Assembly (NCBI GenBank): GCA_017648065.1
Contig: JAGCJJ010000076.1
Location: 1-36,855, forward strand
Length of the DNA stretch: 36,855 bases
Direction of reading: 5' to 3'
From: Kiritimatiellia bacterium
GTDB taxonomy: Bacteria > Verrucomicrobiota > Kiritimatiellia > RFP12 > UBA3636
Program-made: the position numbers and the translations under genes
Notes under the pieces: generated by a model
What the model was told of the DNA's origin: nothing
Seen by the model: only the letters and a program-made list of their open reading frames with translations
The model's database searches: none
Part shown: piece by piece, positions 1 through 36,855 of the stretch
How the letters are laid out: the number at the start of each line of letters is the position of its first letter
Numbering within the stretch: the stretch's first letter is position 1

Positions 1-457
1 AATTTATTTGTCGACGCACTTATGCCTTCGGCGAAACACGGAGCACACGTAGTGTAATTTTTCGGAGGAACAGAGATTCGGAAAGTGGGAGTGAGAATAT
101 AACATGTTCAAGCCTCCTAATCTCCAAAACTCCTAATCTCTCAGTAGCGAAAGCAATATTTAGAAGTTACTTTCGTTGCTTGGAGCTTTGGAGGCACGGA
201 GAGAATTGATTTGTCGTTTATGCTGTGGCCTTCGGCGAAACGCGGAGGCAATTGAGGTTAAGAGGCACGGAGGGTTTTTGGAGTTTTTGTAACCACGAAA
301 AGCACGAAACAACACGAAAAGTTTTTGTGGTTTAATTCTCAGCGGCGCTGCTACTCTGCGTTAAATAAAATCCAACAGCACACAAAAACATCCGTAAATA
401 TTTGTGCACATCTGTGGTGTTGTTGTATAAGTAGTTTAAAATTAATGTGATATTGTC
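1..457. repeat. Gene-free region of degenerate repeat-like DNA
   Basis: No credible gene lies in this stretch. It contains an imperfect direct repeat (1-43 and 204-247) whose shared core is ccttcggcgaaac-cggag, a short direct repeat ctcctaatctc (114-124 and 130-140), and cacgaaa-type repetition around 292-322. The wording resembles degenerate intergenic repeats that appear many times in some environmental bacterial genomes. Similar wording (ctctgcg, agcg) reappears downstream of the ATPase gene at 1840-1935, partly in inverted orientation. Seen: the repeats. Inferred: that they belong to a genome-wide dispersed family. Confidence 0.55.
41..58 (+). repeat. Left arm of inverted repeat flanking the ATPase gene
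   Basis: The 18 bases gagcacacgtagtgtaat match the reverse complement of 1897-1914 at 17 of 18 positions. The two arms bracket the single ATPase gene at a distance of about 1.85 kb. Confidence 0.6.
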
Positions 458-526
458 TCTACTTGACTTTTTATCCGCATTCTACCTGACTTTTTATCCG
501 TATTCTACTTGACTTTTTATCCGATA
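458..526 (+). repeat. Three tandem 23-bp repeats before the ATPase gene
   Basis: Three head-to-tail copies (458-480, 481-503, 504-526) share the core gactttttatccg. The first two copies differ at two positions; the third also differs in its last bases. Copies 1 and 3 contain TTGACT and copy 2 contains CTGACT, so each carries a -35-like hexamer. There are no spacers, so this is not CRISPR. The position right at the promoter suggests operator sites or a repeat-expanded promoter. Confidence 0.85.
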
Positions 527-537
527 TATGCTACATT
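509..537 (+). promoter_or_regulatory. Probable promoter of the ATPase gene
   Basis: TTGACT (509-514, inside the third tandem repeat) is followed after 17 bp by TACATT (532-537). This would start RNA near 544, giving a leader of about 19 nt. A Shine-Dalgarno-like GAGGTGG lies at 552-558, just before the ATG at 563. Confidence 0.5.
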
Positions 538-562
538 TGGCTACGATTAATGAGGTGGAATT

Positions 563-1780
563 ATGATTACAAGATGGCAAGAAACAAATTTAAAAGAGGC
601 TCTAAAAGAGCGTCGTGGTGTACACCTAACAGGTGTACGCCAATGTGGGAAAACCACTTTAGCTGAATTTGTTGCTGGCTCAAATATGCGACATTTGTCT
701 CTCGATGACGCGAATTATTTGGCGGCAGCAAAAAATGACCCGATTAACTTTGTTAATCGGTTGGATAATAAAACACTTGTTATCGATGAAATACAAAAAG
801 CCCCAGAGCTTTTAAATGCTATAAAATTTAAGGTAGATCATGATAATTCTCAAGGTCAATATCTGATTACTGGAAGTTCTAATCTTCGCTTTGTGAAAGC
901 GGTTAAAGATTCTCTTGCAGGAAGATTTGGTAGAATTAGGTTACGAACCTTTACCCTAGGCGAGATTATTGGCGGTAAAGGAAATTTTCTTTCCTCTGCT
1001 TTTGCAAGGGATTTTTCTCAACCAAGTCCATTATTGGATAAACGAGAAATTATTCATTATGCATTTAATGGAGGTTATCCAGAGACTCTTAATCTTAGGT
1101 TGCGAACTAAAAGAGCGTGGTTTAATGAGTATTTAGACGATTTATTAACTAAAGACATACAAGAAATAACTGAGGTTCGTAAAGTAGATTCCCTTAAAAG
1201 GATTGCCTTATGGATGATGGCATATTCTTCTAAATTCTTTGATTTAATAGATCTATGTGCAGCTTCGCAAACGAGTAAGGAAACTATGGGTAATTATATT
1301 ACAGGATTAAAAACTCTGTATATTGTTGATGAGGTCCCTGCTTGGGTTGAAAATGATTATGCAAAAATTTGTAAGCGTTCAAAATTTTTTGCGTCGGACT
1401 CTGGGTTGCTAGCAAATTTACTTGGGTGGGATGAGGATTCAATTTATTATAATGCAGATTCTTGTGGTAAATTGATAGAAACCTGGGTGTATCATGAATT
1501 AGCTTCATTAGCAGAGATGGATTTGGGGTATGAAATTTTTCAATATAGAGACACATCTAAGCGTGAGATTGACTTTATTATAAAGAATTCATCCAATGAT
1601 TTGCTTGGAATAGAAGTAAAATCTGGGACGGTTAATTCGGATGACTTTAAACATTTAAAATGGTTTGGTTCTAAATTTGCAAAATCTAAGTTTACAGGTA
1701 TAGTGTTATATGCAGGAAATGAGATATTGCAATTTGGCGACGGATATTATGCAGTTCCATTATCTGCACTAGCAATATAG
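563..1780 (+). CDS. AAA-type ATPase with DUF4143 C-terminal domain
   Basis: This 405-residue protein fits the AAA_14/DUF4143 family in length and order of parts. Visible motifs are Walker A GVRQCGKT (24-31), Walker B LVIDE (72-76), the sensor-like GSSN (104-107) and an arginine in AGRFG (119-123). The C-terminal half matches DUF4143 and ends with a D...EVK pattern (REIDFII at about 332-338, then GIEVKSG), the layout of a PD-(D/E)XK nuclease-like fold. Members of this family are common, often multicopy, in anaerobes, and their cellular role is mostly unknown. Start: ATG at 563 with GAGGTGG 4 bases upstream. The gene stands alone between repeat-rich flanks on the opposite strand from the next genes, which suggests an accessory cassette. 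Family assignment is firm; biological role is not known. Confidence 0.9.
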   Translation: MITRWQETNLKEALKERRGVHLTGVRQCGKTTLAEFVAGSNMRHLSLDDANYLAAAKNDPINFVNRLDNKTLVIDEIQKAPELLNAIKFKVDHDNSQGQYLITGSSNLRFVKAVKDSLAGRFGRIRLRTFTLGEIIGGKGNFLSSAFARDFSQPSPLLDKREIIHYAFNGGYPETLNLRLRTKRAWFNEYLDDLLTKDIQEITEVRKVDSLKRIALWMMAYSSKFFDLIDLCAASQTSKETMGNYITGLKTLYIVDEVPAWVENDYAKICKRSKFFASDSGLLANLLGWDEDSIYYNADSCGKLIETWVYHELASLAEMDLGYEIFQYRDTSKREIDFIIKNSSNDLLGIEVKSGTVNSDDFKHLKWFGSKFAKSKFTGIVLYAGNEILQFGDGYYAVPLSALAI

Positions 1781-1942
1781 TTTGCACGCAGAAAATGAAC
1801 TACCGTAGGCTCAAGTGCTAGCACTCATTATTCATTCTCTGTGGCTCTGCGGGAAATTAACTTCGCATTTTTAGTCACCACACAAGCTTTGGTAATATTG
1901 CACTACGTGTGCTCTGCGTTCTCAGCGAGGGTATGATGAAAT
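1781..1942. repeat. Repeat-like flank downstream of the ATPase gene
   Basis: This short region has no gene. It holds ctctgtggctctgcggg (1838-1854) and ctctgcgttctcagcgag (1912-1929), resembling the degenerate repeats upstream of the ATPase gene. A 12-bp palindrome agtgctagcact sits at 1814-1825. No convincing hairpin terminator with a T-run was seen between the converging ATPase and glycosyltransferase genes. Confidence 0.45.
1897..1914 (-). repeat. Right arm of inverted repeat flanking the ATPase gene
   Basis: attgcactacgtgtgctc is the reverse complement of 41-58 with one mismatch. Together the arms enclose the ATPase gene and its tandem-repeat promoter. Confidence 0.6.
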
Positions 1943-3169
1943 CTAGCGGGAGAGAGTGTAGTAGATGGCTTCTAGGGCGCGAAGGTTGCGCTCCGTAGAG
2001 CAGTCGCTCTGCTCAAATGCTGCTTTGGCCGCTGTACCTAATTCTGTGAGTTTTGACTCGTTACTTAATAGCTCTGTAAGTTTTTCTGCTAAATCTTCTA
2101 CGGAGCCAGCCTTGAAATAGCGTCCAGATATGTTGTCTTGGACGATTGTTGCGTTTTTAGCTATGTCTGAAACTAAAACAGGAGTAGATTGTGACATTGC
2201 TTCTATAGGTGTAATAGCAAATTGCTCGTACCAAATAGATGGAAAAACTAATAAAGACGCTTTAGATAATAGATGTATTACTTTATCATGTGGTAGCCCA
2301 CCTAAAAATGAAATAGAAGGATAGTCTTTACATTGTCTTTCTAGTTTTTCTTTTTCTGGACCATTCCCCACTATGATTAGTTTATAATCATATGTGTTTT
2401 TAAGAAGTTTCCAAGCGTTTATAAGAGTAACAACACCTTTCTCAGGAGATACTCTACCTACAAAAATTATAATTCTTTCTTTTTTATTTAATGTAACATT
2501 TTGAGGTAAAGAAACAATATTTGACTTAACAATAACTTTTGATTCTGGCAGCCGAACTTTTTTTATGAAGTTCTCTTTTGCAAAATTGCTTAGCGTAATA
2601 AACTTGGTAACTTTTTTGCGATATGTTCCTAAAAATCGGTGAACCATAAGCATTGCTGCAACGGTTGCAGATGCACTAAAAGAATTACGATAGCATTTTT
2701 TGAAAATTCCTCGTATTGGGGATTTTCCTAAACAACGCTCACATAGAGCACACTCTTGCTCCCTAAATAGGTACCCATTTAGACAAGTAAGTCTGTAATT
2801 GTGTAATGTCTGAACAACCGGTACTCCTGCTTTATCGCATGCATAATAAATAGATGGAGAGATTAAAGGAAATGTGTTGTGGCAGTGTACTACGTCTGGC
2901 TTAAATTCTGCTATGATTTTAAGAATTGTCTTATATGAAGCTTTATTCCAAATTGTATTTAGAAAAAGCTTTATTTTTGAGGTGTTTTCGCCAATGGAAT
3001 CATTTGTAACCTCATAAACTTGCACAGTATGTCCACCAGCAATGAGCATATCGCGCTCAGCTTCAAAAACACTATCCTCGCCACCACGTAGCTTGTAACG
3101 ATTGTGTACAAGCAGAATGCGAAGTGGAGTAGAGTCTGTATTTTCTTTTTGTGCGAGTGCTTTGTCCAT
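1943..3169 (-). CDS. Glycosyltransferase family 4 (group 1), Cys-rich subtype
   Basis: A retaining GT-B glycosyltransferase that would move a sugar from a nucleotide donor to an envelope glycan. The N-terminal Rossmann half begins LRILLVHNRY...GGEDSVFEAE. The C-terminal donor-binding half has IIFVGRVSPEKG and the E-x7-E region WYEQFAITPIEAM. Five cysteines (about 132, 143, 146, 149 and 162, counting from the GTG start) form a knuckle-like insert in the acceptor half, seen in a subset of GT4 enzymes. No signal peptide or membrane span is evident, so it is probably cytosolic. A GTG at 3178 in the same frame would add three residues; neither start has a clear ribosome site, and I prefer the ATG at 3169. 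It follows the lipoprotein gene by about 12 bp, so co-transcription is likely. Substrate unknown. Confidence 0.85.
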   Translation of the reverse strand: MDKALAQKENTDSTPLRILLVHNRYKLRGGEDSVFEAERDMLIAGGHTVQVYEVTNDSIGENTSKIKLFLNTIWNKASYKTILKIIAEFKPDVVHCHNTFPLISPSIYYACDKAGVPVVQTLHNYRLTCLNGYLFREQECALCERCLGKSPIRGIFKKCYRNSFSASATVAAMLMVHRFLGTYRKKVTKFITLSNFAKENFIKKVRLPESKVIVKSNIVSLPQNVTLNKKERIIIFVGRVSPEKGVVTLINAWKLLKNTYDYKLIIVGNGPEKEKLERQCKDYPSISFLGGLPHDKVIHLLSKASLLVFPSIWYEQFAITPIEAMSQSTPVLVSDIAKNATIVQDNISGRYFKAGSVEDLAEKLTELLSNESKLTELGTAAKAAFEQSDCSTERNLRALEAIYYTLSR

Positions 3170-3181
3170 TGTATGCACAAT

Positions 3182-3562
3182 TTACTGATTATTTGGTTTT
3201 AATTCTTCCTCGTAGGAAACAGCAATTCTTGGTGTGATGATTGTCACATTAGGAAAACCTTTATATACAAGAAATTGACGTGCCTCAATTAGTGCTTTTT
3301 TCTCTACGTTGTCTGCTGCTTTAATAGTAACGGAACGTCCCACACTTGCACCAGCCTTTTTGAGAATTCGAAGGAGATCGTCGCGATTAACTACTTGTCC
3401 AATATATGTGAATGTCCCATCTTGATTTAATGTAACCTGAATGGAAAGATTACCCATACTTTGCTTGTTTGATAGGGAAGTACGTGTTGTTGTGGTGCAG
3501 CCTGATAAACAGAACATTCCTATTAGCAATAGTAGACAAATTGAATAAAGATGTCGTGTCAT
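3182..3562 (-). CDS. Small lipoprotein with an ExbD/TolR-like domain
   Basis: This 126-residue protein starts with a lipoprotein signal ending in LSGC (Cys 22 as the lipidated residue). Residues about 40-115 read like the periplasmic domain of ExbD/TolR: a G-x-V-hydrophobic strand, the helix DDLLRILKKAG, the strand VTIKAAD, a helix of alanine/aliphatic residues, then the strand FPNVTIIT. Classical ExbD has a transmembrane anchor carrying a key Asp; here the anchor is a lipid and no such helix exists. ATG at 3562 is preceded by a strong site, GGGAGGAAAAACT. It lies between valS and the glycosyltransferase gene, with no ExbB nearby. The domain call is by eye and moderately sure; function unknown. 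Confidence 0.6.
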   Translation of the reverse strand: MTRHLYSICLLLLIGMFCLSGCTTTTRTSLSNKQSMGNLSIQVTLNQDGTFTYIGQVVNRDDLLRILKKAGASVGRSVTIKAADNVEKKALIEARQFLVYKGFPNVTIITPRIAVSYEEELKPNNQ

Positions 3563-3613
3563 AGTTTTTCCTCCCTAAAAATTGGAAACAAGCTAATTTG
3601 TTTAGTTGTAGCT

Positions 3614-3654
3614 TTGCTTTGGGAAGAAACATAACAGTCTCTTCCTCAAAGCAA
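3614..3654 (-). terminator. Hairpin between valS and the lipoprotein gene
   Basis: Arms 3614-3627 and 3640-3654 pair over 14 bp with one bulged base (3646) and a 12-base loop. The position just after the valS stop fits a transcription end, but there is no T-run on the minus strand, so it may instead be a processing or pausing hairpin. Confidence 0.4.
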
Positions 3655-3671
3655 TTATTATATGCGAATGA

Positions 3672-6356
3672 TTAAGCCTTTAGTGACTGTAAAAGCTTTG
3701 TTTGACGCTCGATTTCAGTAACTAGCTCTTCGCGACGATCCTTCTGCTGCTTGATAATAGCTTCAGGAGCTTTGTTTACGAAATTCTCGTTAGAAAGCTT
3801 TGCCTCAACAGTAGCTAGGAATCCGCGTAGCTTTGTTAGCTCTTCTTCAATACGAGCAGCTTCCTTTGCAACGTCAATTAGACCATCCAAAGGAATGCCG
3901 ATAGAACCAAGTGCACAGCTAGCTGTTGGCATACCAGAAGAATTACCCTCTGTTGAAATCTCTAGTTTTGTTGCACGTAGAGCAAGCTTTAGAGCTTCAG
4001 CATCGCGAGTTAGACGCTCAACTGTAATTGCATCCTTAGCAACGATTACAGCAGTAATTTCCTGCTTAGGATTTAGCTTGCACTCTGTACGTAGTGCGCG
4101 ACCTGTTGTTACAAGTTCATGACGATTTTCTACATATTCAAAGATTTCATCAGAAAGGCCTAGCTCATTTGCAAGAGCATCTGAAAGCTCAGTTGGCCAT
4201 GGAGCTGTCATAATTGACTCATCATCGCCAGCATAGCCTAACTGATGCCATAGCTCTTCTGTAATGAAAGGCATGAATGGGTGTAGAACACGGATTAGCT
4301 TGCCATATACGCTTGCAAGAATAGCAAACTTCTGTGCGCGGCGCTCTGCATTGTCGCCACGTAGCTCTGCCTTTGCACCTTCAAGATAGCGGTCACAGAA
4401 TGTGCTCCAAGCAAAATCATAAGCAGCCAGAGCAGCATCCTGGAAGCGATACTTCTCAAGTGATGCAGTAACATTTGCTATCATGCGAGAGCAAGCGATT
4501 AGCAGATGACGATCGTCGTCATTTAGTAGCTCTGGATTTAGCTTAGACTCTGCAGTAGCAACCTCGCGCCAAGGAATTGTGTCGCCAGAATTTTCTGCGC
4601 AAGAAATGATAAAGCGAGCAGCATTCCATAGCTTTGTACCAAAATTACGGCCTAACTCAAATTTTTCTTCATTGATATAAACGTCCATACCCGGTGATGT
4701 TGTTTGCATCAATGTGAAGCGTAGTGAGTCAGCGCTGTACTTTTCAATGATATTCAGTGGGTCAATTGAGTTGCCAAGAGATTTTGACATCTTGCGGCCC
4801 TTGTCGTCACGTACAACACCATGAAGCACAACATTACGGAAAGGAACTTCATCCATAAACTTGCAACCCGCCATAATCATACGAGCAACCCAGAAGAAGA
4901 TGATGTCTGGAGCTGTGCATAGATCGCAAGTAGGGTAGTAGCGCTTTAGGTCTGCACTCTCTGTCTCTGGCCAACCCAAAGTAGAGAATGGCCATAACCA
5001 TGATGAGAACCATGTATCAAGAACGTCTTCATCCTGTTTAATAAATTCTTTTGTAGCACCGCACTTTGGACAAACCTCAGGAGCCTCAGTTGCTGCCCAC
5101 TCCTGGCCGCACTTATCGCATGTATAAACAGGAATACGATGACCCCACCAAATCTGACGTGAAATACACCAATCTCTGATGTTCTCCAGCCAATTGAAGT
5201 ATGTTGTTTCATAGCGTTTTGGTGTGAAAACAATCTTACCTGTGCGTACAGCCTCAAGTGCTTTTTCTGCAAGTGGCTTCATGCGTACGAACCACTGCTT
5301 TGAAAGACGTGATTCTACAACTGTGTTACAACGATAGCAGTGACCTACAGAGTTCTGGTAATCTTCAACCTTTACTAGGTAGCCACCTTTTTCTAGGTCT
5401 TCAACAATCTTCTTACGGCACTCAAAGCGATCCATTCCTTCATAGCCAGAAAGCTCATTCATTGTGCCGTCGCCATTCATAATATTTACCATTGGTAGAT
5501 TGTGGCGGCCAGCAACCTGGAAGTCATTAGGGTCATGAGCTGGAGTAATCTTTACTACACCTGTACCAAATTCGCGCTCTACATAATCGTCAACAACAAT
5601 AGGAATCTCACGATTAGATAGAGGAAGAAGAACCTTCTTTCCGTGTAGGTGAGTATAGCGCTCATCCTTTGGATTGATAGCAACAGCTGTATCGCCAGGT
5701 AGTGTCTCTGGGCGAGTAGTTGCTACTTGGATATATTCGCCTTCTAAGCCTACAACTGGGTAGCGGATATGCCATAGATGGCCGCTGTTTGGCTCGTGCT
5801 CAATTTCGTCGTCTGCTAGTGCAGTGCCGCAGCGTGGGCACCAGTTTACAATGTAGTTACCACGATAAATTAGGTCTTCCTCATACATTTTGCAGAAAAC
5901 CTCAGCAACTGCCTTGCTTAAGCCTTTATCCATTGTGAAGCGCTCGTGCTCCCAATCGCAAGAGCAGCCAAGGCTGCGCAATTGACGAACGATGGTGCCA
6001 CCATATTGCTCACGCCATTCCCAAACGCGGTCAATAAACTTCTCGCGGCCAAGATCCTGGCGGCGTAAACCTTCTTTGCGAAGAGCCTTTTCTACAACAT
6101 TTTGAGTTGCAATACCTGCATGGTCTGTGCCTGGAACCCACAATACATCGCGGCCCTGCATTCTGCGCCAACGTGTAAGCACATCCTGCACTGTATCGTT
6201 AAGAGCATGACCCATATGAAGAATACCAGTAACATTTGGAGGAGGGATTACCATGCTATATGGTTCACCAACGCCGGATGGGCGGAATTTGCCAGTTTTT
6301 TCCCACCAAGGGTACCATTTTGCTTCGATTGCCTTTGGATCAAAATGTTTATCCAT
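3672..6356 (-). CDS. valS: Valine--tRNA ligase
   Basis: Class I aminoacyl-tRNA synthetase charging tRNA-Val with valine in the cytosol. At 894 residues it has the normal bacterial length. The signature motifs are present: HMGH (47-50, the HIGH motif) after PPPNVTG, and KMSKS (522-526). The CP1 editing domain, which removes mischarged threonine, spans roughly 200-345. Cys pairs CxxC occur at 173/176 and 340/343, and a four-Cys cluster at 413/416 and 429/432 suits a zinc ribbon. The last 60-70 residues are a charged coiled-coil arm typical of ValRS. ATG at 6356 starts MDKHFDPKAIEAKW, a normal N-terminus. A good TATAAT lies at 6391-6396 (minus strand) but without a good -35. No T-box leader is present. 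Confidence 0.97.
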   Translation of the reverse strand: MDKHFDPKAIEAKWYPWWEKTGKFRPSGVGEPYSMVIPPPNVTGILHMGHALNDTVQDVLTRWRRMQGRDVLWVPGTDHAGIATQNVVEKALRKEGLRRQDLGREKFIDRVWEWREQYGGTIVRQLRSLGCSCDWEHERFTMDKGLSKAVAEVFCKMYEEDLIYRGNYIVNWCPRCGTALADDEIEHEPNSGHLWHIRYPVVGLEGEYIQVATTRPETLPGDTAVAINPKDERYTHLHGKKVLLPLSNREIPIVVDDYVEREFGTGVVKITPAHDPNDFQVAGRHNLPMVNIMNGDGTMNELSGYEGMDRFECRKKIVEDLEKGGYLVKVEDYQNSVGHCYRCNTVVESRLSKQWFVRMKPLAEKALEAVRTGKIVFTPKRYETTYFNWLENIRDWCISRQIWWGHRIPVYTCDKCGQEWAATEAPEVCPKCGATKEFIKQDEDVLDTWFSSWLWPFSTLGWPETESADLKRYYPTCDLCTAPDIIFFWVARMIMAGCKFMDEVPFRNVVLHGVVRDDKGRKMSKSLGNSIDPLNIIEKYSADSLRFTLMQTTSPGMDVYINEEKFELGRNFGTKLWNAARFIISCAENSGDTIPWREVATAESKLNPELLNDDDRHLLIACSRMIANVTASLEKYRFQDAALAAYDFAWSTFCDRYLEGAKAELRGDNAERRAQKFAILASVYGKLIRVLHPFMPFITEELWHQLGYAGDDESIMTAPWPTELSDALANELGLSDEIFEYVENRHELVTTGRALRTECKLNPKQEITAVIVAKDAITVERLTRDAEALKLALRATKLEISTEGNSSGMPTASCALGSIGIPLDGLIDVAKEAARIEEELTKLRGFLATVEAKLSNENFVNKAPEAIIKQQKDRREELVTEIERQTKLLQSLKA

Positions 6357-6415
6357 ATCTTTGTCTTTCTAAATTATTATTTTAAAGCTAATTATACTTT
6401 TCTATCAATATGAAA

Positions 6416-6448
6416 CGAGCGACAAATATACCAAAATATTGCCGCTCG
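6416..6448 (-). terminator. Hairpin after the outer-membrane protein gene
   Basis: cgagcg (6416-6421) pairs with cgctcg (6443-6448), extended by an interrupted inner stem with atat ends. It follows the 6489-7208 gene on the minus strand and precedes valS. Only three Ts follow, so it is a weak terminator candidate. Confidence 0.4.
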
Positions 6449-6488
6449 ATAAATGATTAAATAGGGTTGGCCTAAAGTCAGGTAACTA

Positions 6489-7208
6489 TTAGAAGTTTAC
6501 TCCAAGTGTTCCGTAATACATTTCGCTGTCGCCATAGTATTCAAAACCACCTGTTAGATAAGTGTTCTCTGTGAACATTAAAGAAACACCAACCATGAAA
6601 CCAAAAACATTATCACTATCGTAGTCAAATGCATCAGATGAAATTACAGATACGCAAGGACCAACAAACAATGCATACTGCTCTGGAAGAATTGAGTGAT
6701 TGTTGCCACCATCTTCGTTGTGTAGCTGGAATGTTACAGAAGCATCCATCTGCCACCAGTGGAAACCAGTGAAGTCAGCGTAGAAGATTTCTGCATCTGC
6801 TTGAATGCGATATCTAGAAATGGTAGAAAGAAAATCAAATTGCTCTGAATCAAAAACATTTAGCATGAAACCACCACCAAAAGTGAATGAATAGTCATCG
6901 TCAGCATCAATATCACGATCTGCATTCATAGCACCTAGGTTAACAAATAATGTAAGTGATCTTGTAATATCGTAACCAAAAACACCAACATAGCGAGCAA
7001 CATCAATATCATATCCTATTGCTGAAGTTTCTACGTTGCGTGTTCCCTTTTCTGCATGAATAGCAAAATGGAAGTCGCTTGAGTCTGCTGTGTTAATAGC
7101 ATAGTTAATTGAACCAGTATCGCGAGTAACAGGAACACCTGCTGTAAGAGTAGAAGAAAATGCTACTGCAATAGCAAAAGACATAATAATTTTTGATGTA
7201 ATTTTCAT
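6489..7208 (-). CDS. Outer-membrane beta-barrel protein, unknown role
   Basis: I recognise no named family. The 239-residue product starts with a signal peptide (about residues 1-23, ending ...STLTAG). The rest alternates aromatic and polar residues in short beta-strand-like stretches and ends ...YGTLGVNF, with the terminal Phe expected of outer-membrane barrels. Acidic turns (DADDDYS, DYDSDN) look like loops. Length suits an 8- to 10-strand barrel such as OmpA-like or OmpW-like porins. AAGGA lies about 8 bases before the ATG. It is divergent from the LRR lipoprotein gene, sharing an overlapping promoter region. Localisation is fairly sure; function unknown. Confidence 0.7.
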   Translation of the reverse strand: MKITSKIIMSFAIAVAFSSTLTAGVPVTRDTGSINYAINTADSSDFHFAIHAEKGTRNVETSAIGYDIDVARYVGVFGYDITRSLTLFVNLGAMNADRDIDADDDYSFTFGGGFMLNVFDSEQFDFLSTISRYRIQADAEIFYADFTGFHWWQMDASVTFQLHNEDGGNNHSILPEQYALFVGPCVSVISSDAFDYDSDNVFGFMVGVSLMFTENTYLTGGFEYYGDSEMYYGTLGVNF

Positions 7209-7226
7209 TTTGTGTTTCCTTGAGTG

Positions 7227-7255
7227 TTGATAAAAAATTCTATATTGGGTATAAT
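7227..7255 (+). promoter_or_regulatory. Strong promoter of the LRR lipoprotein gene
   Basis: TTGATA (7227-7232), 17 bp spacer, TATAAT (7250-7255): close to the sigma-70 consensus. Predicted RNA start near 7262. Confidence 0.75.
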
Positions 7256-7265
7256 GTTTAAGTAA
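7237..7265 (-). promoter_or_regulatory. Promoter of the outer-membrane protein gene
   Basis: On the minus strand, TTACTT (7260-7265) and TAGAAT (7237-7242) are 17 bp apart, which would start RNA near 7230. It interlocks with the plus-strand promoter 7227-7255, so polymerase binding at one should block the other. Confidence 0.5.
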
Positions 7266-7298
7266 ATAAACCTAATAACCCTTAAAGGATTAACCAAT

Positions 7299-8225
7299 AT
7301 GATACCTTATTTAGAAAATTTCGCAAGTTTTTTTATGTATAAAAGTGGTTTAAAAGTCAAAAAAAATGTAAAAATAGCCATTTTAGGTATGGTTTTGTTT
7401 TTTGTTGGTTGTTCTTTTCAGCAATCTGCACCTAGAGATATTATTACTACAACTTCTGAATCTTCATCAATTGAGCAAGCGGCTAGTGTCGAATTTATAA
7501 ATCTCAGTGCTACAAATGGAGAAGAAAAGCTAAATATTTCAAATCTTCTTGCTGTTGCATTCCCAAAGGCGGAAAAGCTATCTTTACGAGGACATACACT
7601 TGAGACTTTGGATTTTGCTCTAATTAAGCACGTAGGAGCAACAATTATATATTTGGATTTGGCAAAGTGTGGCTTGGCTGCAATTCCTAGTGAGGTGTCC
7701 GAAGCAAAGTCTCTTACAACGTTATACTTATCAGATAATAGAATTGTCGAATTAGATGCAAATATTTATCAGTTAGATAAGCTTACTTATATCAATCTAG
7801 ATAGGAATTCTATTACAAACATTCAAGAGGGCATATCTCAATTAAAATCATTGAAATGGTTAAGACTTAATGATAATAAGCTTTCTGCACTACCAAATGA
7901 TGTAGCAGAATTAAAAAATATTAAGCGACTTTATTTGAGCAAAAATAATTTTACAGAGGTGCCAGAGGTAATCAAGAGTATGACTAGTCTTGAAGAGTTA
8001 AATCTTGGAGCAAATAGAATTACAGAATTTCCAGAATGGCTATGTGATATGCCTAATCTAAAGCGTATTGATTTATACGGAAATCCAATTAAGGATGTTC
8101 CTGATAAGGTTGTTGATATGCAATCACTTACAACATTAGTGATGGATAATTGCCAATTAGAAAATGATAGAAAGCAAAAGCTTAATGAAAAGCTTGCTGA
8201 TAAGCGTATTAAATTTATTTTCTAA
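7299..8225 (+). CDS. Leucine-rich-repeat lipoprotein
   Basis: A 308-residue secreted protein. An unusually long N-region is followed by a hydrophobic stretch ending in FFVGCS (lipid-carrying Cys 38), so it is probably anchored in a membrane of the envelope. From about residue 70 it is built of 23-residue leucine-rich repeats with the pattern LxLxxNxIxxLPxxhxxhxxLxx; about eight are visible, running nearly to the C-terminus. Such curved solenoids bind proteins; the partner is unknown. AAAGG at 7284-7288 supports the ATG at 7299. It has its own consensus promoter and a terminator at 8254-8290, so it is a single-gene transcript. The repeat family is certain; the role is not. Confidence 0.85.
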   Translation: MIPYLENFASFFMYKSGLKVKKNVKIAILGMVLFFVGCSFQQSAPRDIITTTSESSSIEQAASVEFINLSATNGEEKLNISNLLAVAFPKAEKLSLRGHTLETLDFALIKHVGATIIYLDLAKCGLAAIPSEVSEAKSLTTLYLSDNRIVELDANIYQLDKLTYINLDRNSITNIQEGISQLKSLKWLRLNDNKLSALPNDVAELKNIKRLYLSKNNFTEVPEVIKSMTSLEELNLGANRITEFPEWLCDMPNLKRIDLYGNPIKDVPDKVVDMQSLTTLVMDNCQLENDRKQKLNEKLADKRIKFIF

Positions 8226-8253
8226 ATTAGAAATATCAAAATAAATAAAAAAC

Positions 8254-8294
8254 AACCGCCAAGAGTATAAATAACTTTTGGCGGTGTTTTTTTA
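8254..8294 (+). terminator. Intrinsic terminator, probably bidirectional
   Basis: A stem of about 12 bp (8255-8266 with 8274-8285, core ccgccaa/ttggcgg, one G-T pair) with a short loop is followed by a run of Ts on the plus strand. The minus strand also reads into a T-rich run after the stem. It separates the converging LRR and gatB genes. Confidence 0.85.
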
Positions 8295-8324
8295 TTAAAT
8301 TCGGCTATCGTTTACTAGGATTGG

Positions 8325-9749
8325 TTAAACTCCAAGCTGCTTCTTGATTACTTCTGCAGCCATCTGTGGGTTAGCCTTACCACGTGATAGCTTCATAATC
8401 TGGCCAACGAGGAACTGTAGAGCTGGTCCCTTACCGCCAAGGAAGTCCTCAACAACCTTTGGATTTGCTTCAATTACTTGCTTTGCAAAGCCTTCAATTG
8501 CACCTGAGTCACTTACCTGACCTAAGCCGCGCTCCTTAACCATAGCCTCAGGATCACCACCCTTTTCAAATAGTTCAGGGAATAGCTCCTTAGCTGTTGG
8601 CATATTGATTGTCTTCTTATCAAGAAGCTTCAATAGAGAAGCAAAACTTTCTGGTGTTAAAGGTATATCTGCCAACTCTTTACCGCTTTCGCCAAGCAAG
8701 CGAAGCAGCTCTGTCATAATCCAGTTAGAAACCATCTTTGGCTGAGCACCACAAGCAATTGTCTTCTCAAAGAAATCTGCAACAGGTAGCTGAGCAGAAA
8801 GAACATTTGCATCATACTCAGGGATTGCATACTGCTCTACAAAGCGATCCTTCTTTTGAGAAGGAAGCTCAGGAAGCAGCTTTCTCCAGCTGTCAATTGT
8901 CTCATCATCAAGCACAACTGGTAGCAAATCTGGCTCTGGGAAGTAGCGATAGTCATGCGCATTTTCCTTTGTACGCATTGTAATTGTCTCGCCCAAATCT
9001 GCATCCCAGCGGCGTGTTTCTTGCTGGATAACACCACCTGCAGAAACTACAGCTGTTTGACGAGCAATTTCGTGCTCCAATGCAGCATAAATACCCTTGA
9101 AGGTATTCATATTCTTGATTTCAATCTTTGTGCCAAGCTGTTCTTGACCCTCAGGACGAATTGAAATATTTACGTCTGAGCGCATATTTCCGTCCTCAAG
9201 ATTACAATCACTGACACCTGCATAAACAAGAATCTGCTTTAGTGTTGTCAAATATTCCATTGCCTCATCAGGAGATGACATATCTGGCTCTGAAACGATT
9301 TCCATCAAAGGAGTTCCGCAGCGATTATAGTCTATACCGCTATGGCGTGCATAGTGGTTAATCTTTGCAGCATCTTCTTCTAGATGGATGTGATTGATGC
9401 GAATATGCTTTGGAGCGCCATTTGCTGTAATATCTACTCCGCCACCAATACAAAGAGGATGTGTATTTTGTGAAATCTGGTAATTCTTTACCATATCTGG
9501 GTAGAAATAATTCTTACGATCAAATTTGCTATATTTGCTGATTTCACAGCCAAGCATCAAACCAGACATAACTGTTAGCTTCACTGCCTCTTTATTCATT
9601 AGAGGAAGTGCGCCTGGTAAGCCCATACAAACAGGGCAAATATTTGTGTTTGGAGGACAATCTGTAGAAAGATTACAGCCGCAGAACATCTTAGTTGCTG
9701 TCTTAAGCTGTACGTGTGTTTCCAGACCAATTGATACAATATATTTCAT
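8325..9749 (-). CDS. gatB: Asp/Glu-tRNA amidotransferase subunit B
   Basis: GatB binds mischarged Glu-tRNA(Gln) or Asp-tRNA(Asn) and phosphorylates the side chain, using ammonia delivered from GatA to make Gln- or Asn-tRNA. The 474-residue length is normal. Recognisable segments are IGLETHVQL at the N-terminus, CPVCMGLPGALP (with CxCN..CPVC cysteines for zinc near residues 23-42), LMEIVSEPDM, RPEGQEQLGTKIEIKNMN and DYRYFPEPDLLP. The C-terminal YqeY-like tail domain ends with SRGKANPQMAAEVIKKQL. Its ATG overlaps the gatA stop by one base (TAATG), so translation is coupled. Whether the substrate is Gln, Asn or both depends on which synthetases exist elsewhere. Confidence 0.97.
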   Translation of the reverse strand: MKYIVSIGLETHVQLKTATKMFCGCNLSTDCPPNTNICPVCMGLPGALPLMNKEAVKLTVMSGLMLGCEISKYSKFDRKNYFYPDMVKNYQISQNTHPLCIGGGVDITANGAPKHIRINHIHLEEDAAKINHYARHSGIDYNRCGTPLMEIVSEPDMSSPDEAMEYLTTLKQILVYAGVSDCNLEDGNMRSDVNISIRPEGQEQLGTKIEIKNMNTFKGIYAALEHEIARQTAVVSAGGVIQQETRRWDADLGETITMRTKENAHDYRYFPEPDLLPVVLDDETIDSWRKLLPELPSQKKDRFVEQYAIPEYDANVLSAQLPVADFFEKTIACGAQPKMVSNWIMTELLRLLGESGKELADIPLTPESFASLLKLLDKKTINMPTAKELFPELFEKGGDPEAMVKERGLGQVSDSGAIEGFAKQVIEANPKVVEDFLGGKGPALQFLVGQIMKLSRGKANPQMAAEVIKKQLGV

Positions 9750-11194
9750 TATGCAAACTCCTTCTCGCAGGCTGCTGCTGCTCTCAATAGCTCAACCTCA
9801 CCAAATGCTGGGCCTAATAGCTGTAGACCAACTGGTAGATTTTCTGATGTCTTACCACATGGTACAGATATACCACAAATACCTGCAAGGTTTGCAGGTA
9901 CAGTAAAGATATCACCAAGATATGCCTTCAATGGATCATTTACTGTTGAATTTAGCTTATATGCTGCAGTTGGTGCTACAGGTGTCATAATTACATCGCA
10001 GCTCTCAAATGCCTTTTGGAAATCATTACGGATTAGAGTACGAGCCTTTAGTGCTCGGTTATAATATGCATCATAGTAGCCACTGCTTAGTACGTATGTA
10101 CCAAGAATTATGCGGCGCTTAACCTCTTTACCAAAGCCATCTGTACGAGAACGATCGTAAAGAGACTGAAGTGTTGCCTCTGGACCAACCTTGCGGAAAC
10201 CATAACGGATACCATCAAAGCGTGCCAAGTTTGCAGAAGCCTCAGCTGTTGCGCAAATGTAATAAACAGCGATAGCATATTCTGTGTGAGGAAGGCTGAT
10301 TTCACGAACCTCGGCACCAGCATTTGCACACATATCAATTGCCTTGCGAACGCTTGCCATTACCTCTGGATCACAGCCATCAATAAAGTACTCTTTTGGA
10401 ACACCTATGCGTAAGCCCTTTAGGCTTGCACCAGCTAATGCAGCACGATAATCTGGCACCTCGCGATTTAGCACTGTCTGGTCATGTGGGTCAGCACCAG
10501 CAATTGCGCCTAGCAGGATTGCTGCATCCTCAACATTCTTAACAATTGGACCTACCTGATCAAGTGATGAAGCAAATGCTGTAACACCATAGCGGGAAAC
10601 ACGCCCGTAAGAAGGCTTAAGACCTACGCAGCCACAATATGAAGCAGGTGAACGAATAGAACCACCTGTATCTGTACCTAGAGATGCGATAGCTGTGCCA
10701 CCTGCAACTGCAGCAGCAGAACCACCACTTGAGCCACCAGGCACGCGGTCAAGAGCCACAGGATTACGTGTAATCTGGAATGCACTGTGCTCTGTAGATG
10801 AACCCATTGCAAATTCGTCCATATTTACGCGACCTGCAGGGATTGCACCTGCCTCGCGTAGCTTACGAGTAACTGTAGCATCAAAAGGAGCAATATAGCC
10901 CTCAAGAATCTTTGAAGCACATGTGCAAGGCTGTCCTTTAACATTGAAGATATCCTTCATTGCAACTGGAATACCAAGCATATCGCCAGACTCACCAGCA
11001 GCACGGCGATCATCTGCTTCCTTTGCTCCAGCAAGTGCGCCTTCTTCATCTACTGTCAAATAAGCCTTTACCTCTGTATCCTTTTCCTTAATTGCCTTAA
11101 GCACAGCTTGAGTCAATTCAACAGAAGAGAAATCCTTTGCACGCATACCATCAGCGGCAGCAGCAATTGTCATCTTTGAAATATCTAAATCCAT
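9749..11194 (-). CDS. gatA: Asp/Glu-tRNA amidotransferase subunit A
   Basis: GatA is the glutaminase of the GatCAB complex and belongs to the amidase-signature family. The catalytic triad is visible: Lys 80 (VAMKDIF), cis-Ser 155 (GGSSGGSA) and nucleophile Ser 179 (DTGGSIRSP). The 481-residue length is normal. It lies between gatC (5 bp upstream) and gatB (1-base overlap), the usual gatCAB order and a stoichiometric operon. GTGGAG lies a few bases before the ATG at 11194. Confidence 0.97.
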   Translation of the reverse strand: MDLDISKMTIAAAADGMRAKDFSSVELTQAVLKAIKEKDTEVKAYLTVDEEGALAGAKEADDRRAAGESGDMLGIPVAMKDIFNVKGQPCTCASKILEGYIAPFDATVTRKLREAGAIPAGRVNMDEFAMGSSTEHSAFQITRNPVALDRVPGGSSGGSAAAVAGGTAIASLGTDTGGSIRSPASYCGCVGLKPSYGRVSRYGVTAFASSLDQVGPIVKNVEDAAILLGAIAGADPHDQTVLNREVPDYRAALAGASLKGLRIGVPKEYFIDGCDPEVMASVRKAIDMCANAGAEVREISLPHTEYAIAVYYICATAEASANLARFDGIRYGFRKVGPEATLQSLYDRSRTDGFGKEVKRRIILGTYVLSSGYYDAYYNRALKARTLIRNDFQKAFESCDVIMTPVAPTAAYKLNSTVNDPLKAYLGDIFTVPANLAGICGISVPCGKTSENLPVGLQLLGPAFGEVELLRAAAACEKEFA

Positions 11195-11199
11195 TTTGC

Positions 11200-11493
11200 T
11201 TACTCCACGATTTTTGGTACTTTGATTTCGTCATTAGCACTGTCAGGTGCATTGCGTAGCACATCCTCACGAGGAAGGCTAGGTGTAACTACATCCTCTC
11301 TAAAGGAATTAACAACTGGCTGACCATACATAGTAGGCTCAATACCATCTAAATTAAGCTCGTCAAGCTTATTAACATAAGCAAGAATATTATCAAGCTG
11401 AGCTTGAAATTCTGTCATTTCTTCTGCACAAATATCAAAATGAGCTAGCTCACAAACTCTAGCTACATCTATGTGCTGCGTTTTCTCTTCCAT
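11200..11493 (-). CDS. gatC: Asp/Glu-tRNA amidotransferase subunit C
   Basis: Small helical subunit that wraps around and stabilises GatA and GatB. It shows the usual pattern: ARVCELAHFDI, then LDNILAYVNKLDELNLDGIEP and a loop ending LREDVLRNAPDSAN. I start it at the ATG at 11493 because GGAG lies six bases upstream; an in-frame ATG at 11505 would add four residues (MEIV) but has no ribosome site and itself contains that GGAG. About 97 residues is the normal size. It is the first gene of gatCAB. Confidence 0.93.
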   Translation of the reverse strand: MEEKTQHIDVARVCELAHFDICAEEMTEFQAQLDNILAYVNKLDELNLDGIEPTMYGQPVVNSFREDVVTPSLPREDVLRNAPDSANDEIKVPKIVE

Positions 11494-11528
11494 AACAATC
11501 TCCATTGTTTACAAAATCAATTCGTTAT

Positions 11529-11557
11529 ATTATTACATAATATACATCTTTTATCAA
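11529..11557 (-). promoter_or_regulatory. Possible promoter of gatCAB
   Basis: On the minus strand TTGATA (11552-11557) is followed after 17 bp by AATAAT. The AT-rich gap between queH and gatC is the only place for a gatCAB promoter in this run, but the -10 is weak. Confidence 0.3.
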
Positions 11558-11589
11558 CAAGCTAATTTTATTTTAAAGTAAAAAAAATA

Positions 11590-12150
11590 TCATTTTTCGC
11601 GAATTGAGTAACAACATCCACAATATTCCTGCCTATATAACCCATATTCTTTGGCTAATTTGACAGAATTAAGAAAACCATTTTGTTTTTTGAAATTATA
11701 GTGTTCAAAAACAAGAGGGGAGCCTTGTTTTGAGGCAACCTCAGCAAGCATGTCGCCTACACCAAAAAATTGTTCGCTATTTTTGTGTGGACTTACTGTA
11801 AGTGTCGTTGTAAATGAAGTAAATCCGTTTTTTATAGCATACCTAGCAGCTCTGGATAAATTATATGTGAAGCACATAGTGCAACGCTTGCCACCTTCAG
11901 GTTCGTTTTCATAGCTGGCGATGCTCGCCCGCCATGCCTCATTATCATACTTGTCTTCGATTAATTCAACACCAACTCGTTCTGCAAGCATTTTAATTGC
12001 TTCTAAGCGTTTGTCGTATTCTTCTTTTGGCATAATGTTGCTATTAGAGAAAAATAACACAGGTTCAATCCCTTCGCTTCTTAGGACCTCAATACAATGA
12101 GTAGCACAGGGTCCACAGCATGCGTGTAGCAAAATCTTTTTTGAATCCAT
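11590..12150 (-). CDS. queH: Epoxyqueuosine reductase QueH
   Basis: QueH (formerly DUF208) reduces epoxyqueuosine in tRNA anticodons to queuosine, the last step of the pathway, as the non-homologous alternative to QueG. The 186-residue protein shows the family's cysteine layout: ACCGPC (Cys 11, 12, 15) at the N-terminus, a middle KRCTMCF motif and a C-terminal CGCC (Cys 177, 179, 180) that bind the iron-sulfur cluster. AAGGA lies before the ATG at 12150. It follows the toroid-like protein gene by 10 bp. A queuosine-precursor transporter is encoded elsewhere in the window (28617-29366), consistent with salvage. Confidence 0.93.
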   Translation of the reverse strand: MDSKKILLHACCGPCATHCIEVLRSEGIEPVLFFSNSNIMPKEEYDKRLEAIKMLAERVGVELIEDKYDNEAWRASIASYENEPEGGKRCTMCFTYNLSRAARYAIKNGFTSFTTTLTVSPHKNSEQFFGVGDMLAEVASKQGSPLVFEHYNFKKQNGFLNSVKLAKEYGLYRQEYCGCCYSIREK

Positions 12151-12160
12151 TGTAATCCTT

Positions 12161-13201
12161 TTAGTTCGCTAAATTTGTTAATGTAATAATTGCTAGCGAG
12201 GTTGCTTCTAGTGCTTCATATGAGGTTATAGGTTCATTCTTTCCTGCATTTTTTTTCCAATATGGGGCACCAGTTTCGGGGCAGTAAATTTGCATTGCAA
12301 TTATTCTGTTAGCTAAATGATTTCGCCAATCGTATGGGAAAAGCGTTGTGTCTAAGGCAAGCTGTCGATTAGTAAAACTTGATGCAAAAATAGTTGTTAA
12401 AAATGTAAGCTGAGGTGAGAGTACTTCATCATCAGGAGATGGATTGTGATATCCAAGCTGAAGCTTATTAGAAAGAAATCTTAAGTATGCCTTAGCATCA
12501 TTTGTTGGAATGTGTGATTTTGCTCGCATCAAACGAGAGATTCCGATAATGCTGATTGGAAGAAGATCGTTATTATCTACTGAGGCTTGCTCGCGAATAA
12601 TTGTGTCAAAACTTGTGAGTGTGAGTTCATCGAATTGAGCCAATGCAATAATCAAAAAATATTTTCCAATAGGATCGAGCTGGTGCAGTGTTGCAGGAGA
12701 GATATTCTTAAGATGATCAATTGCAGCTGGTGGCACTGTGTCTCCCAGTTTTGAGATAGCTAATAAATTTATGGCAATAGCTGCTTCTTTTGTTTGCTTT
12801 ATTGACCATGGATTATTAGCATTTTCTTTAAACCAATTCTGTGCAGCAGAGATTGCTCGCTGTAATTTGTTGCTATAAAGTGGAGATGGCGTATATCCAT
12901 CAAATAAAGCAAGGGCAGGGAGAATAGTTTCGTCTCCATCATTAGTCTTCCACATTCCATTTTCTGATTGCAGTTCAACTAATGCATCTCGAGCCCTGTC
13001 AATTGTGGCATACGCTTCACGATTTATAGATTCAGGAAGCTCAGAAGTATCGCTTCTTATAATTGAAATTTTTGTTCCGATATAATTTGGTGTAAGAGCA
13101 AATTCAATTGGGAACGCTTGTTTTGACTCTGCCGCATTGCAGAGTGTACTGAACATAGCAAAAAGAATTAAGCTCCATGCACCAAATCGATTTAGAAGCA
13201 T
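12161..13201 (-). CDS. Secreted alpha/alpha-toroid (prenyltransferase-like) protein
   Basis: I recognise no specific enzyme. The 346-residue protein has a signal peptide (about residues 1-23, ending ...STLCNAAES). From residue 65 on it looks like helical repeats of the squalene-cyclase/prenyltransferase-like toroid: ARDALVELQSENGMWKTND with ALALFDGY, then RAISAAQNWFKEN..PW and KEAAIAINLLAIS, and a late GAPYWKKN...EALEATSLAIITL. Each unit pairs a Q-x-x-x-G-x-W-like turn with an alanine-rich helix. No DxDD cyclase motif is visible, so a binding or scaffolding role is as likely as catalysis. The gene sits in the exonuclease-FHA-PEGA-araD run with 14 bp to araD and 10 bp to queH. Confidence 0.6.
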   Translation of the reverse strand: MLLNRFGAWSLILFAMFSTLCNAAESKQAFPIEFALTPNYIGTKISIIRSDTSELPESINREAYATIDRARDALVELQSENGMWKTNDGDETILPALALFDGYTPSPLYSNKLQRAISAAQNWFKENANNPWSIKQTKEAAIAINLLAISKLGDTVPPAAIDHLKNISPATLHQLDPIGKYFLIIALAQFDELTLTSFDTIIREQASVDNNDLLPISIIGISRLMRAKSHIPTNDAKAYLRFLSNKLQLGYHNPSPDDEVLSPQLTFLTTIFASSFTNRQLALDTTLFPYDWRNHLANRIIAMQIYCPETGAPYWKKNAGKNEPITSYEALEATSLAIITLTNLAN

Positions 13202-13215
13202 AGTATAATTACACC

Positions 13216-13965
13216 TTAGTTTTGACCATAGTAAGCATTTGCACCATGCTTACGGAAATAGTGCTTATCCAGCACATATTGTGGCACTGTTTCGGCTTTT
13301 GGATTTATCAGGCGAGTATTCATTGCCATTAGTGCAATCTGCTCAAGGGCAATTGCATTCTCAACAGCCTTCTTCGCTGATGGACCCCATGTGAATGGTG
13401 CATGGCCTGCAACAAGTACACCAGGAACTGCAACTGGATCTAATTCAGCCTCGCATTCAATGATTTTCCCGCTTAGCTCTTCTTGTGTAATTCCACCTGA
13501 GATTTTTTTGAAGCGCTCTATGATTACATTGCCTGTGTTTAGTTCATATGCTTCTTCAACCTCTTCCTTTGTCAGAATACGTGTGCAAGGAACTGAACCA
13601 TGAAAGTGATCTGCATGTGTTGTGCCAAAGCATGGAATTTCTACGCAGGCCTGGGCAAATGAGGTTGCATTTGCGGAATGGGTGTGAACTACGCCACCAA
13701 TGCTATCCCAAGCATTGTAAAGAGCTAAGTGTGTTGGTAAATCAGAAGAAGGACGTAGCTTGCCTTCAACAATATTGCCGTTTAAATCAACCAGAACAAT
13801 ATCTTCTGGTGTCAGCTTTGCGTAGTCAACACCACTTGGTTTGATTGCAACAATCCCATCCTCGCGATCAATGCCAGAAACATTTCCCCATGTCAGAATT
13901 ACAAGCCCATTCTTAACTAGTTCAATGTTTGCATCATAAACCTTTTGTTTTAATTCCTCTTTCAT
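13216..13965 (-). CDS. araD: L-ribulose-5-phosphate 4-epimerase
   Basis: Class II aldolase/epimerase that converts L-ribulose 5-phosphate to D-xylulose 5-phosphate. The product aligns by eye with E. coli AraD from LTWGNVSGIDRE through IKPSGVDY, PSSDLPTH, HTHS (zinc ligands His 94 and 96), TTHADHFHG, the third metal histidine in AGHAPF (His 188) and the ending DKHYFRKHGANAYYGQ. It is about 18 residues longer than the E. coli enzyme because of an insertion around residues 153-177. AGGAG sits well before the ATG at 13965. No araA or araB is in the window, so it may serve pentose or ascorbate use with partners elsewhere. Confidence 0.93.
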   Translation of the reverse strand: MKEELKQKVYDANIELVKNGLVILTWGNVSGIDREDGIVAIKPSGVDYAKLTPEDIVLVDLNGNIVEGKLRPSSDLPTHLALYNAWDSIGGVVHTHSANATSFAQACVEIPCFGTTHADHFHGSVPCTRILTKEEVEEAYELNTGNVIIERFKKISGGITQEELSGKIIECEAELDPVAVPGVLVAGHAPFTWGPSAKKAVENAIALEQIALMAMNTRLINPKAETVPQYVLDKHYFRKHGANAYYGQN

Positions 13966-14005
13966 ATAAATCTCCTAAAATTAGCTTTGTTGCTTTTTGT
14001 GAAAA

Positions 14006-15340
14006 TTATTCTTTTAGTTTAATACTTCTGCGACCAGTAATTTTTGCTTTTTCAATAGGTGTAGTCACACCAGGCTTTGTTTCGAGATAAATATATTCTG
14101 CATCAGCACGTAGAAACATTCCACGATATGTTTTTGTATTTGTTCTTATCTCCCAATCAGGAATAAATAAGCGTTTTAGTTCAATAGTGCCAAGTTGCTC
14201 AACGGTATTTCGGGTTATTGTTTTTGTTAGTGTTACATCTGCATAACCAGCACGAGAGAGAGTAATCTCGTGCTCGCCTTCAGGAATTAAGTTAACAATT
14301 GTTTCTGCTGATAGTTGATCTGACTCATTAGCAGGCTTAGTTTTTTCAAATTCTTTTCCGTCAATCTTGATTGAAACGAAAGCAGGGGTTGTTACCACAG
14401 AAATTGCTCCGGAATTTTGTTGTAGGCGAAATTCCTCAACACGTGTTTCTGCTGGTTTTATGTCAACATTTCTGGCTATAATTTCATAACCTTGAAGTTC
14501 TGCTCTAATTCTGTATGAACCTGCATCAAATGGATTCAACTCAAGAGGAGAGTTTCCTTTATATTGGTTGTTGATATAAATGCGTGCATCTTCTGGAATA
14601 GAAATAATTTTTAGAGCAGAAGGCATCGCTTCAAGAGGTGCATAAATTGAGTGCTCTTGTCCAGCAACGAGAGATACAGTATCTGTAAAATCTTTATAGC
14701 CTTCGTGTACTACTTTAATTTGTGCATTACCTTCAGGAATATTGTCTAAAGTGCAAGGAGTTGTGCCTACATTAGAGCCATTGATAAATACATTTGCTCC
14801 AGATGGAGAAGAAGTAACAATAGTAGTAGCAAAAATGCTAATTAGTTGAGTTTCTAATTTTTGAGGTTTAGTAGAATTTACTTCAAGCACATGTTTTTGC
14901 GGTTTATAGCCGTTAAGTGTAAGCTCAATATTGTATTTGCCGTATGTTAGGTCAGTAACAAGAAGGGGAGTTATTCCGATATCAATTCCATCTCTTGTTA
15001 CAGTAGCTCCTTCTGGTTCAGAAGTGATAAGAGCTAAGCATGTATTTGGTTGCATTGCATAGCTAATAGTTTCTGTTGAGCCAGGTTTAATGATTGCTGT
15101 CTTATAAACAGGCTTGTAACCATCATGCTGAAGTTCTATGACATACTTTTGTATGTTAGAATTTGCCATAAAAGTTAATGGCGTATTGCCTTTGTATTTT
15201 CCGTCAATATATACTTTTACACCATTTGGGTTTGTATGAATCTCAAGTGCCCCATTGGCAACAGGCTCTGCAGCATGGCAAATTGCTGTTAGCCCTAGAA
15301 TAAGAAGTGTGAAATTAAAAAATTTTAATAATGATTTCAT
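14006..15340 (-). CDS. PEGA-repeat secreted protein
   Basis: A 444-residue protein with an N-terminal signal (residues 1-23, ...AICHAAEP). It is made of tandem PEGA domains, a small beta fold of bacterial surface proteins: about 30-97, 102-167, 172-236, 241-305 and a diverged one at 311-395. Each has the pattern h-x-h-x-(S/T)-x-P-x-G-A-x-h-x-h-(D/N)-G-x-x-x-G-x-T-P followed by an h-x-G-Y turn. The last 50 residues form a separate beta-rich tail (WEIRTNTKTYRGMF...). It lies 24 bp downstream of the FHA gene, so the two are probably co-expressed. PEGA proteins often belong to envelope or kinase-linked systems; the specific role here is unknown. Confidence 0.85.
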   Translation of the reverse strand: MKSLLKFFNFTLLILGLTAICHAAEPVANGALEIHTNPNGVKVYIDGKYKGNTPLTFMANSNIQKYVIELQHDGYKPVYKTAIIKPGSTETISYAMQPNTCLALITSEPEGATVTRDGIDIGITPLLVTDLTYGKYNIELTLNGYKPQKHVLEVNSTKPQKLETQLISIFATTIVTSSPSGANVFINGSNVGTTPCTLDNIPEGNAQIKVVHEGYKDFTDTVSLVAGQEHSIYAPLEAMPSALKIISIPEDARIYINNQYKGNSPLELNPFDAGSYRIRAELQGYEIIARNVDIKPAETRVEEFRLQQNSGAISVVTTPAFVSIKIDGKEFEKTKPANESDQLSAETIVNLIPEGEHEITLSRAGYADVTLTKTITRNTVEQLGTIELKRLFIPDWEIRTNTKTYRGMFLRADAEYIYLETKPGVTTPIEKAKITGRRSIKLKE

Positions 15341-15364
15341 AAATTTATGCTCCTATCCTAATGC

Positions 15365-16732
15365 TTAACGATTTTTGTTTAGGCGAGCTTCTACCTGAAG
15401 AAGCTGACGATTATATTTTATGTGGCGTGCATCATGCTTGTCTGGAATCATTGCACAAAGCTCACGTAAATATTCTGCCGCAGTTTCCCAATCTTTAAGA
15501 TTAGTTGCACGCTCAATTTCAAATTCTTTTTCTTCAAGGATTTTTTTCATTAGAGCTTCTGTTTCACGTTTTTTATCAAAAGCAATGTCATAAGCCTCTG
15601 GCTTTGGAGAGATATTTTCCAGATAATCGATAGTCTTTGAGTAATTGAGAATTGCCTTGAAAAGATTGTCTGAAGCAATTTCCATCTCAGCATAAAATTT
15701 ATCTGCTATTTGAAGAGATTCTGCAGCAAGTTGTTCAAGCTTTTCTTTTGAATAATTTATAGATTCGAGATTTAGTTCTGTTTCTGCAAAATCCTTTAGT
15801 ATGTCACGAACAACGATAAAAGGATTTGGAGCTTGCTTGTTTAATACCGTAACAGTCTTTGCATCCTTTGTGTTTACGATTGTAATTGTTGTTTCTATCC
15901 ATTCCCCCTGTTTATTGCTGTCTTCATAGATGTCTGCAAGAGAGGTAAAACCAGATTGTTCAATATTTTTTAGAAGGTCTAAAATTAGCTCTTTATTAAT
16001 TGGTGGAGTCTTTTTTTCTAGATGACGATTTTGTGAAAGATCATCAATAGAAACTGTTAGAATGCCATCTAATGATAACTTAAGCTCATATCGGAAAATA
16101 TTATTATCGGATGCTTCAATTTCGCAATAATGAAATTCAAGAGAGCGCTCTAATTTTTGGCGTTTAGGAGTGTCTTTCTTATCTTCTTTGTTTACGAATG
16201 AATTAAAGCAAAACATGCCAATTCCAACAATAACAATTGTTACAAGTGCCACAATTGCTAAATTTATGATTGAGCGAGTATTATTCTTTTTTTGCTCAGA
16301 ATCTTCTTCGTTTGTTGAAGATGCATTTAATCCAAGATCTATTTTCTCGGCTATTGTTGGTTTTGGAGCATTTTCTTTAATCTCTGGAATTGCTATAGGA
16401 TGAATGTTAGTTGTAGGAGTTGCAATCGTTGCATTTTCATTCCCTATGGTAAGCTTAATAACTGTGTCGCCAAGCTGAATTGTATCTCCGGAAGTTAAAC
16501 GAACATCATCAACAAATTTACCATTAACAGAAGTTCCATTTGCAGAAGCAAGATCGGTCAACCATAGTTCATCACCACGCATATCAATAGAGCAATGATG
16601 ACGAGAAAGCATTTCGTCAGGAATAGAAAAATCGTTTTTTGAGGATCGGCCTAAGGTTGCTGGAAAAGAATTTAGGATTTGTGTTTTTCCTACACTATTA
16701 CCGCTTATTATGGTTAATCTATATTCCGTCAT
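15365..16732 (-). CDS. FHA-domain membrane protein
   Basis: The 455-residue protein has an N-terminal forkhead-associated domain (about 24-95) with the diagnostic GRSSKNDFSI, SRHHCSI and NGTSVNG motifs, which bind phosphothreonine. A single transmembrane helix spans about 155-178. The C-terminal part is charged and helical, with coiled-coil-like stretches and an ending resembling a tetratricopeptide unit (WETAAEYLRELCAMIP). The FHA domain should be cytosolic and the tail periplasmic. GGAG precedes the ATG at 16732. It lies between the exonuclease (40 bp) and PEGA (24 bp) genes. No Ser/Thr kinase is in the window. It may report a phosphorylation signal across the membrane to the PEGA protein, but that is inference. 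Confidence 0.85.
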   Translation of the reverse strand: MTEYRLTIISGNSVGKTQILNSFPATLGRSSKNDFSIPDEMLSRHHCSIDMRGDELWLTDLASANGTSVNGKFVDDVRLTSGDTIQLGDTVIKLTIGNENATIATPTTNIHPIAIPEIKENAPKPTIAEKIDLGLNASSTNEEDSEQKKNNTRSIINLAIVALVTIVIVGIGMFCFNSFVNKEDKKDTPKRQKLERSLEFHYCEIEASDNNIFRYELKLSLDGILTVSIDDLSQNRHLEKKTPPINKELILDLLKNIEQSGFTSLADIYEDSNKQGEWIETTITIVNTKDAKTVTVLNKQAPNPFIVVRDILKDFAETELNLESINYSKEKLEQLAAESLQIADKFYAEMEIASDNLFKAILNYSKTIDYLENISPKPEAYDIAFDKKRETEALMKKILEEKEFEIERATNLKDWETAAEYLRELCAMIPDKHDARHIKYNRQLLQVEARLNKNR

Positions 16733-16772
16733 AGCTACTCCAATATTATTTGTGGTGCTTGAAAAATTGGTT

Positions 16773-17585
16773 TTATAGTTTTACACTTTTAGAAGAAGGA
16801 GTGTTTGGTGGTGGTGGTGGCCAAATCCCCTCAAGAGCATTTTTAACAATAGTTTTTGTGTCGTGAGCAAAATCACCTCTTAGCATCCATTTTAGGAAAC
16901 TAGGCTCATCAAGAACAAGGTCGCGTAAGCGTGTACCTTTTTTCTTGCCAAAATTAATTGTAATCTCTCCATCAAGCCAGCGTAGGCGACCATCTCTATC
17001 CAGAGCAAATGGGTCTCTGTCATTTAGTAGTCGGTCAAGTTCATCTGGATCAGTTGGTAGATCTTCGTATTTTGCAAATTCTCCTTCAAGAACTCGTAAT
17101 GTTGCTTCCGTATCTGCTTCAGCGCCATGAGCATCTTCAAGTTCTTCTCCACAATAGAAGCGCATAGCGGCTGAAAGGTCACGAGGTTCTTTTTTATGGA
17201 AAATACGTTGGGCATCAAATTGACGGCGTTCATTTGGATTAAATTTTAGTCCGCAACGAAGAAATTCCTCTTCAAGTAATGGAATATCTAAGCGGCCCAT
17301 TCCAAAACCACCTAAGTCGCAATCTTCAAAAAAATCAAAAATTTCATGTGCTACATCTGCAAATGTAGGGCAGTCTTTAACCATATCATCGTCAATGCCA
17401 TGTATTGCAATGGTTTCAATAGGAATAGGGCAACTTGGGTTTAACAACCAAGTTTGTGATGAGCGAGCCCCATTTGTCTCTATTCTAATAACAGATAGTT
17501 CAATAATTCTATCAGTACGTGCGTTTAGCCCTGTTGCTTCAATATCAAAAATAGCAAGAGGTCTATCAAGTTTTATAAATCTCAT
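16773..17585 (-). CDS. DEDDh 3'-5' exonuclease with ExoX-like C-terminal domain
   Basis: A 270-residue DnaQ-fold exonuclease. The four metal-binding acids and the catalytic histidine are visible: Asp 14 and Glu 16 (FDIEATG), Asp 100 (GRLD), His 153 and Asp 158 (AHGAEADTEAT). The C-terminal region, about 205-265, has INFGKKKGTRL and a PSFLKWML motif, matching the small domain found at the end of ExoX-type exonucleases. It would trim 3' ends of DNA or RNA in repair or turnover. It is the first gene of the long minus-strand run and has a clear promoter upstream at 17622-17650. Substrate preference cannot be read from sequence. Confidence 0.88.
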   Translation of the reverse strand: MRFIKLDRPLAIFDIEATGLNARTDRIIELSVIRIETNGARSSQTWLLNPSCPIPIETIAIHGIDDDMVKDCPTFADVAHEIFDFFEDCDLGGFGMGRLDIPLLEEEFLRCGLKFNPNERRQFDAQRIFHKKEPRDLSAAMRFYCGEELEDAHGAEADTEATLRVLEGEFAKYEDLPTDPDELDRLLNDRDPFALDRDGRLRWLDGEITINFGKKKGTRLRDLVLDEPSFLKWMLRGDFAHDTKTIVKNALEGIWPPPPPNTPSSKSVKL

Positions 17586-17621
17586 TTCAATGCAAATTCC
17601 GTTAAATTTTCTATTACTAAT

Positions 17622-17650
17622 AATATATCATAAACGTGTTCTTGGTGCAA
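17622..17650 (-). promoter_or_regulatory. Promoter of the exonuclease-FHA-PEGA run
   Basis: On the minus strand TTGCAC (17645-17650), a 17-bp spacer and TATATT (17622-17627) form a good promoter. It would start RNA near 17615, about 30 nt before the exonuclease ATG. Confidence 0.6.
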
Positions 17651-17664
17651 ATGATAATTGTTAA

Positions 17665-17693
17665 TTGAATTTTATTTGTTTGTATGGTAGAAT
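17665..17693 (+). promoter_or_regulatory. Promoter of the epimerase-waaA operon
   Basis: TTGAAT (17665-17670), 17-bp spacer, TAGAAT (17688-17693), about 35 bp before the ATG at 17733. It is back to back with the exonuclease promoter, 14 bp away. Confidence 0.6.
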
Positions 17694-17732
17694 TTGACTA
17701 GTTTTTATGGATAAATTTACTATATTTTTGTT

Positions 17733-18770
17733 ATGAAGGTTTTTATTACAGGTGGTGCCGGATTCTTAGGAATCAATCTGATTCGTTATCTTAAGGCGAA
17801 GGGCATTGAAAAATTAGTTTCCTACGATATTGCTGATTTTGATTATCCAGATAAGGATTATGTTGTTGCAATAAAAGGTGATATTCGTAATGTTGATGAT
17901 ATGCGCAAGGCTATGGATGGTTGCGATATTGTTGTGCATTGTGCAGCTGCATTGCCTCTTTATACAAAAGAAGAAATATTCACTACTGATATTGATGGTT
18001 CCCGTAATGTAATGCAAGTTGCAATGGATTTAGGAATTAAACGTGCAATTCAAATATCCTCAACTGCAGTATATGGTATACCTGACCATCATCCTCTATA
18101 TGAAACAGATAAGCTTATTGGTGTTGGTCCTTATGGTATAGCAAAGGTAGAAGCAGAGAAGGTTTGCGAGGAGTTTCGTAGTAAGGGGCAGTGTATACCT
18201 ATTATCCGTCCTAAATCTTTTGTTGGTCCAGAGCGTTTAGGTGTATTTGCTCTTTTATATGATTGGGCTCTCACAGGCCACAATTTCCCAATGATAGGAT
18301 CAGGAAACAATCGTTATCAATTACTTGATGTAGATGATTTATGTGATGCAATTTGGAGTTGCATGACATTGCCTGAAGAGGTTGCTAATGATACCTTTAA
18401 TATCGGAGCAAAGGAATTTGAAACAATGAAGCAGGATTATCAAGCGGTGCTTGATGCTGCCGGCTTTGGTAAGCGCATTTTGGGCTTCCCATCTCGTCCT
18501 GTTATCTGGGCATTGCGTTTCCTTGAGCTTTTGCATTTATCTCCTTTGTACAAGTGGGTTTATGAGACAGCATGCGAGGATAGCTTTGTAAGCATTGAGA
18601 AGGCAGAGAAACAGATTGGATTTAAGCCAAAATATTCAAATAAGCAAGCTTTGCTACGTAATTTTGATTGGTATAAGGCTAATGTGGAAAGCTTTAAGAA
18701 TCAAAGTGGCGTATCACATCGTGTTCCATGGAAGCAAGGTATTCTTGGCTTAATTAAAAAGTTTTTCTAA
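17733..18770 (+). CDS. NAD-dependent epimerase/dehydratase (extended SDR)
   Basis: A 345-residue extended short-chain dehydrogenase acting on a nucleotide- or lipid-linked sugar. GGAGFLG (7-13) is the NAD loop. The catalytic set is Thr 111 in SSTAVYG with Tyr 134 and Lys 138 (PYGIAK). No membrane helix is seen. It heads an operon, 15 bp before the phosphoribosyl-decaprenol synthase gene, which suggests it modifies the sugar of a polyprenyl-phosphate pentose, as DprE2 does in mycobacteria, or makes a nucleotide sugar for the same glycan. Exact substrate unknown. Confidence 0.85.
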   Translation: MKVFITGGAGFLGINLIRYLKAKGIEKLVSYDIADFDYPDKDYVVAIKGDIRNVDDMRKAMDGCDIVVHCAAALPLYTKEEIFTTDIDGSRNVMQVAMDLGIKRAIQISSTAVYGIPDHHPLYETDKLIGVGPYGIAKVEAEKVCEEFRSKGQCIPIIRPKSFVGPERLGVFALLYDWALTGHNFPMIGSGNNRYQLLDVDDLCDAIWSCMTLPEEVANDTFNIGAKEFETMKQDYQAVLDAAGFGKRILGFPSRPVIWALRFLELLHLSPLYKWVYETACEDSFVSIEKAEKQIGFKPKYSNKQALLRNFDWYKANVESFKNQSGVSHRVPWKQGILGLIKKFF

Positions 18771-18785
18771 GCAGGTTCATTCCCA

Positions 18786-19685
18786 ATGCAAATTCCAATT
18801 CCAGCCTTTATAAGTGTAATTCGTCCGCGCCAGTGCATAAAAAATGTATTGGTTTGGGCTGGTTTGTTTTTTGGTTTGTCTGATAAGCATCAGCACATTT
18901 GTTTTTCTACTGCTTTAGAAAATACATTTTTAGCATTTATAGCCTTTTGCTTTATTGCTGGTGCCGTATATATAATGAACGATATACACGATGCGGAATG
19001 CGATCGTGTGCATGAAGAAAAGCGTAAGCGTCCAATTGCATCTGGAGCATTGCCAAAATGGGTGGCAACAATAGAGGCTGGAGTTTTATTAGTTCTTTCT
19101 ATTGTTATTGGTGCTTATGTGGATATGGCACTATTGGGATGTTTGATGCTATATTTTATGCTTCAGGTGCTTTATACATTGTGGCTTAAGCGGGTCGTGA
19201 TTGTAGATGTTTTTATGATTGCTGCGGGCTTTGTTTTGCGCGTATATTCAGGTGCTGTTGCTGCTGGTGTAGATGCATCAAATTGGATGCTTGTTTGTAC
19301 ATTCAGCGTGGCATTGTTGCTTGCTATGTGTAAGCGCTATAATGAGCTTACGGTTTTGGGAGATCATGCCGTAGAGCATAGGCGTGTTTTAGGTGAATAT
19401 AGCAAGGAATTATTGGTTACACTAATTGCGGCAGTTTCTTCATTGTCTGTTGTGTGCTATTCAATTTATACTCTTTCTCCAACGACAATTGAAAAGTTAG
19501 GCACAAGACAAATGTTTATAACAATCCCATTTGTTGCTTTTGGTATTTTCCGTTATGTATATTTGACCCTCTGCAAGGGACAGGGTGGTCGCCCAGAAAA
19601 GACACTGACTCAAGATATTGCTATTGTTGTTGATGTAATATTGTTTATTGGTGTTTGTGCTTTAATAATGATTTTTAAAGGCTGA
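18786..19685 (+). CDS. UbiA-family decaprenyl-phosphate phosphoribosyltransferase
   Basis: An integral membrane prenyltransferase of about 8-9 helices (299 residues). The N-terminal IRPRQCIKNVLVW and the first aspartate motif NDIHDAECDRVHEEKRKRPI (65-84) followed by ASG are the signature of the 5-phospho-alpha-D-ribosyl-1-diphosphate:decaprenyl-phosphate transferase group rather than quinone-forming UbiA enzymes. It joins PRPP to polyprenyl phosphate, giving a lipid-linked pentose for arabinose or ribose in envelope glycans. The second conserved loop (DHAVEHRRVLGEYS) is present. It lies between an epimerase and waaA, supporting an envelope role. Confidence 0.85.
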   Translation: MQIPIPAFISVIRPRQCIKNVLVWAGLFFGLSDKHQHICFSTALENTFLAFIAFCFIAGAVYIMNDIHDAECDRVHEEKRKRPIASGALPKWVATIEAGVLLVLSIVIGAYVDMALLGCLMLYFMLQVLYTLWLKRVVIVDVFMIAAGFVLRVYSGAVAAGVDASNWMLVCTFSVALLLAMCKRYNELTVLGDHAVEHRRVLGEYSKELLVTLIAAVSSLSVVCYSIYTLSPTTIEKLGTRQMFITIPFVAFGIFRYVYLTLCKGQGGRPEKTLTQDIAIVVDVILFIGVCALIMIFKG

Positions 19686-19690
19686 TTGAA

Positions 19691-20638
19691 ATGGCAAAAG
19701 AAGAGAATTTAAAGAATGGAGCAATGACTCCACCACCAGTTCCTGTGGCAGGAAATTTTATTGCTTGGCATCATATTCGTGCAACAGTGCCACATGATTG
19801 GGAAGTAACAAAATATTCTGTTGAGGATCGTGTAGGACGTATCGAGTTTGGTACACGTGTAGGTCTTAAGGCAACAGTCAGCTGGGAGCCATGCCTACGT
19901 GAACCAAATCGTCTGACAACGATGAAGACATTTATTCAAAATAATATCTACAAAAAAGATAAAAGTAAAAATATTGATGATGTAAAGACAGCAGATGTTG
20001 GTTGCTTTTTAGTAGGCTGGATGGATGATCCTTTGGTTCCATGTCAAGCATTGGGATATAATGCAGAAACTCAGCACTTAGTCCGTTGGATTTTTGAAGG
20101 AGAGAGAACAGAAAATTATCGAGAAGAAATAATTTTCCCAATTCTTGCAAATTCATCTTTTAACGATTCTCCAACAGAGAAGGAGTATTCTTTATACGGA
20201 ATACATTGTACATTGCCAATAGATTACAAAATCGAAGATATAGTAACCCTTCCTGCGAATGCTATGATGCTTTTTGAAAATGAGGAAAATCATCGACGTG
20301 TCACTTTTAGACGTTGGGGATTAGCATCAACAATACTTGGCAACAAAGATTTGTGTGATTTTTACAATGCAATTCTTCGTACTCTCAATATTCAGGCTGA
20401 GCTCGTTGCAAAGTGTACTGTAAATGGGATGGAAGGTCGTATTCTAAAATACAGTTCTCTAAGAGAGCATCACGGAGATCGCTATATGCGTCGCCGTTGG
20501 CATAATGGTGAGGCAATTATTTGGTATAACAAAGAAGAGAATCGTATCTATACATTTGAACAGATTGGCCCAGAGAAATCTCAGGCAATAGAATTTACAT
20601 CTGTATTTAGGGGTTACGTTATTCGTCGTTCCAAATAG
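19691..20638 (+). CDS. Unrecognised two-domain (internally duplicated) protein
   Basis: A 315-residue protein without signal peptide or membrane span that I cannot assign to a family. Residues about 22-160 and 165-313 look like two copies of one domain. Each begins with aromatic-hydrophobic-P-x-(D/Y)-(W/Y)-(E/K)-(V/I) (ATVPHDWEV; CTLPIDYKI), continues with a charged beta stretch ending in a W (VSWEP; FRRWG), then an E-x-x-x-h-x-x-(W/F) segment and an ending with SSF or SVF. It lies 5 bp after the UbiA-type gene and 26 bp before waaA, so it is part of the envelope-glycan operon. A cytosolic helper role is plausible, but no function can be stated. Confidence 0.7.
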   Translation: MAKEENLKNGAMTPPPVPVAGNFIAWHHIRATVPHDWEVTKYSVEDRVGRIEFGTRVGLKATVSWEPCLREPNRLTTMKTFIQNNIYKKDKSKNIDDVKTADVGCFLVGWMDDPLVPCQALGYNAETQHLVRWIFEGERTENYREEIIFPILANSSFNDSPTEKEYSLYGIHCTLPIDYKIEDIVTLPANAMMLFENEENHRRVTFRRWGLASTILGNKDLCDFYNAILRTLNIQAELVAKCTVNGMEGRILKYSSLREHHGDRYMRRRWHNGEAIIWYNKEENRIYTFEQIGPEKSQAIEFTSVFRGYVIRRSK

Positions 20639-20664
20639 TTAATATATTTACAAGGAGATTTGAA

Positions 20665-21963
20665 ATGCGTTGGTTTTTTTATAATATTTTATTTACGATT
20701 GCCTACTTGATAATGCTACCAAATCTTTTTATCCGTATGAAAAGAAGAGGGGGATATCGCGCCAATTTTCAGGAGCGCTTTGGAAAATATTCTCCAGATG
20801 TAGAGGCTCGCCTAGGTGAAAAAAAACGTATATGGATTCATGCTGTTAGTGTTGGAGAGGCAAATTTAGCAGGTAATATCATTTCAGAATTACGCTGCCA
20901 CATTAAAGATGTTTCTTTTGTAATATCAACAACAAGCTCCACAGGAAGAGCTGTATGTGAAAAACTTGCTCAAAAGGATGATGTAGTAATTTATCTGCCA
21001 ATTGATTTCCCAAGAAATGTGAAGCGCGCACTTAAAAAAATCAATTTTGATACATTTATATTAGTAGAATCTGAGTTTTGGCCAAATTTGATTCGTGCGA
21101 TGAATAGTATTGGTAAAAAGATATTTCTTGTCAATGGCCGTGTATCAGATAAAACAGCACCAAATTATAAACGGTTAAAATGTTTTTTCCGTCCTATATT
21201 TGAATGCTTTACGTTAATGCTTGTACAAGGAGAGCTAGATAAAGAACGTTTAATTGCTGCAGGCGCACCTGCTAATAAAATAAAAATTATGGGTTCTGCA
21301 AAATTTGATATTAAACCTATAGAAGAGGAACGTATAGATCAAGCAAGAGCAAATTGTGAGCAAAGTGGGATAATGGCATCTGATATCGTTGTTCTTGGTG
21401 GTTCTACTTGGCCTGGTGAGGAAATTTCTATTGCTAAAGCTTGGAAAAATATTGCAAACCCAAATGTTAAATTAATACTAGTTCCTCGTCACATGGAACG
21501 AGGCGATGAGGTGGAACAAGAGCTTGCTTCAATAGGCTTAAAGACAATTCGTAGAAGCAGAGTAAAACAAGGAACAGAGACAATTACTCCTGCAGAAGAT
21601 GTTATACTGATGGTTGATACAACAGGTGAGCTTTCAGCATTATATGGATGCTCTGATATTGTGATTGTCGGTAGATCTTTTGATCCAAATTTTGGTGGAC
21701 AAAATATGATAGAACCTGCCGCTATGGGTAAGCCAGTAATTGTTGGCCCTCATACAGAGAATTTTGTTCCTGTAATGAATTGCTTTAAGGAACAAAATGC
21801 AATTATTATTTTAGACGATGTTTCAAAATTAGAAGAAACATTGCGTGAATTAATTGCATCTGCTGATAAACGAATGAAGTTTGGACTTGCAGGGCAGAAG
21901 GTTGTTGATTCTCAGCGAGGTTCATTATCCCGTAGTGCAATTGAGATATTGGCAAACATATAA
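20665..21963 (+). CDS. waaA: 3-deoxy-D-manno-octulosonic acid transferase
   Basis: WaaA (KdtA) transfers Kdo from CMP-Kdo to lipid A precursor, the first committed step of the lipopolysaccharide core; it marks the organism as Gram-negative with LPS. The 432-residue length is normal. It has an N-terminal membrane anchor (about 1-22), the catalytic Glu 65 in HAVSVGEANLAG, SSTGRAV, and a GT-B C-terminal half with LVPRHMERGDEV, DTTGELSALYG and GGQNMIEPAAMGKPV. AAGGAGA sits about 8 bases before the ATG. It is 26 bp after the duplicated-domain gene and 5 bp before comF. Whether it adds one or several Kdo residues cannot be told. Confidence 0.95.
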   Translation: MRWFFYNILFTIAYLIMLPNLFIRMKRRGGYRANFQERFGKYSPDVEARLGEKKRIWIHAVSVGEANLAGNIISELRCHIKDVSFVISTTSSTGRAVCEKLAQKDDVVIYLPIDFPRNVKRALKKINFDTFILVESEFWPNLIRAMNSIGKKIFLVNGRVSDKTAPNYKRLKCFFRPIFECFTLMLVQGELDKERLIAAGAPANKIKIMGSAKFDIKPIEEERIDQARANCEQSGIMASDIVVLGGSTWPGEEISIAKAWKNIANPNVKLILVPRHMERGDEVEQELASIGLKTIRRSRVKQGTETITPAEDVILMVDTTGELSALYGCSDIVIVGRSFDPNFGGQNMIEPAAMGKPVIVGPHTENFVPVMNCFKEQNAIIILDDVSKLEETLRELIASADKRMKFGLAGQKVVDSQRGSLSRSAIEILANI

Positions 21964-21968
21964 TTTAG

Positions 21969-22736
21969 ATGTTGATGAAGCTCACAAATGTATTACACAA
22001 TTCAATAAAAGGGATTGCTAATTTTTATCATACATTAGGTGATCTTGTTACTCCTAGACATTGTGTTTCTTGTGGAGCAGCAAGTGGTAATAGTTATTTG
22101 TGTGCAGCATGTAAAGATACAATAATTTTACGACCAACCACCGGCTGCTGTAAAATTTGCGGCAATCTTCCTAGTAGTGGTAGTCATGGTTTTATGTATT
22201 GTTCTTCTTGTCTTGCAAATCGCCCTACATATGATATAGCACGAAGCGCAACTATTTATGAAGGTGCTGTTCGTGATATGATTTTAGCGTTAAAATATAA
22301 GCAAGGGACCTATCTGGTTAAGGATTTAGCTGCACTTGTTGAGGGATGTGTAAGAGCATCGTATTCTGATGAGCAAATTGATGCAATTTGTCCAATCCCA
22401 TTATATCCAACAAAAGAACGTGAGCGAGGTTATAATCAAGCTGCACTTATAGCTAAAGAGTTAAGTAAAAATTTAGGTGTGCCATATATGCCACAATTAT
22501 TAGAGAGAGTTCGTCATACATTTACTCAAACAAAGCTTAATTCTGAACAACGTAAAGAAAATGTACATGGAGCATTTAATTCTTCAAACACAGTTGCAGA
22601 TTATGTGTATGGTAGAAACATCCTTCTGGTTGATGATGTCTTTACGACAGGAGCAACTTGCTCCGAGTGTGCGAGTGTGTTAAAGCGAAATCATGCTGGT
22701 AAGGTTTTTGTTGTTTCAATTGCTCGTGAGCAATAG
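21969..22736 (+). CDS. comF: ComF-family phosphoribosyltransferase-like protein
   Basis: A 255-residue ComF homologue. The N-terminal zinc region has paired cysteines (Cys 32/35 and 45/48, then a second set around 60-81). The C-terminal half is a type I phosphoribosyltransferase fold with the PRPP loop ILLVDDVFTTGATCSE. ComF proteins are required for DNA uptake in competent bacteria and have been linked to the pathway from the membrane to DprA, and many non-competent genomes keep a copy. It starts 5 bp after waaA; an in-frame ATG two codons downstream is an alternative start. It is the last gene of the operon, followed by a terminator. Confidence 0.9.
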   Translation: MLMKLTNVLHNSIKGIANFYHTLGDLVTPRHCVSCGAASGNSYLCAACKDTIILRPTTGCCKICGNLPSSGSHGFMYCSSCLANRPTYDIARSATIYEGAVRDMILALKYKQGTYLVKDLAALVEGCVRASYSDEQIDAICPIPLYPTKERERGYNQAALIAKELSKNLGVPYMPQLLERVRHTFTQTKLNSEQRKENVHGAFNSSNTVADYVYGRNILLVDDVFTTGATCSECASVLKRNHAGKVFVVSIAREQ

Positions 22737-22816
22737 GTGATACTATTGTGACAGATATGCATGAAAATGTTTGGTACATATTGATGTCTTTGTAAATTAG
22801 TTCTAATTAAATAAAT

Positions 22817-22860
22817 AAAAAGAGAGACGAAAAATTTGACTTTCTCGTCTCTCTTTTAAT
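22817..22860 (+). terminator. Intrinsic terminator, bidirectional
   Basis: A perfect stem pairs aaaagagagacga (from 22817) with tcgtctctctttt (to 22857), with a loop of about 14 bases. It serves comF on the plus strand, and the A-rich left arm gives T-runs in the opposite direction for the DUF481 gene. Confidence 0.85.
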
Positions 22861-22885
22861 AATATCTTTTTCTAATGTTCTTAGA

Positions 22886-23701
22886 TTAGAAAGTGTATGA
22901 AATCTGAGTAATAAACTTTGTATCTGTTTCTTCTAGTTCAACGCCATTGTCAAAACCAGGATCAGAATCATACTCAATAATTAACTTCATTGTAAGAGAA
23001 AGTGTAGTTGTTAGTTTTGCTTCACCACCAATTTCTCCGTTGATTAAAACATTGTCAAAATCGTCAATCTGAGGAATGACTTCAAATTTCTGCCAAACCT
23101 TTAGGTTGTTATTAACATTCCAAGTTGATTCCTCTTGAAGACGTAGTGCAATATAGTCATCAGATTTTGGTGCCTTCTCTTTTACATAAGCAAGACCAGC
23201 AGAAATAGGGAAGCGGAAGTTTGGCTCGTCCCATAGAAATACACCAATACCTAAGCTTGTGATGCTTCTATATTTTACACCAGCGATAGCATCGTGGGTT
23301 AGTTCTTCGCCTACATATACGAAGTACTCATCAATAAGACGCATCAAATCAGCCTTTAATTTTGCTTGTCCATCAGTCTGCTCTTTGATTTTGTTCCCAT
23401 TGGCATCTTTTACTTTATCTTCTTTATATGAGCCTTCGATTTTACCATTAAATCTCCAAACACCAAGATTTTTCTCTGTTGAAATTGCTCCTGTGAAGCT
23501 TTCGCTCTCTGTGTTGCCATTATTTAATTCGTAACCAAGACTGATTTTTGTTTCCCAGTCCTTTTGTGCTTCTAGAACTGATTTGTCTGACATAAGTGCA
23601 GCAACACCATCGGTTCCTGCTGCAGCTTCGTTAGCCATTGTAATTGTTGCGCTAGCAAAAAGACATGCTACTGCTGATAGAATTTGTGTTTTCTTTGTCA
23701 T
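22886..23701 (-). CDS. DUF481 outer-membrane protein (YdiY-like)
   Basis: A 271-residue protein with a signal peptide (about 1-23, ...ATITMANEA). The body matches DUF481: W-x-x-x-I-x-LGYELNNGNTES near residue 50, then alternating beta strands, KLKADLMRLIDEYFVYVGEE and a C-terminal strand ending in Phe (TQISYTF), typical of outer-membrane barrels. The E. coli relative YdiY is a salt- or stress-associated outer-membrane protein. It sits 36 bp downstream of the Minf_1886 gene on the same strand and ends at the shared terminator. Function unknown. Confidence 0.85.
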   Translation of the reverse strand: MTKKTQILSAVACLFASATITMANEAAAGTDGVAALMSDKSVLEAQKDWETKISLGYELNNGNTESESFTGAISTEKNLGVWRFNGKIEGSYKEDKVKDANGNKIKEQTDGQAKLKADLMRLIDEYFVYVGEELTHDAIAGVKYRSITSLGIGVFLWDEPNFRFPISAGLAYVKEKAPKSDDYIALRLQEESTWNVNNNLKVWQKFEVIPQIDDFDNVLINGEIGGEAKLTTTLSLTMKLIIEYDSDPGFDNGVELEETDTKFITQISYTF

Positions 23702-23737
23702 TGTTTTTCTTTCGTTTATTGTTTTAGTTTGGAAAAG

Positions 23738-24139
23738 TTATTTTTTCAAAGTGGTTGAACAAGGAAACATTGGGTTGTATAGCTTTTCTTTTAAGTCGTA
23801 AACATTATCAAAGTCGCTTTGTTTATCATCTGCGGTTTTACCAAATACGCCTTCGTTAATTAGTGCATAAACTATAACTCCAAAATCATCTGTCTTGGTT
23901 ATGCCCCATGTTGTAAGTACGTGATATGCAAGATGGCCATAAGATTCAAGCGCGTATTCTGCGATTGCTTCAGAAAGTTCCTTGCCAGTAAAATGGCGAT
24001 TCTCAGAGTCCTTTTTGTATTTCAATGTGGCAGTGTCTAGCGCATCTCTTAAAAAATAGAAAGCAAGCGGATTTATGTGCTTGTTCTTTTCATTTTTTAC
24101 AATGCGATAAATTGCCTCATCAAAGCTTTGATCATTCAT
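23738..24139 (-). CDS. Minf_1886-family protein (TIGR04138)
   Basis: A 133-residue protein matching a small family I know from Verrucomicrobia, Planctomycetes and relatives. The features are FYFLRDALDTATLKYKK, then RHFTGKELSEAIAEYALES-GHLA, a WGI(T)KTDDFG segment and a final NEGVFGKTADDKQSDFDNVYD. It is helical and soluble; no catalytic motif is known. Its ATG overlaps the HIT gene stop by one base (TAATG), so the two are translated together. This gene is the best lineage marker in the window. Function is unknown. Confidence 0.85.
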   Translation of the reverse strand: MNDQSFDEAIYRIVKNEKNKHINPLAFYFLRDALDTATLKYKKDSENRHFTGKELSEAIAEYALESYGHLAYHVLTTWGITKTDDFGVIVYALINEGVFGKTADDKQSDFDNVYDLKEKLYNPMFPCSTTLKK

Positions 24140-24606
24140 TAAAGAAGCTCCTCTTCTTTTACAATTGCTTCAATTGCTTTAGCAAGCTTTTCTGCAATTG
24201 TAGCTGCTTCGCCATCTTCATACTTTGCAGCACCAGATGTAAATGCAGGTACAGAAACAGTATCTGATCCATAGCGAGGGATTACATGAAAATGTAGATG
24301 GTCAACAGTCTGACCAGCACAAGCATTGTTGCATTGAAGAATATTTGCACCAGCAGCAAAACCTGTAGAGATTACTGCACGAGCTGCTACACGGACAATG
24401 TACATCAGCTCCTCGTAAACTTCAATCTCTTTCTCTGTATCAAGCTTTACATCAGCAAGATTTTTCCAATGCTGTTTAGGAACAATAAGCATGTGGCCTT
24501 TTTCAATTGGATTGATATCAAGAAATGCAATTACGCGATCGCTTTCATAAACCTTTGTTGAAGGAATTGCACCGTCAATAATTTTGCAAAAAATACAGTT
24601 GTCCAT
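24139..24606 (-). CDS. HIT-family nucleotide hydrolase
   Basis: A 155-residue histidine-triad protein of the Hint/branch I type, which cleaves AMP-linked phosphoramidates or dinucleoside polyphosphates. The triad HLHFHVIP (His 103, 105, 107) with the downstream Pro is intact, and the N-terminal CIFCKII (Cys 4 and 7) is the usual zinc pair. AAGGAG precedes the ATG at 24606. It is translationally coupled to the Minf_1886 gene. Substrate is uncertain. Confidence 0.93.
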   Translation of the reverse strand: MDNCIFCKIIDGAIPSTKVYESDRVIAFLDINPIEKGHMLIVPKQHWKNLADVKLDTEKEIEVYEELMYIVRVAARAVISTGFAAGANILQCNNACAGQTVDHLHFHVIPRYGSDTVSVPAFTSGAAKYEDGEAATIAEKLAKAIEAIVKEEELL

Positions 24607-24658
24607 TTTGAACTCCTTATCTTAAAAATCTGAAATTAGAAAATGATTTTGGAAACTC

Positions 24659-26371
24659 TTAAGCTTCCTGATCCTCTGTTACACGAAGAACCTCTTCAAT
24701 AGTTGTAAAACCATTGAATACTTTGTTCCAACCATCGTCACGAAGAGTTGTCATTCCTTCTTCTATAGCCTTAGCTTTAATGATTGAAGAAGGACGATGC
24801 TCTGTAATTAACTGGCGAAGTGGGTCTGTAACATTAAGTACTTCAAAAATAGCACCACGGCCCTTGTAGCCGGATTTTCCACACTGTTGACACCCTGCCA
24901 CATGATGAATTGTCTTGTTTTTGAAAAGCTCTGGGTCAAGGTGCATTGCACGTAGTAGTTGCGGATCTGCTTCTGCAGGTGCTTTACATGCAGGACAAAG
25001 CCTGCGTAATAGGCGCTGTGCAAGAACAGCTGCTACAGATGATGCAACAAGGAATGGCTCTACATTCATATCAATCAAACGAGCAAATGCACCAGCTGCA
25101 TCATTTGTGTGAAGTGTTGAAAATACCAAGTGACCTGTGAGTGATGCATTGATTGCAATTTCTGCAGTTTCGCGATCACGAATTTCTCCCACCATCATAA
25201 TATCTGGGTCTTGACGCAAGAATGAGCGAAGCACATTTGCAAAGGTTAAACCAATATCTGGCTTAACAAGCACCTGATTGATTCCAGGCATTTCGTATTC
25301 AACAGGCTCTTCGGCAGTAAGAATACGCTTATCCACGGTGTTGATCTCGTGCAAGAATGCATAAAGAGAGGTTGATTTACCAGAACCGGTAGGACCTGTT
25401 ACAAGCACAATGCCGTTAGGACGATGGATTGCGCGAGTAATAACATCAGCATCGCGTTCATTAAGCCCTAACTGCTCCATTCGCACAATGCCTCCGCCTT
25501 TTTGTAGCAAACGCAAGCTTATACTTTCACCATAAATAGTAGGGCAGGTAGATACACGAATATCAATATCCTTGCGATTAACATGAATGCCTATACGACC
25601 ATCCATAGGAAGGCGCTTTTCTGCAATATCCAAATTTGCCATAACCTTGATACGTGAGATAATTGCAGATTGGAGCTTATGAAGCTGTGGCGCCACGTCA
25701 ATCTTGTGTAGCATACCATCGATACGATAGCGAATGCGTAACTCGTGCTCCATTGGCTCCACATGAATATCTGTTGCACCTTGGCGGTCTGCTTCACCAA
25801 TAACCTGGTTTACAAATTTAACAATGCTTGCTTCTTCGGACTCAATGGAATTGAGGTCGTGGCGGCTCATGGTGTCGATAGAATCGGCATCATAACGGCC
25901 TTCCTGAATCATCTTAGCCAAAGTATCACCACCAACACCATAGTAGCGCTGAGATTGCTTTGTAATCTTTTCAGAAACACAAAGCACAGTGTTGATGTTA
26001 TAACCTGTTGCAATGCGTAAGCAGTCTTCTAATTCTGTAGCAGAAAAAGGATCTGAAAGAGCAACAGTTAATATATTACCATCAAAAGCAACAGGAACTG
26101 TATTGTATTGATATGCAGTGCCAGGCTGAATAGTATTGACAATTTCTGGATCTATTTCACGAATTTCTGAAACATCAATATACTCGAGCCCAAGAACTTC
26201 AGCTAGTTTCTTTAGGTAGTCCTCTTCTCCAGCAAGACCCATACGAACAATTGTCGCGGTGATGTTAGCATCATCGGTTACATCCTCTGCTCTTAAACGA
26301 TCTATTTCAACGTCGTTGAATAGTTTTGTTTCGCTTATGTAGCTAAGAATTTCTTCGTCTATCTGGCGCAT
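24659..26371 (-). CDS. GspE/PilB-type secretion or pilus assembly ATPase
   Basis: A 570-residue hexameric ATPase that powers pseudopilus (type II secretion) or type IV pilus assembly. An N-terminal MshEN-like domain (about 1-150) precedes the ATPase with Walker A GPTGSGKS (326-333), the Asp box EEPVEYE (355-360), Walker B-like IMMVGEIRD (391-399) and His box HLVFSTLHTND (414-424). The zinc tetracysteine (Cys 459, 462, 494, 497) is typical of GspE/PilB and absent from retraction ATPase PilT. GspE and PilB cannot be separated from sequence, and no other pilus or secretion genes are nearby. Gap to thrC is 41 bp. Confidence 0.9.
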   Translation of the reverse strand: MRQIDEEILSYISETKLFNDVEIDRLRAEDVTDDANITATIVRMGLAGEEDYLKKLAEVLGLEYIDVSEIREIDPEIVNTIQPGTAYQYNTVPVAFDGNILTVALSDPFSATELEDCLRIATGYNINTVLCVSEKITKQSQRYYGVGGDTLAKMIQEGRYDADSIDTMSRHDLNSIESEEASIVKFVNQVIGEADRQGATDIHVEPMEHELRIRYRIDGMLHKIDVAPQLHKLQSAIISRIKVMANLDIAEKRLPMDGRIGIHVNRKDIDIRVSTCPTIYGESISLRLLQKGGGIVRMEQLGLNERDADVITRAIHRPNGIVLVTGPTGSGKSTSLYAFLHEINTVDKRILTAEEPVEYEMPGINQVLVKPDIGLTFANVLRSFLRQDPDIMMVGEIRDRETAEIAINASLTGHLVFSTLHTNDAAGAFARLIDMNVEPFLVASSVAAVLAQRLLRRLCPACKAPAEADPQLLRAMHLDPELFKNKTIHHVAGCQQCGKSGYKGRGAIFEVLNVTDPLRQLITEHRPSSIIKAKAIEEGMTTLRDDGWNKVFNGFTTIEEVLRVTEDQEA

Positions 26372-26412
26372 ACAATTGTTCTTTCGGGTTTATTTCTCTA
26401 TTTTGTTTTAGA

Positions 26413-27792
26413 TTATTGAAGCTTTTCAATTACGAAAGCAGCAACAGCACCAGCATCTGCTGGAAGATTAAACTTACGTGTTGGCTTGCCTTTTAGTGCT
26501 TCGATTTCTGGAGCAGTAGCAAGATTTGATTCACCAGTTGCATCCTTAATTGCATCAGGGAATTTTGCAGGATGAGCAGTTGCTAAGCAAATTACTGGAG
26601 TTGTTGGTGCCTTATCAAGAGCAACGCTTACGCCAACAGCTGTATGTGGGTCAAGCACGTACTTGCTATCCTCGTAGAAACGCTTGATTGTTGCAAGTGT
26701 CTTAGCTGTGTCAGCTTTGCCTGCAATCATAATCTCATCTAATTCATCAGGGTTACCGATTGTTAGAGACTTTGTTTCTTTAAATTGCTGCATCCAAGCA
26801 CATAGCTGATCAGAATTGCGGTTTGCATGTAGGTATAGCCAGCGCTCAAAATTTGAAGCTACCTGAATATCCATTGATGGACTGATTGTTGGGTGCACAC
26901 CTTCAACATTGTAAACACCTGTGTTGAAGAAGCGAGATAGGATATCATTCTCATTTGTTGCAAGAATTAGCTTGTCAATTGGCAGACCCATTAGGTAAGC
27001 AACATAACCAGCAAAGATATCACCAAAGTTACCAGTAGGTACGCTAAATGAAATCTTATCTGAGCCAGTCTCTTTCATTACCTTTAGGCCAGCATAGAAG
27101 TAGTAAACTACCTGAGCTAGCACGCGAGCCCAATTGATGGAATTTACTGCACCAAGTGAATACTTGTCTTTGAAATTCAAATCGCCGAAAAGTGTCTTTA
27201 CAATTGCCTGAGCATCATCAAATGTGCCATCAACAGCAATATTGTATACATTTGCATCCATAACAGATGTCATCTGTAGCTCCTGTACAGCACTTACGCG
27301 TCCATTAGGGTGCATAACAAAGATGTTGATGCCTTTGCGACCACGAACACCATGTATAGCTGCAGAGCCAGTATCGCCAGATGTTGCTGCAATAATGTTA
27401 AGCTTTGCTCCTGTCTTATTTAGGATAAGCTCAAACATATTACCTAAAAATTGAAGAGCAACATCTTTGAATGCAAAGGTAGGTCCATGGAAAAGCTCTA
27501 GAATATATACAGGGCCAACATTTTGGGTAGGTGTTATTTCTGGGTGACGGAAAGTCGCGTAGCTCTTTTCAATAACAGAGCGTAGCTCTTGCTCTGTTAA
27601 ATCATCAGCATATAGCTTCATGATTTCATAAGCAAGCTCAGTATATGGAAGGTCTGCCCATGCAGAAAGCTTGTCCTTAATGCATGGAAATTCTTCTGGA
27701 AGCATTAGTCCGCCATCGCGAGCAAGACCTGTCATAACAGCGTTAGAAAAACTAATTGGTGCGGTTCCACCGCGGGTGCTAATATATTTCAT
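26413..27792 (-). CDS. thrC: Threonine synthase
   Basis: Pyridoxal-phosphate enzyme making threonine from O-phosphohomoserine. The PLP lysine is Lys 109 in FAFKDVA, preceded by LFHGPT, followed by SGDTGSAAIHGVRG and SVPTGNFGDIFAGY. With the ATG at 27792 the protein is 459 residues and begins MKYISTRGG, the typical N-terminus. An in-frame upstream ATG at 27846 would add 18 residues (MIYGIIYKV...), but the promoter at 27830-27859 would place it upstream of transcription, so I reject it. Confidence 0.95.
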   Translation of the reverse strand: MKYISTRGGTAPISFSNAVMTGLARDGGLMLPEEFPCIKDKLSAWADLPYTELAYEIMKLYADDLTEQELRSVIEKSYATFRHPEITPTQNVGPVYILELFHGPTFAFKDVALQFLGNMFELILNKTGAKLNIIAATSGDTGSAAIHGVRGRKGINIFVMHPNGRVSAVQELQMTSVMDANVYNIAVDGTFDDAQAIVKTLFGDLNFKDKYSLGAVNSINWARVLAQVVYYFYAGLKVMKETGSDKISFSVPTGNFGDIFAGYVAYLMGLPIDKLILATNENDILSRFFNTGVYNVEGVHPTISPSMDIQVASNFERWLYLHANRNSDQLCAWMQQFKETKSLTIGNPDELDEIMIAGKADTAKTLATIKRFYEDSKYVLDPHTAVGVSVALDKAPTTPVICLATAHPAKFPDAIKDATGESNLATAPEIEALKGKPTRKFNLPADAGAVAAFVIEKLQ

Positions 27793-27829
27793 TTTTTTAT
27801 ACTTCAAAATTAGGTTAAAAACTTTGTAT

Positions 27830-27859
27830 ATAATACCATAAATCACACTTGATAAGCAA
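27830..27859 (-). promoter_or_regulatory. Promoter of thrC
   Basis: On the minus strand TTGCTT (27854-27859), 18-bp spacer, TATTAT (27830-27835). RNA would start about 27823, leaving a leader of about 30 nt to the ATG at 27792. Confidence 0.55.
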
Positions 27860-27950
27860 TATACTTCATGATTATCTCAATTTTTTTATGTTTTGTAATT
27901 TACGAAACTATATACGTTTGTTTTGATAAATTGAAAAGGTTGAATTGATG

Positions 27951-28607
27951 TTAATCGTTTTTCCAAATAAAACGATGATTTATTGCTTCGCCTCCATCAA
28001 CTAATATGCTTTGTCCTGTGCAAAAGCGATTAACTACAGTAAGAAAATATGCCCATTGTGCTATTTCTTCAGGTGTCGCCCAACGGCGCAATGGAGTTTC
28101 ATCCATAATTTGTTCCCAAAGCTCTTTATCCTCCATAACACATTTATTTAGAGGAGTTAACACACCTCCTGGATCAAGGCTATTGCAAGTTGCATTAAAT
28201 TTTGCAACTCGTTTTGCTACATTCTTAGTATAGGCTAGTACTCCTCCTTTGCTTGCACAATATTCAGGGAATTCTGATCCTGTATGAGCACTGGCAGAAC
28301 CAATATTTAATATTGAAGAAATATTTTCTTGAATGCCATATTTCTCTGTAATATGAATCAATGCCTTGAGGTTTGTGTTGATATCATCCTCATTCTGCGT
28401 ACCTGCATTATTGATAAGAATATTTATTTCATTAAGTTCAGGAAGTGAAGCAGTGTCTCGAATATCGCAAGTATAGTGAGTGTAACAATTGTTAGAAATG
28501 TTAGCTTCTTGTCTGTCAATACCAATTACAACATGTCCCTCTTTCAAAAACAGTTCTGCCACCGCTTTACCGATGCCTTGGCTTGTTCCAGTAATTAAAA
28601 TTTTCAT
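27951..28607 (-). CDS. Short-chain dehydrogenase/reductase
   Basis: A 218-residue classical SDR. TGTSQGIG (6-13) is the cofactor loop, NNAG (66-69) a structural motif, and Ser 104/106 with Tyr 116 and Lys 120 (YCASKGG) the catalytic set. The C-terminal DPGGVLTPLN and GQSILVDGGEAIN are typical. An Asp (IGIDR) after the second strand suggests NAD(H) rather than NADP(H). It starts about 10 bp after the transporter gene stop and is probably co-transcribed with it. The substrate is unknown. Confidence 0.88.
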   Translation of the reverse strand: MKILITGTSQGIGKAVAELFLKEGHVVIGIDRQEANISNNCYTHYTCDIRDTASLPELNEINILINNAGTQNEDDINTNLKALIHITEKYGIQENISSILNIGSASAHTGSEFPEYCASKGGVLAYTKNVAKRVAKFNATCNSLDPGGVLTPLNKCVMEDKELWEQIMDETPLRRWATPEEIAQWAYFLTVVNRFCTGQSILVDGGEAINHRFIWKND

Positions 28608-28616
28608 AGTTTAGCC

Positions 28617-29366
28617 TCATCGTTTGTTTATGTAGCTTAAGTATTCTGTGCCAATAGCATGAGTTCTCCATCCTTTAAGTATTTTATAACTAATAGGGGA
28701 GAAAACAATTTGAATAATCAATTCTAAAATTGCTCCAGCCAAAGAACATGTTATGCATTGCAAAATGGTCCAATGAAAACCATCCCAAAAAATTGGGGCA
28801 AATCCAACGAATACGATTAATGAAAATATTAGGTTGTCGCAAAACTGGGCAACAATTGAGGAAACATAACATTGCATTATGAATGCAAGTTTACCATTTG
28901 GATTTTGCTTAAATCCTTTTCCAATTGTCCAATTTAGGAAATTATTTATGCCAGCAGAAGTAAGGAATGCAATGGTACTGCCTAAAAGAATAAACCAAGT
29001 ACCGCCAAGAATGTTGTTTAAAGCAGTATAATCTGCTGCGCTGGAAGGAATTATGCTGGCGATATAAAATATCATACATGTAAGAAGATTTACACTGGTT
29101 GCTAAGATTGCAATTTTTGTAGATGCCTTTGGCCCAAAATACATAGTAATGGTGTCCATACATAAAAAGGCAAGCCATGAAATAAGAAATCCCCCATCAA
29201 TTGCAATCCATTCATTTTGGAAAATTGTTTTATTTGCTAATAGATTCATACAAATGACACTGACCACAAATAGCGTTACTATCATTGTGGGAATGCTTCT
29301 CAAAAGAATAGCAGTTTCTACTCTTTCTAGTTGTATTTTGTCTTTTAGCGATTTAATTATGTTCAT
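28617..29366 (-). CDS. VUT/YhhQ-family queuosine-precursor transporter
   Basis: A membrane protein of about six to seven helices matching the VUT family (YhhQ/QPTR), which imports preQ0, preQ1 or queuine. Family marks are SVICMNLLANK near the N-terminus, ISWLAFLCMDTITMYFGPKAS and SIVAQFCDNLIFSLIVFVG. The ATG at 29366 gives a family-like N-terminus (about 249 residues). An in-frame TTG at 29414 has a strong AGGAGG 5 bases upstream and would add 16 residues; the ATG has no ribosome site. I prefer the ATG on family grounds, but the choice is uncertain. It follows tRNA-Ser and precedes the SDR gene. QueH elsewhere in the window supports a queuosine role. Confidence 0.82.
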   Translation of the reverse strand: MNIIKSLKDKIQLERVETAILLRSIPTMIVTLFVVSVICMNLLANKTIFQNEWIAIDGGFLISWLAFLCMDTITMYFGPKASTKIAILATSVNLLTCMIFYIASIIPSSAADYTALNNILGGTWFILLGSTIAFLTSAGINNFLNWTIGKGFKQNPNGKLAFIMQCYVSSIVAQFCDNLIFSLIVFVGFAPIFWDGFHWTILQCITCSLAGAILELIIQIVFSPISYKILKGWRTHAIGTEYLSYINKR

Positions 29367-29447
29367 TGGGTAAATGTATACAAAATAAGGGGTCGTAGGT
29401 TTTGTCTTTACCAATTCCCCCTCCTATTCCTTAATATAAATGCAAAT

Positions 29448-29539
29448 TGGCGGAGGAAGAGGGATTCGAACCCCCGATACGATTGCTCGTATTCCTGATT
29501 TCGAGTCAGGTGCATTCAACCAAGCTCTGCCATTCCTCC
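29448..29539 (-). tRNA. tRNA-Ser (CGA)
   Basis: A 92-nt class II tRNA with encoded CCA. The acceptor stem is ggaggaa/ttcctcc (29533-29539 with 29452-29458), with a G discriminator and a long variable arm. The anticodon arm ctgact-CGA-aatcag reads UCG codons. The GGTTCGAATCC T-arm is intact. It has its own promoter at 29563-29591. Confidence 0.97.
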
Positions 29540-29562
29540 AAAGTAAACAGGGATTTGGCATA

Positions 29563-29591
29563 AATGTATCAAATATAGGTTTGATATTCAA
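29563..29591 (-). promoter_or_regulatory. Promoter of tRNA-Ser
   Basis: On the minus strand TTGAAT (29586-29591), 17-bp spacer, TACATT (29563-29568), about 24 bp before the tRNA 5' end at 29539. Confidence 0.55.
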
Positions 29592-29629
29592 GATAAGTTT
29601 GGAGGAGTAAGATTTGACAAATTACTATA

Positions 29630-29662
29630 AAAACAAAAAATCCGCGCATCTAAGCACGGATT
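29630..29662 (-). terminator. Terminator of tRNA-Leu
   Basis: On the minus strand aatccgtgc (29654-29662) pairs with gcgcggatt (29639-29647) apart from one mismatch, with a 6-base loop, followed by six or more Ts. Confidence 0.75.
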
Positions 29663-29670
29663 ATTTAGAA

Positions 29671-29753
29671 TGGTGGGCGAGGTGGGACTTGAACCCACAA
29701 GCCGGAGCACTAGATCCTAAGTCTAGCGTGTTTGCCAATTTCACCACTCGCCC
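29671..29753 (-). tRNA. tRNA-Leu (TAG)
   Basis: An 83-nt class II tRNA with encoded CCA. The acceptor is ctcgccc/gggcgag and the discriminator is A. Anticodon stem ctaga/tctag holds the loop cttagga, giving TAG, which reads CUA and CUN codons. The T-arm GGTTCAAGTCC is intact. It is flanked by its own promoter and terminator. Confidence 0.97.
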
Positions 29754-29783
29754 GACAAGCCTTATCGGCTGAAAGTGGCGCTA

Positions 29784-29813
29784 ATTTTAGCACAAAATTA
29801 AAATCGAAGTCAA
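29784..29813 (-). promoter_or_regulatory. Promoter of tRNA-Leu
   Basis: On the minus strand TTGACT (29808-29813), 18-bp spacer, TAAAAT (29784-29789), with the RNA start near 29777. Confidence 0.65.
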
Positions 29814-29934
29814 GCACTATTTAATTTTTTTTTATTTTTTTATTTTATAGGAGTAAAATGACTTAAGTAAATATTAAGTTTTGTGTATGCGAAACAATGA
29901 ATAATTCGTTGAGGAGAAGAGATTTATTTGGCTT

Positions 29935-29963
29935 TTGCTTGACTTTGTAAATGAGTTTATACT
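29935..29963 (+). promoter_or_regulatory. Possible promoter of the 30049 surface-protein gene
   Basis: TTGCTT (29935-29940), 17 bp, TATACT (29958-29963), giving a leader of about 80 nt. A nearby alternative pairs TTGACT (29939-29944) with TAAATT (29963-29968) at 18 bp. The rest of the 29814-30034 gap is T- and A-rich and holds no gene I can see. Confidence 0.4.
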
Positions 29964-30048
29964 AAATTATAAAATAGTTTTAAGTGGTTATGTTTTGCTA
30001 CGTTATTTTTATTTTGAACCTGACAAATAAATAGATTATAGGGATTAT

Positions 30049-32859
30049 ATGAGAAAATTTTCTTTACTTTTTCTTTGCTTTGCATTCGGTTCTTTGAATG
30101 CAACTGTATATCAACCAGGTATGTGGTTCCATCATGAACCAACAAAGGAAATATTGGATACAAAGCAATTTCCAAGTATTGCAGCTATTGAAGGAGTAAC
30201 TCCATGCCAAGGTGTTTTCATGGAGTATACTGATTCTTCTATAAGTATGGACGTTCCAGCAGGAGGTTCCGCAGGATCTGGAACTAATTTATATAATAAT
30301 GTGGTCTATACTTGGTATCGAAATGAGATGTTTGGATACGAAGGCCTTTTCTTCGTTGAAAATGGCAAAACTTATACCGTTTCAAAGGACCATGGACGCT
30401 ATATGCGTGTAATTATAGATGGTCAACAGTTATTCTCTGATACTGGTTGGTTTAATCATCCTAATGGCAAATACACTGCCACAAAAACTGGCTTTGTTAA
30501 TTTAGAAGTTCGTGGTGGTATCAATGGTGAAAATTATATTGGCCCACTATCCCAAAATTTTGGTACCGGTTATAATACAACAGGTCTAGATTATAAAAGC
30601 TCTACATGGGGCAAAGATCCTTGGAAACCATTCCTTGACCCAGGAGATTGCTCTTTACTTCGCATAGTTAAGAGTGAAACAGATTACATGACAATGGATA
30701 ATGTTGAAGTAGATGGCGATGATTTGATTATTACTGCTACCTTTAATGATGTTCCTGCAGATGGCGTGCTATCCCTAATGTATGGCAATAATGATGGAAA
30801 AGAAATTTCTGCTCATTGGGAAAATGCTTACAAAATAGGAACTGTTCCAGCAGGTGATACACAAGCTGCTCAATATAGAGTGCCAAATGTTGCTACAGCA
30901 AGCTTTGTTGCATTGCGTCTGCAGCGTACAGATTATGCTACTGAACCATATCTACAGTTTTCTGCTTCAAGAACTGTTCCAAAACCAACTCCAATTTTTA
31001 ATTTGGTCAATACAATAGTTGGTTATTCTAATTTAGTTTTTAATGCAACAGTTGGCTCTTCTGGTACTGGAGCTACTAGTGTTGATGCTGCAATTCAAAT
31101 TTCAACTGATGCTGCATTTTCAAATATTGTCAAGACAGAGCCTCTTACATTAACAGATGCTGGTGATGAGATTCTTAATGTTGTTGCTCTTTCAAGTAAT
31201 ACTGTTTACTATGCTCGTATCTACGGAACTAATAACGTAGGTCAAGTAGGTATGTCTGGAACAATTGGTCCAGTATGTACACTTACTCCTACTGCAGTAA
31301 CTGCTGGTACAACTGGAGCCCCAGCTACATTAGGTGGTATTGCAACCACACTTACTATTAAAGATTTTGGTGAGGATTCTAATGATGCTAAGGCATGCAT
31401 TGAGGTTTCAACTTCATCTAGTTTCTCAAGTGTAGATGCTTCTTCTGATTTTGTTGATATTCCTCTTAATACACCGACGGTTCTTACTGCTTTCCATGTT
31501 AAAGAGGGAGAGAAATTCTATTATAGAGCAAAGATCATTAACTCATGGGGTATTGTTACTTATACTCCTGTTGTTGGTCCTATTGAGTCAAAGGCATTCC
31601 CATTTGTTCCAACAGATGTTATTTGGACGGTTGAGGATAATGGCACTTTGACTGTTTCTATAAATATTTTAGCGGTGGAGTGGGAATCATCTGCTGCACT
31701 TTATGTAAATGGTGTAGAAACAGGTTCCACTTATAATTTCAGTGAGCCAGGTGTAATTTCCTGGACCGGTATTCCTGCCCCAACAGTAGATACTCCAATT
31801 TCTGTAAGATTGAGTGCTGAAGCAGATGTCTCAATTTATGAGAAGGGTTACTACTATAATGATTATTTAGCAACTGTTATTCCTGGTTCTGCATCTTGGA
31901 AGAAAGGCTGGGTGTATTTCAGTGATTCAAAGACATTACGTTGGACAGATAAGCTTGGCTTTGAAAATGTAATTTCAAATGTAAATAAAAACACAAGTAA
32001 TAATACTTATAAGATAGATAATTCGCAGAAAGAAAATCAACTTGCCTTAAATATAGATTTTTCTGTTGGCTTTGTTGAGGAGGGATGGAGTCTGCCAGAA
32101 CGACTTCCTTCACGTTTTAATGGAGGTTATACAACCAACTTTGTATTCCCTGCAGGAACGAAATCTATTGAACATGGATTCTTTGAAAATACAACCAGCC
32201 TTCGTTCTGTAGAATTTAATGAAGGACTTTTAGATTTAGGTTATGGTAGTAGTAGATATAATCCATTTAATTCAGCAACATCATTGGAGAGAATAGGTGA
32301 ACTTCCAAAGAGCCTGACAAATATTGCTTCTGGTTTTTGTAATAATTGCCCAAAGCTAGGGGGCGATATTGTTTGGCCTGCTAATGTGAAAGTTGTGGAT
32401 AAATCTGCTTTTTGTGGTACTAAGATTTCATCAATTGTATTTCCAAAAGGTGTTACACATATTGGTCCGTATGGAACTGAAGGACGTATGTTGTCTAAAA
32501 ACAACAATATTAAGGATATTTGGCTGTCAGAAACTGTCGTTTATGTGTCAGGTCGTATGTTCTCGGATACAACAAGTGATCTTGGTGTAAATGTTTGGTA
32601 TAGTAAATTCCCTACACAAGGTTGGCATTCTGCTCAGTTTTCAAATACTAAGTCATATACTGTTACAAATTATTTTGAGTGGCGTTCAAGAGAGCAATTC
32701 TATGAATTTGCAGAAACGAACAACCAGAAATTTGTGTTTACATTCCCAGAAACATTTGATGGTATAGGCACATGGAAGGATGGCTCTGCTCAAACACAAA
32801 TTATTCGCTGGTGGAAAAATCCTGATTTGGACCCACCTATGATGCTAATACTTAAGTAA
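30049..32859 (+). CDS. Large secreted protein: PA14-like, FN3-like and BspA-type LRR domains
   Basis: A 936-residue exported protein with a signal peptide (about 1-18, ending ...FGSLNA). The mature N-terminus begins TVYQPGMW and runs into a PA14-like carbohydrate-binding module (about 20-200) with YEGLFFVENGKTYTVSKDHGRYMRVIIDGQ. Two beta-sandwich repeats of FN3 type follow (about 325-420 and 425-525), each with a STDAAFS or STSSSFS strand and a Y-x-A-x-(I/V) strand. Residues about 700-830 are BspA-type leucine-rich repeats (SLRSVEFNEGL, SIVFPKGVTHIG). No sorting tail such as PEP-CTERM is visible. The likely role is binding host or plant glycans or matrix. The terminator at 32941-32983 and a gene-own promoter make it a single transcript. 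Confidence 0.75.
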   Translation: MRKFSLLFLCFAFGSLNATVYQPGMWFHHEPTKEILDTKQFPSIAAIEGVTPCQGVFMEYTDSSISMDVPAGGSAGSGTNLYNNVVYTWYRNEMFGYEGLFFVENGKTYTVSKDHGRYMRVIIDGQQLFSDTGWFNHPNGKYTATKTGFVNLEVRGGINGENYIGPLSQNFGTGYNTTGLDYKSSTWGKDPWKPFLDPGDCSLLRIVKSETDYMTMDNVEVDGDDLIITATFNDVPADGVLSLMYGNNDGKEISAHWENAYKIGTVPAGDTQAAQYRVPNVATASFVALRLQRTDYATEPYLQFSASRTVPKPTPIFNLVNTIVGYSNLVFNATVGSSGTGATSVDAAIQISTDAAFSNIVKTEPLTLTDAGDEILNVVALSSNTVYYARIYGTNNVGQVGMSGTIGPVCTLTPTAVTAGTTGAPATLGGIATTLTIKDFGEDSNDAKACIEVSTSSSFSSVDASSDFVDIPLNTPTVLTAFHVKEGEKFYYRAKIINSWGIVTYTPVVGPIESKAFPFVPTDVIWTVEDNGTLTVSINILAVEWESSAALYVNGVETGSTYNFSEPGVISWTGIPAPTVDTPISVRLSAEADVSIYEKGYYYNDYLATVIPGSASWKKGWVYFSDSKTLRWTDKLGFENVISNVNKNTSNNTYKIDNSQKENQLALNIDFSVGFVEEGWSLPERLPSRFNGGYTTNFVFPAGTKSIEHGFFENTTSLRSVEFNEGLLDLGYGSSRYNPFNSATSLERIGELPKSLTNIASGFCNNCPKLGGDIVWPANVKVVDKSAFCGTKISSIVFPKGVTHIGPYGTEGRMLSKNNNIKDIWLSETVVYVSGRMFSDTTSDLGVNVWYSKFPTQGWHSAQFSNTKSYTVTNYFEWRSREQFYEFAETNNQKFVFTFPETFDGIGTWKDGSAQTQIIRWWKNPDLDPPMMLILK

Positions 32860-32940
32860 AATTCATGAATTGTCGAGTATTCATAACTAGTTAATTTTTT
32901 AATAACAGAGACTAGTAAATCCCGAAAGTTTGGTTTATAA

Positions 32941-32983
32941 GCACACGGCATCAACCAATTGGCTTTGATGTTGTGTGCTTTTT
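32941..32983 (+). terminator. Intrinsic terminator after the first surface-protein gene
   Basis: gcacacggcatcaa (32941-32954) pairs with ttgatgttgtgtgc (32965-32978) over 14 bp, including two G-T pairs, followed by TTTTT and a further T-run. Confidence 0.85.
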
Positions 32984-33002
32984 ATATCTTTTTTGAGTGT
33001 AT

Positions 33003-33042
33003 TTGTAAAATCGTGCCAAATTCTTATAAAATCGTGCCAAAT
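33003..33042 (+). repeat. Two direct repeats upstream of the second surface-protein promoter
   Basis: Copies at 33003-33021 and 33024-33042 share taaaatcgtgccaaat, with one difference over 19 bp, and are spaced 21 bp apart, two helical turns. They end 12 bp before the -35, an expected place for an activator-binding pair. Confidence 0.7.
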
Positions 33043-33054
33043 ATGTTAAATATA

Positions 33055-33083
33055 TTGACCTTTATATTCTTATAATGTAAAAT
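33055..33083 (+). promoter_or_regulatory. Promoter of the second surface-protein gene
   Basis: TTGACC (33055-33060), 17-bp spacer, TAAAAT (33078-33083). RNA would start near 33090, a leader of about 57 nt ending in aaggattatat before the ATG at 33147. Confidence 0.55.
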
Positions 33084-33146
33084 TGTTTCTACAAGTGGAG
33101 AAATATTATTTATCAAATTTTATCATTTGTACAATAAGGATTATAT

Positions 33147-36100
33147 ATGAAAAAAAATATCAAATGGTTGTTGTCTCTCGTAGTTATGTTTAGCCTGTTA
33201 TCAGAGGTAAGTGCTGTTGTATATAGAACAGGCTTTCAGCAATTTAAATATGGTTGTAATTCTAATTCGTCAGCTGATTTGACTCAGACAGTTGCATCTA
33301 TAACTGATGCAACTAAGTTAGATGTTACAGAAACAACACTTATGGCTAGTATCAATGGTACTGGGAGTATTTTAAATCCAGTTTCTGGTAAGACATGGAA
33401 ATGGGGTGATAAGACCACCTTTGGTTATGAAGCAGAAATTTATCTTGAGCCAGGTGTGTATGATTTCTGGGGAAGATTTGATGATGGCGGTGCTGTCCTA
33501 ATAAATGACAATGTAATTTATACACATGGTGCTGAATCTGGATATAATAAAAGCCCTGCTATAGGAACATTTGAGGCTACTACAGCTGGTTGGTATAATT
33601 TCCGTGGCTATGTTTGGGATTGGAGTGGCGGAAAAAATCCGGTCGATGCAAAAAGTGCTATTCAAATGAGAAAGGATGGCGGCGATTGGATTATCGATAT
33701 GGCTGGTGTTCCTGCCCGCTATGCTACAGGTGAAGAGTATGTCGCTATTACAGAAGTAAAATCTGCAAAACGCAAGGATTGCTATGTTGTTGTTGCTTCA
33801 GTGACATTGCCAGAAGGAGTAACAGCTCAGGTTTATACATTGGCTTCCTCTGGAAATATCGGCTATGCTGAAAAAGCAGCTTGGGCAACAGCAACAGCAG
33901 CTCAAGAGATTACTGGTAATGGTGAAGCTCAGGAATTAAGCTTTACAATTGATTGCAGTGGGATTTCTGATCCTTACATCGTAGTTTATTCTGAAAGCAT
34001 CAATACAACAGGCTTGTCAGAGTCTTATGCAGCAGATGCTAAGTGGAATACTGCTTGTGCTTATTCTTCGTTGTTATCTATTGATGAAGCAGGTATAAAT
34101 CCTCTTGTTATTGACAATGCTACTCTAGTTCATAATAGTGACGGGACTTATACGGTTTCAGGTTCCCTTTATGGAGTGACTGCTGACATTTATTTTATTG
34201 CAAATGATGGAAGCACATCAGTAACAAATATTATTCAAGCAGGTGTAGAGGTAGGAAATTCTTTCTCTGGTGCTTTATCGGGGCTATCTTCCGATAAAAC
34301 CTACAATGTTTCATTATATGCAGATGGAGATTTTTGCGAATTAGAAAAGCCAATCGGTATTATTTATACAGGTGATCTAAAATTTAGTAATCCAGTAAAT
34401 CCAGATGAAATAGGTCTAAAACCAGGAAGTGTAACTGTTTCTCGTGTAAATGCTGATCCATATCCTATTACATTTAGCTATGCAATAACATCTACTGAGG
34501 CATCAGCAGCTGAGGGTGTAACATGGGCTGCACCACTAGCTTCTGTTACAATCCCTGCTGGTTCAACAAGTGTTGATATACCAGTTGTGCCTTTAATGGA
34601 CACAAATATAAGTAAGGATATTAGCTTATTTATCAGCATAAATGAGGGAAATTACGAGCTTCCAGCTCCGTGTGAGTTGATTCTTAATAATAGAGATAAG
34701 CTTATATCTGCATTTTATTCTTTAAAGAGGGTTTATACTCCTTCGACTGCTATTAAAGAGATGCTTGGTGGAAATAAATATGAAGATTTCCCTGTCCTAT
34801 TGCGCTTGCCTAAAGAAACTTCTAATATGTTGACTTCAAGTAATGGAACAGATCTTTTCATAGTTGATGAAAATGGCAAAGAATTGTCCTTTGAGGTTGA
34901 TATATTTAATGAAGAAGGAGAATCTCTTGTATGGGTAAAGGTTCCAAGCTTCTCTGCTGATACAGAGCTTGAGCTATACTATTCAGGTATCGAAAATTAT
35001 GAGAATAATCCAACAGATGTATGGACAAAGTTTGCTGGCGTATGGCATTTTTCTCCACAGCAGGCAAATGCAACAGAGCTCGCAGATTCAACAGGCAATG
35101 GTCTTGTTGGAAGCACTTCTGGTGAAGTTTCTGTTTATGATGGAGAGGATTCTGTTGCTGGAATGGGCGGTCTTTATACAACGCAGAAGATTCAAACCCC
35201 AGATTATGATGCATATCTTGATGATTTGGCAAAATTCAGTGCCTCTGGTTGGTTTAAATTGCCTCTTCAGAGCAATGGCTATGCTACTTTCTTCTATAAA
35301 AAGAATGGCGGAAATTGGGCTGATAGAAATGGCTGGTATATAGAATTAAGTCAAAGCACAACTAAAGCAAATCTTGTTTTAGATAATACCTCTACCTTGT
35401 ATTTTAATGATGTTAGCCAAAATTGGAATTATTTTAATGTTGTTTCTGATGGAACAGGTGTAAAGGTTTACATCAATGGTTCTAGCTCTCCTGCAACAAA
35501 GAGGGATAATTATGTAATACAGGCCAGTGGTAAAGGAGCCGAAATTTCCTTTGAGAATTGTGCTGTTCGTGAATTTCGTGTTCGTAATGGTGTAGCTTCT
35601 CCAGAGCTAACAGCTCTTGAATATGCGGTTATGGCAGATAAGGAGTTTTTTGTATGTAGTGAAGCAATATTGACTGATAATACTGCAATAAAATTGAGCG
35701 TTCCATCCATAGCAAGCAATGCAGATGGTTCCTTTACTGCATCAGTTGAGGTTATTGAAAATTCTGGCTCCGTTGGCTTTATATATGATAGAAGAGACTT
35801 TGCAATAACAAATATTGTTGCACAGGTTGAAGGTGCTGGCTTGGTTACAGAAATTCCACAAAACCTAGTAGTAAACAAAACATATATGCTTTGCTCATAC
35901 GGAAAGAATGCAGCAGGAACAGAAACCTTGGTTAAGGGACCTATCTTCTATAATGGTAATATATCAATTGAAAAACTTTCTGATTCGGAGGAATTTGGAT
36001 TGGTTCCAGGTGTATTCCGTATTTCGCGTGAAGATACAGCATTTGATCTAATAGTAAATATTGCTTGCTCAGGTACTGCTATTGCTGGTCAAACCTACGA

Positions 36101-36855
36101 GAGTATTCCTTCTACTGTAATAATCCCAGCTGGTTCAACCTATGTTGATGTAGAGGTTAAGCCAATGCTTGATTTTGCAGTAAATTCAGACACGACGGTA
36201 AATGTTACATTAGCAGATGGTCTATATGATGTTGATGCTTCTCAATCCTCTGTGGAAATGACAGTTATCAACGTAAAAGCTCCAGAGGGCAGCAATACAT
36301 GGGTTGCATCAACAAAAGGTCTTGCTTCAGATCCAAATAATTGGTCCAAGGGGCATATCCCACAAGATGGCGATGCAATTCTGTTTGATCACAATTTCTC
36401 AACACAGGATTGTGTTTGGGATGTTGATGCTGTGCTTGCAAGCTGGACACAAAAGGAAGGCTATACAGGTACTATTGAATTTCAGACAACCTTTGATGAC
36501 ACTCTCCCACAGGTTAAGGTGCTTGGAGATGTTGAAGTATTAAATGGTGTTTGGACACATTCTGCAAACAATGCTGAAGAGGTTTATCGTTTAGCTGTAG
36601 ATGTTGGAGGTGATTTTACTCTAGCAACAGCAGCAAAAATTGATGTTCGATTGAAGGGATTTGCTAGAAAACAAAGCTATCCTAATGCGGGACTAGGTGT
36701 TCATGCAGGTGGTACATCAAAAGGAGACAAGGTTTATGGTGACTTGTATGAGCCAATTAACCTAGGAAGTGGCTCTGAAAATGCTGGTGGTGGAGCTGTT
36801 CACCTTGTTGTTGGTGGAGATGCAATTCTTGAGGGCTTGATTACAACTCAATCTC
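33147..36855 (+). CDS. Giant modular surface protein, 3' end beyond the window
   Basis: I read this frame without a stop from ATG 33147 to the last base: at least 1236 codons, so it is a partial gene. A signal peptide (about 1-23, ending ...SEVSA) is followed by VVYRTG and a PA14-like module (about 25-195, with FWGRFDDGGAVLIND and a GWYNFRGYV strand). Next come a beta module (325-408), a Calx-beta-like module (425-515), DUF2341 (about 541-618: DFPVLLRLP...ELELYYSG), a LamG-like concanavalin fold (about 620-830: VWHFSPQQ..GWFKLP) and then a second beta plus Calx-beta-like pair (850-1038). From 1050 it becomes W-x-N-W-S-x-G-x-x-P, the start of a repetitive beta-helix or autotransporter-like region. 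AAGGA precedes the start. Likely a cell-surface adhesin or glycan-binding protein. Confidence 0.85.
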   Translation, partial: MKKNIKWLLSLVVMFSLLSEVSAVVYRTGFQQFKYGCNSNSSADLTQTVASITDATKLDVTETTLMASINGTGSILNPVSGKTWKWGDKTTFGYEAEIYLEPGVYDFWGRFDDGGAVLINDNVIYTHGAESGYNKSPAIGTFEATTAGWYNFRGYVWDWSGGKNPVDAKSAIQMRKDGGDWIIDMAGVPARYATGEEYVAITEVKSAKRKDCYVVVASVTLPEGVTAQVYTLASSGNIGYAEKAAWATATAAQEITGNGEAQELSFTIDCSGISDPYIVVYSESINTTGLSESYAADAKWNTACAYSSLLSIDEAGINPLVIDNATLVHNSDGTYTVSGSLYGVTADIYFIANDGSTSVTNIIQAGVEVGNSFSGALSGLSSDKTYNVSLYADGDFCELEKPIGIIYTGDLKFSNPVNPDEIGLKPGSVTVSRVNADPYPITFSYAITSTEASAAEGVTWAAPLASVTIPAGSTSVDIPVVPLMDTNISKDISLFISINEGNYELPAPCELILNNRDKLISAFYSLKRVYTPSTAIKEMLGGNKYEDFPVLLRLPKETSNMLTSSNGTDLFIVDENGKELSFEVDIFNEEGESLVWVKVPSFSADTELELYYSGIENYENNPTDVWTKFAGVWHFSPQQANATELADSTGNGLVGSTSGEVSVYDGEDSVAGMGGLYTTQKIQTPDYDAYLDDLAKFSASGWFKLPLQSNGYATFFYKKNGGNWADRNGWYIELSQSTTKANLVLDNTSTLYFNDVSQNWNYFNVVSDGTGVKVYINGSSSPATKRDNYVIQASGKGAEISFENCAVREFRVRNGVASPELTALEYAVMADKEFFVCSEAILTDNTAIKLSVPSIASNADGSFTASVEVIENSGSVGFIYDRRDFAITNIVAQVEGAGLVTEIPQNLVVNKTYMLCSYGKNAAGTETLVKGPIFYNGNISIEKLSDSEEFGLVPGVFRISREDTAFDLIVNIACSGTAIAGQTYESIPSTVIIPAGSTYVDVEVKPMLDFAVNSDTTVNVTLADGLYDVDASQSSVEMTVINVKAPEGSNTWVASTKGLASDPNNWSKGHIPQDGDAILFDHNFSTQDCVWDVDAVLASWTQKEGYTGTIEFQTTFDDTLPQVKVLGDVEVLNGVWTHSANNAEEVYRLAVDVGGDFTLATAAKIDVRLKGFARKQSYPNAGLGVHAGGTSKGDKVYGDLYEPINLGSGSENAGGGAVHLVVGGDAILEGLITTQS

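Follow-up and report, generated by a model that had tools for sequence, protein, structure and literature searches.

A recurring two-domain unit in a probable surface protein of a ruminant-gut Kiritimatiellae bacterium, and a short C-terminal tail as a candidate sorting signal

The window, by which we mean the whole stretch of 36,855 bases analysed here, is an entire contig (G000:C89) of a 2.06-Mb assembly with 102 contigs and 88% completeness. Its terminal gene is open at the contig end and rather probably encodes a large modular surface protein of the sugar-binding type from a ruminant-gut Kiritimatiellae bacterium, with glycan binding and surface location as putative properties. Upstream on the same strand lies a gene for a leucine-rich-repeat (LRR) protein. 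The features of the two genes are as follows.

30049..32859, + strand: upstream gene, for a BspA-type LRR surface protein of 936 aa, C-terminus PPMMLILK
32830..32856, + strand: C-terminal tail DPPMMLILK of the upstream LRR gene, 9.9 bits by the matrix built from the other family's tails
33147..36855, + strand: probable surface protein gene, 1236 aa visible (ORF 33147–36854), open at the contig end
33147..33215, + strand: probable Sec signal peptide, residues 1–23, recognised by sequence from its basic start, hydrophobic core and SEVSA
33219..33656, + strand: N-terminal beta domain, about residues 25–170, PA14-like by eye; relatives' proteins are similar over about residues 20–180
34104..34373, + strand: unit 1, FnIII/Ig-like half, residues 320–409 (AlphaFold model, unit profile, structure alignment)
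34374..34703, + strand: unit 1, Calx-beta-like half, residues 410–519 (model, unit profile, nine-unit profile including unit 1)
34842..35000, + strand: DUF2341 (PF10102), residues 566–618
35184..35651, + strand: LamG/concanavalin-like domain, about residues 680–835, by homology to orthologue and paralogue (PF13385)
35682..35954, + strand: unit 2, FnIII-like half, residues 846–936 (aligned with EpoR FnIII)
35955..36284, + strand: unit 2, Calx-beta half, residues 937–1046 (aligned with NCX1 CBD1)
36291..36854, + strand: start of a beta-solenoid-like region, by homology to the proteins on contigs C38, C5 and C77, truncated by the contig end

The N-terminal beta domain gave no match in the Pfam scan. 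The paralogue on C38, 51% identical to the window protein over 910 residues, extends for 554 residues past the matching point and terminates in GSALIIIVK. In the AlphaFold model of the C38 orthologue (4 sequences; mean pLDDT, 58.7), this extra C-terminal region has solenoid-like strands by eye, and a Foldseek search of the solenoid model against the PDB returned no significant match (best E, 0.16). An orthologue of the window protein with 84% identity reaches a stop 47 residues later, without the tail described below, about 160 bases from its contig end.

The initial annotation had proposed a pair of like units around a DUF2341-LamG part, and the pair was recovered at those places. BLASTP aligned residues 326–507 with residues 854–1031 (52/185 identical, 28%; E, 9e-15), and a Smith-Waterman alignment of the units scored 177, compared with a mean of 38.4 and a maximum of 64 for shuffled sequences (0/1000 as high); identity across the whole units is 25%. 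All four proposed anchor pairs are present (NSDGTYT/NADGSFT, GLKPG/GLVPG, IPAGSTSVD/IPAGSTYVD, and NEGNYE/ADGLYD). A profile seeded with six units, the window's two included, detected residues 320–519 at 279 bits and 846–1046 at 275 bits.

The structure prediction that had been suggested as a check was made for residues 320–1048 with a shallow alignment (6 sequences; mean pLDDT, 60.1). Both units were modelled with one series of seven plus seven strands (numbered from residue 320: 2–88 and 93–195 in unit 1, 535–617 and 619–721 in unit 2), and different folds were not seen. The pLDDT values are 83–92 in ten-residue blocks over the first 100 residues of unit 1 and mostly 54–86 in unit 2, which is less sure. 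Foldseek with the unit model returned multi-domain Ig/FnIII proteins with low TM-scores, which are uninformative alone; we ran VIA-align on its top 1000 structures. The second half of unit 2 (model residues 617–727) aligned with NCX1 CBD1 (Z-score, 10.4; rmsd, 2.5 over 107 aligned residues), and its first half with receptor FnIII domains, EpoR among them (Z-score, 10.3; rmsd, 2.2 over 87 residues). The first half of unit 1 aligned with glycosidase beta-sandwich domains (Z-score, 9.4), and no single-domain CBD was found for unit 1 among the best 50 structure matches listed. By sequence, a profile of nine units reached NCX1 (3us9; E, 2.4e-6), and Pfam Calx-beta (PF03160) matched three of the nine units scanned at E up to 0.1, with no match for unit 1 scanned alone. 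Against the PF03160 gathering score of 27, the window protein is below (12.4 bits), C5 just below (25.6 bits), and C77 above (28.4 bits). Profile and model together predict that each unit is an FnIII-like domain followed by a Calx-beta-like domain, which bears out the Calx-beta-like second half that had been proposed. The first halves resemble fibronectin type III/Ig-like domains at Z-scores of 9–10, but differ in giving no FnIII family match in Pfam scans at the thresholds applied; the second halves resemble Calx-beta in sequence profile and, for unit 2, in fold, but in the window protein fall short of the family cut-off. Judged by eye against the Pfam Calx-beta consensus, the acidic calcium-binding residues of the units seem thinned out.

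Between the two units, DUF2341 was matched with scores on both sides of its cut-off of 23.4, namely 22.0 bits in the whole-protein scan and 25.7 bits in the genome search (C38, 25.2 bits). LamG is assigned by homology: PF13385 (cut-off, 27.6) left the window protein unmatched up to E 1, came slightly under the cut-off in the orthologue (residues 680–790, 23.4 bits) and C38 (residues 536–678, 26.0 bits), and exceeded it in other paralogues. In the AlphaFold model, the DUF2341-LamG part is mostly below pLDDT 50 (residues 349–524 and stretches ahead of them). The proposed position of DUF2341-LamG between the unit copies thus holds. Of the accompanying image of a ligand-binding head on repeating spacers, the flanking stands; from the domain positions, a pattern of lectin-like domain plus unit fits better.

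The window protein matched 17 places in the home genome, its own locus among them, and 30 of 40 genomes, the home genome among them; the matched loci with a named source are all Kiritimatiellae (5/5), in two assemblies from roe-deer and dairy-cattle rectum. The proteins on C93, C37, C36, C73a and C4 carry one unit, downstream of the DUF2341-LamG part; in C38, unit 1 (from residue 173) stands directly behind an F5/8 type C domain (residues 37–168); and in C5 and C77 a single unit follows an N-terminal domain without a Pfam name. Among the proteins scanned, two full units occur only in the window protein, C38 and their orthologues. Partial or faint extra units were seen at locus L058 (two, both partial) and in C36 (a faint second, 7.6 bits). 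In a tree of 32 units, unit 1 of the window protein and unit 1 of C38 group at 100/98, and a 98/97 group holds these two, the C5 and C77 units and one unit from genome G007; both second units (window and C38) lie outside this group, with weakly supported placement of their own. A recent tandem duplication inside the gene would account for the common order, the anchors and the 28% identity; it is nevertheless very improbable, given that unit 1 falls with single units of other proteins at 98/97 and that C38 already holds both. Since unit 1 groups with these single units and C38 has both copies, the repeat appears, from the sequences compared, to be a stock module that was assembled, often after DUF2341-LamG, and not copied within the gene. 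The description of the unit as duplicated is therefore right in that two copies of one two-domain unit are present, and contradicted by the tree in so far as a local copy event was meant; local tandem duplication is rejected on the strength of the unit tree. The unit repeat alone is an ordinary surface-protein architecture.

The paralogues with a stop share a tail of about nine residues with the approximate consensus P-x-[PGAS]-T-x-I-I-[IV]-[KR]-COOH; family ends include AGTLLIVK, GSSFMLIIR and IGTIIFVK. PF13306 matched 62 stretches of the genome, and the BspA-type LRR proteins so identified, the upstream one included, resemble the known LRR family, but differ in that most here bear the short C-terminal tail, with ends such as PPSTIILR, MPTTIVIR and LGTIVIVK. 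We compiled 135 ORFs from loci not chosen by tail, comprising 13 of the family, 26 LRR proteins, picked by PF13306 and not by C-terminus (match in 26/26), and 96 others. The tail is present in 12/13 family ORFs that have a stop and, judged by eye, in 23/26 such LRR ORFs. From the 12 family tails we trained a matrix of seven positions, which separated LRR from the other 96 ORFs with an AUC of 0.96; at 3 bits or more it found 22/26 LRR and 4/96 other ORFs, and at 5 bits or more 20/26 and 1/96, with thresholds picked after the scores were known and ORFs called by simple rules. Within the 39 proteins of both sets, 8 of 3900 positions between residues −110 and −10 reached 5 bits, and 6 of the proteins have an internal stretch at this level or above. 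The lone other ORF at 5 bits or more, truncated where the fetched stretch stops, ends in AGMIIIIK and by eye resembles a secreted-type protein. The tail is missing from one family ORF, on C46 (477 aa), and from three LRR ORFs, on C43 and, with dockerin-like ends, on C45 and C47. LRR matches without a stop in the data lie at two contig ends (C77 and C37:13) and once on C47. The counts leave out a 243-aa ORF of C37 that ends in DSTIICIF and whose LRR match falls short of the cut-off.

The ORF counts overstate independence, because, ahead of the tail, all 23 tailed LRR proteins fall into a single homologous group and 9 of the 12 tailed family proteins into two; the family forms five groups (6, 3, 1, 1, and 1). 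Separate C-terminal contexts that carry the tail thus number six, of which the family supplies five and the LRR set the sixth. The regions ahead of it vary, from a DIGCYE choice-of-anchor-Q-like end to a solenoid end and an LRR end with a Trp-Pro motif, with others unassigned. Comparison of residues −130 to −11 between the family and LRR sets by blastp gave 0 matches at E 1e-3. Some upstream domains are shared, as an iterated LRR search pulled in 10/13 family ORFs (counted as family only); by blastp, only C73b shares with the LRR set, over an FnIII-like stretch. The codons at position −4 vary synonymously (ATT 15, ATA 7, ATC 5), and such variation in the tail suggests that selection acts on the protein. 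The tail is associated with secreted-type proteins: by a looser tail rule on 175 ORFs, part of them tail-chosen, it was found in 30/59 ORFs with a signal-peptide-like start versus 3/72 without, 44 open-start ORFs being excluded.

The tail recurs patchily across the class. At 3 bits, for ORFs with a stop and with f numbers as the family labels of the genome search, family-type ORFs carry it in f1 (16/19), f6 (4/4), f3 (2/4), f7 (1/3), f27 (1/1), f29 (1/1) and f30 (1/2), and it is absent from 11/11 family-type ORFs of f10, f11, f12, f17, f23, f24 and f32. The three f1 misses are a spurious frame, the orthologue at a contig end, and SPTVVVFR, which scores 1.4 bits and is tail-like by eye. LRR ORFs have the tail in 2/7 cases in f1 (2/4 in G003 and 0/3 in G010) and in 0/17 cases in the order families f2–f5. 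Among other ORFs of the relatives, 6/415 reached 3 bits.

Two known sorting systems bear comparison. The PEP-CTERM consensus consists of Pro, then a small residue and Thr, a hydrophobic stretch and a basic end. The tail is like it in being C-terminal with the same succession, but differs in its length of only about nine residues, without a transmembrane helix or a basic cluster; the tails stop 4–5 hydrophobic residues past the Thr, and the full PEP-CTERM succession of motif, transmembrane helix and basic cluster was not found in them. The nearest working analogy is the T9SS C-terminal domain, in which, according to PMC11285876, the final beta-strand residues (motif C-t) are needed for export, and export stops when the last six residues of the T9SS cargo PorU are replaced. 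The likeness lies in a terminal strand as export signal; the difference is that the signal of T9SS comprises an entire Ig-like domain, against about nine residues for the tail. SprA was found in 0/40 genomes, the home genome included, in a search in which no control matched either. PorV-family matches, weak and all below the cut-off, occur in 23/40 genomes, and Peptidase_C25 in 9/21 genomes and in 0/3 genomes of the genus. No C-terminal sorting family proper was found with NCBIfam in 16 tailed proteins, a scan hardly able to score a motif of nine residues. For C93, one of four proteins, choice-of-anchor Q (NF041518) gave a weak match of 15.1 bits against 25 at residues 1341–1374 of 1384. No partner gene for the tail was found.

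We propose that the window protein is a modular surface protein exported by Sec, in which lectin-like domains (N-terminal PA14-like and DUF2341-LamG) would precede a rigid spacer, made of FnIII and Calx-beta, and then a beta-solenoid-like stalk. Its own end, beyond the contig, would be the tail, by homology to the paralogues. Glycans of plant, mucin or bacterial origin are the probable ligands of the lectin-like domains, which the spacers would keep distant from the cell. Because the motif is short, strictly terminal and synonymously varied on dissimilar signal-peptide proteins, the tail is a candidate C-terminal sorting signal, most likely a terminal beta-strand that a machine for export or anchoring would read. 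Taken whole, the proposal of a Sec-exported, glycan-binding surface protein with the tail as sorting signal appears moderately probable to us; the sorting function by itself is put forward tentatively, at somewhat less than even chances. A shade more tentative is the wider reading, in which a new minimal signal, about nine residues long, would serve dozens of Kiritimatiellae surface proteins with at least six C-terminal kinds through a dedicated machine for export or anchoring at the outer membrane, beside PEP-CTERM/exosortase.

The tail could instead close the last domain as its final beta-strand, without a sorting role, its shared look arising from similar composition. It is beta-prone, such proteins of other lineages end in strands like FYRVRV, and the tails of the LRR set all belong to a single group of homologues; yet the regions ahead of the tail are dissimilar between the family and LRR sets, and the tail is strandless at a pLDDT of about 31 in the model of the C38 orthologue, whose end is weak overall, so that we regard this explanation as unlikely. 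Still less probable, and in our judgement improbable, is a shortened PEP-CTERM processed by the genome's exosortase, with the helix reduced to four or five residues. The P-x-[PGAS]-T element resembles PEP-[SGA]-T, an exosortase was matched in the genome (152 bits; matches in 20/21 genomes, the own included), and two PEP-CTERM proteins on contig C84 end in VPEPASAMLALAGVAMLIRRRK. These same proteins are intact in the genome that carries the tail, which itself has neither the transmembrane stretch nor the basic cluster; moreover, exosortase is equally found in the two f4 genomes searched, and 10/10 LRR ORFs from five f4 genomes are tailless.

A limited literature search on Kiritimatiellae, C-terminal sorting signals, PEP-CTERM and DUF2341/LamG gave no description of the tail, which is weak evidence of absence. 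As a sorting signal, it would permit a large share of the surface proteins of a gut lineage that is mainly uncultured to be listed from sequence alone, and would be a concrete handle for tracking down the missing export machine. A count of its codon pattern over the genome gave 194 matches, where the reversed pattern gave 125; the excess, roughly 70, is uncorrected for gene ends. Tailed proteins were also seen on C7, C13 and C15, with no Pfam domain at E 0.01; these were picked by their tails and are hence not independent support.

PEP-CTERM matches are far more numerous in two f4 genomes of the order, with 16 in G021 and 32 in G026 versus 2 in the window's genome, and a search of G021 and G026 for DUF2341, the domain of the family's surface proteins, gave no match. 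From this combination of many PEP-CTERM matches with none to DUF2341, it may be that one sorting style takes the place of the other. Peptidase_C25 (gingipain/PorU family) is present in 9 of the 21 genomes of the order searched and was found in none of the three belonging to the window's genus. Canonical PEP-CTERM genes are often adjoined by a gene of ~180–280 aa (loci L249, G000:C84; L250, G001:C26; L253, G003:C24), the product of which ends in GTLTFK, GTVTFTK, GSITFTK, or alike, once again a β-strand with a closing lysine.

The C-terminal tail, a candidate sorting signal, is absent from two LRR proteins of the window's genome:

L108 (contig C45), 1246–2889, + strand, LRR protein with a dockerin-like end by eye
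L168 (contig C47), 2304–3878, + strand, LRR protein with a dockerin-like end by eye

Their C-terminal stretches are alike (example, NVDIDRSGLLNPEAIEQIKRIRK), as if these proteins followed a different attachment route.

The orthologue of the window's surface-protein gene in RGIG4692 loses homology and then reaches a stop ~160 bases short of the contig end, suggesting either a truncated gene or a faulty contig end:

L063, 8600–9051, end region of the orthologue

The N-terminal β domains of the two neighbouring window genes (30049–30600 and 33147–33767) gave no match in a Pfam search; by eye, they are PA14-like and resemble each other (VYQPG.../VYRTG...).
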